Assembly: GCA_001630475.1 (NCBI GenBank)
Contig: KV419414.1
Span: forward strand, 459,100 to 523,099
DNA length: 64,000 bases
Source: Sistotremastrum niveocremeum HHB9708
Taxonomy: Eukaryota > Basidiomycota > Agaricomycetes > Sistotremastrales > Sistotremastraceae
Reading direction: 5' to 3'
Shown here: in pieces, positions 1-64,000 of the stretch
Position numbering within the stretch: the stretch's first letter is position 1
Layout of the letters: every line of letters begins with the position of its first letter
The notes under the pieces: model-generated
What the model saw: only the letters and a program-made list of their open reading frames with translations
Told to the model about the DNA's origin: nothing
Database searches by the model: none
Translations under genes and position numbers: made by a program

Positions 1-2135
1 AACTCCAGAACAAGGAATGGAATACGTTCTTGGCTTGGCGGATGGGACTCTGGTGTTCGTGACTGCGGCAAATCTGAAAGTGTCGCGGTTCATTTCGCGC
101 GTAAAAATAGGTGTGTGTTCCTTCTGCTGCGTCTGTCTCATATTGTACTGACTCTTTCATTAGATTCTCAGACCGACTTCCGTCACCATTTGGTCCCTTT
201 GGCCGTCCATTTGCAGTCCTCTACTATCTTGTTGCCATCCTCTCACCCGTCATCTCTCCAAATATACTCCCCCGGAACGGATACCCTCTTATCCGAACTA
301 GAAGTTTCGCCTTCAAATCGCGTGTCAAGACGCGACGAAAAGCCAATTGACGTTGCCCGCGTCGAGTTCGCCTCAATCAGTGATTCTGGAGATTGGCTTG
401 CCACCGTCGATTTACGGACCGGTGATGATGAGTTCGTGTCCGAAGTGTATCTCAAGTTATGGAGGTGGAAAGACGGAGAATGGTCTTTGAACACCCGCAT
501 AGATCACCCTCACGGGACCAAGAAAGTGACGGCTATAGAATTCCGGCCTTCTGTCAAGGACGCCGCTGACGCTCTGTTGGTGACCGCTGGAGAAGATGGA
601 TTCGTGAAGACGTGGAAGGTCGCCGCTGCCGCGTTATCACGAAGGAAAAAGAGAGAAGGCAGCGAAGAAGCCGAACGTAAGCGATCATAGCGTCTCTCGA
701 GTCTCTGTCTAACTTTCATCCCAGTTTACTGGGTCAACCGTTCTTCCCACGAATATCGCTCTCAAATCCCTTCCCTCATCTCATGGGCACCTGATGGCTC
801 TCTGTTCGCCGTGGCTCATTCATCGTCTCCAATGATCACTATCTTGAATCCTTCTGACCACGCTCTGCGCGAGACCGTCGGATGTCCGGAAATAAGGACG
901 GGAGCTACGCACATGAGCTTTGTTGGTCGCACTGGACGATTTCTGGCAATATCTGGCAAGAAGGATGTCGTTCTATGGGATCTTCTCTCTGGATCTGGTA
1001 CGTCATTCTTTTAATCTTTATGGCGCACTCCTGAGCCCCATTCGTAGTCCATTGGCATTATTCTTCTCCTTCGTATATCTCCCATCTCGTTGTTCACCCA
1101 GTGCACAACAGCATCGCTGTCCTGCAAGCTCGTCCTCGTACTGTTCCTACCAGCCAGATCAGAAAGCCACCTAGCACCCAGGTTTCTGTGTTCTCGACTG
1201 CTTCTCCCATCCCCACTCGGGTGTATCGTGTCCCTTTCTATATTCGCTCTGTTATTTGGGATACTATCGCTCCCGTTGCGGTGGCACAAGCGTCTCCGTC
1301 ATCGCCAGATCATTCCGAGAGAGCAGCTCATTATAGCTTGATCGGAATCACAGATAAATGGAGCGTCAACCTCTTCGGTGATGAGGTTCAAGTTGCACCT
1401 GCCCGAACGGAAGGAGAAGCAGCATCACAGCTTGCCTCAGCGAATAACGTCGCGCAGACTGGGCGCCGAACCCTCTTCCAAGATATTTTCGGCAAATCTG
1501 CATTTGTTGACGTATCTCAACCTCCTGCTTTACCAGCTGGGCCTACAGACGCTACTGTGCCCTCGAACAAGATACGAGGCGTTTTGGGAGACATATTCAA
1601 CGTCCCGGCTTATCTATGCCCTCCCATGGAGACGATCTTCGGCGTTGCAATGGAGGAATTCCTACGAAAACCTCCGGAAGAAGAAGACGTTCATGAAGAT
1701 CAAGAACCAGGCGATGGTGATGTAGAGATGCAGGGTGTTGATGAGGCTGATGCCGATGCCGGTATGAAACCGCCCGATCAAGCAAGGCGGACGGTTGAGC
1801 AGTGGGAGTTGGATACAATGACGGCTTTATTCTCGAAGACGGTTGTGCAAGGTGAACCTCGTACGCTGCTGTGGTGTCTTCGGGTTGCTCACTCTCTTTC
1901 AGCGCCAGAGCGTCATACCAATGGCAAGGCGCATCATCCAGAAGCGGCCCATCCTGTGAACGGTACAAATGGCACGATAAATGGAAAGTCCAAATCTGCA
2001 ACGAACGGCAAGATATCCCCGTCCAAACCGTCACCGATCCCTACAGTCATCAAAGCGGTTCCTTCTGTACCGAATTCGCCTTCAAATATCGCCAGTCCTC
2101 GGACCGGTTCAAAACGAAAGCAGTCATCCACTTAG
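1..2135 (+). CDS. UTP17: WDR75/Utp17 (Nan1)-like WD40 nucleolar protein, 5' partial
   Basis: Proposed exons are <2-110, 164-676, 725-997 and 1048-2135 (660 codons in the window); the start lies upstream. Introns 111-163, 677-724 and 998-1047 keep one frame. Seen: WD40-type strands such as LLVTAGEDGFVKTWKV, ISWAPDGSLFAVAHS, KKDVVLWDLLSGS and SLIGITDKWSVNLFGD, then a conserved-looking segment (DIFNVPAYLCPPMETIF) and an acidic, Ser/Asn/Lys-rich tail. Known: Utp17/WDR75 belongs to the t-UTP part of the SSU processome, promoting rRNA transcription and 18S pre-rRNA processing in the nucleolus. The WD spacing plus the C-terminal VPAxLxPPM-type segment point to this family rather than a generic WD40 protein. 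The next gene starts 384 bp downstream on the same strand. Confidence 0.75.
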
Positions 2136-2519
2136 TTTTCTGACCAATCTTCTTCTGTTGTCGTACTCGCGCATTTTCGGTTGCATCGTGCATTGGATTG
2201 CTTTTTCTCAATTCACATATTTACATAGCATTGACTCATAATTCTATTCATCCCTGTCTCCTTGTCGCACATTATTTTTGTCTATAATTGCATTCCCTCT
2301 GAGTTACGAATCTTTCGCCCTCGATCAATCTCTGCGTCCTGTTCTACATCAACTGATGAAATGCCAGTGCAGAGGATGACTTGCGTCGAAGTCGACTCGA
2401 ACGTCAACGTCGGGATTGTGGCGGGATTTTCATGCGAGTGGTGTCGGGGTCGTCGGGGTTCTCCGGCAAACTGATCGTTTATAGCCGGACTCGACGTTTC
2501 CTGGCAGTTGAGTTCAACG
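2136..2519. other. Intergenic region between the Utp17-like and lyase genes
   Basis: No supported gene. It should hold the terminator of the upstream gene and the promoter of the lyase. The first part is T-rich; no clear TATA box is seen. Confidence 0.5.
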
Positions 2520-4761
2520 ATGCCTAGCATGTTGAGGACGACCACTCATCTCGCCCGCCGGTTTACATCGACATCATCAGTGATTGGGTCAATCCAGGAA
2601 CTACCTCTCCAGCCGCCGTCGCCCTCAGTAGAGACGGCGCAATTTCAAGAACGTGTAAACCAGGTTCAAGCTTTCTTCGATCTCCCCAGGTTTGCCTCAG
2701 TCAAACGACCGTATACTGCGGCGTCGGTTGTTGCGAAACAGGGATCCCATAGCCCGCTACCCTTACCCTCTGCCTTAACCGCCACCAAACTATATGCTCA
2801 ACTGGAAGATGCATCGAAAGAGGGGAAGCCTTTGCACACGATGGGTGCTATTGATCCCGTTCAGATGACCCAAATGGCGAAATATCAGGAGGTCCTATAT
2901 GTTAGTGGATGGGCATGTTCGAGCGTTTTGACGACGGGAAATAACGAGGTCGGCCCCGACTTCGGGTGAGTGTCGAACTCTCTTTGTGAAACTAGTTCTG
3001 TTCTTACGTGTCGACAAGAGATTATCCTTATACAACTGTGCCGAATCAAGTTCATAGACTGTTCAGAGCCCAGCAGCTACATGATCGCAAGCATTACGAC
3101 CAACGTATGTCAGCGTCCCCCGAAGAGCGAGAGAAGATGGAGTATATAGACTACCTCCGGCCAATCGTTGCAGACGCGGATACAGGGTTAGAGATATCCC
3201 ATTACCGTCTTAATCATTTGATTCACTTCTCCTAGGCATGGTGGACTTTCCGCCGTCATGAAGCTTGTCAAGTTGTTCGCGGAATCTGTTCGCCCAAACC
3301 TTCTCCCTGCTGACGTTTGAATTAAACTCCGGCTATGTTAGGGTGCTGCGGGCATTCATATGGAGGATCAACTACACGGTGGCAAGAAGGTATGCATTTT
3401 TGTGATCTTGACGGCATTCACTTGACATGCTGTAGTGTGGTCATTTAGCGGGCAAAGTCCTTGTTCCGACTTCAACACATATTTCCCGCCTCATTGCTTC
3501 CCGTTATCAACTTGACCTTCTCCTTTCCCCTCTTCTCCTCATCGCACGAACAGACGCAGAATCTGCCAACCTGATCTCATCAACCATCGACACAGCCGAT
3601 CATCGTCACATCCTCGGCACCACTACGCCAGGGGACGGCCGAGGACTTGCTGAGATATTAGATGCAGTCGAACGATCTGGTGGAAGTGGAGCGGACGTCG
3701 ATAAAGCTGAGAAGAACTGGCTCGCGGAGAACAAACTGGTCACATTCGATGAAGGTGAGACTCTCAATGATGGTTCAGCATACCATTGTCGCTCATGGAA
3801 ACTCTGCCAGCTGTGGCTAATGCTATTGAGAAATCTGGCATGTCGAATAAGAGCGCTGCTCTGGAACTATACCTCAAAGAGGCTGCCCAGCGGTCGAACA
3901 ATGATTCACGCGAGGCTGCGATTGGCATACTCGGACAACCTGTATTCTGGGATTGGGATCGTAAGTCACCCACCTATATCTATTTCCCAGCGACTAACAT
4001 TTACCGTGCCTCAGTTCCTCGGACCCGGGAAGGCTACTATCACTATTCTGGTGGTCTACCCGGTGCTACAGCTCGTGCATTAGCATATGCTCCTTATGCA
4101 GACCTCCTGTGGCTTGAAACGAAAGAACCCAATCTTGAGGTAGCGCGCAAATTTGCTCGAGATATCCGAGCACAATACCCCGGAAAATGGCTGGTTTACA
4201 ACTTGAGTCCCAGTTTCAACTGGGCTGGCCATGGCTTTACTGGTGCGTTCTAACATGTAGAGAATCATTGGATGTTGAGATATATCTCCAGATGATGATC
4301 TGAAGAACTTTGTCTGGGAGCTAGCGAAGGAGGGGTAAAAATTCCGCATCATGGATGGGCGCTACTTGCTGACGTCATGCTTTCCAGCTTCGTCTTCCAA
4401 CTGATTTCTCTGGCTGGCTTGCATAGCACCGCTCGCGTCACTGTGGAACTGGCCAAGCGATTCAAGACAGAAGGCATGTACGCTTACGTTGATCTCATTC
4501 AGCGAAAGGAGAAAGAGCTTGGATGTGATGTATTGACACATCAGAAATGGTATGATTATCGCTTTGTTGTGCTCGGATAGACTGATTGAACGATTGTGGA
4601 ATAGGAGTGGTGCTAACTATATTGATGGAATCTTGTCAAGTGCGTATACGAACGTACACGTTCTATCCTGTGCTGATGTCTTGCGTGTTATTCTAGCGGT
4701 CTCTTCTGGATCATCTAGCACTTCATCGATCGGCACTGGGTCCACGGAACATTCGTTCTGA
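2520..4761 (+). CDS. Isocitrate lyase family, probably mitochondrial 2-methylisocitrate lyase
   Basis: Eleven exons: 2520-2965, 3019-3186, 3236-3287, 3342-3389, 3436-3754, 3811-3960, 4015-4242, 4292-4334, 4388-4549, 4605-4639 and 4697-4761; 571 aa. Seen: [28 protein letters not shown], the catalytic signature KKCGHL at residues 237-242 (Cys239 nucleophile), [15 protein letters not shown], and a C-terminal [17 protein letters not shown] like the usual lid end. The enzyme cleaves (methyl)isocitrate to glyoxylate (pyruvate) plus succinate. The N terminus is rich in Arg, Ser and Thr and lacks acid residues ([17 protein letters not shown]), which looks like a mitochondrial presequence; [15 protein letters not shown] also fits the 2-methylisocitrate lyase branch of the methylcitrate cycle better than glyoxysomal Icl1, which usually has KKCGHM. 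That subfamily choice is inference. The start is the first ATG of the frame; a slightly longer frame would need a TTG. Confidence 0.85.
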
Positions 4762-4905
4762 GAATGATGTTTCTCCAACACAACGATGAATTCTCTGTAC
4801 AATGATAAAAATAATTGAAAGGATATACAAGGCTATACATGACACAAGGTCTGGAACCGCGGCGCGAATACCTCCACATTCATTGCATGTTTCACCAGAT
4901 CGATG

Positions 4906-5929
4906 TTATGAATCGGAGCAAACCGGCCACTGTACAATAGGGATCCCCTTCGCTTGCAACTGAGAAGTGGTCTTCTTTTCCCAAACCCACTTATCATCTT
5001 CCTTATTCATAATTCCTGACACCCACATCGAGTTCTTTGGAACACTTCGATACACAACTCCATATAACAAAGGGGCCTTCAGATCTTCCATCCATCGCTC
5101 GTGACTCACGACCTTTGGACTAAGGTCGTTCTTGTAGACATAATGCGCTGTTAGCCAGATGAATTCGTGATCGAATCCAACTGAAAACAATCCGATGAGA
5201 GTGAGGTCCTCGAGAGGGATGATCATAGCAATGACTCACACACGCAGGGAACAAGAGCCACAAACTTCGGATCCTTGATCCATTTCTTCTCCTCATTCTC
5301 CAACAAAGGATGGAATGCCTGTAATGCATGTGCGACCGCCTTCTCTGCTGGTGAATTTTCCTTGAAATAGGCTTTGTCCAGAATGAAAGCAGAGGACGGA
5401 TTCCCGTCACTCTCTACTCGATAAGACAACTCGAAGAAGACGTGGTGGGTCTTCCAATGGAAAGGTTGGTCTGAGACATGTAATGCCGAAGCCAACGCTT
5501 TCACGATACTGTATCGGTGGAGCGTGTTCCAATCCTCGAGGATAAGTCGACGCTCTTGGATAGGTGGCTTGCCACACGTATGAAACGAGCTGTGGTGGTT
5601 GAGCGTCTCCAATGCCTTGTTGCTCCGTTGCTGCTGCTTGCAAAATGCCTTGTGAAGCGGCCAAAATGCCACTTGATGTTCTTTATTCTAGAAGATATGG
5701 AGATCAACGGACGGCTCGCGTGGATTTGGACGAGAAGGCTTACACAGAACCTCGCACTCTTGCATCCGTTGCATAGGAAGAGAGGTGGATCTCCAGGTTT
5801 TCTATTGGCTTGGCAAAATGCACATCCTTCTGGAGTATTTTTGCTGATCATTATCTTCGCGCCGGGACCTGTGGCGGCGGTGTTGACTTTGAAAACGGTC
5901 CTCTGTGAGGAGGCTCTGAATTCGGGCAT
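4906..5929 (-). CDS. MYND-like zinc-finger protein, paralogue A
   Basis: Exons (minus strand) 5929-5744, 5687-5240 and 5180-4906; 302 aa. Seen: an N-terminal zinc-ribbon-like region with CAFC at residues 37-40, CNGC at 53-56 and RFC at 60-62; after the intron it continues NKEHQVAFWPLHKAFC. The spacing matches a MYND finger (CxxC, CxxC, C-x3-C, H-x3-C), but the sixth ligand is His instead of Cys. A family-specific body follows (ERRLILEDWNTLHRYS, NPSSAF) and a C-terminal part ending near KWVWEKKTTSQLQAKGI. The two neighbours share the same size, exon phases and motifs. MYND fingers usually bind proline-rich partners; the role here is unknown. It converges with the lyase gene, 144 bp apart. The start was chosen by alignment with paralogue B; longer upstream reading is unlikely. 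Confidence 0.75.
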
Positions 5930-6451
5930 GATATAGAAGAAAGGTTGAGGAAACGCGAAGTTCTGAAGGTGGCAAGAAAGTGGAATGCAAGTGGCAAGTT
6001 TGGTCACGGTCCGTGACATGTCTCACATTTATTGACTTCATGCGCATAGAAACCCCGCTTGGTACCCCGCAGTGGCCTAGCCATCGCATGTCCGATCGCG
6101 AGTCACAGCTCCTCCCTAGTCTTATTCGTGCTTGGGCCTGCGCGCTCCCGAGGCCGCTATTTATGATATTCACTAAACAAACATTCGTACGCGAGCTAGA
6201 TATTAGGAACCCCAACAGTGTTTCTCGATCTTGATTCTTGAAGACTGGTGTCGAGGCTTGATCTTCTGTGCTCCTCGACATAAAATTTGAACCGCTGCGC
6301 TAGCGTGATCGTCTCGGGCGGGCTGTGTGAGTCGGGGCTGGCTCTGGTGCAAATCTTCGTCTAAACTCAAGACAAACTGTGCAGCCTCTCCTTGAGTAGT
6401 TCAGAACAGCCTGACTGCACCCGGCAATCTGGACGCCTTTCCGATAATCAG
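5930..6451. other. Spacer between MYND-like genes A and B
   Basis: About 520 bp with no supported gene. It should contain the promoter of paralogue A and the 3' end of B. Short open frames on both strands lack splice support or similarity to neighbours. Confidence 0.5.
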
Positions 6452-7485
6452 TCATCGGACAATGGCGCTGACATTGATGCCTTTCGCTTTCAAACTCTCC
6501 AAACTCTTCTCCTCCCAAACCCATTTGTTATCCTTCTTCTCGACAAACCCGGGGAGCCATACCGGACCATCCAGCGTACGACTCCGGACGCGATAGACCA
6601 GCCCGTGCATGACCAAAAATTTGAGCTCTTGAACCCAGTCATCGTGGTTTTGCGAAAGGTTAAGGTCACGCTTATAGCAGGGCTGACCAGTGATCCATCC
6701 ATATTCGCGATCGAAGTGAACTATTACAAGAGTCAATGACACGGCTACAGCGATACGCTGAACGAATACGATCACTCACACAGGCAAGGGACAATTCCAA
6801 TGTAATTCGAGTCCTTGGCATCACGTGAACGTCGCGAGGGGTTATCCAAGAGTTCAGAGATAGAATCGAAGCCAGCCCGACTATTGGTGCCCACTGGTGG
6901 ATTCTCGTTGATATAGGCGTCATCGAGTTCAAAGGCAGATGATGGATTCCCATCGCTGTCTTTCCGGTATGACAGGACAAACAGAACATGCTGATTCTTC
7001 CAATCGAATGGTTTCTCGGCGGTATGCAATGCCGAGGCACAAGCTTTGATAAGACTAAGCCGATGCAGCTCGACCCAGTCCTCCACTATGAGTTTACGCT
7101 CCTGAACTGACGGGAAGCCGCTTTTAGTAAGTGAGCTTGTCGCATTGATCCTTGCTATAGCCTCTTGGTTCTTTATCTGCTGTTTGCAATATGATTTGTG
7201 CTCCGGCCAAAAAGCGACTTGATGTTCCTTATTCTGCCAGTGGTGAACGATCATCAGATCCTTATAATATATATGTTTTAAAATAAAATGACTGACACAG
7301 AATCTGACACTTCTGCATCCGAGACACAAAGGTAGAGGCGGCTGTCCCTCTTTTCGAGGAGCTAGACAGTATGCACATCCTTCTGGTGTATTCTTGCTAT
7401 ACACCAATCCCGGCTTTGATCCCGATTTCGTCGCACTATTGATTTTAAAGATGGTCTTCTCTCCCGGACGACTGAGATCTGGCAT
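6452..7485 (-). CDS. MYND-like zinc-finger protein, paralogue B
   Basis: Exons (minus strand) 7485-7297, 7233-6780 and 6720-6452; 303 aa. Seen: GEKTIFKINSA near the start, CAYC, CLGC, RFC and then NKEHQVAFWPEHKSYC, giving the same C-x2-C, C-x2-C, C-x3-H, H-x3-C ligand pattern as paralogue A. Downstream are VQERKLIVEDWVELHR and NPSSAFELDDAYINENPP. The first intron (63 nt, GTCAGT..GGCAG) is a multiple of three without a stop, so it could be read through; paralogues A and C support splicing. The second intron has the same phase as in A. The C terminus ends KAKGINVSAIVR. Function is unknown; it forms a tandem family with its neighbours. Confidence 0.75.
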
Positions 7486-8088
7486 GACTCGTAAGATAAG
7501 GTGTAGAGTCAGGAAATTGATGATCGTGTGGACGAGTCGTAGGAGAGATACAAAGGCTCTCGACAGCGTTAGCGCGCGTCATCAACGTGTTGTTCGGCGT
7601 TGACTTCTAATCGCCGAAATACTTCTGCTTTCCCAAAATGTTGAAGCCTTTGGCCTTTTCTCCAAGAGTCGATTTTCCAAGTCTTCTGTGCTTTTGCATG
7701 GAAATAAAATGTGCTTTATCGAATCCAATACAAGGAAAAAAGGGAGAAAAAAGCCATCCCGGGCCGAGATCGTGTGTCACTGCCAGTGAATGAATTCATT
7801 GGCACGATCTGCGGCACACTGGATTCGGATTCACGCTGGGGTTTCAACATAGGATATGTGGTGCTTGGAGCCTTATAATTGAGGGGGAGAGCTACTTTGA
7901 CTATACTGTAAATTTGTGCCCAGCATTGGTCTAGTGAAAGTTCAAACAGGGAATATCACATTTTTTACGTTCTGTACATTCTACTAAACCGTTGCAGCAT
8001 CTATATCAGCAAAAACATCCATAACGAATCAAAAGTCTCGGATGAATAGGGCGAAAGCCTTCATACCAAGTTTCCTCCAAATATCCTG
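7486..8088. other. Spacer between MYND-like genes B and C
   Basis: About 600 bp with no supported gene; presumably the promoter of paralogue B and the 3' UTR of C. Confidence 0.5.
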
Positions 8089-9113
8089 TCAAGAGCTCCC
8101 GAGCAAGTCGACTCGGCGTAAAACAATTCCTATCGCAAGAAACTCCTCGACAGTTTTCCTCTCCCACTGCCATTTCTTGTCCTTCTTCGAGACTAAACCA
8201 ACAGCCCACTCGCTGGCAGCCTGCGGATCGTTTCCTCTTACAAGTCTGTATACGAGACCATGCCTTACTGCGAATTGCAAGCGTTTCAGCCAACCATTAT
8301 GAGCGAGGCTTGTGAGCACGTCCGTTTGGTAGACGTAGTGGGCAACGAGCCAACAGAATTCTCCATCAATATGGACTATCGGTATATATCAGCGACTTAG
8401 GTTGCTGTAATAAACGTTCAAAGACCAACGACTTACACAAGCAAGGTATTACCGCCAGAGGGGGGATGCCACTCCATCTTTTCTCTTCCTCCTTCAATAT
8501 AGAGTGAAGAGCTTCGAATCCCAAAGCGTTGGGTGTCCCCGATCGAGGCGTCTGTTTGATACAGACTGAATTGATCTCAAAAGCACTAGATGGATTTCTT
8601 CGACTCTTCGGGCGATATGACAACTCGAATAGAAAGTAGTGAGTTGTCCAATCGATCGGTCCTCGGAGAGTTTGTAAGGCCGAAGCTAAGGCTTGTCGAA
8701 TGCTGTATCGATGAAGGGTGTTCCAGTCTTCCAGGATAAGTCGACGCTCTCGGGCGTTTGGGATTTGACGCTGATAGGGCATCGTTTCGAGGTGTTCTAA
8801 GAATCTATTCCCTCGTTGGACTTGTAAACAGAGTATTTCGTGAGTCGGCCAAAGGGCTTCCATGTGCTCGTCATTCTGAATATTTTCAGAGTGAGGTCCG
8901 AGACGATGAAGTAGACAGTCATAGACGTACGCAGACGTATGTGCTCCTGCAATCGAAACACATGACAAGGTGGGGCATTTCAGGTATCTCGGTGGCGTGG
9001 CAGTAGGCACATTCTCTGGGGGAATTCTTGCTACACAAGCTGCCTGTGGACTTCATGAAATCGCTATTCTTGATGAAGACGGTCTTCTCGTCAGGATTGT
9101 TCGACAGGGACAT
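8089..9113 (-). CDS. MYND-like zinc-finger protein, paralogue C
   Basis: Exons (minus strand) 9113-8931, 8875-8437 and 8375-8089; 302 aa. Seen: DEKTVF near the start aligned with paralogue B, CAYC at residues 35-38, CFDC at 52-55, YVC at 59-61, then after the intron NDEHMEALWPTHEILC. The modified MYND spacing with His as sixth ligand is kept although the surrounding residues have diverged. Shared body motifs are ARERRLILEDWNTLHRYS and NPSSAFEI. Exon 3 encodes EFCWLVAHYVYQ and ends KTVEEFLAIGIVLRRVDLLGSS. A 23-nt overlap in another frame with a possible small upstream cistron (9091-9371) makes the 5' end of this transcript unusual. Confidence 0.72.
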
Positions 9114-9371
9114 CGTCGCAAGGATAAACGCAATTCTGGCAAGGCTGAAAGTGATTTTTTTGTGAGCAGGGTGAGGGTGATGAATTCAAGATGACTGGAA
9201 ACGTACTGGGGATGGTAACAGTGGGAAGGAAGGCCCAGTGCAGACAGCGCAGATCGTCGGACTGCAGGTGAAGGTTGTAGAAGAGCCCCAACCTTCATCC
9301 TCCGATATATATGTAGACTGCATTGATGCCACAAGGTTGACAAAACTGACAAAAGCGAGAGCAAGTGGCAT
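9091..9371 (-). CDS. Possible small secreted Cys-rich peptide, or uORF of MYND-like gene C
   Basis: Two proposed exons (9371-9207 and 9144-9091) flank a consensus 62-nt intron (GTACGT..TTTCAG). They encode 72 aa: a hydrophobic start (MPLALAFVSFVNLVAS) like a signal peptide, then six Cys arranged CSPTICAVC and PCQNCVYPC. The second exon runs 23 nt into the first exon of gene C in another frame. Either this is a separate small secreted protein, or the intron belongs to the 5' leader of gene C and the frame is an overlapping uORF. Evidence is splice motifs and composition only. Confidence 0.28.
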
Positions 9372-9452
9372 TGCGGGGTATTCGAACAAGTAAGCAGCAC
9401 AATGGCCAGTGGCTCGGTTTGTAAGCGTTCACTGTCGTCAACTAATAAAATC

Positions 9453-10231
9453 TCAGACAGTTATCATTGACGACCGTCGCAGGACATACCTTCTTATCAA
9501 TGGACCGGAGTGGCTCATTGAGTCTACAAAATGAAGATCTCCCGGTGAGAACTGTTCAATATGTAGAACATTGAACCTACAATGACTGCCTGAGTAGTAG
9601 TTTATGCGAAGGCTCCCGAACATCCAGAGCTTTATTCTCATGGTCGCCGGAGCGAACAGAAAAGATCGACAGTGTTCTTTGCGGTGATAGAGTTTTGGAG
9701 AAGTATCGGGCACTGGAAACCGGAGGCAGTCAAAGAGATCTAGACTAATGACGCCCGTCGCTTCTTTGATTTTGTCTTCAGAAACAATCAAAGTCACACC
9801 AGTGAATTTCAGGTACGACCATTTGGTGGATCTTTCTCAGAATTTTTGAGATCTCGATGAGAGGCAGTGGCGCGTCTCCGACTCAGGAACCTCAAACAAT
9901 CGTAAGCGAGACGGAACCAAATTGACATCAAGATCTCGGCAACCAAGCTTGGGAAACTGGTTGCGAATCCCAAGACGGAGAAAACGGCCTTCGGCTTTTT
10001 CGGGGATCCGGGTAGCACGTTGACCGAGCCAAGCGACAGCCAGCTGGCAACACTTGTGGCAATATTGAATAGTGACCGGAAACACAAGAAGCCACGAAGT
10101 TTCATTTCAATGTGGCGAAGATAATCAAAAGTCTCCTGTTGGAAACTGACTGCCAATTCTCGAGTTGTTAGGCGCAAACTTCCCAGATAGGCTTGTACAG
10201 TACAGATGGCGAGTCTCCGAACATCAGCCAT
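9453..10231 (-). pseudogene. Uncertain coding remnant, possibly F-box/LRR-like
   Basis: Two adjacent open stretches (10231-9809 and 9797-9453) can be read in neighbouring frames. The second, with LKFTGVTLIVSEDKIKEA and LDLFDCLRFPVP, has a protein-like composition. I find no joined model with good splice sites that keeps one frame throughout, and no domain I can name. It may be a decayed F-box/LRR gene like those at 14.6 and 46 kb. This is a weak call. Confidence 0.2.
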
Positions 10232-11203
10232 GCCACGAACAGGATCAGGGAGCAGAAACTGTGGACAGCGGTTGTTTTCGAAACCGGGACAAGACAGTCA
10301 GGGTATAGCCCCGAGCCCGAGTGCAGGGTATCCGGCTTGCCTACAGGTAGCCGGTGAGACTGCATACATGCATCCATAGAGCCATTCAGTTGTTCGCGTC
10401 CCTTCGCGAAATCTAACCAGGCTTGGGTACATCAGCACACAGAAGAATGCCCATCAAGAACGTTCAAAAGAGATTCGCATGCATAGAAAATATAAGCACA
10501 GCCATGTTTCCTTGATTGATTACATAGAAGGAAACCGTCATATGTCCTGTCGTAGCGGATAAGGTGAGGAGGTGTGGGAACGGAATGCAGCCGTTGCTCC
10601 TGCATTGTTCTATGACCTTGTCGGCTGATCGGTATTTTCATATTAGGGACAAGACAACAGGCTCTGGATCAGAGCCTGATTCACAAGGTTCCCTGAGACT
10701 CCTAAACAAGTACACGCGGCCTCATGCATTGCGCCGCCAGGTTTATGAGAGAGTGAGAGCAAGCAGGACGGTCGCTGTCGCGCGTTGGCGGGTTGACATC
10801 GGGCAGCGGGCGGCGCGGCAATAAACGTCGGGATCACGGGTTGTGGCTACGGCCGCCTGCCGAGGCCAAAAATAGCGGAAATGGCGGAGATAACTGTTGC
10901 CGGGTACCCGGAGGGGTAATTAACACCGATCGATATCCCGTGCCCGACCCGGTCCATTGAATGAGCCGATCCGAGAACGGGTTGTCTGGACTGCTAAGCT
11001 CCATTTGGAATGTCTCACGTGGGAAATCGACCGAGATATGCCGGTGCTAGGAGCCGGAGAAAGGCGGCAAAGACCCAGCACTGTCTCGCCTCGCCCGCTC
11101 CCTGCAACGACCACGACTTACGAAGGACCACGAGCGTACGAAAATCAACGGGAAATATTCCTGTTTGCTAGTTTGACTAGTCGCTGCGCTTCTTACCCTC
11201 CGC
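10232..11203. other. Upstream region of the Zn2Cys6 gene
   Basis: Nearly 1 kb without a supported gene; GC-rich from about 10.7 kb. It probably holds the promoter and 5' UTR of the following regulator. No convincing TATA box or repeat is seen. Confidence 0.45.
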
Positions 11204-12582
11204 ATGTCAGCAGCCGGCTCAATCTCTAGCACCCGCGCGTCGTCGCAGACTCCAGTTGACTCAAACGCTTCCGCCGCTCCGTCTCACCCTCATCTCGTCG
11301 TTACTGGCGGTACCAGTCACCAGCAAGGCTCTATACCGACACATCATCACCAGCACCAACAACAGCACCCACATCCAATGTCCAACAACATCACCAGCTC
11401 GCCGAACGGCGGCTCAAACCCCACAACCCTGTCGGCTCCATCCACAAAACCGTCAGATCCGAACGTACCTCCCGCAGCACCGAACACAGCTGGCGGATCG
11501 TCTGACAATCCAAAGGAGAAGCAAAAGGATAAAAGAGAACGTCTCAGGCGAGGGTAATGTCCTCTAATTCGCTCCGGAATGCTGGCTCATATCAGTCCCG
11601 TGCTTGTCTTACATTTCATTTCCGTCAATTTTCGTCCTGCAGTCGGGCCTGTATTGCATGTCATGCCGGCAAGACAAAGTGCAGTGATTCGCTGCCATGC
11701 GAGTACTGCATCAAGAAAGGCATCGCAGATTCTTGTGCCTATCCCGAACCAGATAGCAACAAACCGTCATCCGAACCGGCTCACCGACGCCGCGGTAGGT
11801 CTACGGGTTCCAGCGAGCAACAGTGGCACTCATACAATCCAGGGCCCATTCCAGCCCAACCAGCGAATGTATCTCAGACGCCGGTACCGCCACTATCCAC
11901 GTCCACTCCTCCATCCACAACGAGTACCATCGTGTCTCAGCAGCCCTATTATGCCAACAATAGCGCCCCTCAATCATATTACTATGAATATCCTCAATCA
12001 TTCCCTCCGCCTGCGCAGAACACCAATATAACATCTGCGCAAAGGCATCATCAGCAACAGCAGCAAATTCAACAACAGACGCTGCAACAACCACATCAAA
12101 CGCCCAATCCCAATGGGCACTTTACTGGTGCCGTGCCTCCACAGGGCGCCCAACCACCACCGCCGCCTCATCTCACGGCCCCCTCACCGCCATCGTCTCG
12201 CGAGCCCCCCGAGCCATCTTCAAATCGGCCGTCTAAGCGTGCTCGTCACGGCCACAGACAATCTCAACCTCCCACACAACCTCATGATCCTTCTTACCCC
12301 TCACCTCATTCTGGGATCCCCATGCATGCATCCGCGTCGGCAATGGAGGAGGATCACCAGCTCAAACAGCGCTTCTACCGCCGCGGCAAGTTCTTTGTCG
12401 GCGATAGTGCTCCTGTCACAGTAGACCCAGCCCTACCATTGCGTCTGGTCTTGTCTGACTCCGACAGCGTCGATTTCTTCATCGATGGACACTCTCGTCC
12501 TTTCGGCGTTCCCGGAGAACATCATGCCCAGATGGTTGGCCATGGTCCTTTACCTCCGCCACCTCCACCCCCGACTTCCTAA
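11204..12582 (+). CDS. Zn2Cys6 binuclear-cluster transcription factor
   Basis: Exons 11204-11553 and 11643-12582, joined by an 89-nt intron (GTAATG..CTGCAG); 429 aa. Seen: a long low-complexity N terminus (Ser/Pro/His/Gln), a basic stretch KEKQKDKRERLRRG, then the zinc cluster CIACHAGKTKC..CEYCIKKGIADSC (C-x2-C-x6-C-x5-C-x2-C-x8-C) at about residues 119-146. Gln- and Pro-rich tracts follow. Toward the C terminus is a less biased segment (RFYRRGKFFVGDSAPVTVD and SDSDSVDFFIDGHSRPFG) that may be a small folded domain. Known: such clusters bind CGG-type DNA half sites in the nucleus. No fungal middle-homology domain is recognised. The splice falls just before the cluster, so mis-splicing would remove DNA binding. 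Target genes cannot be told from sequence. Confidence 0.8.
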
Positions 12583-13258
12583 ATGCTTTGAATGCTTTAC
12601 GTTCTGACCGACGATCTCATGACCCAAAGTAAACGACTGTGGTCGTTTCCGTTATGGTTTCTCTTTTCTTTTTGGTTGCTGTCTTTCTTCCCTTCTCATT
12701 CCTCTTGCTGTGACCAAATTGTCTGTTTGTCTTCCCATGCCTCCCACACGTAATGTGTTGACACGATCTCTTTGCTGTTTCTTTTTGTATGATCACCTTT
12801 TCTTTGTCTTGAATTGTGTGCCTTCTGTAATGCCTTCTCCACGTCACCGCATCCCCAGCTTCGATTCATGCCTTCTCCTTGATCTCATGATCGTTCACCT
12901 GCTCCAAAACTGAAACAGGTTGTGTCTCACACCGTTCATAGAATTACGTATCGAGATGTTCCATATGTGAAACATCGACTCGATCATGATTGGACAATCG
13001 TATTGCCAGTAATGATGGTAGTTGCATGTACATGTAGCTGACCTCCGTTGTCTATGCTTTCCTTTATTATCTTCTCCGCTTTTGCTGCTGCTCGTCTTAC
13101 CTATCTGTCTGTTGTTGTTCTTGGTTTATCCCATATAGCTTTCCGTCTCAAGTCCAGGAGACGGAGATTGGTTGTTTTCTGCTTTGGCCTACGTATCGTA
13201 TCGGCGTCATTCTATTAGATAGAGACCAAAGAAGTTCCCCCATCTAGGGAGATGTCGA
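12583..13258. other. T-rich downstream region
   Basis: About 675 bp, pyrimidine-rich on the plus strand, consistent with 3' UTR and spacer. No gene supported. Confidence 0.5.
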
Positions 13259-14186
13259 TCATTGTTTCGGCCGGCTGCGAAAAACAAGATTTAGATTGGC
13301 TCGGGTTAATTTGACATCAGGCGCCAGGATCTTGGCCCATCGAGAAGCCATCGAGAAGAGGTCGTCCCCGGACGGACGAGACATGTAAAAGGATAAAATG
13401 GCCCGGCTCGGGATTCCGTCGAAAGCCCCTATGTCTGTTGCGGTGGATTTTGGACCGTCATGGGTTTGACGGGAGACGGGAAAGGGATACAAGCCGTTCC
13501 GGCGGCCGAGGGTGAGGAGATATCCGAGGAAGTTTGTAGGTTCCCCATGTTTCAGATTCATACAGTAACTCACAAGTCGACAATTGAGTTTCAGAGAAGA
13601 TAGACGAGATAAACCTCGTCTCGGCGTCGTGCGAGTGGTGGTCCGGACTTCGGCTTACTATCTTGGTGGCTTAAGCCATACTTGTCAGAATTGCCTGGAA
13701 GTTTCATTTGAGGTTGGCAGACCGGAACGGAGGTGCCTGCTGATTAGTTTCCGCGGGTGAAGATATTGGGCGACAAACTTGAAGCGTCTATTTGGCCAGA
13801 AATATTTGACCGTAGAAGAGCTCAAAAATTTGTGGTGGACAGTATTCGCCGATCTCATAAGCAACGTCCTTGCAGTACCAGATATAACATCAGCCCATCT
13901 GGTTCGCAACTCCCGAAGATCAGGTTTGGGAAAAGGTGTCGAGATCGTCAGGAGAGTTGATCAAGTTCGAGACTTCTAAGCCACTGATTCGAGTGGCTCC
14001 TAAGGGCCTGTGACTTTCGAACCGAGGTAGCTCATTATATAGCTCTTCAAACGTGAATCTAAATGTTGGCGATCCAGATTTGGAGGTGAGCTCGAGCACG
14101 GAGCCAGTGGCTGTGATGAATTTTTCGCATGCCAGATAATCCTGAGATCCTTTTCGTGTCAGTGATCGAGAGAAACAGACACTCAC
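13259..14186 (-). pseudogene. Uncertain coding remnants on the minus strand
   Basis: Open stretches 14186-13920, 13909-13685 and 13573-13259 have protein-like composition, for example FRFTFEELYNELPRFES and GIPSRAILSFYMSRPSGDD. A plausible donor/acceptor pair near 14190-14150 would create a stop, and the parts do not join in one frame. I do not recognise a family. It may be a real gene with exons I could not resolve, or a decayed one. Confidence 0.22.
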
Positions 14187-14643
14187 AGTAGCACTTTTTA
14201 TTATGGATTTTTTCCAGAGCCATTCACAGCCTTTTGATCAGTGCATCAGTCTGGGTCGTTGAGTTCAAGAGCTTGTTCAAATCGCGATCGTGATTAGACG
14301 CCTACCACAATACGCACAAACATCGTTTCGACTTCGCGTCCACGGTTCGCTTTTGCGCTCACTAGGTCTTTACCTGTCCCAACTTGCAATCCAGTCTCCT
14401 GTTAGCTATTGTATTCTCGAGAACTGTGGTATTTTCTGCAACCAAAGTTTATCTGGAGGGACATTAGGAGCTATTTGGGTCTTGGGAAGAAGAGGCCGAG
14501 GGAGACCATTTGTAACGGTAAGCAGCATCCATGGTCTCCGACCGTGTCTGAAGAGCTGTATACAGTCTCTTTTAAATCAAAAATACCGATTATTCTTTCG
14601 CTGAAGTGGTCAAGTCACTCTGCGAAGTCTCAGTCGGAGACTC
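14187..14643. other. Upstream region of the F-box gene
   Basis: About 460 bp without a supported gene; likely promoter and 5' UTR of the plus-strand F-box gene. Confidence 0.45.
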
Positions 14644-16167
14644 ATGGAAACCTTACCTTCTGAGATATTCCACATGATTATCTTCGACAATCTTTTGGAG
14701 CCTACCGGCGAAAATCACCCCATCTTCCCAACTTATCTGAAACGCGATTTCCTGAATCTCCGCTTGGTTGATCGGATGTGGAATGCGCTAATTGTCAATG
14801 ACAGCCGATATTGGAGTCGAATTGACATAACGACTCCAGGCTCGCTGCAGTGGGCCCGAGTATTGTTGTCGAGGGCTGCTCAGGCCACACTTTCTCTATC
14901 ACTCCGACCATCCCGAATAAAAGCGAAAGGGCTAGAGGACTACCTATATAAGTGGAATTGTCACTTGGAGGCGGTCGATTTCATACTCCCGTTGCTACCT
15001 CGCTGTCATCAGCTCTCCATATCCCTCCCTCCAGAATACCTGAGTCACGCTCTGGACACCTTAGGCTCCGGAGTGTCAGCTCCAGTTCTGCACACTTTGA
15101 TTGTCGCCAATACAAAGTATCAGGATCCGGCGGAAGCATACGAGGTTTCATGTTTACGGCCATTTCGGGCCGTCAGTCAACCTCTCTTTAATTCCCATCT
15201 TCCTTCTTTGCGCGACGTGACACTGCGCGACATTGGTCACGTGTGGTCCGACGCGCTACCTTTTCCGATCCCTTTGCACAGGGCGAAGAATCTGTGGCTT
15301 TCCTTTAGTCCGGACCGCTGGGGTTCTCCCACCAGTCTTTCCGTTGCTCAACTCTCCAGTATAATACAGCATTCGTTGTCACTCCTCAGCCTAGCTATCT
15401 ACGGCGTTCAGGAACTCGATGTCACCAGGTTATGCCAGTCAGCACACCTTCAGACAGTGATCATTTCGGGTCCTACCCGCTTGAACTTCCTAAACTTTGA
15501 CCTTCCGCAGCATACCATCACGACACTCAGTCTTGAAGGCGTCGCTGTGACTGGACTTCACCCCGGCGCGGTCGTGCGAGGTCTGGCATGCCTGCCTGCC
15601 CTGCAGAAATTGACCTTGAACATAGACGATTTGACTTTTGATGAGGAGCAGGTTTCAGCTCCTCCCGTAGGCTTGACTTTACCTAATCTCAAGGAGCTGA
15701 GAATTTCCAAACAACGCTCCTTCCATCTATTCGTCTTGGGCTCATTGTCATTTCCTCGACTAACTCATCTTACCCTGGACAATTCAGACTTCTCCGATTG
15801 GACTCCTAATCCAAATTGGCCCTTGATCGAAAGCATGAACCCAATCACAAGCCTCTCGGCCTTGCACATAAATTACAATGGCTGCGACACCCCGCGCTTA
15901 TCTTTATTGGTATCGAAGATGCCAAATCTCTATACCTTGGGCTGCGCTGTTGACGCGCTCAAGTTGGGAATTCAATGGCCTCTGCAAGAGGAGTCACCTT
16001 TCGGCCAGGGCATCATGTGCCGTCACCTCAAAGAAATTGTCCTACCTAGGAACGTCAAAAGATCCGATGGCCTCGAAGCACTTATACTGTGTCGGAAAGA
16101 ATGGGCCAGTAAGGGAATCTGTGCAGAGCTTGTCTGCACTACTCCGAGTCACCCCAAACTGTCTTAG
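14644..16167 (+). CDS. F-box/LRR-type protein
   Basis: Single exon, 507 aa. Seen: an N-terminal F-box-like start (METLPSEIFHMIIFDNLL), followed by FLNLRLVDRMWNALIVNDSRYWSRI, which fits the second half of an F-box. After it come irregular leucine-rich segments such as TITTLSLEGVAVTG, LPALQKLTLNIDDL, TLPNLKELRIS and FPRLTHLTLDNSDFSDW. Known: F-box proteins dock substrates onto SCF ubiquitin ligases through Skp1; Agaricomycetes carry many single-copy-diverged examples with unknown substrates. The uninterrupted frame is unusual in this intron-rich window, but F-box genes of this type are often intron-poor. Substrate unknown. Confidence 0.75.
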   Translation: METLPSEIFHMIIFDNLLEPTGENHPIFPTYLKRDFLNLRLVDRMWNALIVNDSRYWSRIDITTPGSLQWARVLLSRAAQATLSLSLRPSRIKAKGLEDYLYKWNCHLEAVDFILPLLPRCHQLSISLPPEYLSHALDTLGSGVSAPVLHTLIVANTKYQDPAEAYEVSCLRPFRAVSQPLFNSHLPSLRDVTLRDIGHVWSDALPFPIPLHRAKNLWLSFSPDRWGSPTSLSVAQLSSIIQHSLSLLSLAIYGVQELDVTRLCQSAHLQTVIISGPTRLNFLNFDLPQHTITTLSLEGVAVTGLHPGAVVRGLACLPALQKLTLNIDDLTFDEEQVSAPPVGLTLPNLKELRISKQRSFHLFVLGSLSFPRLTHLTLDNSDFSDWTPNPNWPLIESMNPITSLSALHINYNGCDTPRLSLLVSKMPNLYTLGCAVDALKLGIQWPLQEESPFGQGIMCRHLKEIVLPRNVKRSDGLEALILCRKEWASKGICAELVCTTPSHPKLS

Positions 16168-17588
16168 AGTCCCGCAGCTTTCCTGAGGACGATGTACCTT
16201 TGATAAATTTCCATGTCTTGTAGCATCGTGCAGTGTGTCTCTCATCCGTATCTCAGAATCTCGATCAAATGTGCCATCAGGGTAACTGCTGGAGTCGCAG
16301 TATATTACTTTCTAGTTCGTGTTGTACTATCACTAAAAGAGAGCGCGGCGCAGAGGGAGCAGTAGTAGTGAATTTGAATCAACGTTCGTGGGAACATTCC
16401 ATTCCAGTGACAACCGTTCATGTATACATGTAAACACTGCATCTTTCGATGTTGCAAGCACTACCAAATGGATGGTTGGATGATACTGAGTCACATTCGC
16501 CCATTGGCGCTCAGCTAATATTCCCTCGAACATTCTCATAATATGGTGCGTTGCCGGCCTCGTACAGTTTATCTCCATATCAATGCCAGGCTTAATCCTC
16601 GACAGTACTCGTAGGTCACTAAGTGTCGTCTTCCGCCAGGGAAGAATATTTGGGGCACCATCCTTCGACGACAGGAAGAAGGGTGTGATGATTCTTCATT
16701 GGACCTTTTCACGAATGAATTCCCTTGTAATTTTGTAGGCTCAAACTTCTCGTTCTGATTTAAACTTCTTCTCGTTCTGGTTGCGGCTCGCATTCTCTTA
16801 TAATTGTACTGTGTAGCTCCCCTCTTGAGCTCATGATTGGGAAGATAACTGAAACACGAATGCGTTGGGAGATTCAAACAAATAACGCCGCCAGACTGCT
16901 TCCGATATCCGAACGTTCAACGTCCGAAACTGTCGCCAACAAGGTCGCCTCCAGATCGTATCAGTCCCTTTACAAGCCGATAGCTGGGCTGTAAATCATA
17001 GAAAAATACCGACGTGTATCTCTGTAACGCAGCTGATTACCCTGGTCTCTGAATCTTTCCGCGTCTGTTTCGCCTCAGTTCTTGACAGCGATACCATCCA
17101 GGTCCTGTCACTCAATGCTGGACATTCATCGCATCACCACATCTGCAGCCTTGCGGCACTGACTGAGATGGTCTCTCTGATCAGTCAAGTAGGATGAAGC
17201 AAATGTGACTGCGGTTTTGACAATGTGAAGAGTCGGCGTTGAAACCACCCTCGTTGATGGACCCTGTGAAGAAATCTCCGGTGCAAAAGGTCACAAATTA
17301 GTGATCCAGCCCGAGAAAGGACTGGTCCATCTATCTGGTCCATTCCCTTATTGTTTCCAGTTTTGAAGCCGATAAGCCGTTACCGGTGGGCGGGGCGCGA
17401 TTCTGGATTAGATCCAATATAAATTGGCTCCCTCGAGGCACCTCCCGATCTCCTTTACATCCATCAAGCCACCCTTCCGAATCCCATCAGCGATAGAGGA
17501 TACGCCCCGCAGTCTCCCCTCGCTCTCTACCCTCATCTCACTCTCCAGTGGGATCAACCCCCTTGCATGAAACAGTCTGTCTAAAGGA
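16168..17588. other. Long intergenic region before the finger-gene array
   Basis: About 1.4 kb with only short open frames that have no splice or family support. It separates the F-box gene from the array; the last 200 bp look like the promoter of the first array gene. Confidence 0.5.
17418..17424 (+). promoter_or_regulatory. Candidate TATA box of the first finger gene
   Basis: TATAAAT lies 165 bp before the ATG at 17589 and is followed by a pyrimidine-rich leader. Position and sequence suit a core promoter; there is no direct evidence. Confidence 0.35.
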
Positions 17589-19138
17589 ATGCCACGCCGT
17601 GGGCCTCCTTTGACGACTGCGGATGCTCAGAATCCGCCAGCCCATCTGAAGTACTTACAGAGAACTCAGTCTAATCGTATGTCTGTCGTTCGGTCTCGCA
17701 TCGCCACCTACTCAGCCTTTTCTCTTAGATGGTAGTCCTTTGCCTCCCCACAACGGCGGTAGTGGCATGGAAATCCCGCCGCTCATGATCCATGGTTCAG
17801 ACAGAGAAGGAGGGTCCGGTGTTCATCAAGTGGGCGAAGAAATGTTCTGGGAAAGCTCTCCGAATATCAATGTCAACCGTAAGTCACATAAGACTCGTCC
17901 ACTCCATGCTACTCATCTGAACTTCTTTACTTCTTGAAGGCGCCGCACCATTCGAACGCGTCAGAGTGCCACCTCCACCACCTGCTCCCATAACACCGAG
18001 GATTCGTGCTCCTCCCAAATGGCCAGGAGAGACGGTCGGACAATGCCACGCCGTGACGGGGGGAGGCGGAGGTCCTCGATGCTCGAAACCAGCTTCAGGC
18101 GGGCTATATTGTGGACAACATTCTAGCATGCAAAGTCAGTATATAGGCTACCTCTTCCTTGTCTAGCACCTCTCATGATGTGTGACAGATGTCGTTTCCA
18201 TTGCCACCGATCCCGAACGCGCCTCGCCAGCGGAGAATGCCCAATGTTATGGCCAAACTACTGCTTCAACCCGAACCAACCGAGTGAGATGCAAGATCAG
18301 GCCACCGGGTGGTAGAGGCATTGTCTACTGTCATTATCACGGGGATCAACGCGAAGATGATATGAGAAGATATCCGGATGATTTCGCGTCTGATGATGAC
18401 GGACCTGCACCAGAGCCGGCGCAAGGTTCGGTACATGTCACCGCCCATGCTAGATATGACGGTGGACGAGCTCGATCGGAAATGCGTCCCAGACCGATTA
18501 CGCCGTTGGATCGTCGCCCACCTTCTCCCGTCCCATCTTCCGCAGGATCGCTGCGTTCCGAAGAACTCGAGGACTTTATCTCAGATTCTATCTCAGAGCC
18601 GGCCGAAGAAGACCAAGCCGATCTACTTCCTAACGACGAAGAGCTTGAGCGCTACAGCTCCTATTCGTCTTTGCTCGTTGGCCTGTCTCTTCCTAGACGT
18701 TCGCTCCTGGAACTCGATTCCACTGCAAGCGACGTGGGCACAGAACGTGATGACTTCGTCACTGAAGCAGTTGACTTGAGTCTTTCCCGAGAGAGCGCTA
18801 GGGAGTCCTCTGCACCTCCAAGTCTTCCCATTGTGTCCGCTCAGATTACGGCCCAATCTCAGGATGTCGAGGTCGCGAAGGATGCAATGTTCCCCGGTGC
18901 CTTCAGCGACATCATCACCCCTCAATGTTCGAAGTCGGGCCTTCGCGAACTCAACTTTATCTCTTGGCACAAGATCTTCGTCTTCATTCTGATGATGATC
19001 TTGGCCCTTTTCTTCACCGCTGATCCCACAACGCCCAATGGCATCTTGACAATCGATGCTGCCGAACAAAGTGATCGTATGATCATGGAACTCATTCAGA
19101 AAGGAGTGCAACTTGTGATGAATCACGTCAGAACTTAG
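17589..19138 (+). CDS. Two-finger C-C-C-H membrane-anchored protein (array gene 1)
   Basis: Exons 17589-17676, 17729-17878, 17940-18134 and 18189-19138; 460 aa. Seen: a Pro-rich N terminus with WPGET just before finger 1 (QCHAV..PRC..LYCGQH, C-x11-C-x9-C-x2-H, residues about 114-140), then finger 2 (QCYGQ..VRC..VYCHYH, C-x14-C-x12-C-x2-H, about 164-195), RRYPDDF, a long acidic/Ser-rich linker, and one hydrophobic segment (KIFVFILMMILALFFTA, about 404-423) close to the C terminus. The layout suggests a single-pass protein with the fingers in the cytosol, but topology is inferred. The module resembles short CxA-x-T..G..C..YCxxH domains annotated as unknown function (DUF5763-like) in other organisms; I cannot confirm the family. 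Genes 2-4 are clear paralogues. Confidence 0.72.
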
Positions 19139-20238
19139 GAGCCGAAGATGGATGCACTCATCGACTACTTTTTTTCTTGGACTTCTCGAAGACATGGTCG
19201 TATGCTGAAGGCATGACGAATGTCACTTCTCCAGTTTGCTTGACTCGAAGAGCCAAAGGGCTTCAGTATAGTTACACATGTATACGTAAAATATCTAGTT
19301 GCACTCTCCTTTCATAATAATAACTGCCATTCCTTATCTATCGTGTCGGAGCATCGAATCCATGAATACCTGAATACATGCTGCTGATGCTGTGCCCGTG
19401 CAACGCATCTGAGCAGCATCTCCGAAGTTCCGACCCAATCTGCTTCCGCTCCGTTGCTCCAACTGCCCCTCGACGCTCGTGCCGGACTACAAGGCACTTT
19501 CTGACGCGGCATCCTAAACCATAGGTTGACCCACCACATATGGAGCTCGTGCATGCATATCGGACTGAGTCTCCTCTTCTTCAACGCCTTGGATTCGTTA
19601 TTGTGCCCTGGCAGCGCGATCATCGGCTTCACCTCAGCACGACTGACATTGCAGGACGTTGTTACGTGATAACGGAACCCCTTTAGAGAATACAAAGCCT
19701 TCAAGGCGCGGCGACCGGCCTGAGCTGGCGGCGGACGAAGCAAGAAGTTTACGACGGCGCACCCTCGTTAGTGAAAGGGGCCCGAGAAGACCGCTGCAAG
19801 TGGAATTTCCAATACCTGTCTCGACAATAAAGGGGACTCAACCTGCTTGTGACTCGAATGGGCTCATATATCCATCTAGAGCGCCATCGGTCCCGTCGAC
19901 ACGTCCGCTGCGTGTGCGATGTTTCGACGTCAGGAGCTGACCGGAGGCTGATCCCACCACTCTTGCTCCTTTTCACCTCAAGCTACACGCAAGAGCAGAC
20001 CTTCGAAGCTGTATCGCTCCAGTCCCAGTCAGTGGCGTTCGTCGTTTCGTCCCGGGATCTCCCCATCACGGCGGTACATCCGACTGCACCTGTTCGTGTC
20101 GTTTTGCAACGTCCGGAAGTCTTCTCGGCGCAATAACTCGGTTCAGTCCAAGGACGTTTCAGGAGCATCGGTCTCGTCGCCCGGAAATTTGAGTAGTGAG
20201 GACGCCGATCTATCCAGCCAACCCAGTACAAACCCGCG
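19139..20238. other. Spacer between array genes 1 and 2, possibly with a 5' exon of gene 2
   Basis: No complete gene. Around 20105-20225 a frame encodes SSRRNNSVQSKDV, similar to the start of gene 3 (SRGTTSNTSQSKEL), but it lacks an ATG in line and meets TGA at about 20240. It may be an unrecognised first exon of gene 2 or a decayed copy of the 5' end. Confidence 0.35.
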
Positions 20239-21778
20239 ATGAACGCGGCCGAAGGTCAATATAATTTTTAAGACTGTGTCGATGATTATTCAAATCTTGT
20301 TTTTTCTCAGCTGCTTCAACTAACTCTGCTGAGTATGCCCAGCGTAAGAAGACAGAATGGCCAGAGGGTGAAAACCTTCGGTGTTATGCGATCAACGTTA
20401 GTAACGGTCTGCGTTGTGCTCGCGCATCTGGAGGTGGGGAATTTTGTTGGCAACACTATGGAATGGGCGATCGTAAGTTTCAGTATATTTCCCTATGTTG
20501 GCCTTCTCTGACTCCTTTCCAGGCGCAGTCTCCTGCAAAGGCATGGCAGAATATGAGAACCTTGGCGGCAGTTCACAGTGCTATGGCGAAACTCTCGGGG
20601 GCTCAAGATGTTCCCGTCGGTTCGCTGTATACCAGAAGATTGTTTACTGCGACCAGCATGAAAAGCAGTACGACGACGACAGGATAAAGTTTCCCGATGA
20701 CTTCCCTATGACTGTTCCCGTTTCGTCGGCCGTCAAGAAAGATTCGCCCGCCAATGTCGCGACACAGGCTAGTCCCAGTACGATAGACGAGCCGCATCAA
20801 GCCTCCGTAGCGCCGTCCACTTCAACATCCATCGATCCCGCGGGGCCTGTGACTCCACCGACCACTCCTAGTCGAGTAACACACGCTCCTGCGAGCAGCA
20901 CGAAGAAAGGAGATGGTGAGATCACAACGGGTGGCGACCGCCTTTCATCCGTTAAGTCTACCGGAATTGCGACCCCTCCTCAAACACCTGCATCAAGGCG
21001 CAACCCGCCTTCGGAGCAAGTTCACCCGAAGAAACCTATCGTAGAACCGCCCAAATCAATCCAGACCAGTGTTCAGGCTTCCAAGCCAGCGTCCCCGGTA
21101 CTCCCTTCCCCTCCGCCCACTCCTCCCCGTACGCCGGTGATCGCGGATAGGTCCACTGTGTCAAACGCGACCCCTGTGAAGAAAGAGGAGCTCATACACT
21201 CGTTGGCACCTGGAAGTCCTTTGTTCTTACCATCCAGCCCTTATGCTTCGTTATTCGGCATTGCTCCGAAGGCAGAGAAGGATGCAAAACGCGCATCACT
21301 TTTTGGTCCACGTCGAATGGAGACATCCAAGGACGTGAACATCGGACGCCAGTCGTTGCCACAGGGCAATACCGAACTCACGTCCAGCTTTACGTCGGGA
21401 AAGAATAGAAATATTCCCTTTGTTGCGACCAGAATTGGTCCCTCGGCTCCCACATTTTCGAAACCGAGACCTTCAAATCCAAATGCAAAGCCAGTTTCTG
21501 GATGCTTGGATACTGTAGTATCTCCCGTTAAGACATTTGGCGACCATCTTCCGCTTCGTGTCCACTGCAGAGAGCCAGACCCCTCAACACTCAGTGCAAG
21601 GGCTGAGGCAACTGAACACGGAGGACTGGCGAGGATGACGGCTGAAGATCTCGTGCTTGAAAGTATGAATGCATGGGCCTTTCTTGCGAGCAAACTGTCT
21701 CGTATTCGTGAGTCGACGGGCAAGGCTGGATGGAGCCTGCTGGGACATTTGACGAAATCAAGCTCACCAAGATTTTAA
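20239..21778 (+). CDS. Two-finger C-C-C-H protein with MNAWA tail (array gene 2)
   Basis: Exons 20239-20254, 20311-20472 and 20523-21778; 477 aa in this conservative model. The 5' end is uncertain: a donor at GTACAA about 13 bp upstream would link a longer non-ATG frame in the same phase. Seen: WPEGE before finger 1 (RCYAI..LRC..EFCWQH, C-x10-C-x9-C-x2-H, about 29-53), AVSCKG, finger 2 (QCYGE..SRC..VYCDQH, C-x9-C-x12-C-x2-H, about 78-104), then FPDDFP. A long Pro/Ser/Thr linker contains several TPP-type repeats and LFG dipeptides. The C terminus carries RMTAEDLVLESMNAWA, shared with gene 3. No transmembrane segment. Function unknown; a nuclear or cytosolic scaffold is a guess. Confidence 0.65.
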
Positions 21779-22830
21779 AACGTATGGCATCTTATCATCT
21801 CCGAGCTTTTGAATCCACGCCTGACTCTTGTCTTGTCTTTTCCTCCACCTGGTTCTTTCTTCTACCTCGTTGACCAATCTCAAAGTTGGACTTGGGATCC
21901 CGGTGACTACTGGTAGACAAGTAGTAAGACGATGCCTCCTTTTCGCAATCACTCTTGAGTATGGTCCAGAATAATGATTCGATAATTTACTATTCTTTCT
22001 GAAAATAAAACCCCTCGTTGAAGCTATTACCAATGATTCTGCATTCCTTCTGCGATGATACTGCGGATTGGTCAGGCTACCCGATTTTTTTGGAATGATT
22101 CGAGTCCGGCCTCCTTTGGTCTGAGCTCCGAATTCCGAATTTGCTTCCACTCAGTGTCCTCTGCAACACTCAGAGAAACCCTAGGGCCGACTCTGCCATG
22201 CCGTCTCCCAGAATCTCTATTGGAAATGAGCAGCCTTGTATCTCTGCTCCGTCCGTCTGCGAGCTGCGGGCTGATATCCCTCCCTCTTGGACACTCCAAA
22301 TCGTCAGTTAAAGTCTGCACTGGTGATGCAGCGAGACCTCCACTACCTGGAAAGTTGCACCGTGCTTAATGCACGTCGGTCCTCAACAACTGAGATTCGT
22401 TGGAGCGTATGAATTGTGGGAGATCGTCACTATAGACTCAGCCATTGATCGACGCCGCAAAGTCTCCGGCAAAGGTGCCACCCTCGCTAGGAAAAGAGGC
22501 TCGGCAAAAATGCCACAGATGCAAGACCCGATGCTTATCTGCAATACAAAGAGGAACAACTTCATCGTGACTCGAAAACCCTCATATTTGTCTCTTTGGT
22601 TGCTGGTCCCGTTGGCACGTCAATAGTGAGTGAGCCACTTCCTTATCTCTGCATTCGGCGACTTATAATCTGGGTCGTAGAGTCTCGCGTGATTGTTCAC
22701 TCTCTTCCTGACTTCATCCTACAAGCTCGGACCTCTCAAGAACGTGCCGCCCATATCCCACTCAGACGCGTTCGTCTTCGTACTAGGAATATACCCCCCT
22801 CTTTTTCGGTACATCCCAACACACTCGATC
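21779..22830. other. Spacer between array genes 2 and 3
   Basis: About 1 kb with no supported gene. The last 100 bp, pyrimidine-rich, probably include the leader of gene 3. Confidence 0.5.
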
Positions 22831-24737
22831 ATGTCGCGCGGCACTACCTCGAATACCTCTCAATCCAAGGAACTTATCTATGATACCGACGGATTCATTC
22901 ATTTTGAGGAAAAGATAAGAATTCCACGTATGTCGCATCTCACCACCTCGACCGTCCTTTATCCGACCTTCGCTGCCACAGCCACAGCCACTTCCAAATC
23001 CAAAGCCAAGTTTAGTGGCAGCAACAATAAGGCCATTGAGAGGACTTGCGAAGATTTGGTGCGCAGCTGGGAAAGCGACAGTGACTTCAGCAGTGACGAT
23101 GATGACTCGCCTTCCAGTTGGCAGTCCGTGGGAAGCGTCGCTGAAGGTGAATCTCGATACTGTTCACCGAATTTTGGGACTGAATTTTGCTAGTTGTTCA
23201 CAGTCCGCCTGCTCCAATAAAGAAGACGAAATGGCCGGGAGAAACGAACACTCAGTGTTACGCGCTCAATGGGGGTGTTGGTCCACGGTGCTCGCGTGCA
23301 GCTGACTCCGGGGAATTTTGTTGGCAACATGACGGGATGGGCAGTCGTGAGTTTCACTGCTACTCAATACGTGTACATTATCTAATGCCATTCCCAGGAG
23401 CGGTCTCCTGCAAAGGCAAGCCAGGCTATAGTGGGCATTGTGGCAGCACACAGTGTTATGGCACAACAGGCTGGGGCTCAAGATGTGAACGCCGATTTGC
23501 CACAAGCGAGAGGATTACCTATTGCTGGCAGCATGAAAGGCAGTCTCACCAGGACAGACTTGCCTTCCCAGGTGACTTCCCTGATATTGCCCCAGTCCGG
23601 CCGGCGATTAAGGCGGCTTCAGCAGGCGAAGTCGTCGTGCAGGCGAGCTGCAAGAAAGCGGACTCACATCATGAACGCTCGTTAGCTTCGTCCAACGCAA
23701 TCACCACCAAGCCCATGCTCCCTGCGACTCCGCCAGCCACGCCTCTTTCCAAATCTAGTTCTGCCTTGAGTGTGACGAAGATTGAAGCGAGTCACACTAA
23801 ATCCCGTCGCGAACAGTTTTCAACTATCGAATCTTCCGTGTTCGCTTCACCTCCTCCTACACCTCCTCCGTCAGTTCACAAGGAACCTTTGAAGAAGACC
23901 CAGAAGAAGAAATTGAGATCGGGCCAGACTAGTGATCGAACCACCAAGGAGACTCCAAAAGTTCGTCTCCCCCCTCCCTCGCCCATCTCGCCGGTTGGAA
24001 ACAAATCCTCTGCGGTTAACGTCTTCATTGTAAAGACGGACAACATCAACATTTCGTTGGGCTCACAAAGCCCATCCTCGTCGATCCCTGGCCCTCTGTT
24101 TGGTGGCACAGCGATTGGAAATGACGTCCGCCCGAGAGCGAAAGAAGTGCAAGCGAAATCGCCCTTCGACTTTAGTGACTTGAAACCGTCGACAGCAGTG
24201 AATCTAGGTTTCACATGGTCAGTTCCTCAGAATATCAAACCGACGAATGCGTCCACGAACATCTTCACTTTCGGAAAGGTCAAAGACGAATCTACGTCGA
24301 CCCCTACAGGCTTTCCAGCCTTCACGTTCTCCGGGTCGAATCCTCTCGTTTCGAAGCCCGTCTTTGGATCTACGGACGGGACAGTCTTTCAAACTAAGGC
24401 CAATAAGAAGCAACCAAAACTGCCTGTTAAAACCGAGCAGACAAGTTCGGCATTGCCCTCGGACACTCCCTCTGCTCCTTCTCCCATGAAAGTGAAGGAA
24501 GCCGGGACGGAAGCTCAGGTCAAGGTCAAATCGACAACTAACCACAAAGAGAGGAGGATGACGGCCGAAGAACTGGCTCTCGAAAGCATGAATGCTTGGG
24601 CATCTGTCTCATCCACATCGTCTCGCGACTCAGCCGGCAAATCTATATCGAGCACTCCCGAAAGTTCGGAGAAGTCAAGCTCGGCCTTCGTTCTCAATGA
24701 AAAAGATCTCGAATTTCTTGAAACGTACGTCATTTAA
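22831..24737 (+). CDS. Two-finger C-C-C-H protein with FG-like motifs and MNAWA tail (array gene 3)
   Basis: Exons 22831-23146, 23194-23346 and 23398-24737; 602 aa. The second intron (51 nt) has no stop and is a multiple of three, but the matching intron in gene 2 supports splicing. Seen: an acidic SD-rich segment (WESDSDFSSDDDDSPSSW), KKTKWPGET, finger 1 (QCYAL..PRC..EFCWQH, C-x10-C-x9-C-x2-H, about 126-150), AVSCKG, finger 2 (QCYGT..SRC..TYCWQH, C-x9-C-x12-C-x2-H, about 176-202) and FPGDFPD. The linker is Pro/Ser/Lys-rich with scattered FG or FxFG-like dipeptides (GPLFGG, IFTFGK, FTFSGS, PVFGST). The tail has RMTAEELALESMNAWA. The first exon could instead end at GTATGT near 22929. Function unknown. 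Confidence 0.68.
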
Positions 24738-25732
24738 ATCACAGTATCCAGGTCTGATTCTGACTGTCGTCCTGTCTTTTCTCCTGTGTGGCGCTTGGCA
24801 CTCTTTGGGGTCGATCTCAAAGTTCGGCCTGGGCTTCCAAAGACTAATAGTGTTCCAGTCAAAAGGAGGCTTCCCCAAGTTTACAGACTGAGCTAGAGAC
24901 AAAATTTTCAACTAATTTTATGATTTATTGATACTCTATCCTGATGCAGCGATAACCTATAGCAGACCTGTTGATATTGATACCTACTGTCCCTTCTGGA
25001 TAAGTCCTTCCCTAGTTATTTATCGTACTGTTCGGCTTCCTGTACGGCCTACAAACATACATTCCATTTTCTATACGACTTTTCAGCTTCAGCTTCGGTA
25101 ACCAGTGGATGATGACGCATCTGGATTGTCTGCTTCCGAGCCGCTGCCTGGTCAAGGTCAACCGGCCAAGTTCCTAAACGCTGCAACATTCTCTGCTCAT
25201 CCCTGGTTGATCCTCGATGCTGAATTGGTTCCAGAAAATTTGACTAGGCATCACTGAACTCTTTGCGACGCGCCCGGCTTCCATTTATACCTACCAGTGT
25301 CTCGTACCGCGGACCAGTTGCAACATCGGAATCCAGTCCAGCCGCTATAGACTTTCGGCCAAAAAATACCATTTAATCCATCACAACTTACTGATCAGGC
25401 CTAAACATCAAGACATACCGGTTTCTGGCAACAGAATGGAGAAGAGTTCGTTCGCAGCTGACTGGCCTCGTGGCAGACCCTAACGGTGTGAGGAGCGCTC
25501 TGGATAAGGCAGCATCTCACGGCATGCGTGAATCCAGTTAAAGCCTTATTTGATCCAGAGACTGAGCACGCCGAACCTTGTCCACGCTGCAGGAGTTGAT
25601 GCACTGATCGCCACCCCTATCATTTCATTGGCTCTGTGCTAAAATCTCTGTGCGACCAGTGATTTCCCCTTCCCCGGTTCTCCTTTCAGAATCTGTGCCT
25701 TCTGTGCATGTTCGGTCTCTCCTAAAGTCATC
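24738..25732. other. Spacer between array genes 3 and 4
   Basis: About 1 kb with no supported gene. An unrecognised 5' exon of gene 4 may lie here, because its proposed ATG sits only two residues before the first finger. Confidence 0.4.
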
Positions 25733-26987
25733 ATGAGCTGTAAGGCCGTCAATCTGAAAAGTACCCCGTGCCAAAGATCTTCCAGCGAATCGGGATTTTG
25801 CTGGCAGCATGAAGGCGAGTCCACGAGTGCAGGTCTGTCCCGACTCCCTACCTTCCTCTCGTTGTGTTCATCCTAACCTCATTTCGTTCCAAGAAACGTC
25901 TTCCGCTGCACCGCAAATTCGTCATGAAGAACCTTCTCAGGTCACATGTGAGACTCTGATCGCTGCCGAAGAAGATCTCTCGGCCCCCGATAGAGAGGGA
26001 GAGGTTTCCGAGGAGCCTGCCGACGATGCTGACCGCAATAGTGAGTCTAGAAATCCCTCGCTACATTTTTCAAAGTATATAATGTGCCTCGAGGTCTGAC
26101 TGTATTGGACACCGCCCACGACGAGCAGGAAGGTCCTGCTGGGCAGACCAACGTCGCAATCCCTGCAACGAATGAAAATGCGACCACCGAATGGATGGAG
26201 GAGACGAATAAGCAATGCTCTGCCGTCACCTTATTTGGGACAAGGTGCATCCGCGCGTGCAATTCACAAAGCTATTGTTGGCAGCACGAAAGAAAGAGCA
26301 CCAGTGAGTTCTTCAATATGCCTGACGCCATGTCATCCTCACTGACGAGACCTACAAGGCGTAGTCTCTATCACCGATAGTCCGAGATATGCGCATCTCG
26401 CGCCGAGCGTCCAATGCTCAGGCACGACTCTCAAAGGCAACAGATGCTTGATCAGACTCAAGCCTGACAGCCAAGGAACCGGATACTGTCACCATCATCG
26501 ACGCGAGACCGTCATCGCACCAAATCCTCCGATGTCCTCCGTGGACGTGGCTATCGACGCGACCAGAGATATCACGACTGTCGATGTTGGCTCGCGAGTT
26601 GAGGAAAGCATCCCCGCACCTGCTCAGCCTACTCAGGTGGCAGTCGCTAAAGGTACAATATCCTGTCAATATCTTATATCATTGCTGAATCCCCTTGTTA
26701 AAGGCCCTACCATTCTGATACTGGACGACACGGATAGTGAAGGCGAAGAGGAGACTGCTGTTGCAACACTAGCCCCAAAACTATTCGAACGCGGAGACAA
26801 CATGGCGTATTACTACGCGCTCATTCTATTCATCTCGACCTTACTATCTATGTTCTTTACGGCGAACAAAGCAGCTTCCATCAGTATCTCTCAGATCGAC
26901 GGACCCATCAAAGGATGGACCTTCCAAAACGCCATTTGGGCCGAGATCTGCAAGCGTGTTCAATTTGCCTGGGAATACGCCTTTTGA
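25733..26987 (+). CDS. Three-finger C-C-C-H membrane-anchored protein (array gene 4)
   Basis: Exons 25733-25832, 25894-26040, 26094-26303, 26359-26652 and 26704-26987; 344 aa. The last intron (51 nt) is stop-free and in phase, so it could be retained. Seen: finger 1 at residues 3-27 (SCKAV..TPC..GFCWQH), an acidic linker, finger 2 at about 124-147 (QCSAV..TRC..SYCWQH), then VVSIT as in gene 1, finger 3 at about 175-203 (QCSGT..NRC..GYCHHH, C-x9-C-x13-C-x2-H). A hydrophobic segment (YYALILFISTLLSMFF, about 286-305) precedes a short C-terminal tail. It is closest to gene 1 in splice layout around VVSI and in having the anchor. Two fingers of the short type precede one long type, which suggests internal duplication. 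Confidence 0.68.
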
Positions 26988-27383
26988 AGGTTTCGAATGT
27001 GCCGTCTTGGCGAATGCTCAAGTGTTCACCTATGCCCATTTTCCATCAGGGACGATTATCTCAAAGCCATCTCCAACGTTAGGAAAGACCTGGTCCGTGT
27101 TTCAATTACGTGATTTTTTGTTCCTACACATTTCTCCCGATCTGCGAGACCACCTAGGAGCCCTAGGTACTGTACTGGGATCTGCGGGTCTCTCTAGCTA
27201 TATGTATCACGACTACCTCAATATATATGTGATAGTCGTTTCAACTGTACGCGTGGCGGCAGAAACCGACGCAGAACTGGACGTGGAAAGGTGTCATACA
27301 TGAAGAGAGCCGATGCCTTCCTCGTGTCAATGGTCACACGTTTCAGCTGGAATACTATGGTACATTATTATGATTTCTTATAT
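26988..27383. other. Convergent spacer between finger gene 4 and receptor 1
   Basis: About 400 bp between the stop codons of two converging genes; no gene supported. Confidence 0.5.
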
Positions 27384-29036
27384 TTATACAGGGAGGTGAA
27401 GATCTAGCGAAAGTGCAGACTTCCGACTCCTTGAAGGCGTAGAATCCTTCACCGAGTTCAGAGAAGACTCTGCGCTGCTCATACCGCTCATCGTGGAAGG
27501 GCAGAGCGTCGTGTCTCGACTTTCGCTAGATGTAGCAGGGTTTGATCCCGCCGGAATAGTGATGTGAGTGAGGGTCATGAATGTTTCAAACGATGTTCGT
27601 TCCGGAGCTTCACCTAGGATTATACCTGGGCGTGTCAACGAGAATAAAATGACATTGAAGAATCCCGAAGAATCGAATGCCATGCCAGACATGATCGTGG
27701 CAATTGGGGAAGGTGGGTGATTCGGTTTCGCAAATTGCCATGTTCTAGTGATGCTAACCGGAGCGACCTGGATGATATCAAGTACATTAGTAAGGCTCTC
27801 AGCTTGTAGAATCTATTTTACCCGACTCACCGTGATGAAATAAACTAGCGGATACCTAATCTTTATCAGCCGGAGCCCGCTAAACAGGATCAATTAACTA
27901 ACCATGCCATCTGAAGTGCCAACTTGTGTAACTTCTTTTCTTGCTGAGATTGCTGATCAGAATTTGGACGGCGTCGAAGCTGCAGGAGTTTCACAACAAT
28001 CCAAATATAGAGAAGAAAGTTCAGAATCGCTGACGTCCACACCCAGGCATAGAAGCAAGCTGTCAAGATGAATTAGAATTATGTCGCGAAAACTATGGAG
28101 CTATCTCACCTATCCCTCCGGGAAGAGTGTATGGCATGCGAATAAAACACCCTTCAGGTCAATTTATTCATTACGCGCCTAATATCGAGTGAGATTGAGC
28201 AAACGTACAATAAGTCGTACTTCCATAAAATGGATGGGATCTGTGAACAGCTGGCCCGATGACCGCCATCAAAATGACGAATAACCATATGGAAGCAACA
28301 ACAGCAGCAGCGACTTTGGGAGAGGGGCTCGACCATTGTTTTACGAGACAACCCCAGGTTGTGACAGCAATAGCCTATCACATATATCAGCTGACGTCGA
28401 GGATCAGAAGGCCGTAGCATACCAGAATGCTGAGGGAGCAGTAGCGTAAACGGATCAGCACAGAGCTTGCTTTGATGGCACAACAGAGCTGTACTCACGT
28501 AAGAGCGACACCGAGACCTCCTGATTGCCTGAGGATTGCCTGGATTTGACAATAGGTTCCCTCAAGGATGCCCTGGATGACCGTGAGCTTGGCGGTTTGT
28601 ATTGGGTAAAACTCCACTCACGGCATCATGGACCCATCTAGCGTCCATGATCGAACCTATACAGAAGAATCAATATCGAAACGATCAGAGAGCACCAGTG
28701 TATGCTGACTCATATCTTCGACAAGGTCCGCACACAACAAGGATAAGAAGAAGATATGCATGGGAGAAGATCTCAGGAGCTCGCATATGCCATGTTTTTG
28801 AACGAGTCGCCGAGCACGTCGCTGAGAAATAAACAGCCTGAAGTCAGTATCATGAAAGAACTCAACCTGAAGAGGATTCAGGGTATCATCGCACATACCG
28901 CGATAAGGACAAGGAGGATGATTATAGTAGAAGCAGCCAAGAAAGCGGCCTGCACTTTGAAAGATAGCTGGAGACGAACTCTATCCGGGAAGGTGCCTCG
29001 AGCATCCACGGGATAGGAGAGGTTGAGCGGGGACAT
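27384..29036 (-). CDS. Seven-helix receptor, Git3/cAR-like, paralogue 1
   Basis: Ten exons on the minus strand: 29036-28899, 28821-28710, 28656-28622, 28572-28499, 28429-28423, 28374-28209, 28151-28110, 28059-27903, 27855-27831 and 27767-27384; 379 aa. Seen: seven hydrophobic segments beginning with FLAASTIIILLVLIA, the conserved-looking EGTYCQIQ before helix 3, FYGSTTYWCFI in the second outer loop, YPLVYFITVAPVSI in helix 6 and GFFNVILFSLTRP at the end of helix 7. A Ser/Thr-rich cytosolic tail follows. Family: fungal G-protein-coupled receptors related to Git3 and Dictyostelium cAMP receptors; the ligand is unknown. The 7-nt exon 28423-28429 is needed to keep phase. The three paralogues in this window have matching exon lengths. 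Confidence 0.72.
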
Positions 29037-29741
29037 ATTGTGCACTTCAGCTTGGACTGAAGTGATTAAATTTTAAACGACAGGATTGCTGTATGTGAAT
29101 AAGATTAGACTGGTAATAAGCGGTCGTCCTCGGCGAGCTAAGACTGACCCTCCGGCTACAAAACGTGCTAAGCATTCCTTGAAGCATTCGCAACGAACCA
29201 CAGATATTGAGACTTTGATGAGCCGCGGCTAGACTGAGGGTGACGAGCTCGAGTACAAGATCGCAATCCATAAATTCAAACGGTCTTGGGCGCGTTGCGC
29301 CGCCGCGCGTACCGTAGCGTCCTGTCAAGATTCAGGATGTTCGGGTCCGGAACGTGCTGTTGAACGACATCCAGTGCTCGGATCGGCTTCGGATGCTTGT
29401 TTTTCGATCGAGAAGATTACCTCATGAGCTTGAGTTTCCGGAATAAGGCATAGAAGGAGGAACAGACTTCTTTCCCTCCAGACCGAAATTAGCCGCAATT
29501 AATTCTGTATTCATATTGTAATATGACTAGGGGAATACCGGTGTACATCAGGATATTAACCTCTGGACATAGTCGGCGAGGGTGTCGTGTTTCGATGGCT
29601 ACGCCAGTGAATAGCCAGTGCAATATATATAAATAGGGCCCACGCTAGGCGGCTTTGAAAACTGCACATCAAGGGCTCGTGTATATCCGCTCTCTCTCTC
29701 TCTCTCGAATAGCTAACGATCCAGCACTTGGAAAGTGAGCA
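29037..29741. other. Spacer between receptors 1 and 2
   Basis: About 700 bp, no gene supported. It contains the promoter of receptor 1, a (CT)n tract at 29690-29706 and an AT-rich TATATATAAATAG near 29621. Confidence 0.45.
29690..29706. repeat. (CT)n simple repeat
   Basis: Seventeen bases of alternating C and T read directly from the sequence. Confidence 0.85.
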
Positions 29742-31266
29742 CTATATAACACTCGTACCATCTTCCGAATTTTCTTCAGTCAGTTCCCGGAAAGCGAGTG
29801 TCGAAATATCCGTGGCTTGTATGCAGGGAGACTCGTGATCGGACCCTGCGTTGGGGATCAAGGTGGGGCGTGTGAAGGTGAACAGCACGACATTGAATAA
29901 GCCGGACAGTGTAAAGAGGATTAGGGCTGTGGCGGTGAATGGGTAAGGGGGCGGATGGTTGGGGAAACCCAACTGCCAGGCTCGATTGATACTCATGGGG
30001 ACTACCTGTACACAAGCTGTCAGTTTTGGACAAGGTTAAAAATGGACAATCGTACGGTGACAACATAAATTACTGGATACCTGTTGCCGTCATTGATAAG
30101 GCAAGCGAAGACATGATTAAATTCGTGAAAAACATACCAAGTCATTTGAAAGGCAATCTTGGCCATGCTTCGTGGGCCTCCAGGACGGAGAGTTCCAAGA
30201 TTGAATGGAAGTCGTCTTTCGTAGATAGTGTACGCCACGGATACGTATAGCACGATTTCGATCACTGTAGCCAGCCAGATCCAAGCCATGGAAAAGGCTG
30301 GAAAAAATAGATAAGAAGCCCCTCCGATTTTTACGAAGGTGTACTTACCAATGCTATCGGTAAGGCCGTACTGGGGACTGATCCAACACCCTAAATATGA
30401 ACAGACATGAGTCTAGATGTTCTGGGGGAAGTGCAAAATTCCCACAATATTTAGTGCTACCAAAGAAAGGTACCTCCTTGTGAACGCCCAGCTGTAGCAC
30501 TGACATAAGAAGGGTGAAAACCCAGATGACCACCACTATAGCAACTGCTAGCTCGGGGGGAGGTCGCGACCATTCTTTAACAATCATTCCCCAAGTTCTG
30601 ATGGCTATTGCCTAGGATAATACTCAGCATTTGATCGTGTTTGTGACTCTATAACGTACGAGAATCCTAAGTTCACATATGGATCAGCTCGTGAAGGTAA
30701 AGAACAGTAAGTATTTTTAAAACTCACGATAAAGCTACCCCCACTTGTCCTAATTGCCGCAGCACACCTTGTGCAGTGCATATCGGCCCTTCTACAACTC
30801 CCTGAAATCGACCTCATTAGCTTCGAAGTCCCCGCGCAATCGGACTCTTACTTTCTCGAGCATCCATATTATATTCAGCACGGCTCCTGTGAAGTCGATC
30901 AATATTGGTATAATTCATTGACTGGTGGTTTAGTTTACCGATTGATTGGATAAGATCGAAAAGGAGCAGGGAAACGAAAAGGAGTTGGAGATCGGTCGGC
31001 CATTCGAAATGGTATCGATCTTTCTTGTGAACGATCCGATAGGTTTGCCACTTGAAAGTACGCCACAATCAGTTTCTATCGTGGTGATCGGCAACAAAGG
31101 GATGCCTCACGAATATAAAACATAGGAGACCGAATACCGAAACTGTCGAGAGGATGGCAGCCGCAACACTGAAGCCCAAGCCGATGAGAATGTCTTTTGT
31201 AAAGGTACCTCTGGCATCCGAATAGTGATATAGCTCAGCGTAGGGGACGACGCCAGTAGCCTCCAT
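29742..31266 (-). CDS. Seven-helix receptor, Git3/cAR-like, paralogue 2
   Basis: Ten exons on the minus strand: 31266-31111, 31050-30939, 30886-30852, 30801-30728, 30666-30660, 30611-30446, 30390-30349, 30297-30138, 30080-30056 and 30005-29742; 346 aa. Seen: SDARGTF near the start as in paralogue 1, helix 1 GFSVAAAILSTVSVFGLLCFIF, VVEGPICTAQGVLRQLG before helix 3, KYWCWISPQYGL in the outer loop, YPVIYVVTVVPMSI and LFNVVLFTFTRP at the end. Exons 2-4 and 5-7 and 9 have exactly the lengths found in paralogue 1 (112, 35, 74, 7, 166, 42 and 25 nt). The tail is shorter. Role: sensing an unknown outside signal and signalling through a G protein, by family. Confidence 0.72.
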
Positions 31267-31773
31267 GATTAAACGGACCCGTGGGGGGCTCAAACACATC
31301 GTAACCAATCATGCTTTTAAAGACCCTCAACGCAAAGGGGTCATGGTGCCGAAGCAGGTGCCGCTAGCGCTGGAAGCATTTTCAGTCGGCAGCACCGGAT
31401 TCAGTAATGATGGCTCCATTTAATTTTTCGTCGAGTGGCTTCACCGCATCCTGTAAAGCTTTAGACCGCCGATCGATCATTGTTGGCCGCGATCATTAGC
31501 GTCATGCGCAGACGTGTTGCCAGATAGCCAGTAAAGCAGGCTCTTTTCCTACAAAAAATGATGCTTTCCATATGGGTCGTGCTAGTAAGCTCATAGCCAC
31601 AGCATCGGGATCGACTTACGCCTTGATAGCAACTAACTTCCCGAAAACTTCCGAGTCGTGGGCCTAGGTGTCTATCCAATCAGAGGGTGGGATGCTGTGC
31701 TGTGCTGAGTATGCTCGCGCCAAACACGTTTTCAAGGGTAAGGCACCCATGGTACGGTAATGTCCTAGTGCGA
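31267..31773. other. Upstream of receptor 2
   Basis: About 500 bp with no gene; probably the promoter of receptor 2, ending at the insertion site of a small transposon. Confidence 0.45.
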
Positions 31774-32263
31774 GTCCAGAAAGGACCTGTGATAGCCGGG
31801 GAGGAACCCAGATCCCTAATTTCTGGCTTCGCGCGCTTTTTACCCTAACGAAATTTTGAGGTTTTAGGACCCAAAATACCTGTAAAACGCATCCGGGTTC
31901 CAGCGGTGGCCGATTTTACCCTAACAAAAATCCGAGTTTGGGCACCGTAGACGCCGGATTTTGCCGACCGGAGGCCGCATTGGCAATATTTTTCGTCCAA
32001 GGCCATTTTCTAGCTTCTCCAGGCCATTTTGGAGAGATATACGACGGATTCTGTCAATATATTGACCTTTTTTGCGGGTGTGTGACTTCATTAGGATGAG
32101 AGTGCGTCACTGGGCCCCCTTCTTACCCGTACAAAATAAATGGGTTCTCAAAATTTTCTGATTTTCGTACCCGTATAAAACATGGGTTCGGATTTTTCGC
32201 GAGCCATTTTTACCCGCCAAGGGATCCGGGTTCGACCCTCACTATCACGGGTCCTGTCCAGAA
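31774..32263. mobile_element. 474-bp MITE with 36-bp TIRs and 8-bp target duplication
   Basis: The element spans 31782-32255. The left end (31782-31817) and the reverse complement of the right end (32220-32255) match at 29 of 36 positions, starting AGGACC[T/C]GTGATAG and ending GATCCCT. The direct repeat GTCCAGAA flanks it exactly at 31774-31781 and 32256-32263. Inside there is no coding frame, only AT-rich sequence with a repeated TTTTACCCTAAC. The structure is that of a non-autonomous DNA transposon. An 8-bp duplication fits the hAT superfamily or, if read as 9 bp, a Mutator-like element; long imperfect TIRs favour the latter slightly. No transposase source is in the window. Confidence 0.78.
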
Positions 32264-32833
32264 AGTCACAGGGAGAATCTATTGATGCGATCAAGCGAGG
32301 ACACGCTGCAGCACACGACCAATACGAGTTTAAGCCACAGATCGATGGTCGGATTCTCGCGCCATTGCCTCACTTGATCAGGTCTAATGATCCGGTCGTA
32401 GAGATGATCAGAAACAGTAGGGCAGACCGTGCGTAAACAAGGAGCAAAAGAGAGAGTTTAAAGGACCACGTGATTGTGTTCGGCGTTCTATTGCATAATT
32501 TTTGTGCTTTTTCTTGGCTCGGGTCCTGAATTTCTTACTCGATGGTTTGGACTAGCAAAACTTTGCATGTGTTCCTTGCGCCACCGCACATTCTTTATTG
32601 ACCGGACTTGCCTTAGTTACAATAATTGGTCAACTCTGAAACATCAACATTGGACGATGCCTCAACTCAGGGTTCGTACCGACTCTCAAACGATCTTAAC
32701 TCCACCCACCGCTCACGATCTATTAGATCTGATCAAAGAAATGGGTATAAGCTGCTCAATACTGCTGTTATACCTCCGGAAAATGTTTCTATACAAAGGT
32801 TACGCTATGGACCCGAATTATCCCAGATTTCGT
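32264..32833. other. Spacer after the MITE
   Basis: About 570 bp downstream of the aldo/keto reductase stop codon. Open frames on the plus strand that run into 33199 are antisense shadows of that gene. Confidence 0.5.
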
Positions 32834-34267
32834 TTATGCGAAAATAGCAATGCGAGGGTCAATCTCGCCGGGGTTGTTGAACCTGATGTTCTGGTTCAAG
32901 CTGGAGATAGACTTGATCTCAGCCTCAGACAAGTCAAATCCATCGGAGGCCAAGTTCTGAGCCAAACGCTCAGCGTTGTTGCTCTTGGGAACCACAGCGA
33001 TTCCACGCTGAGTCGCCCATCGGAGAAGGATCTGGGCGGGAGCTGTGATATCGCGATCAGCGATCAGCAACGAAGAAAGGTAAGTGAACGAATTACTCTT
33101 GTTGTGAGTCTTAGCCACGGAAGTGATGACATCATGTTCAAGCAAAAGCTGAGCGCCGCGTCCCATGTTGAGCTCCAAGAAGCTCTGGGGTCCGAATGAA
33201 GAGTAACCAGTGACGGCGATGTCCAAAGTCTTGCAGAGGGAGATCAAAGGCTCCTGAGTGAGATAGGGGTGGTGCTCGATTTGCAAGACTGCGGGAGGGT
33301 ATTTGGCATATCGGAGAACATCAAGGATCAAAGATCCCTGGGAGTTACTACGGGAGCGTCAGTTCATTCAGATGACCGAGTGGAGTGGGAATCACCTCAA
33401 ACCAATGTTTTTGGCAAGACCCTCGTCGACGAGTTCTTCCATTGCCTGCCAGGTCTCCTGGAGAGGGGTGTTCTCTTTGGGGAAAGTGAGTATGATTTGG
33501 AGCAACGAAGAAGTAGTCTTACGGAGGTGGACTTTGCCATCATCACCGAACCACTCAGGGGGGTAACGGTGAGCAGGGTCGACGTAGGCGAGAGAGATAG
33601 GGAAGTGGACTATAAGAATCAGGTGGGTTTTGAGTAATTTCGAGCTATTTTATACTCACCCAAGAACAGGTCGAATGACTCGATTCCATAGAAAGCGAGC
33701 TGCTTCTTAGCGAGAACTTTGACGTGCTCGCGGGCATGGAAAGTGTTCCACAACTATCGATATCTATCAGCGTCGTACTCTCTGGCGCAAATGAATGCCT
33801 CACTTTCGAGGTGATGACTATTCATTAGGAGATTAGTCGAGATCGCAATGATCAGAGCCGAAATATATCTTACAGAGATCCTCGCGCTTCACAAGGCCCT
33901 CCTTGATTGCACGCTGGATACCATCACCGGCCTCCTTCTCGTTTCCGTAATCGCCAGCTCCATCGAACAGACGGTACCCGGCCTTGATGGCGTTGTACAC
34001 GGTGTCGGCACAGGTGGATTTGGTGACCTATACGATATACGACATCAGAAACATTCTTTTAATCATATAAAAGATTGCACACCTTCCAGAGACCGAACCT
34101 GTAGCCGATTTGAGACGATTAGCACGACGATGCTATAATGAAATTTTTCGCAGGATATCTTACCCGATCAGGGGCATCTAGGGAAGAAGTAGATAAGGCA
34201 TGGGTGGGTGAATATAGCGAAAAAATAATGCCTTCTGTCCGGTGCGCTTGAGAGTGATAGCGGCCAT
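32834..34267 (-). CDS. Aldo/keto reductase, D-xylose reductase-like
   Basis: Ten exons on the minus strand: 34267-34232, 34177-34164, 34098-34083, 34027-33874, 33817-33804, 33753-33660, 33609-33523, 33474-33396, 33347-33097 and 33042-32834; 317 aa, a normal length for the family. Seen: [28 protein letters not shown] (catalytic Asp and Tyr), [21 protein letters not shown] (catalytic His), [27 protein letters not shown] (NADP contact) and a C-terminal RIAIFA typical of xylose reductases. It would reduce aldoses or other carbonyls with NAD(P)H in the cytosol. The first intron has a GC donor (GCATTA..CCCTAG), and three exons are only 14, 16 and 14 nt. A retained 54-nt in-phase intron (33096-33043) is possible but would insert 18 residues in the cofactor domain. 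Confidence 0.85.
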
Positions 34268-34455
34268 TTTTTGAAGCTTGTTCTGAGAGTAGGAGATGGG
34301 GGAAAGAGACAGACGTGGACGGAGAATCTTCTGACCTTAAGACCCGGCCTAAATAAGTAACCGGAGTTCCGGGCCGCGATAGCCGTCAAAATTTTATCTT
34401 ATCGGAGCTGATCGGATTGAAACGGAACGGCACATGGATTATCTTTCAGAATTAT

Positions 34456-35070
34456 TTACTGTTGTACAAATACACTGATTGCAGTAGGTACAGTCCGCGA
34501 TGGATGGGTAGGCTCGATACCCAACAGTTCCAACATTTTTAGGAACCGCTGACGTGTCGGTTTGTCTACAATGGGAAGATCTGTGAATTTCTCATGGAGG
34601 TGCAGAGGTGACGAAGTGATGGTATATGCCGGAAGACATGGAAGACGATCCAATCTGTCCACGACACCGACGCAGCCAAACCGACCAAGAACTCGCTTGA
34701 CTGATTCGTGGGGGCGTCGAGCCTTGAGTCCGTCTGGACCCTCGACTTCTTCGAAGGTCCAAACAGGAGGTAGGGGCTTGGATCCAGGTTTGAATTCATA
34801 GATGGCTTGTACCTCGTGAAGCTGGAGAGCGAATATATGACCCCTAATAATGGAGATTATTTCTCCAGGAAGGTCTGCGATCGATGTTCTGGAAGGGTCT
34901 GAAATGCGGAGCGTGCCTGACTCTCGCCGACGCGAAATCATGTCCAGAGCGATCATAGAAGGGAATGCATGGTCCAAGGCCATGCATGCAATTTGGAGAG
35001 GTGCTTCCTCAACGGTGATTCCAATGACCCAGTACAATTTAGCTGGACCTCGCCAAGCAACGAGCGCCAT
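34456..35070 (-). CDS. Hypothetical protein, 204 aa
   Basis: Single open frame of 204 aa. I do not recognise a family. Seen: a hydrophobic/amphipathic start (MALVAWRGPAKLYWVIGITV), a segment SIADLPGEIISIIRGHIFALQLHEV with an LPxEI string that recalls an F-box helix, and KRVLGRFGCVGVVDRLDRLPCLP. Codon-like composition and length speak for a real gene; there is no intron. An upstream exon cannot be excluded. It starts 800 bp upstream of the aldo/keto reductase start on the same strand. Confidence 0.5.
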   Translation of the reverse strand: MALVAWRGPAKLYWVIGITVEEAPLQIACMALDHAFPSMIALDMISRRRESGTLRISDPSRTSIADLPGEIISIIRGHIFALQLHEVQAIYEFKPGSKPLPPVWTFEEVEGPDGLKARRPHESVKRVLGRFGCVGVVDRLDRLPCLPAYTITSSPLHLHEKFTDLPIVDKPTRQRFLKMLELLGIEPTHPSRTVPTAISVFVQQ

Positions 35071-36883
35071 ATTGCCTGAAAGTCACTAGTAATCTGCCAA
35101 GGGTAGGTCAGAAGATCAACGCTGGCTGCGAACAGGCAGATAATTCACATGAATGTGTGTTTGCCAGCCAAGATACTCAGAGCGCTGGGTGAGCTGGCAG
35201 GGTGGCAGGGTGGCGAGATGATGCTGGAAGAGCGCAAGATGGTGTTGCCCCTGTAAGGTCGTGTGTCAGATCCAGTACGTGTTCAGGACAGTTCCCATGA
35301 GATTTCGTTAGGGGCGCTGCTTGAACTGCTGACGAAGTCCAGAGACGTGGCAGCGAGCAGCGCTGTCGACGTTGCGCCCAGGCGAAACGTTCTTGCCTGA
35401 TTACATAAGCGAATACGGACCACGAAATCGGTCATTGTCCAATTGGCCAACTTTGCAACCCGTACCCACCCATTCAAGACCTATTTATCCAGCGCATCAA
35501 AAGCTCACCGTCTCCACTAGGAGTCAGACCGACGCCTGCGTCTAAAAAGCGCATTTCTCTTCCTCACTTGTGGCTTCCAAGTTGTTCACGATTTTCATGC
35601 CGGTGTTGGCGTTTTACTGGTACTTCTCACTTCCAAGAGGGACGCAAATCGGATGGGCAGTTCTCGTTTTAAATATGAGCCATTGGATAGTTCAGATCTT
35701 TGGACTTTATGGGCCCTTCAAACAACTGAGGGTTGGTACCCGAAAACACATGGCCAGTAAGCTCTCTGGCTTGTGGCTCACTATTATCCTGATACCAACT
35801 TATAGAAGATTAATATCAGGACAATCTTGGTTGTTGACCTTGACTCTGAGACAATATGCCTCTACCTTCGGAACGCAGTGCTGCTCCTACACTCCACGCC
35901 GCACAGGAGCAAGCAAGACAGACTTCCTCTTCACGAAGTTACACTACGACCTCATGAAAACGCGCCAGCAATGGCTTCACTAGCGTGCCTAATAATAGGA
36001 TCTATTCTATGCAATCAGGGTAACTCACTTCTGTTCAGAGCAAAGTGCTACGCCCGGACCCTTCAAGAAATGAAAATTTCCGGCAAATCACGAAGTGCAT
36101 TCAGAGCTGTGCTACCCCACGCCTCACTTCCCTGGGACTTGAGCCGAACCCCAATCGTCAAATTCGAACAGCCTCTTTTGAGCCATGTGGAGACTCTAAA
36201 AATTGGCTGATTGACGGGCTCGAACCACTTGACGACATTATGTTTCGTGGCAGTCGCTATTGGTGCCATTGCTCCCTGATCCAATGTTCTCGTTAGGTTC
36301 TAGTCAACATTTCCTGCTGCGATGTTGTTTGATCCCCAGAGAACTGGCGACACTGGGGATCGTCCGCCGGAGACGACAGCGCTGCTCTGTTAACATTGCG
36401 TCGTGTTCCGCCTCAAATCGGTTCTTCGGCCGTTGCGAAACGCACCCGGCGTCTTGACTTCCATCCAAAAGGAACTAGATTACCGTATACAGAAATGTAT
36501 TCCTGACGGCATTTCCTGTTACGCCGATTTCATTCTGATGTCTCTCACTGGGCTTCCACGTTGATTGCATCCTTCCGCCATGGCATGGACTCGACATTAA
36601 CCTTCCAAGTATTGCGCTTGGATATTCTTGAGTCATTCACTCGCTTTGGTGAACATCGATTCTCTCAGGCTCGGGTTTATCGGCAACGATCGTTAGCGCT
36701 CAGATGTTTCTCTAGGGTTCCTCAATCATGGTACAATTCATTTAATGCTCTGCCTTGCTTCATTTGGTGGCTCTTCGAATGCTGGACTTCATAAGAAACC
36801 GGAATGATAGTATTGACTCTCTCCAACGGACTTCTCCCACTTGCTTGCTCAAGGACCTGTTGAGCCATCATCGATCATCCGTC
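35071..36883. other. Long region with possible decayed coding pieces
   Basis: About 1.8 kb. Short plus-strand frames (for example 35827-36210 with PHASLPWDLSRTPIVKFEQP) have some protein-like character, perhaps remains of an LRR/F-box gene, but they do not join into a model. Otherwise nothing is supported; the last part is the promoter of receptor 3. Confidence 0.35.
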
Positions 36884-38399
36884 ATGGACACGTTCTCATG
36901 GGAAGTGCGAGTCGGCCTGGCATTCAAATTCCAAGCAGCATGCGTATCCGCCATCTCAATTCTTGGATTACTGAGTTATTTGATTGTATGTGTCCCTTTG
37001 ATTGGCTTGTTCCATGTATCGTATCTCATTTAATACGACAAGTACCAAACATTTCGCATTCGGAAATCTCGAGGGTCTTTCTCGTGTCCAACCCACCTTC
37101 ATATTTTCGTCATCTCTCTTGTCTGCTCCGATATGTTCGAGTCGATCAGTGGGTATCAGCATCTTAGAGTCGTAATGGATGTTAACGTTGCTCAAATTCT
37201 AGGTACAATCATGGGTATTCGATGGCTTCTCGATGGGGTTCGTAATCCAATGTCTTAATGTTAGATCCAGGACCGCTCTGACAATGGCACAAGCGCATCA
37301 CAGAGGGCCCGTATTGCACCGCCGAAGCGATGATACGGAACACCGGGAACGTAGGAGTTGCATTGGCGTAAGTCCGCACAAAGCATTCACTTCCTGTTCA
37401 GGTATTTAGCTGAGCGTCTCTTTTCTTAGGATTTTGGTAGGTGTCCGGATTGTCTGGAAGGTCATCATACTGAGCCTGTGCACAGGCGATTGCCGTTAGC
37501 ACATGGGGTGTGATTGTTCGAAGATGGTCGTGTCCATCTCCAAAAGTTGCTATTGGGGTGGTCGCTTTAATATGGACGTTCGCCTTCTTGATGGTCATGG
37601 TCAGCTATGCGGTACATAAGTCGGAGCGTTTCTACGGAAGCACAACATATTGTTGGTCGCCTATTTCAGTCAATTACCGGATGCTGAATAACGCCTAGGG
37701 TGCTTTATCCGGCCTCCTTACTCATATCACGCAGGGATAGGTAAGTTCGAAAATCCCCAGTTTCTTCGCATTTACTGACGTCTGCGTGAAGCACTTGTTT
37801 ACACGTGGTATTGGCTCACTGCCACGGGAAATCTTGTTTTGTATGTATCTGTTGCATACAAAATCATAGACAGTCGACGCCAGCGTCCACAGTGTGTCGC
37901 CATTGAGAGAACAGAGCGAAGTAGGTTGCAGATAGCTCTCCTAATGACCTGGTATGTCTCTGTCCTTAATCAGTCTATGCTCCAGCTTATCAGCATCGTC
38001 TCAGTTATCCTATCGTTTATCTTGTCATAGTACGCGGATATCCCGTTTTATCGTCTCTATACTCACGTTCCATAGATTATACCGACAAGCGTTACACGGA
38101 TATGGCAGTTCGCCCGCCCTGACCATCCACCATCAGCCGCTTTCATTATTGTGGCTGGTATCATATTTTCGTCCTCTGGATGGATGAACGTCATGCTATA
38201 TTGTTTCACTCGACCCTCGCTTATTCATCCTCATGATGAACCCTCTCCCACTGAACACCGTAGTAGTTGGGTGGCTCGGCGAATATCATGCGCTGTCTCC
38301 AACGTTGATGGTGTTCCCGTGGATCAGCCTCATGCCTTTTCCTCGCCCTGTGCACGTGGAAGCTTTGAGTCATGCTCGAAGACTATTGAAGCTGCCTAA
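36884..38399 (+). CDS. Seven-helix receptor, Git3/cAR-like, paralogue 3
   Basis: Ten exons: 36884-36985, 37043-37148, 37203-37237, 37294-37367, 37430-37436, 37486-37651, 37699-37740, 37792-37951, 38005-38029 and 38076-38399; 346 aa. Seen: a short outer N terminus (MDTFSWEVRVGLAFKFQ), ITEGPYCTAEAMIRNTG before helix 3, AIAVSTWGVIVRRW, FYGSTTYWCFIRPPYS, YPIVYLVIIIPTSV and MNVMLYCFTRPSLI. Exons 3-9 have the same lengths as in paralogue 2 (35, 74, 7, 166, 42, 160, 25 nt). The residue at the exon 8/9 junction is Cys instead of Trp. Ligand and G-protein partner are unknown. Confidence 0.72.
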
Positions 38400-38969
38400 C
38401 GGTTCAGAGGTTAAGTTACTGATAACATTTATATTTCATGCAACAGAATAGCGAATGAATTTGCTAGATAATATCCTTTTCCTAGTTCTGACCTTATCGA
38501 AGTAATGGCACTAATATCATCTACGTCCGTGTATCTTCTATGACTCTATTAGTAAAATTTTGTATTCGTGGGAAAGTTTGATTTTGTACTTTTGCGTCAT
38601 ACACAGGCAGCAATTCCAGTGTTTATAAAGAATCCTCGCGCGAGGTACACGGCCAGACATCCCAGAAAAAGAAACCCGTGAAGTGGATTATGAGATTTTC
38701 TTGTGGCCGAAAGTCTTTCTTTTGATTTGATATCCTCGTAAATCAGGGTCTCGGAGCCTCTGTCCGTTTCTAAAGGGCGTAAAGGATAGCTAAGCGAGTC
38801 TTAGCGAGACTGTCTTTACTCGACATTTAATATGAAATACAAACGGCATTTCTTGAGAGCCAAATCCATTTTGCCAGTCTTAAACGTCGAAGCCGAAACC
38901 AACTTGTTGTCGGAGCCTCAAACTCTTCTCATCCCCAACCCTCATCTTCAACTGACGCATTGCGCCTCC
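38400..38969. other. Downstream of receptor 3
   Basis: About 570 bp with no supported gene. Confidence 0.5.
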
Positions 38970-39343
38970 ATGTCCTCCACCCTTCCCTCCGCCGATGCAT
39001 CCACTCTCGTTCATGCTCTCGAGACTACTGTTCAACGTGCTCAACGTGTGTCTATGTCCTTTTGGTATCTGTCGCACTGGAGCCCCGATCCGTCATCTCT
39101 CGATTCTCGCGCCGAACGTGTCTCGGTTCTCTTTGTTCGTTGTCGTTCTGGTCGGGCCCGCTGTTTGTGCTGTGTGTTTTGAACTTCTCTCATGTTGTGT
39201 TGTCGTCGTCAGCTCGTAGTCTGGGAGTCTTATCACTCATCTCAATCTTGCTCAATTCTCAAAATCCTTTCCCCATTGGCCCGTCAGCTGAACAATCCAG
39301 TGTCCTTGCGTTTCACCCACAGGCTCGCAGCGGGATGCATTAG
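38970..39343 (+). CDS. Possible small hypothetical protein
   Basis: Two proposed exons (38970-39045 and 39213-39343) would give 68 aa beginning MSSTLPSADASTLVHALE. The 167-nt intron is long for this genome and the C-terminal part is unremarkable. No family is recognised. It could equally be noncoding. Confidence 0.18.
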
Positions 39344-40433
39344 AAGGGTCCCCAGGTCATGACATCGCAAGGTTCTATCGCGTTATCAAAGCTGAGCGAG
39401 CGAGAGGTTCGGGATGGCGATATAGCGAGTTTAAGGTCGTTGTGGAGAGGCGGCTTTGAGCTGTATGCAGAGCAAGAGCAAGGACACTGTCGTCTGGGAG
39501 AACCAGTAGGCATAGATCTTGACCGATGTATAGGACGATAGCATGTATCTCGTGGGGCAGTTTGTAATCATATATTTATCATTTGCATTGATTTCTTTCT
39601 GCCGCTGTAAGAACCAAAAAAGGGATTGTCTGCAAGAAGCGAGCCGGGGAACAGCTGCCGACTGGATTAAACAAGAGTTGTTTGGAATTTTTTGGATTTA
39701 AAGATGCAGGAATGTCGGAATTTAGGGTAACAAATCGGTTACTTCGGTGCGAAAATTTTATGTTTTCTATGCTATCCGTATGGTTCCCCAAAAGATATGC
39801 TTATCTTTTTTCGGGATGTCTGCCTGTGTACATGTATATTTTTTGGATTCTTGCAGGATTTCAAAAGAATACTTCCCACCGAATTATTTTGAAAAATAAC
39901 ATTCCGGAATACACAAGATCTTTGAGGAGAAATAAGGAAAATTCTGAGGCAAAAGGCTGCAAGATCCCTGATGTTCGGAGTGCTTGCGAGGATTGCCAGT
40001 TTGCCATCTGTTTAGTGCCATACTGATTCAACTGCTGGTGCCTGCGAAAGGTGCTTTCACGTGAATGTTGAGAATGGAATCACGAAGGACGTGATGGATG
40101 GCAATGATTCAGATGTGATCACACAGAGAACGAGATGGCTTGGGGGTACAGTGACGGACGAGGGGAGATGGAAGGAGAAGACAAAGAAAGTGATGTTTCC
40201 GAACTTGAAAGTCCGGCAATGTTGGAAGAGGCTGCCGAGACGCGGCAAACCAAATCGAGCAGCGCCCGAATGAACTCCGACATTTCTTTTCATTTTTTCG
40301 AATGGCCAAGCTGAAAGGAACCTTTCAGTAAATCTGGCACAAATATTCAAACTTTCCTAGAGCCCAAGGATTCTTTTTAAATACTGGAACCTCTGGCAGT
40401 GTAGGCTTGGTTCCGGTGTAGACTTCTGCTGAA
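39344..40433. other. Intergenic region before GNL1
   Basis: About 1.1 kb without a supported gene. The end should hold the GNL1 promoter; TTTTTAAATAC about 60 bp before the ATG is a weak TATA-like candidate. Confidence 0.45.
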
Positions 40434-42524
40434 ATGCCACGACGAAAGCCTCAGTCCGCAAAACAGCACAAGGCAGAACTTCAACTCAAACGGGCCATCA
40501 AGAGAGGCGATATACCACCCCCTTCTGCTTCAGAAAAGCCAGCCCGTCCGAACAATCGGAAAAAAGCAGCTACACCTGGCTACTCGAGGTCTGCGCATTC
40601 TGATAATGCTGCAGCACACGTGAAGGCGGAACTATCTTCCAAACGGCTGGCATCTTCATTTGCCAAGCTGAGCCCTGAGTTTCTGGAAAAGTCAAGGCAA
40701 CTTGCATCCAATGTGCCACTTCCAAGGCCATTACCTCGCCAAGCTGCGATATTCCAGGACTTGCCAGAGGACGATCTGTCTGCATCCGCTGAGCTGACAT
40801 GTCCCAAGCGACCCAAGTGGAGATTTGACATGGAGAAGAAAGAGGTCGAGAGGAACGAAGAGGCGTTCTTCAAGAAATGGCTCGAGCAGACCGACGAACG
40901 AGTTCAGGCTTGGGTTCGGGCAGAGGACGACGAGAACAACGAGAACAACGAGGAAGATCAGGAGATCTCGCTGGACACAGATATCAAACTACCTCGTTCA
41001 CAAACCTACTTCGAGAGGAACATCGAAGTCTGGCGCCAGCTTTGGCGGGTCACCGAAATATCCCAAATACTCCTCATCCTGCTCGACTCCCGCTGTCCAC
41101 CTCTTCATTATCCCCCATCTCTGCACGCTTATCTCACTTCACTCCGACCTGCTCGCAAAATTGTCCTTGTTCTGACCAAGACCGACGTCGTCGGCGAACA
41201 AAGAGCGAATGCATGGGCGAAATGGCTTCGGGGGAAATATCCTGAGGTCAAGGTGGTTCAGGTCGAGAGCTATCGTGAACGGGTGAAGGGAGAAGGCCAG
41301 GGTCAGAGAGTATCACGAGACCCCCATCTTCCACTCGACCTCAGAAATGACTTATTCTCAACCTTGCGGGCATGTCATGCTGAGATCTGTGAGCCTCCCG
41401 CTGCCATTCGCGACAACGAAGAAAAGCTGAAAACTTGGAAGCCTCGAGTTCGTCCCGACATCAATTGGCGCGCGGTTGGCAGCCCTCATGATGGACCACG
41501 TCCGAAAGATCGAGAGCCTGGGCGAGATAAAGAAGAAAGTGTTCCCGAATTCCTGACTATCGGGCTCATTGGTCAGCCTAACGTGGGCAAGTCTTCTCTC
41601 TTGAACGCACTTTTTGGAACGCATAAAGTGAAGGCTTCTCGGACCCCGGGCAAGGTTTGCTTTCACAGCTACCTGTTGGAATAAAATATGCTAAATGGAT
41701 CTTGCAGACCAAGCACTTCCAGACGCTATTCCTCAATCCTCAAATCAGACTCGTTGACTGTCCAGGTCTCGTATTCCCGAATACGATCGGCATGGAAATG
41801 CAGGTAAGCATACCGCGATATCATAACTGTGCCTCAACTCATGCAACTCTCGAAGGTTCTATCGGCGATTCTGCCCATTTCCCAAATCCCCTCTATACCG
41901 TCCTGTATTCATCACGCTGCAAGACTCCTTCCACTGGAAGAGATCCTCAACCTCCAACATCCCTCTGCCCTCGAACCTAAAGCAGAAGATAAACGAACTT
42001 GGAGAGACGGTCAACGACCTGCTGAAACCGAGAAAGCAGCTAGACCACAAAAGTGGACGACCATGGACATTCTGACTTCGTACGCGATCCTGAAAGGTTG
42101 GGTAACGGCTAAAGCTGGGCGTCCAGATACGAATCGAGCTGGAAACGCTAGTGAGTAATTTTTGAATTGAAGATAAGGCTAAGGCGATGACGTCATTCTA
42201 GTTCTTCGTCTTCTGGCCGAGGCAAAGATTCCATGGGCGTTTTGGCCTCCTGATTTCAGTCTTCGAGAAGTAGACGAAGGGCTTGGTATCTGGCTGGGAC
42301 AAGTCCATCCTGATGAGAGTGATGACTCTAGCGAGGGAGAACGTGATGACGACGACGACCTGTTCGACTCGGATAACGCTTATAAAGATGCCCATGAAGA
42401 CGGTTCAGGAGAGGAGACGACGGTGGAAAGTGAAGAAGAGAAGATCATTGTCGCGGGTGGAGGCAAGTTTGGGGCTTTGACCTTGGTTGACGACGACGAT
42501 GAGGAAGATGAAGACTCCGAATAG
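40434..42524 (+). CDS. GNL1: GNL1-type circularly permuted GTPase
   Basis: Exons 40434-41654, 41708-41803, 41856-42150 and 42202-42524; 644 aa. Seen, in permuted order: LLILLDSRCP (about 213-222), G4 TKTD (about 248-251), G1 GQPNVGKSS (about 380-388), G2-like ASRTPGKT spanning the first splice, and G3 DCPGLVFP in exon 2. The basic N terminus (MPRRKPQSAKQHK) and the very acidic C terminus (DDDDEEDEDSE) match this family. Known: GNL1 and relatives (MMR1/HSR1, YlqF/YawG group) are nucleolar or cytoplasmic GTPases tied to ribosome assembly. The first splice falls inside G2, so the intron must be removed for a functional GTPase. It converges with the FSP1-like gene 209 bp away. Confidence 0.88.
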
Positions 42525-42733
42525 GGTCAGTACTGTCATGAAGCATCCTTGCAGCTGTGTCATTTTGATTACGACGATGCGCAGTATAAATGATGAATTA
42601 AAACAGAACTCGGTACAAGGGCATTGAGAGACGGAATGAAAAGAACAAGCGATCATTAAAATGAATACAGAACGACGCAAACACGACAAGAGATGAATAT
42701 ATCTGGTATGAAGGGTATATAGAGTACAATCGA

Positions 42734-44056
42734 TCATGCGAGACCCACAGCAGCTTTTGCGTAGCCGACGAGAAGAGTCTTGCTCTTGATTTTTGCAGTG
42801 AGGTAGTCGCCGAGCCTTTGGTAATGTTAGTCAGAGCATACCTTCGATCATCGAAGTTGAAACTCACTTGACACCCCAAAGCATGCCCATATAACCAGCG
42901 CCTCCGTTCTAGACATGACATTGTCAGTGACGAACAGTAAGATTGAAGACAACGCATACCTTTCCGTTGGTCACGAGAATAGCCTCCATGCTTCCCTTGT
43001 ACTCTTTCGAAGGACTGCTGCCAGAAAGCAGGGCAATGACGTTCTCGATTATGACAGGGGCGTGTCCAGCAGCCTTAGCGACCTGCTTCTGCTCCTTGTA
43101 CTCGATGACATCGCCGGCTGCGAAGACGTTCGTCTCGCCTTCGACCTGAAGGGTTGGTTTGACATTCACGCGACCGTAAGGAGTGAGTGCCTTGGTGCCT
43201 AGCGACTTTATGAACTCTGTATTCGGCCGTCCGCCACGTGTGGGAACCTGCGAATCATACGTGTCAATCATACGGCTTTCATGAAGCAAATCAAGGGGAA
43301 ACGTACAATCAGATCAGCTTCGAAGGGCGTTCCTTCACGAGTCTTGTGAGAGGTTCCTGAGTTGTCGATTGTATCCACGTGATTTGATAGGAGCACATCG
43401 ATCCTTCGAATACGAATGCGACGTTCGATGTCCTTACGGAACTTGGCAGGATAGGTGTCGTTCAGGAACATGGAGTCGCCGTGAATCAAGGTGATCTTCT
43501 TGTTCTAGAACTAATTTGAGATGAAAGCTCGGGAATGTGAAATGAAACATACGGGGTAGACGTCGCGTAGCTCTCCGGCAAGCTCGATGCCAACAGCACC
43601 AGCTCCCACAAGAGCATAGGAGTTGGCCTGCTTGAACTTCTCTGCCCAAGAGTCGAACCAGCTTACGGCGGCAGACTTGTCACCTTCTGGGAGACTGAGG
43701 CCCGCCTCCCAGAGACTGCCAGGCGTGAGCACGAGGACGTCCCATGGAACCGACTCGCCAGAGGCAAGCTCGACAGTCCCACTCTTGCCGTTGGGGGCTT
43801 TGGTTATGCCTGTCACGGTGCCAACCTTGATTGACCCGTTACCGTTCTGGAAAAGTTTGTCGTAGCCCAAGAGTGAATCATCTTCGAGCTGTCGGTCGCT
43901 GGTGACGAGGACGCGTAGCAGAGCAGGGTAATGCGTGAAGTATGGACGTGAAGTGATGACCGTCAAGGTGTGCTTGGAAGAGTCAAGTTTCGCAGAAAGC
44001 CCATGGGCTATAGGGGCACCAAAGCCACCAGCACCGACGACGACGACGTTAGGCAT
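42734..44056 (-). CDS. FSP1/AIFM2-like NAD(P)H oxidoreductase
   Basis: Exons (minus strand) 44056-43553, 43504-43307, 43247-42960, 42908-42868 and 42815-42734; 370 aa, close to human FSP1 in size. Seen: FAD-binding VVVVGAGGFGAPIA at residues 4-17, a second dinucleotide motif YALVGAGAVGIELAGEL around 147-163, and the TNVFAAGDV motif that contacts FAD near the C terminus. No signal peptide or membrane helix is evident. Known: AIF-type class-II NADH dehydrogenases pass electrons from NAD(P)H to quinones; FSP1 regenerates reduced ubiquinone. Other fungal AMID proteins are alternatives, so the exact substrate is open. It is divergently arranged with the homeodomain gene at 44518. Confidence 0.82.
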
Positions 44057-44517
44057 GTCAGTTGATATGGAGAGGCTGAGACCAGGGGAAAAAGGCGAAA
44101 AGACGGTCAATCTGGAACATTAGGTGCTTATGGTGAGAAGCTTTTAAAGGCACACGACGAGTGCTATATCACGAGCTGGGTGTAATCAAGAACACGCGAG
44201 TCGATCGTAGGTTTGTCAGCATATGTCAGCCCCCTGGCGCAGTGTACGTGTTGTCCTGGTCGCGTAAGCTGAGTCCAGGGTACAGAATTGGTAACGTTGC
44301 TGTTCATTTGAGCGGTGAGAGCGTCTTGGATCATACTCAGTGTTGCTCTCGCCAGAGTCGTTGACGCTGAGAAGAGCGTAAGCAGTATTACGTAAGGGGT
44401 TCTGCGAGCCTTCCAACCCAAATTTCAATCTCCGATCACTCAAACCTCAACCAGCATTATCCACATATCAAGGCTCAGACATCCAGCGACATCCTAGCAC
44501 TTCCTCAGTCGAAACAC
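44057..44517. promoter_or_regulatory. Bidirectional promoter region
   Basis: 460 bp separate the divergent starts of the flavoprotein and homeodomain genes. A CTTTAAAAG box near 44141 lies about 85 bp upstream of the flavoprotein ATG. Confidence 0.4.
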
Positions 44518-45497
44518 ATGCCTCGTATTATCTCTCAGTCTTGTGTTGGACGTCGTGTCGGACTCTCGAAGACATTATCACCATATGAACTAAGCCGAAA
44601 GTCTGCCAAACGTTATCCCATCGGATGTGACAAAATCGACATGCTTGAAACCTTGTTTATCGAAAATCCGAGGCCATCGAATAAAGAAAAATCAATCATT
44701 GTGGAAATTACCGGGTTGTAAGTGTTCCTGGTCCATGGCGAAAAACTGCGCTGCAGCTGATAACCAGAAACTCCGGCATTGTGGATCTCTACTATCAAAA
44801 TAGGCGTCATAGCTCTCGCAGAGTCGTAGAACGCGATCACTTCGACGTTATAGAGGTCAGAGGGTCACTATATGCGTCCAAATTGCAAGATCTAATCGAT
44901 AGGCTCTAGGAAGAAGAAAGCGGGACCTCGGAAACTGAGTCGAGCGAGGAGTATTCTGAGGAGATGGGGACGAGTATTGAGAGTGATGATGAAATCAAAG
45001 TCGAAAAAGAAGCCGAACCTCTTTTCCTCAAATCTTCTCCTCTTTTTACACCCCTGCCGTACCTCAACCGCGAACCTTCTCCTATAGTTGTGGATTCCTC
45101 CCCGACAGCCGGCCAGCATTGCGGTGTTTTCGATAAAGGCTATAAACGATCGAAATCTCTTCCCGGACGCTCGCCGCTCGCCGATATCACGAATCACCTC
45201 GTCGTATACGATCCGCATGGACCGAGCCGTTCTCCAACACCCTCTCCCAGCCCTCGATTCCATGTGTACTGCTCCGACCAGCAGAACGTCACTGTTAAAG
45301 TACCGTATGGCAGCAACAGCGAATTCTCCATCTCCGTCAATCAACAGCAAATTGGCGATTCCCAATTCGACGATCCTGGACGTATTATGTCACGAAGTTC
45401 CTCTCCATGCACTGAAGATTTCGAAGCTGCGGGTATCCTCGTCTCCTTGAAGTCAGGCTCCCACCAGATCACTGTCAACATTTGTAAAACATCGTAA
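44518..45497 (+). CDS. Homeodomain-like transcription factor with altered recognition helix (YYQNRR)
   Basis: Exons 44518-44717, 44768-44855 and 44910-45497; 291 aa. Seen: a homeodomain-like region at about residues 28-85: KIDMLETLFIENPRPSNKEK (helices 1-2), then ITGLN, and helix 3 VDLYYQNRRHSSRR. The usual WF at positions 48-49 is YY, while Asn51 and Arg53 are kept. After it comes an acidic stretch (EEESGTSETESSEEYSEE) and a Ser/Pro-rich tail. The second intron (GTCAGA..CTCTAG) removes an in-frame TAG; without splicing the protein would stop after helix 3. The first intron cuts between helices 2 and 3, as in the homeodomain gene at 51-52 kb. DNA binding is plausible but not certain. Confidence 0.68.
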
Positions 45498-45984
45498 ATG
45501 CAGCCGTTACTCTTTCTTGCTATATCTAGGCCTCTTTTTATGTCTTCATGACCGTCCTTCATTGTGGTTTTGCCCTTTTGTAGTTCTATGTACTGCTTCA
45601 ATATTGAACGCTCAGCAGTGGATATTCGAATAAACGTCCTGTACGAAAGTAACGAAACATCCGATATCACATGCATATATGCAGAGGTGTGCTTTGTCCC
45701 GAACCGGTACCGTCACCGGACACCGATGCCCCAATACACCGACGACGACGACGACGTGTCAGATAACGACTACGCATACTATCCCAAAGCATGCGACGGA
45801 ACTTTAACAGGAAATTCTTCTACCTTAACAACGATATCCGGATCCGAGTCAATCCACTCGTATGTCTCTATGTATATTGTTCGCAAATTGCAAAGCCACG
45901 GAAATTTTTGTTGCTCAGCACGCACTGATGCCCAGCCAGCCAGTAGATACAGGCATCGATAGTACCATGGTACGGAATAGCAAT
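45498..45984. other. Convergent spacer
   Basis: About 490 bp between the ends of the homeodomain gene and the minus-strand F-box gene. No gene supported. Confidence 0.5.
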
Positions 45985-47708
45985 CTAGAACGACATCATC
46001 TCCTGATCGTCATCGGCTCCAGCCCCTTGATACCCAGGAAAGTCTTCGAAGAAATCATGATCATAGAAAAATTGGTCGGTGTTGTCACCGTGCTCCTCGT
46101 CCTCCTCTCCCTCGACGTCGTCGTCGTCATTATCGGAACCTTCATCGCTGCTCAACACCATCGTATTATGCTCTAGCATGACGATGACTTGAGGATCAAT
46201 GCGGTTGACGAGTACGCGGTCTAGTCGAGTTTCCTCTACCTCGCAGTACTCAAGGACGAGTTCTTCAAGCTCTGGGAATAGTTGCAAGTCCTCTAGAGTA
46301 TCGATGAGGGTGTCCATCGTCCCCCATTTGACCGTCAGCCTTTCCAGGAGATGACAATTTCTACCGACGTCCTCCCAAACGCTCGCCGGAGCTCGTGTCG
46401 CCAAAACTTCGTCGTCCTCGTACGGCTTAAGATGGTCCGGGAGGAAATACCCAACATCGATGGTAAAGCTTCTCATCCGATGGAATCTCCCATCCCTCGT
46501 GATGGCAGATACCATCGGCCACAAGAATTTATGGTCGTTCCGTACATCCATTTCTTCTTCGTCGGTTTCTCCCCAAATATCCATGTCGTGTCCGTAAATG
46601 TCCCATCGAAATTTGTCTCCGAAACGGATGGTCATTGTCTCGATGTCCATCTCGATCTTGATCCAATCCGGTGCGATAAGCTCGTCCATCGTTTGGATCA
46701 AGAACGGTTGGCGAGTCAAAAGGCCAATCGTTCCATCGACATCTGCAGGTCTGCTAAACGCTTGGAGCTTCAACTCACAGGCGATCGGTATCTTCACTGC
46801 TTCAAGAAAAACTCGAAGATCTTCCAGTTCTAGATGTATATCGGTGATATGCAGAAGCGTAAGTTCTGGAAGATCAACGGCAATCCCTAGCCCGGTTTTG
46901 TTGGGTGGATCGTCCATGTATCCATGTCTGTCCATGGCCAGTCTCAGTGTCTGGAGGTTCGGAAGGTTCCCCAAAACTTGCAGGATATTCCTCAAATCTT
47001 CCGGCTTCCATAAGGTGATTGTAAAGTCTGTCACCGATGGAAGCCGATTGATCTGGGGCCTGTGCATTGATCGAACGACGAGCTCGAGTTTGGCCAGTTT
47101 GGGGTACGTCTCCTGCGAAATAACGAGGTTTCCAATGGTCCGTGTGGTGACATTCGCCATCCACACATAATCCATACGAACGATCAGTTCGTCCAATCGT
47201 CGAGGTAGATGCTCATCAGCCCCGAAGAAAAATGCATTGGCGATGTGATCAGCGTTGTCTGAGTCGGGGAGGTATAGAGTAAGTGATGTAGTTCGGGTCG
47301 AAAGTTTCGTGAGGGCGGGGAGTCGGGGGAGAATGAGTTCCTGTGCCTGGGGAGCTACGTGGATTGTGATCGTCCTTTGTTCCGTTCTCAGGCTTGCCAA
47401 CTCGAGTATTCGACGTGGCCATGCGGCATCGACCCATGACCAGAATAGTGGTTGGTTGAGGACGGCATAGAACTGTCGCGAACTGCGTGGCATACACGTT
47501 AGTGACATATATCGCGATCTGATGATAATGAAACATACACCAGCTGAAGACTTAACCACCACTTCGTAATCTGCTCTATATATCTGTAATCTCGTGGGAT
47601 CGTTCTTCTCCTTCGGTACTTCGGACCAAGAAAATCGATGCTGTAGTTAATCCAAACTATCACGATCAGTAGCTCGACTGGAAGGCGACTGATGCCAGGT
47701 AAGGGCAT
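45985..47708 (-). CDS. F-box/LRR-type protein with acidic tail
   Basis: Exons (minus strand) 47708-47539 and 47482-45985; 555 aa. Seen: an F-box at the start (ISRLPVELLIVIVWINYS) continued after the intron by VSRQFYAVLNQPLFWSWV. Long leucine-rich body with segments such as YPKLAKLELVVRSM, LPNLQTLRLAMDRHG, LPELTLLHITDIHLELEDL, LLERLTVKWGT and FPELEELVLEYCEVEE. The C terminus is very acidic (DNDDDDVEGEEDEEHGD). The long exon also reads upstream through the intron, but only the spliced form supplies the first F-box helix. Known: such proteins select substrates for SCF ubiquitin ligases. Substrate unknown. Confidence 0.75.
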
Positions 47709-48977
47709 GTCAGTAAGGGTGTCGTTCTAAGTGCAAGTGGGAATGTGTATAGTCGGTTTAGAGCGGAAGCTTAAGTGATGTACAATGTTATTGACTCGGG
47801 CGTGGCTCTCGAGAGGTAATTTTGGGAACAGGAAAGGACGAGGGGATTTAGTCTTTCGATTTCAGTGTGGCTATAGAATTTATCTGAAGACGCAGTGGCA
47901 ACGGGGACAAAACAAAAATCGGTGACAATAGTCATTTCCATCGAAAACAAAAACCCAACCACCTCCGGACGACGGTCCGTGATGTCTCGGACCCACAATG
48001 CGCACCGTCGCGAAATATTCCTGGAAACGTTGGGTGGCACATATTATCGGAAAGTCTTCCGTTGACGATCCGGCTTTTTAAGGAGTCTGCCTCCGTTTGC
48101 TCGGTTTGCTGGAGGTCTGAATCAGAGAGCAGATGACTGATAATGAAGCATCCAGAAGTCTCCAAAAGTACTGAGAAATACTTTGATTTTGCTGAGAACT
48201 ATTGGGAAGTACACTCCAACTTCCTTTGACGCTGCCCAATGTTTACAAGTCCACTGGGAGATCGTTGAGCCGAGATGCCGGCTGGCGTCCAAATTGCCGA
48301 GGTCAGTGCTTCTCGGAGCAGACCGGAAACTGGACTTGGTCATTCTCCGGAACCTTTTGTTTTCTGGTTCCCATCCGCTCTGGGCCAAAACTTGCATCAA
48401 GGTTGTCGTAATTCTTCTTTACTCGGCACATTTACTAACATGGATGAGCTGTTCAACATTGTCAACTAGCACAATCGGTCATAATGCCCGCCAATAATTT
48501 GAAGTATCCTTGACAGTCGAGGCACCTCGGCCAGGGTGATGAGAACTTGCCTCGTGGCCTCAGCGTCTCATACCCGTTCAGGACTGGCGTCTCAACCTCC
48601 TAATCTAGTTAAAGATAGGCAGGACTTCTCTGGGAAAGCAAATCTATTTGACGCTAAGCAACCAGGCGCTGCGCCATTTGATCCCGTCGTCTGCTTCGAC
48701 AAAATATTACTGAGCAATCTGGTCGAAAGTCTCGAGATCTGTCTCGAGATAATGAGATCAGGCTATTTTCTATCAGTGAATGGAACAAAATGACAGATCA
48801 TCATGATTCTCAGGGGCGGTACTTTGTGGCGGAGTCTCGCGGAACAAAACCCTTGCATCGCCAACGGCCGCGACCCTGCTTCTGGGGCTGGTTCTAATCT
48901 TAAGCAGTTGAGTCTCCGCTTGTGGGCTACTCCCTTTAAAGGTAACTAGGACTGATGATTCGCCCACCCCGCTCTCC
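47709..48977. other. Divergent intergenic region
   Basis: About 1.27 kb between the F-box start and receptor 4 start. Short frames are present on both strands without splice or family support. Confidence 0.45.
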
Positions 48978-50650
48978 ATGTTCTCAGCAGACAATCAGGA
49001 CGATGGAACTGGTCCAAATACAAGCGGCACATTTTCTTTCGGTACTCGACTCGGTTTGGTATTCATAGTGGAGACCGCTTCGCTGTCTGCTTTCCTCGTG
49101 GCCTCCCTACTGGGCTATGTTTCGGTAGACCATTACCCATCTGTGAGCCAGTGTCTTTGTGTACTAATTTCATGCTCTTAGTGGCAAGCTATTGCTCAAG
49201 TTGCACGGAGGGGATCTATTGGATGGCCTTCTCATATCCATATCTACTTCATCTCGTTACTGTGTTCAGATCTTCTTCTCTCGATCAGTGAGCCTCCGTC
49301 GTAATTCAGGCCTTAGACACCTGACCGTGATTTCCCATTTACGAAGGTGGTGTTATGAACGTCAGATGGGTTCATGAAGCAGTAAGCTCTCATGGATTGG
49401 TTTCACTTGCATGTCAATAATCCGTGACAAGGGTGTGATCGAAGGATCATACTGCACGGCACAAGCAATGTTGAAGCAAATGGGTAGTGTTGGGGTTGGG
49501 TTAGCGTGAGTCTTCTTTCTCGACATCGACTCCAAGTGGCTATGTTTGTATCGAGGCGAAATTACTGACTGCGCTTGTATTTCCAGCATCCTGGTATATT
49601 TGACCTCCTCTCTATGTTTGGTTTTCTGAAACAGACATCTCGCAGGCGATTGCGATCAGTACATGGGGTCTCATTGTCAGGAAATGGAAACGACCTTCCT
49701 CGCCCCGAGTCGCTCTCATAGTGGTGTCGCTCATATGGATATTCGTCATTCTCATGACGACAATAAGCCTGGCCATTCACAAGAGCAAGGGCAACCGATT
49801 TTACGGCAACACAAAGTACTGTAAGTTCACTATTCTCGTCCTTCAGACTCGCCCACAATTTTTACCAGGGTGCTGGATCCGTTCGCCTTATTCTCTCCGA
49901 GAGGGCATTGGTGGGTTAAATGGCCCGAAATGAAGGCCTTTTTCTAACTGATATCAATCTTCAGCTCTGGAATACGGATGGTTGTGGCTCACAGCAGTCA
50001 TTAACTGCATTCTGTATATTCCCGTGGCTATCACTCTCCTTGAAAGTCGTCGCCGAAACAGGAGCTTAGAAACACTTGCCCCGGAAGGCGAGCGAAGCAT
50101 GCAGACGATGGCTTTTCAAATGTCACTGTGAGTAGTCTCTGTTTCACTTTATCCCAATCATTAACTTGAACCGATGTAGATACCCTGTTATATACATGCT
50201 GACTGTGTGTCATGATTTCCCCCATATGTAGGGCTTATACTGAACATTATCGGGTCACAGATCACCCCTTCAAGTGTTGCTAGGTTTATCCAATTCGCTC
50301 GGCCAAACAACCCCCCTCCATTTCCGGTTTCAGCTTTCGCCAGTGTTGCATTCGCCTCATCAGGCATATTCAACGTCCTGTTATTCTCCATCACACGACC
50401 TGCCCTTATACCTCGGCGCTCTCGGCAAGATGGTCAATCAACGCCAAATAATCGGACGATAACTTCCCCTCGGAACAGCATCCAATGGCGGAGAAGAACG
50501 GAAGAGTGTGCTGATCAATGGTTCCTGCCATTGAATGATCTTTCCGATGGCGCTAAAAACGGACCTCGGCTAAGTACGATAAGGATCTCAGAAGAATCAC
50601 CGTTTCAGGAACCGAAATCCAGTGGATCCTCGATGATACTGCATCCCTGA
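48978..50650 (+). CDS. Seven-helix receptor, Git3/cAR-like, paralogue 4
   Basis: Ten exons: 48978-49124, 49182-49287, 49347-49381, 49432-49505, 49587-49593, 49646-49820, 49869-49910, 49965-50127, 50180-50204 and 50261-50650; 387 aa. Seen: outer N terminus with NTSGTFSFGTRLG, helix 1 SLSAFLVASLLGYVS, VIEGSYCTAQAMLKQMG before helix 3, FYGNTKYWCWIRSPYS, YPVIYMLTITPSSV and IFNVLLFSITRPALI. A long Arg/Ser-rich tail follows. Exons 2, 3, 4, 5, 7 and 9 match paralogue 3 in length (106, 35, 74, 7, 42, 25 nt). Exon 6 is 9 nt longer, giving three extra residues in the second outer loop. Ligand unknown. Confidence 0.73.
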
Positions 50651-51044
50651 CACTACTCTTGACTCTTGACGCCATCTTAGTATTGTCTGCTGTCGATTTT
50701 AGTAGCAACTTGAAAGGAGCGTTGACTCTGTATATTATTTGAAACACTATCATTTTTCACCTTGCAATACACATGTATCATCGCTACCATTAATAATTAG
50801 ACGATTTCTTTCAAAGAGGATACCAATGCTCGACAAGCCTCCAAAATTGTGGCCACGAGTGGCGGCCGGTTCATGTATCGTCGCTGAATTAGATCGAGAT
50901 ATGAACACTTTCATTCTAAAAGAATCTACAGTAAAAGGCCGGTCGTTCTCTTGGTCACCATTCAACCGTAAAGCGACGATACATCTCCATAATACGAATA
51001 AGGGTATAAGACTTATATACACATTGTGGGTCATATTCAAATAT
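50651..51044. other. Convergent spacer
   Basis: About 390 bp between receptor 4 and the second homeodomain gene; no gene supported. Confidence 0.5.
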
Positions 51045-52016
51045 TTACGCTTTGAGGTTTCTCATGCCCATTAGTGCTGCAGCGACATCAGCTTCATCCT
51101 GAGAATGGACAGTGCTTTCTATGGCGGGAGAGACCACAATCATAGGGATAGAAGTTTTCCCCCATGGCCGCGACGAATCAGCCTCAGCTGAGTCAACGAC
51201 CATAACGTCGGGGTCCAAAGAAGACACAGGGGACAAGAGCCCAGCCGAAGAGTCTTCCTCAGAGGAATGACTGCTGAACGAATCTTCGATTTGGATGTCG
51301 CAGCCCAAGATTGATGGAGAAAGTATTCCTCGCGCTTTTTCGCATGCCCACTCCAATTTGCGACCGTGTCCGACAGTCTTATGCCGACGCAGCAAATGCA
51401 TGCGGGGCGAATCAGGTGAGCGGGAGTCAGGAGGGGTATCTGGCATGTAGTCCAGGAGAGAATATCGAGGTATGTTGGGTGGGGTTTGTGGCTGAGATAT
51501 AGGCAGAACAGCAGGCGTGGACATGCTCCGGGTCAATAGCTTGTGTGTTTTAAGCTGATGAGAGTAGATGGTGCGAGGTTGTGAAGGTGGAATATTAGAG
51601 GTTGATTGACGCCGGCTCAGCGGCTTTCTCGGCGAGCTGGCGTCTTTCGATAATGAGGATGAGGAGGAAGAGGCTGAGGTAGGGAGAAGTGATAGCTTTC
51701 GTGATTGGGACATGTGTCCACGGCGTGCGTAGAACCAGTTCGTAACGGTCGTAAGGTCACTGCAAGCAAGTTCATTCATTACGACAAACGCGTCGAAAGA
51801 AAAAAAAATTGCTTACAGTCCAAGTTGGTCCGCGACTTGTACTCGCTGCTCTCTATCAGGCCTCAAATTGCCTTGAGATATTCTCTCCAACGTCGCGTGC
51901 TGTTCGCGCGAAATGTGCATCCGCGTCGACTTGCTCATCGTCTGCTGCAACTGTATAGCAGGCGAAGGCCGCCGCGACGCAAGCGAATGCTGAATAGATA
52001 CCATTTCTCGCATCAT
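51045..52016 (-). CDS. Homeodomain-like protein lacking Asn51 (WFYARR)
   Basis: Exons (minus strand) 52016-51817 and 51759-51045; 304 aa. Seen: helices 1-2 in MHISREQHATLERISQGN and LRPDREQRVQVADQLGL, and after the intron helix 3 VTNWFYARRGHMSQSRK. Trp48 and Phe49 are present, but the nearly invariant Asn51 is Ala. The rest is Ser/Pro-rich (SSSSSSLSKD, PDTPPDSRSPDSPRM) with an acidic, Ser-rich C-terminal part. The first exon is 200 nt and ends in phase 2, exactly as in the homeodomain gene at 44518. Start: two adjacent ATGs at 52016; the first is used. Loss of Asn51 makes normal TAAT-type binding doubtful. Confidence 0.68.
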
Positions 52017-52534
52017 GGACTGGCAAAGAGATGGGGGGAAGAGATGAAGAAGAGAGAAAGCTTGTACGGGACCTGCAGTCAAACCAACGCACGAGATGGG
52101 TGCTCTCTGTGCGTGGTTGAAAGAGGCGAGCGGCAAGCGAGGTCAACCGGATGCGGCGCGTCAGGGTCACGTTTCAAGTCCACGTGACCGTCGCGGTCAC
52201 ATGTTCCGGAGTCAGAGTCGGAGCTCGGGTCCGACCGTTGGGCTGCCGGTTCGAGTCCGTCGTCGAGCCGATTATTTTGGCGACAGCCAAGGCCCAACGA
52301 TCCGATTTGGATCAGTGCCGCTTGAGATAGAGGTAATGCAATGATACTAGATTCTAATAATATGCTACACGAGTATGTTTAGAGGAACAATCGGAAAAGA
52401 AATGTCTACTACTGTAGTATGAGTAGGCTCAAATGATGATACTGTCGACGGTTGACGGTCAAGGCATTAGATATGTAGGAGAAAGAGTCGTAAAGGTTTG
52501 TCATGAATAAGTGGTGAGGGTCTAAGTATGAATA
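52017..52534. other. Upstream of the second homeodomain gene
   Basis: About 520 bp, GC-rich near 52140-52270. It should contain the homeodomain gene promoter and the 3' UTR of the oxygenase gene. No RNA gene is convincing. Confidence 0.45.
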
Positions 52535-54326
52535 TTACGCTCCGTTGGCCGATAGTCTTTTCGACGACATTCCCGGGATGGGACAACCTGCACCTTCCAA
52601 GGACCAGACGCCTTTCACAGGGCAGCCCTGAAGCTCCTCTGCCATCTGCATGACCTTCTCGTGTCCCTCTAGTGTATCCTCAGTCACATATCTGAGCCCG
52701 AAAAACCAAACTCACTGGTCTCCATATGCTTAGGACCCATCTGTTCCAACCGGTAGCCTTCAGACTGGAAGCGCCGTGCGCCAGGGAAAGATTCTTCCGA
52801 AGCCAGCCCAACGGTAATCAATAGCCTTTCTATCGCCCTCCGAAATCCTGTATTCGGCTTTACATACCACGGATCATTTAAGTGGCTTTTGAGACCAGTT
52901 AGTCAGGATGAGTTTGGAAGGAAGTGCAGATTCGTACAAAAGAGGGTGCATTCGGGGTGCTTCTCCGTCCTTCACAGATATATACGCCGTGTCGCTATCC
53001 AAGGGAGGCATGTTCTTCGGTATCTCGCGAGGTAGAAGAAAATGCTTGATGAAGAAAGCTCGGACTTTGAGAAGTCCGTGAACGAAGCCTATAAGAAGCT
53101 TGGGTTGTTCAGGGAACCTGCCGAGGCCGGTTAAATCGCAGTAAAAATGAGTTCAAACAAAGACGTACATCATGGCCTCTCGAAGCCGCGTTTCAAGAAG
53201 AGAATATATAATCCGCCTCCCCAAAGGCTTTAGGAACGGGGGAACGTCGTGCAAGAGAAGGGTGATCGTATGAGAAGCTACTTCTTGGTTGATCGGACTG
53301 GGCTTCATGTACTTCTCTTCATATTCCTGCAGAGAGTCAGTTGGCCGTCACAACCTTAAGGGAGATCTCTCACGTTTCGCCATGTCGCTAGCTCGTCTAA
53401 TGAATCCGGGATATTTTGAATGCCCATCCGTCTGCCAAGCTCAACCCACAGAATGAAGAAAGCCTGAGCAATAAAAATCAGTGGATGTACGCAGCAAACG
53501 ATATCTCTATTATCACTTCGCATTCAAATTGAGTTACTTTGCGCCATTCAAAGCGATTGATCCAGGACTGGACGATGCAGAAGGTGATGAGATTTGATTG
53601 GAGGAACGGAATGAAATCGAATGGCGTACAATTGGCTCAAAAATGAACAGTGCAAGCGTGTATAGAAACTCTTCGTTTGTCTGTGAGCGTGATTAGTGTC
53701 CCCTCAAAGCCTGGGATATAAGAAGCGCGCACAATGGTTGGGTAGAGGCCGTGTATGTAGTTAATTCTGGCCAGCGCCAAAGCACCCCGAGGATCCACGT
53801 CCGCAGTCTTTGTGGCTTCGACCCCGGAACCAGGTCCGTTCAAAGGATACAGAACCATGCTTGCAATTAAGATCGAAGTCTTTGCACGGTCAGAGAAGTT
53901 AGTTGCGGCGCGAATAGAGATTCAGTTCAGTGCTCACATCGACATATCTGCGACTGGCATTCTCTTTCTTAGAGAGCTGACCGGTTTTCAGCAACAACTT
54001 TGATATCGTGCCCTTTCCCCCCATTATGAGAACTCGAACTTCAACGACTCCAAGACCTAGCTCACGATGCCATATGTCTTGAATAACGCGAATTCAAGAC
54101 TCTTGATATAGACGAAGGGGAACTCATAGAGCGATGCAATATGGACGATTTTCTGTGCTTGTGCGGGACTCAGTTTGGATTTGATATCCTTTGAATCCAG
54201 AATGTCCGCGTATTTCGCTAGGAGTTCATCGCGTCGTCGATGTCGCAGAGACCGTACAAGCCACAGATAATATGCAGATCCCAAAAACGCAGCGAGGAAG
54301 GATAGTCTCAGTGATGTAGAGGTCAT
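52535..54326 (-). CDS. ER-bound oxygenase, mpaB/rubber-oxygenase (DUF2236) family
   Basis: Ten exons on the minus strand: 54326-54066, 54012-53938, 53879-53733, 53680-53630, 53567-53538, 53463-53374, 53326-53169, 53117-52938, 52885-52716 and 52668-52535; 431 aa. Seen: an N-terminal hydrophobic anchor (LRLSFLAAFLGSAYYLWLV), YGIGTISKLLLKTGQLS, LARINYIHGLYPTI (the N-x2-H type motif of the family), TNEEFLYTLALFIFEPI, WINRFEWRKAFFILWVELG and LEGAGCPIPGM at the end. Known: MpaB of mycophenolic acid biosynthesis is an ER-bound oxygenase that cleaves a prenyl chain; basidiomycete homologues are numerous and mostly uncharacterised. A 30-nt exon (53538-53567) is included. The FAD monooxygenase gene lies next to it on the same strand. 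Confidence 0.8.
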
Positions 54327-54783
54327 ACTAAGGGTGAAGAGGTCTCATTACACGCCGTGAACAGGGATATACGGGTTGAGATCGCCTTGCCTTCGCTTAT
54401 GTGGCCATATACGGGCTGCGCTAGCGCCGGCGCGCGCGGTTACCGCCGTCATTGACGATGTTACCAGTAATACCACAGTGTTGATACTGTCAACCTGAGT
54501 GTCGAGTCTTCATCTCGCTCATTGATCAGGGGATCCGATTTCTTGTCCTCAGTGTGTGAAGAAGGCAAGGGTCGAACTGGCAATGGTTTCCCCGACGGCT
54601 TCACAGAAATTAAATTTTGATGCCGGTTCCTGACACGGCCGTATTACTACAGTCGCTGAAATCTAGAGTGACAGTCTATTCCCCCAGATGCCACGACATA
54701 TTTCGAAGTTCAAACTCGAAAATACTCTCGCGCTTCTAAGTCTAGGTCTGCGAACTTCATCAAGTTCATCCTGCATGGTAATA
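54327..54783. other. Spacer between oxygenase and monooxygenase genes
   Basis: About 460 bp upstream of the oxygenase gene; likely its promoter. No gene supported. Confidence 0.5.
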
Positions 54784-56936
54784 TTACTGAGCGAAGCCAA
54801 GAGTCCCAAGACACTCCTGTGAGAATGATTAAGCAAGCATATCCGTTCAGGCAATATCGAGACTACCCACCTTGAGGCCGGCCCAAGCAATTCGCAGAAC
54901 GATGCCAGGAGCAAGAACATCGGATCCAGGAGCAAGGAACATAGCACAATTATAAACGACAGCCGCGACGTCCTCATTCTTGCAATATTTGTTAGACTTG
55001 ATGAATTGTTGCCAGCCGTGTGGGGACTTACTTTCGAAGCCACAGAAAAGAGATTCCGAGTATACCATCTCATGAAAGCGCCTTGGGACAGGCTTTCTCC
55101 TTCAGCAGGTATAGTGGTATTCCAGCCATAATCCTCATGCTTGAATGACTCCCATATGGACTGAGTGCGTTTGTTTTGACGTGACCAGAATATTTTGCCG
55201 AAGTCAGAGGGGAGGGTTCGTTGGAAATATTTCGTATTTGGGATCTGATTGCACTCGTGCAAGACGGCGGACAAGGTAACAGCACCAATCATCGCTTTCG
55301 TGCAGCCTTGACTTCACCGAACATCAGCGTAGTGTTGCTTATCAGACATGACGAGAAACATACCCTTTGACAGGGTTAAGTTTGATTACCGAGTCACCGA
55401 TGGCGATCAGATTGGACGGCAGTTTGTCAACAACTTGATGAAACTTGACAAAATGTGAAGGGGCTAGTCGCGCAACGCCGATATCATTGGTCACATATTA
55501 ATATGTTGGAATTGAGGAGGACGCACAAGCTCTTATATCGTTATACGTAGCCGACCGGTCACATTCATTATCCTCCAAGGCGTCCATGATCTGGAAAAGA
55601 TGGTCCGGAAGGGGCTCGGCACTTTTAATTCGACGCATGAAGTTGCGAAGGTCGGCGATCGAACGCGGACGATCAGTCAAATCCCACCCGCCACAAACAA
55701 ATTGGACTTGATCGAAATCAATATAAAAACAAAAATATATTTACACACTGAGGGCTCACGAGCATTTTGTTCGCGCTTCCAGATCAACAAAGTACGATGC
55801 TCCATTCGATAGTCGGGGTGGAAGAGGTAAATCATACTTGCATTCGCGTAGCCACCGGGAAAGTCGACCTTTTCCATTATGGCCGGGTCGACGATGTACT
55901 CGCAATTGGTGTAGCGCATTTTGGGATCATGAACCTGTTTGGGAACTATGACGGAATCAGGGAGCGATGAGAGCCACTTGATGGCGGCTGTCGAGGATCC
56001 TGTGCAATCTGAAGAAAGTTCACATATACAGCAAATATAATGAAGTTCGGGCCTTACCGACAACGAGGGCAGTAGGTTCGGTGACTTCCAGGCCTTCCTG
56101 AGAACGGATTGTAACGCTCCGGACGATACTCTGAGTTGCATCTCCGGCTGGATGTCCTGCAATGTTGAGACCGGTGACGGTGCCGACGACAAACTCGACG
56201 TTGGGGCAGGTCATCTTCAGGAGATTCCTGAGGAGTGTTTCATAACCATGACGGGTTATAGCCAGGAATTTAGGGAGAGTGCCTTTGTAGAAGCTGACAG
56301 GTGATTTCACATGTCTACCGCTCGGGTGAAACTGAAGATGGCAAGGCATGATCGTATTAGAATCGATCTTCAGGCACTCAGCCTCGAGTTCGGGGAACAT
56401 CTCTTTAAGCGCGAGATAGGTGAATACTTTATAGTTGTGTGGGGCGATATATTGTGGAATACGGGTCCGAGGGTTGTGTCTCTTCTGATTTTCTCCTTTT
56501 GGGAAACGAGCTCTATGAGAGCGACCATCAGTAGTGGATGCACATGGCTCAGGCTCGACAACGAGAACGCGCGAAAAGTGTGACGAGCAGACTCTGGCTG
56601 TCAGCAGTCCAGAGATACTAAATGAGGTTAGATCTCGGCACAGGGCCTTTCAGGTGTACAGTGCGAAGAGCCTGATACGAACCTTCCGCCAGCGATTACA
56701 GCGGTACCATCTATGAGTTTTCCATTTCTTGGTTTTCTTAGGCTGTCAAGATCGTTGAGTGCGGTAAACTCTGCAATTTTCTTCTGGCAACATCCAGGTA
56801 GAAAGGAACACCACAGCGAAACGGGACCCAATATGACCATCAAGACAATTAAGGGAATGAGAGCTACTATGATGCTCAGGGTGAAAACCATCGAAAGCCA
56901 CGGTGCGCCGAGTAAGATGGATTGCATGGATGCCAT
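54784..56936 (-). CDS. Membrane-anchored FAD-dependent monooxygenase
   Basis: Eight exons on the minus strand: 56936-56683, 56617-56058, 56008-55760, 55706-55527, 55463-55364, 55311-55032, 54978-54871 and 54816-54784; 587 aa. Seen: an N-terminal hydrophobic segment (VFTLSIIVALIPLIVLMVIL), then the FAD-binding start GTAVIAGGSISGLLTARV (G-x-G-like, split by the first intron), VLVVEPEP, FHPSG, a DCTGSSTA segment and the GD motif AIGDSVIKLNPVKGQGCTKA. These are hallmarks of class-A flavoprotein monooxygenases or related FAD reductases. The in-frame GTG upstream is not used; ATG at 56936 gives an anchored protein. It would act on a hydrophobic substrate at the ER membrane, by inference. The neighbouring oxygenase suggests a shared pathway. 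Confidence 0.75.
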
Positions 56937-57031
56937 GATGGAGGGGGTGATGTGCCGCACGGAAGAGAGTCAGGTCGTCTTAATTTAAACATGTACAGTC
57001 GTGCGCGTCACGGTCTTCCATCTACGAAAGA

Positions 57032-57515
57032 TCAAGACAGGTTATCTGGATTGGTCAATGTCTCGGAGAAACAACTGGAGAAGCTCAGAAACTCCCCTGA
57101 TGCCTGAGCTTGCTCGGATGCATCGGCGTTGAGTTGATATCGGACTCTGAGGAACTCCGAAGTGCAGAGCGTCAGATCTTGGAAGCACAGAACCTCACAG
57201 AACCCTCAGCGCAGACGCCGAGAAGCAAGTGCGGAAATCAAGACCAGCGCTTACAAAAAAGTACTTGTGCTCTGTAGCATTGGTCATTTGTCCCGGATAT
57301 ACGAATAGGATTTGATCCACGATTCCGACTTCTTCAGCTGGAATGCCGAGAAGTAATTTTTCAAAATTCGTGTGTAGAAGTTGGAGTTTGCAGGATATTG
57401 TTTGTGCTTGTTGTGCAGCTTCGCTCAATCAGGTCCGCCATGCCTTCCGAATCTCCGCTCCGCAGGCCCAAAATGGTGGATACCTTGACGAGGGAATTTT
57501 TGGGCCAGTCCTCAT
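57032..57515 (-). CDS. Hypothetical small protein, 120 aa
   Basis: Exons (minus strand) 57515-57484, 57423-57255 and 57193-57032; 120 aa. Seen: MRTGPKIPSS, an Ala/Gln-rich helix-like stretch (EAAQQAQTISCKLQLLH), FEKLLLGIPAEEVGIVDQ and FLRVRYQLNADASEQAQASG. Both introns have GT..AG ends and keep phase; the acceptor of the second (TGTGAG) is weak. I do not recognise the family. Its start faces the hydrolase gene across a 274-bp bidirectional promoter. Confidence 0.45.
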
Positions 57516-57789
57516 AGCTTTAAACGTCCAAATTCAAAATGAAGCCACTGTTCGTATATCTCTGTCGGCCCCCTCAAAAGTCACCGACCCTTCAGTTCTC
57601 GTGAGGAACAACGCAATCCCTCGGCTGCGGCTGCGGTGCCTTCCTCCGTCACATGGCTCGCAATTGATGGCTCAACCTGAACGGAAGCTGCTATTACTTC
57701 CATCACCGCAGCTCTCTCGAATCAACATTAGTGCTACATAAAAGAGACTGCACCAGTAGTAGCTTTCAAAGCCCTGTGGTGTTCTCGCT
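57516..57789. promoter_or_regulatory. Short divergent promoter region
   Basis: 274 bp lie between the starts of the small hypothetical gene (minus) and the hydrolase gene (plus). No distinct box is recognised. Confidence 0.35.
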
Positions 57790-59229
57790 ATGGACGACAA
57801 GACCAGTCTTTCTCTCCCACTCTACCCTGCTCAGCCTGGTCCAAGGCAAGGTTCGCCAGGACGCAAGAGTTCTATTTCAAAATGGTTGAAGATGGGGATA
57901 CTGGCTGGCGTGTTGCTTTGCTATGTGTGGATGCATAAGGAAGTGAAAGTGGCTACACCTTCGGTTGAGCGCAAGTCGGGCGAATTCACTTGGGATAAGG
58001 TGAGTATATCCTCGACTTACGACTCATCATTAAATTCTCACCTAAACATCACCAGCTTGCCCCCAATACGACGTTAGACTGGGTGAACTGTTTCGATAAG
58101 TTCCAATGTGCCCGGCTTGAGGTGCGTGAAACGAAACGACGCGTCTCTAGTAAGACCTGAACAACGAAACACAGGTTCCCTTGGATTATTCCAAACCAGA
58201 TGGCGAGAAAGCTGCCGTAGCGGTCATTCGTTTGCCCTCAAAATATCCTGTCGGTCACGAGAAATGGCGTGGTCCTATCCTATATAATCCTGTGAGCAAA
58301 AGACGCATCTCATGTCAGTCAATAAAGCTAATCATTGACAAGGGGGGACCAGGGGGTTCAGGGGTTGGACTAGTCCTATTAGCCGGTCAAGCATTCTCAG
58401 CAGTCATCGGTGACGACTACGACCACGTCGGCTTCGACCCTCGAGGCATTGGAGCCACCACACCTGCTGTGAATGCATTCCCTCTTCCAGCTGAACGAGC
58501 TACTTGGAATTTGAGAGCCGGGCCTCTTGTCAACGAAACCGCCGATGCATTGGCTGTCGCATATGCCAACACGAAGATTCTTGGACAGTTGGTTGAGCAG
58601 CGTACGAAGCATGCTGCACAGCATGTCTCTACGGCGATCGTTGCGAGAGATATGTTGTCTATAACGAGAGCGTATGGGCGGGAGAAGCTCCTTTATTGGG
58701 GGTTCAGCTATGGCACAGTTCTTGGAATAACGTATGTTTTGTTGAAAGCTTGATTGATCCTCTCCTAACAAATATACTTCAGGTATGCTTCAATGTTCCC
58801 AGTATGTACGAGAAAAATATTGTGGCAGCAATTTGCTCATTTCTGTTCAAGAATAACGTGGAACGGCTCATTGTTGATGGTGTGTAGTGATTTCCAATAT
58901 TGTCTCTGTCTTTCTTCATCGGTTTATAGGCGTGGTGGACACATACAACTATTATCAATGTGCGTGCTTTGCTTCCTTCTCGCCTAATATCTCATTCAGC
59001 GATCCCATTTCAATAGCCGCTTGGTCAAATAATCTTCTGGACGCGGATAAAATCCTTCCTTTCCTCTACAAAGAATGTGCAGCTTCCAAGGCATGTCCCC
59101 TGCACGAATCCACCCCCGACGCAGTCGGCAAACGAGTGCAGTCAATCCTCTCAAACCTAAAGACTCACCCACTCCCAGTCGTAGACGGAGACATCTATGG
59201 CATCGTAGATTACAAGATGGCCTGGAGTC
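57790..59229 (+). pseudogene. Alpha/beta hydrolase (tripeptidyl aminopeptidase-like, S33), interrupted by a copia insertion
   Basis: Exons found: 57790-57999, 58056-58121, 58175-58291, 58343-58731, 58783-58801, 58852-58879, 58930-58963 and 59000-59229; 364 codons remain. Seen: a type-II membrane anchor (WLKMGILAGVLLCYVWMHK), oxyanion-type GGPGGSG, FDPRGIG and the nucleophile elbow GFSYGT, then an alpha-helical lid-like part. The catalytic Asp/His region and the TAP C-terminal domain are missing because a retrotransposon LTR begins at 59230 inside the last exon. The frame enters the LTR and stops at about 59270. The 3' half of the gene probably lies beyond the window, after the element. Known role of the family: release of peptides or esters from the N-terminal side; substrate unknown. 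Confidence 0.78.
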
Positions 59230-59510
59230 TGTTAGATATCGAGTTCGTTACTGAGGCCGAGCCCGGTTAGCACTCACCGCGCTATGCCACTCTGTCGGAG
59301 TGCGGAGTCTGAATAATCGCTGCGACTGTATAGTAGGCTAGCGGAGTTTCATGTAGACCTCAGTGCTTGTAACAGACACTGAGGTCAGTACCTATTTCGT
59401 AGTCCCTTTATTCGCTCACTCATCGCCTGTACAGACTATATTTCGTACAGGTAGTTCTAGCTAATATATACTGAGTGCTTGTAACAGACACTGAGACTAT
59501 ATTTCGTACA
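59230..59510 (+). repeat. 5' LTR of the copia element (281 bp)
   Basis: Begins TGTTAG and ends GTACA just before the primer-binding site. It contains two copies of an inverted-repeat unit with CAGTG/CACTG arms (about 59370-59393 and 59471-59495) and two copies of AGACTATATTTCGTACAGG (59433 and 59494). Confidence 0.9.
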
Positions 59511-59524
59511 GGTTATGAGCCCTG
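59511..59524 (+). other. Primer-binding site, half-tRNA initiator Met type
   Basis: GGTTATGAGCCCTG follows the LTR directly. It is complementary to the anticodon stem-loop of initiator tRNA-Met, as in Drosophila copia, rather than to the tRNA 3' end. Confidence 0.65.
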
Positions 59525-59612
59525 CGCTCTAGTCATCGTACCAATATCCGTCTTCGCTCAAGGCATCACTCACTCATTTTCTATCCATCTCATCGACTCC
59601 AAGCCACCAAAA

Positions 59613-62600
59613 ATGTCATCAACCGAGAGCACAACCCAGCGGCGATTTCCTGCTCTAAAAGGGATGGACAATTATTATGTGTGGAAGATTCATATGAAAC
59701 AGTTCCTGATTTCGATAAAGCTATGGAAATACTCCTCTGGGATGGAACCAAAGCCGACCACTACCTATGCCACGAAGACGGCTGCAGACGGTACGACAAC
59801 AACGACCCCTACGCCACCCGATGCCACTCAACTCGCTACCTGGGTCGATAACGACGGCAGAGCACTCGCCGAAATCATGTTCGCAGTCGATGGAAGTATA
59901 TTGCCATTAATCGAACTAGTTGAGACGTCTGCCGAAGCGTTGAAGATCCTTTCGAACACCTACGAGAAAAAGGGTGCACTGCACGAAATCACACTCCAAC
60001 AGCAATTCTTCAGAACAGTCCTGGACGAAGGAGGGGAACTAGAACCTCATCTCAATGAGCTAGTTCGGATCAAACACCAGCTGGCACACCTTGGCGTAAT
60101 TATCAGTGATCGTCAACATGCCTCCACCATCCTCGCATCCCTCCCGGAATCCTGGACTACCTTGGTTCAGACATTCACTCCAGCCACCATTAACATGGAC
60201 GAAGTCCCTATCAGGGTTGCTGAAGAGTACCAACGAAGGCGTGCAAAAGGAACCGAAGCAGCTCTTGCGGCCAGGACTAATACGAGATCAGCTGTTAGAC
60301 CTCGGTGTCAGAACTGTGGTGTCTCAGGACATATCAAGGAAGCGTGTTGGGGCATTGGGGGCGGAAAGGAAGGTCAGGGACATCCTGATCGACCCTACGG
60401 GAATATAAAAACGCCAGAACATCCAAATGGACGTCCTCGAGCACGAATTGCGGATGCCACAACCGCCACGACTTCCCCAGTCACCCCAGTGGCAAACTCA
60501 GCCATCGCTGTTGATACCCAGATCGACCCACGTGCTTTCGTCGCAGCATTCACTGCTGACTTCCTGAATGGTTATGTCATCGATTCCGGTGCCACTCGGC
60601 ATATCACAGACAACATCAGTGATTTTGTCTCCATTCAGCCAGCTAGCGTGTCGATCAAAGGGATAGGCGAGAACTCTGTTCATGCCTCAGGTGTTGGATC
60701 AGTCCGTATCACCTGGAACGATACTGGACTCACCACCGAGCTCAAAAATGTCCTGTACGCTCCTCACGGCGGTGTGCGACTTATTTCTAAGGCCCAACTC
60801 GATGCAGACGGCTGGGAATCACGTTCCAAGCTTGGGATCGAAAACTGGTATAATCAGAAAGGAAAATTTATTGGGACAGCCCACAAGCGTAATGGAATGT
60901 GGCCCATCAATGCCGCCATTGAGATCCCGCGTGCTCATGTCTCCAAAGTTCCCCATGCCCCAAAACCAAACATAAACCTCTGGCATCGGCGTACCTGTCA
61001 CCAAGGAGTCGATTCTGTCATCTCTATGATCAAAAACAACCTCGTCGAAGGCATGGAAGTTGATCCTACCGATCTCCTACCCGATGCGCCACTCCCAGTC
61101 TGTTCCCCATGCATCATGGGCAAACACCAAAGGACCACCTTCCCTTCTTCGAAAAGTCGTGCCACTCGTCCTTTGGAGCTCATTCATGCCGACCTATGTG
61201 GACCTTTCAGCGTTATATCGAAAGGGGGTAACAGGTACTTCCTGGGACTCACAGACGACCATACCCGGATGTACTGGGTTTATTTCCTTCGTGACAAAGC
61301 TGGCGTACTCGACATTCTCAAGTCATTCAAGCCAATGGTTGAGAACGAAGTTGACTCCACCTGGAAGCGATTCAGAACTGATAATGGCGGGGAATTCATG
61401 AACTCAGCAATATCTGCTTGGCTCACCGAACATGGGATCATCCACGAAACAACCGCTCCATATTCGCCTGAACAAAATGGCGTTGCTGAACGTGGCAATC
61501 GCACCATTATGGAGCGTGTTCGTGCCATGCTCTATGCTCGAAACGTGAGCCTCTCATTCTGGGCCGATGCTGTACGAACCGCCACTTACCTCCGAAATCG
61601 CAGTCCGTCTAGTGCAATCAATGGTCGAACCCCCTACGAATTATGGAGTGGGGGAAAACCGTTTGTGGGACATCTACGCGAATTCGGGGTAAGGTGTTGG
61701 GTACATGTGCCAGATGAGATGAGAAAGAAGCTGGAGCCAAAGTCGGTTCAGTGCATCTTCTTAGGTTATTACGATCATAGTAAAGCCTACCGATGCTTCG
61801 ATTCCAAATCCCATCGCTACTTTAAATCATGCCATGTTATTTTCGACGAATCCCTGCATACCATTGTGGAAATCCCCTTTACTTCGTCTGCAGGGGGAGT
61901 AAAGCTTCTGGAATCCGATTCAGCATCCGTCAACAAACCATCAGACACGGAAACGTCAGAAGAAATACCTGAAGACGCTGTAATCGAACACCATCATACC
62001 CATGACGAAGAACCACAGCCAGCAGTCGAAACAACAGCTCATCGTGACGGAAACATACCAGAAGCAGATGCAGACGAATTAAGGAGATCCCAACCTCGGA
62101 GCGAGCCAATGCAACAGCACCTAGAGCCAATTCAACAAAGGAAATCTCGTCGTAAGGCCAACCTACCCCCAGAGATTCTTGTGCCACTCGATGGAGCTCC
62201 CAACAACGATGCAGAGGATGATTCAGATAACGAATCTGAGCTCACGCCGCCTCCGTCTGAGACAACTGAAATCATGGAACGAGAAAATCGAGCTTTCAGT
62301 GCTCATGCACGACTACCTTCAGGCATGGAACCCAGATCGTACGAAGAAGCGATTAATAGTGAGGACAGAGAGCATTGGATCAAAGCCATGGAAAGTGAAC
62401 ACGAAACACTTCAGCAATATGGCACGTGGTATGTTGGTAAACGACGGCCTGGAGTTCAGCTAGTTGGCTCTAAATGGGTCTATCATATCAAACACGATGC
62501 CAAGGGAACAATCACCAAATATAAGGCACGTCTAGTGGCCCAGGGATTTTCGCAGAAATTCGGCGAGTTGTATTTCGATGTATTCGCTCCAGTCGGTCGT

Positions 62601-63911
62601 TTCGAGTCTCTCCGGATTGTCATCACCCTAGGAAAAAGACTTGGATGGGTAACCAGGCAGGGAGACGTCAAATCAGCGTACCTCAATGGCATACTTGAGG
62701 AACAGATTGATCTCCGGCAACCCCAAGGCTTTGAAGAAGGCGACAAAGGGGATGTTTGCATATTGCAGGCCCCCTTATACGGATTAAAACAGGCCGGACG
62801 CGTATGGTACCTCCATATCAATGGGATCTACAAAGAACTTGGATTCCAGAGGATTCATGTCGATCATGCTGTCTATATTCGTCACACTAATACCGGAGCA
62901 AGTATTGTCAACATGGCAGTCGACGACCTTGCGATGACCTCCAGCTCTGATGCCGAAGCAGATCGCCTCGAACATGAAATTGGCGAGAAGGTCCAGATGG
63001 TCTTCGGCGGAGAACTCCATTGGCTATTAGGCCTAGAAATTGTCAATCAAAAGGACGGATCTTGCATAATGACGCAGAGAGCTTTTATTGACAATATTCT
63101 TCAACGGTTCAATCTTGACAGCTACGAAGTCAAACCTGTCTCGACGCCATTAGACCCATCCGTGACCATTGATAGCTCCATGTCACCTTCCCTTGACGAC
63201 CTCGAAACCATTGAAGCCATGAAGAAAGTCCCATATCGCCAAGCTCTAGGCGCCCTCAACTATCTGGTTAGTGCCACCAGACCGGACATTGCACACCCGG
63301 TTCAAAAGCTTGCCCGGTTCAACAGTAACCCCGGTCCTGGTCATTGGACAGCTGTGAAAAGAATTCTCAAATACCTTAAGGGAACGCGGAACCACGGCCT
63401 TCGACTGGGAACCAAAGGAAGCAACGTGCCACTCGAGATCTACTCGGATGCTGATTGGGCCGAAGATCGAGACAACAGACGATCTACGTCCGGATATGCT
63501 GCCTATTGCTTTGGTAGCTTAGTGGGTTGGAGTTCCAAACTGCAACCTACTGTTGCTCTATCGACCCTCGAAGCAGAATACATGGCTGCCTGTCATGCAT
63601 TACAGCAAGGTCTTTGGATGCGAGAGTTTGTCCGAGAACTCAACTTCGCCACAGATGATCCCACACCTGTCTATGTAGACAATCAAGGTACCATTGCATT
63701 CGCTAAGGGATCCACTAGCTACGGCAGAACCAAACATATCGATATCCGACACCATTTTGTCCGGGAACGACTTGAAGCGAAGGACATCAGTCTTAACTAT
63801 GTTCCATCCAAAGACAATGTTGCCGATCTATTCACCAAAGCCCTCGCTCGCCCTCTTTTCGAGACTCACCTACATACTCTCGGGATTCACGAACTCGAGG
63901 GGGAGTGTTAG
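59613..63911 (+). CDS. Copia gag-pol polyprotein
   Basis: One frame of 1432 aa with no internal stop. Seen in order: Gag-like region (MDNYYVWKIHMKQFL), a CCHC knuckle CQNCGVSGHIKEAC at about 232-245, protease VIDSGAT (Asp about 324), an HHCC-type pre-integrase domain (LWHRRTCH..CSPC), integrase catalytic D,D-35-E at about Asp527, Asp590 and Glu626, reverse transcriptase with KARLVAQG, VKSAYLNG, and AVDDL at the active site (about 1101-1105), and RNase H (YSDADWAED, STLEAEYMA, HIDIRHHFVRE). The stop codon TAG lies within the first bases of the 3' LTR. An upstream open extension to 59475 begins within the LTR and lacks an ATG. All catalytic residues are present, so it may be active. Confidence 0.93.
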   Translation: MSSTESTTQRRFPALKGMDNYYVWKIHMKQFLISIKLWKYSSGMEPKPTTTYATKTAADGTTTTTPTPPDATQLATWVDNDGRALAEIMFAVDGSILPLIELVETSAEALKILSNTYEKKGALHEITLQQQFFRTVLDEGGELEPHLNELVRIKHQLAHLGVIISDRQHASTILASLPESWTTLVQTFTPATINMDEVPIRVAEEYQRRRAKGTEAALAARTNTRSAVRPRCQNCGVSGHIKEACWGIGGGKEGQGHPDRPYGNIKTPEHPNGRPRARIADATTATTSPVTPVANSAIAVDTQIDPRAFVAAFTADFLNGYVIDSGATRHITDNISDFVSIQPASVSIKGIGENSVHASGVGSVRITWNDTGLTTELKNVLYAPHGGVRLISKAQLDADGWESRSKLGIENWYNQKGKFIGTAHKRNGMWPINAAIEIPRAHVSKVPHAPKPNINLWHRRTCHQGVDSVISMIKNNLVEGMEVDPTDLLPDAPLPVCSPCIMGKHQRTTFPSSKSRATRPLELIHADLCGPFSVISKGGNRYFLGLTDDHTRMYWVYFLRDKAGVLDILKSFKPMVENEVDSTWKRFRTDNGGEFMNSAISAWLTEHGIIHETTAPYSPEQNGVAERGNRTIMERVRAMLYARNVSLSFWADAVRTATYLRNRSPSSAINGRTPYELWSGGKPFVGHLREFGVRCWVHVPDEMRKKLEPKSVQCIFLGYYDHSKAYRCFDSKSHRYFKSCHVIFDESLHTIVEIPFTSSAGGVKLLESDSASVNKPSDTETSEEIPEDAVIEHHHTHDEEPQPAVETTAHRDGNIPEADADELRRSQPRSEPMQQHLEPIQQRKSRRKANLPPEILVPLDGAPNNDAEDDSDNESELTPPPSETTEIMERENRAFSAHARLPSGMEPRSYEEAINSEDREHWIKAMESEHETLQQYGTWYVGKRRPGVQLVGSKWVYHIKHDAKGTITKYKARLVAQGFSQKFGELYFDVFAPVGRFESLRIVITLGKRLGWVTRQGDVKSAYLNGILEEQIDLRQPQGFEEGDKGDVCILQAPLYGLKQAGRVWYLHINGIYKELGFQRIHVDHAVYIRHTNTGASIVNMAVDDLAMTSSSDAEADRLEHEIGEKVQMVFGGELHWLLGLEIVNQKDGSCIMTQRAFIDNILQRFNLDSYEVKPVSTPLDPSVTIDSSMSPSLDDLETIEAMKKVPYRQALGALNYLVSATRPDIAHPVQKLARFNSNPGPGHWTAVKRILKYLKGTRNHGLRLGTKGSNVPLEIYSDADWAEDRDNRRSTSGYAAYCFGSLVGWSSKLQPTVALSTLEAEYMAACHALQQGLWMREFVRELNFATDDPTPVYVDNQGTIAFAKGSTSYGRTKHIDIRHHFVRERLEAKDISLNYVPSKDNVADLFTKALARPLFETHLHTLGIHELEGEC
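63894..63905 (+). other. Polypurine tract
   Basis: A run of purines (GAGGGGGAG) directly before the 3' LTR, as needed for plus-strand priming. It overlaps the end of the polyprotein frame. Confidence 0.7.
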
Positions 63912-64000
63912 ATATCGAGTTCGTTACTGAGGCCGAGCCCGGTTAGCACTCACCGCGCTATGCCACTCTGTCGGAGTGCGGAGTCTGAATAATCGCTGCG
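63906..64000 (+). repeat. 3' LTR, first 95 bp
   Basis: Identical to 59230-59324 base by base; the rest lies outside the window. Confidence 0.93.

Follow-up and report, generated by a model that had tools for sequence, protein, structure and literature searches.

Ordered pairs of DUF5763-type Cys3-His fingers in a tandemly duplicated fungal gene family with predicted membrane-anchored and soluble members

The analysed window, a stretch of 64,000 nucleotides from Sistotremastrum niveocremeum HHB9708, contains four neighbouring plus-strand genes between positions 17589 and 26987, each built around small Cys-Cys-Cys-His fingers of two types, a short type A and a long type B. All four give spliced models without an internal stop. 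Gene 1 (17589..19138, 460 aa) consists of four exons (17589-17676, 17729-17878, 17940-18134, and 18189-19138) and carries finger A at 18044..18121 and finger B at 18245..18340; in this finger B, 12 residues lie between the second and third Cys, and the first and second are separated by 14 residues rather than nine. Gene 2 (20239..21778, 477 aa; exons 20239-20254, 20311-20472, and 20523-21778) and gene 3 (22831..24737, 602 aa; exons 22831-23146, 23194-23346, and 23398-24737) have the same arrangement, with finger A at 20382..20456 and 23256..23330 and finger B at 20579..20659 and 23454..23534, respectively. Gene 4 (25733..26987, 350 aa; exons 25733-25832, 25894-26040, 26076-26303, 26359-26652, and 26704-26987) has three fingers, namely two of type A (25739..25810 and 26216..26287) and one of type B (26415..26498) with 13 residues between the second and third Cys. 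The exon borders of genes 1–4 are predictions from the sequence, and one of the predicted introns of gene 4 (26041-26075) is only 35 nt long. All 11 predicted introns (three, two, two, and four in genes 1–4) are of phase 1.

When the six frames of the window were searched with the pattern C-x8-14-C-x8-12-[FY]C-x2-H, nine distinct matches were found, every one in the cluster and on the plus strand, against a mean of 0.06 and a maximum of two in 200 first-order Markov shuffles. An earlier note on this DNA had described nine such modules in these four genes, and all of them were recovered. The formula printed there, C-x9-14-C-x9-13-[FY]C-x2-H, taken literally, picks up all four B fingers, with two alternative starts for one of them, but misses the A fingers, because in the short type the [FY] is itself one of the nine residues between the second and third Cys. 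The distinction of two subtypes was borne out by the spacing between the second and third Cys, which is nine residues in all five A fingers of the cluster and 12–13 in all four B fingers; the same distinction holds in gene 5, an unlinked homologue described below. With gene 5 included, there are 11 fungal fingers; all of them have the four ligands, always with two residues between the last Cys and the His, and no further column is invariant across them. The ligand codons of the cluster genes are mixed (TGC/TGT and CAC/CAT).

The short type precedes the long one throughout, as had been proposed: A-B in genes 1–3, A-A-B in gene 4, and again A-B in gene 5. Since genes 1–4 are tandem paralogues, their common order should be counted as one inherited event, not four. 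Finger A and the next finger B are separated by a linker of more than 20 residues and by a phase-1 intron, which lies four residues past the His of finger A in gene 1 and five residues past it in genes 2–4. The shared flanking motifs reported previously hold in part. WPGE before the fingers is exact in genes 1 and 3 but reads WPEG in gene 2 and WMEE in gene 4, where nothing comparable precedes the first finger, and [FY]P[DG]DF follows finger B in genes 1–3 but not in gene 4.

The C-terminal parts of the proteins fall into two kinds. A transmembrane (TM) segment, which had previously gone unnoticed, is predicted 33–42 residues from the C-terminus of genes 1, 4, and 5. In gene 1, it lies at 18959..19015 (19 residues, 40 residues from the C-terminus) and in gene 4 at 26802..26858 (42 residues from it); the highest Kyte-Doolittle means are 2.19, 1.78, and 2.33 for genes 1, 4, and 5, as opposed to at most 0.81 for genes 2 and 3. 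By BLASTP, the gene 1 and gene 5 tails are homologous to each other (1e-8), and both contain the motif FPGAFSDIIT, which in gene 1 lies upstream of the TM segment. The difference in charge between the N- and C-terminal flanks of the segment favours an N-in orientation in genes 1 and 5 and is neutral in gene 4. Genes 2 and 3, on the other hand, lack a TM segment and end in long Ser/Pro/Thr-rich tails followed by a common motif, RMTAE[DE]LxLESMNAW, found as RMTAEDLVLESMNAW in gene 2 (21632..21676) and as RMTAEELALESMNAW in gene 3 (24555..24599). Between these two genes, dN amounts to 0.29 for finger A, 0.21 around LESMNAW, and 0.61 for the whole region after the FPDDF of finger B. The linker and finger B together (dN 0.35 against dS 0.62) show only mild constraint, and such ratios are indicative only, given that synonymous sites have reached saturation in many pairs. 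A reading of genes 2 and 3 as FG-nucleoporins was discarded, as each has only three FG dipeptides (P 0.057 and 0.17 against shuffled sequence).

The tandem array of four genes was thus confirmed, but the family extends beyond it. Gene 5, located on contig C9 and unlinked to the cluster, was detected through finger B (E 0.0127) and has both fingers with all four ligands, phase-1 introns flanking the finger-A exon, and the TM tail. Profile matches on contigs C40, C14, and C4 were rejected as further copies, the complete ligand set being absent, and weak matches on C7, C16, and C35 involve parts of the queries other than the fingers. The string [FY]CWQH occurs nine times in the genome, five times in the cluster and four times outside (the reversed pattern occurs three times). 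In three of the outside matches, the open stretch contains no more than one Cys ahead of the string. The fourth, on C45, has two upstream Cys in a fitting spacing (C-x12-C-x13-C-x2-H); it was nevertheless taken as a chance match and not as a sixth gene, because it lies in an open stretch of 35 residues overlapped in another frame by one of 293 residues, has neither the R-C signature nor a TM tail nearby, and sits in surroundings that by eye also code for protein-kinase-like sequence. A weak match at C1:645271 (13.6 bits) covers profile positions 23-35 only.

The earlier note had considered possible kinship with a short bacterial or viral domain of unknown function, and database profiles support this. 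Gene 4 passes the cut-off of DUF5763 (PF19067) with 42.2 bits against 26.3 (E 5.5e-11, three stretches); genes 1 and 3 score 18.6 and 12.4 bits, below the cut-off, and the Pfam scan gave no DUF5763 match in spliced gene 2 or gene 5, so the whole-protein cut-off is reached by one gene in five. Spliced gene 4 also passes the model GvpO_arch_Nterm (NF045806) with 58 bits (cut-off 52, E 5e-16). In the NCBIfam scan, which covered genes 4 and 5 as spliced proteins and genes 1–4 as single exons, gene 5 reached 13.6 bits with this model, which is also the top match for eight of the nine finger exons, all below the cut-off (E 1.5e-9 to 0.85); the highest of them is the finger-A exon of gene 3, with 37.2 bits at E 1.5e-9. 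Among four plasmid matches of this finger, three are annotated gvpO. When the nine fungal fingers were compared as a profile with six prokaryotic and phage modules, the probability was 98.3 (E 1.9e-14); this figure is partly circular, as the six modules had been chosen because fungal fingers matched them.

Modules of the DUF5763 type were found in archaea, bacteria, and phages. Those examined occur in GvpO, in a protein adjoining BREX genes, in a phage frame that includes a hydrophobic stretch, and in a Bacteroides protein whose N-terminus is hydrophobic and signal-like. What the fungal fingers share with DUF5763 is a unit of about 28 residues with the spacing Cys-x9-Cys-x9-Cys-x2-His and a signature resembling C-x-A-x-T-x2-G-x-R-C-x-R. 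The nine residues between the second and third Cys of finger A recur in three of the four prokaryotic modules measured, out of six in hand, the remaining one having ten; the B fingers are longer. In contrast to DUF5763 proteins, the fungal ones carry the unit two or three times in a set order, the second type being lengthened and phase-1 introns lying between the copies, and join it to a TM anchor or to long low-complexity tails. In a tree of 15 fingers, built without gene 5, the four B fingers stand apart from the A fingers and the prokaryotic modules, but the branches are long and the support of 82/84 falls short of the starred level, so that the separation is no more than a hint. Haloarchaeal GvpO has an N-terminal module of the DUF5763 kind, and both archaeal gvp-cluster proteins scanned also have the GvpO domain PF05800, whereas the Pfam scan found this domain in none of the fungal genes 1–5; a gas-vesicle function of the fungal proteins is not implied. 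To our knowledge, no function has been assigned to DUF5763. Our literature search returned no paper naming DUF5763 or PF19067, and queries on GvpO with zinc, KANSL2/INO80D, SAP30L, and basidiomycete CCCH proteins returned nothing recognisable on this finger family.

Other finger families are less close. Zf-C3Hc3H (PF13891), the domain of KANSL2/INO80D, likewise pairs a short C3H unit with a following long one, but the fungal fingers differ from it in their long linker and the intron within it. Only its second half (positions 33-62) matched, and only in finger B of gene 5, with 11.7 bits (E 0.34) where the cut-off across both halves is 27; genes 1–4 gave no match in the Pfam scan. The WRKY19 zinc finger (PF24906) matched two finger-A exons below its cut-off of 27 (17.4 and 15.2 bits, E 0.0041 and 0.019), covering only the half of the fungal module from the second Cys to the His, and none of the spliced genes 1–4 in the Pfam scan. 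The SAP30 zinc module (PF13866) is weakly like the prokaryotic relatives and not like the fungal fingers: it matched one of five prokaryotic proteins scanned (0.095), the prokaryotic module profile weakly matched the SAP30L structure 2n1u (0.57), and genes 1–5 gave no match in the Pfam scan. RNA-binding CCCH fingers have the spacing C-x8-C-x5-C-x3-H, in contrast to the 9–13 residues between the second and third Cys and the C3-x2-His of all 11 fungal fingers, and no Pfam CCCH family was among the matches of the finger exons or of spliced genes 1–5. A search of solved structures gave no significant match to the modules.

Zinc binding is inferred here from the sequence, namely from the four ligand positions that never vary. 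AlphaFold2 models of single fingers reached a mean pLDDT of 50.2 for B and 46.5 for A, too low for a metal site to be recognised. The four residues could instead have a redox role or make up a small knob held by disulfides, which would suit the Bacteroides relative, whose signal-like start suggests that it may be exported. We regard this as improbable: it leaves the invariance of the His unexplained, three Cys per module are awkward for pairing, and inspection by eye of the N-termini in the gene 1–4 models revealed no evident signal peptide. That only one or two genes are functional and the rest are drifting duplicates is very improbable. The sequence outside the fingers is indeed poorly conserved (36% identity for the gene 2 and gene 3 tails and 20% for the C-termini of the gene 1 and gene 4 products), but all four full-length models are open, every ligand is retained despite mixed codons, and the GC3 of 0.50-0.55 falls within the range of six neighbouring frames (0.45-0.56).

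A doubtful but weightier proposal gives the fingers a role in DNA or RNA binding. Genes 2 and 3 would then encode regulators acting in the nucleus; the products of genes 1, 4, and 5 would be tethered to the nuclear envelope or ER, or would be membrane-bound transcription factors released by proteolysis. The basic runs RKK in gene 2, KKTQKKK in gene 3, and RKR in gene 5 are in keeping with this, as are the match of gene 5 finger B to a family entitled 'Potential DNA-binding domain' (zf-C3Hc3H) and the weak likeness of the prokaryotic relatives to SAP30, given that PMC2711940 describes this zinc module as essential for DNA binding. These matches are all below significance, however, and neither family was matched in genes 1–4; the GvpO, BREX-neighbour, phage, and Bacteroides contexts of the prokaryotic relatives do not suggest DNA either.

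In the reading that we prefer, the finger pair serves for docking, is stabilised by zinc, and belongs to a membrane protein anchored near its C-terminus, from which soluble paralogues arose; we put this prediction at about 0.5. Docking is preferred because no catalytic domain was found. The core of the family would be an ordered pair of DUF5763-type Cys3-His mini-domains, each holding one zinc ion, that was tandemly duplicated; finger A, of the canonical short type, would occupy an exon of its own bounded by phase-1 introns, and finger B, of the lengthened type, the exon after it. The ancestral form is likely represented by genes 1, 4, and 5, with the pair N-terminal of a single-TM anchor and probably facing the cytosol or nucleoplasm, while genes 2 and 3 may have lost or replaced the anchor. 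The pair could offer a rigid docking surface to a protein or nucleic-acid partner, which anchored members would keep at the membrane and soluble paralogues would bind elsewhere. More tentatively, a eukaryotic family of membrane-anchored adaptors may have been built on an ancient metal-binding mini-domain of archaea, bacteria, and phages, with an ordered canonical-then-lengthened code and a symmetric phase-1 exon, duplication having yielded anchored receptors and soluble, tail-swapped versions. A five-gene fungal family with two finger types and both anchored and soluble members would be a tractable eukaryotic system for the DUF5763-type module, in which its metal binding, partner, and location could be measured.

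Further relatives were sought in collections of genomes and viral contigs with a finger-A exon and finger alignments, and none was confirmed by tblastn; such searches are weak for a 28-residue domain, since the queries are short peptides. The gene 3 frame gave no tblastn-confirmed relative among viral contigs and no tblastn match among phages, an exact DNA pattern was not matched in viral contigs, and gene 2 finger B had no plasmid match. A Rhodococcus plasmid match has the first two Cys and WQH but not the third Cys, and in a Halorientalis plasmid match neither the third Cys nor the His is present. Three Pseudomonas aeruginosa plasmid matches were set aside because the frame differs from that of the annotated gene (one of the three examined, in its annotated frame), and so were seven matches at Pseudomonas phage RNaseH genes. 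Among these seven, the one examined has its match on the opposite strand from RNaseH, and we therefore make no claim of a fusion with this enzyme. A weak match was also obtained in phage MT837073.

The finger module is a mini-domain of a known kind, to which the present finding adds a predicted membrane-anchored architecture in a fungus and a fifth, unlinked gene. The array itself is real, ordered and conserved. It is carried by a plus-strand cluster of four genes (17589-26987). The window forms the final 64 kb of contig C21 in a 34.7-Mb genome. Short introns and surrounding genes, such as those for isocitrate lyase, a WDR75-like protein and a Zn(2)-Cys(6) protein, together with a copia-type element, suggest a fungal genome, perhaps that of a basidiomycete. 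The pattern C-x8-14-C-x8-12-[FY]C-x2-H occurs nine times in the window, compared with a mean of 0.06 and a maximum of two in 200 first-order Markov shuffles. The nine modules of the earlier note are recovered with x8-12 spacing; its printed formula, C-x9-14-C-x9-13-[FY]C-x2-H, taken literally matches only the four long fingers. Its division into two subtypes holds throughout the cluster: the gap between Cys2 and Cys3 is nine residues long in each of the five short (A) fingers, as against 12 or 13 in each of the four long (B) ones. In finger B of gene 1, Cys1 and Cys2 are 14 residues apart. Across 11 fungal fingers, the only invariant columns are the three Cys and the His, with the Arg preceding Cys2 nearly invariant. 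The short-first order is a single inherited event, not four independent ones. In a tree of nine fungal and six prokaryotic modules, which has long branches and no well-supported fork, B fingers are grouped (82/84), separate from the A and prokaryotic modules.

All four plus-strand gene models have an ATG start and a single terminal stop. Gene 1 (17589-19138) encodes 460 aa in four exons, gene 2 (20239-21778) 477 aa in three, gene 3 (22831-24737) 602 aa in three, and gene 4 (25733-26987) 350 aa in five. Exon borders are predictions picked from the sequence, and alternative borders broke the reading frame. The predicted introns are of the GT-AG type, 35-61 bases long, and in phase 1 in 11 of 11 cases. 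In gene 2, splicing is required to place fingers A and B in the same frame; in gene 3, the frame stays intact even if the second intron is retained. The predicted intron of gene 4 at 26041-26075, also required for the frame, is unusually short at only 35 bases. In these models, phase-1 borders lie on both sides of the finger A exon in genes 1-3 and of the second A of gene 4, while the first A of gene 4 belongs to exon 1, whose predicted phase-1 end comes seven residues past the His. The A-A-B arrangement of gene 4 fits a symmetric phase-1 exon, as such an exon can be duplicated without disrupting the frame.

Gene 5 is located on contig C9 of the same genome, where a query made of exons 4 and 5 of gene 4, with the in-frame intron between them translated as well, gave a weak match (E 0.0127). 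On reading, this locus contains a finger B, a linker resembling those of genes 1 and 4, and a finger A upstream. The model comprises 427 aa in three exons (C9:457629-457902, 457972-458124 and 458180-459036, corresponding to 2130-3537 of the extracted stretch L057). Its two predicted introns are in phase 1 and bracket the finger A exon, the second lying five residues past the His. The earlier note had proposed that a homologue should keep the Cys and His positions, and gene 5 does so. Used as a query against its own genome, finger A of gene 5 matched only itself, so what ties it to the other A fingers is its ligands, its place in the order and the positions of the introns. The tail resembles that of gene 1 (BLASTP 1e-8 in a single comparison; E 0.0134 in the own-genome search), with FPGAFSDIIT in gene 1 aligned to FPGAYGGDIIT in gene 5. 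The gene 4 tail is similar to both by eye and was not recovered by the own-genome tail search. The N-terminal region of gene 5 has a PPPY motif, a type of WW-domain ligand, which is absent from genes 1-4. Exon-by-exon searches of this genome, for which two families, eight proteins and one finger pattern served as queries, yielded no convincing sixth gene, though divergent copies could escape them. A match on contig C45 (L046 1417-1521), a 35-residue open stretch with C-x12-C-x13-C-x2-H, lies close to a kinase-like gene, overlaps a longer frame and was rejected as chance.

A single strongly hydrophobic segment was calculated 33-42 residues before the C-terminus in three of the five genes (1, 4 and 5; in gene 5, mean 2.33 and 33 residues before the end), and is absent from the other two. 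The anchored form is likely older than the soluble one, since the predicted transmembrane tail is common to gene 1 and the unlinked gene 5. Genes 2 and 3 have in common the C-terminal motif RMTAE[DE]LxLESMNAW. Between them, dN is 0.29 in finger A, 0.21 in the C-terminal motif, 0.35 in the linker plus finger B and 0.61 in the rest, with regional dS ranging from 0.62 to 2.16. Their synonymous difference (pS) is 0.42 in the linker plus finger B (47 codons; 20523-20668 and 23398-23540), compared with 0.69 in finger A and 0.68 in the tail, a dip that reflects either local gene conversion or chance.

The module is related to DUF5763 (PF19067) and GvpO_arch_Nterm (NF045806), an NCBIfam profile for the N-terminus of GvpO from haloarchaea. 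With single finger exons, the best DUF5763 score was 22.7 against a cut-off of 26.3, six of nine exons being listed at E up to 10; for GvpO_arch_Nterm, eight of nine appeared with E values no higher than 1, the lowest being 1.5e-9, and all stayed below the cut-off. Spliced gene 4 exceeded both cut-offs (42.2 against 26.3, and 58 against 52, respectively). Spliced genes 1 (18.6) and 3 (12.4) fell below that of DUF5763, and spliced genes 2 and 5 gave no DUF5763 match. The fungal proteins have the module in common with GvpO. The GvpO domain proper (PF05800) is missing from them, and they are thus not GvpO proteins. When a profile of the nine fungal fingers was compared with one of six prokaryotic or phage modules, the probability was 98.3 and E 1.9e-14, a partly circular result because all six had been preselected by fungal-finger matches.

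With finger A of gene 3 as the query, tblastn against plasmids produced four records, with E 0.02 at best, and in three the match carries a gvpO annotation. One of these three genes, on the Halobaculum halobium plasmid NZ_CP126160.1 (L028 1480-2241), is flanked by BrxL and a PglZ-domain gene. Its protein exceeds the DUF5763 cut-off, and the gvpO name looks wrong, as no GvpO domain was detected at E up to 0.1. A Bacteroides ovatus plasmid protein (L033 1213-1707) combines a DUF5763-like module with a C-terminus that resembles the PBCV basic adaptor, each match falling marginally below its cut-off; its start is signal-like. An open frame of the huge Prevotella phage Lak-A2 (L035 1201-1581) has the DUF5763 module at its extreme C-terminus (34 bits against 26.3) and also a hydrophobic stretch. 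This combination resembles that of the fungal family, a likeness that is perhaps convergent. An unannotated stretch of the Rhodococcus plasmid NZ_CP046100.1 (L030, about 1480-1563) has the first two Cys and WQH without the third Cys, and is either chance or a decayed copy.

The fingers would bind zinc and would face the cytosolic or nuclear side of the membrane: the predicted anchor follows them in the chain, the N-termini show no signal peptide by eye, and zinc sites of the Cys3-His kind are usual in reducing compartments. Charges flanking the transmembrane segment favor this orientation in genes 1 and 5, but not in gene 4. No catalytic domain was found in the family proteins, which makes docking the best guess for the role of the finger pair. 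The main rival is that the fingers bind nucleic acid, in favor of which stand a sub-threshold likeness to zf-C3Hc3H (PF13891) and, in the prokaryotic relatives only, a sub-threshold likeness to the SAP30 zinc module, which is reported to be required for DNA binding (PMC2711940). Nothing on KANSL2 fingers was found in the available part of PMC6607013. In that of PMC9372576, a zinc-finger motif is mentioned in GvpC, and this sole mention of zinc is unrelated to GvpO. The modules had no significant match among solved structures. Predicted structures, of low confidence (mean pLDDT 50.2 for finger B and 46.5 for finger A), suggest for finger B a hairpin followed by a helix starting past the third Cys.

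The copia-type LTR retrotransposon occupies 59230-64000 and contains a 1478-aa open frame. Of two identical 95-base direct repeats, one lies at 59230 and the other at the end of the contig, which may cut off its second LTR.
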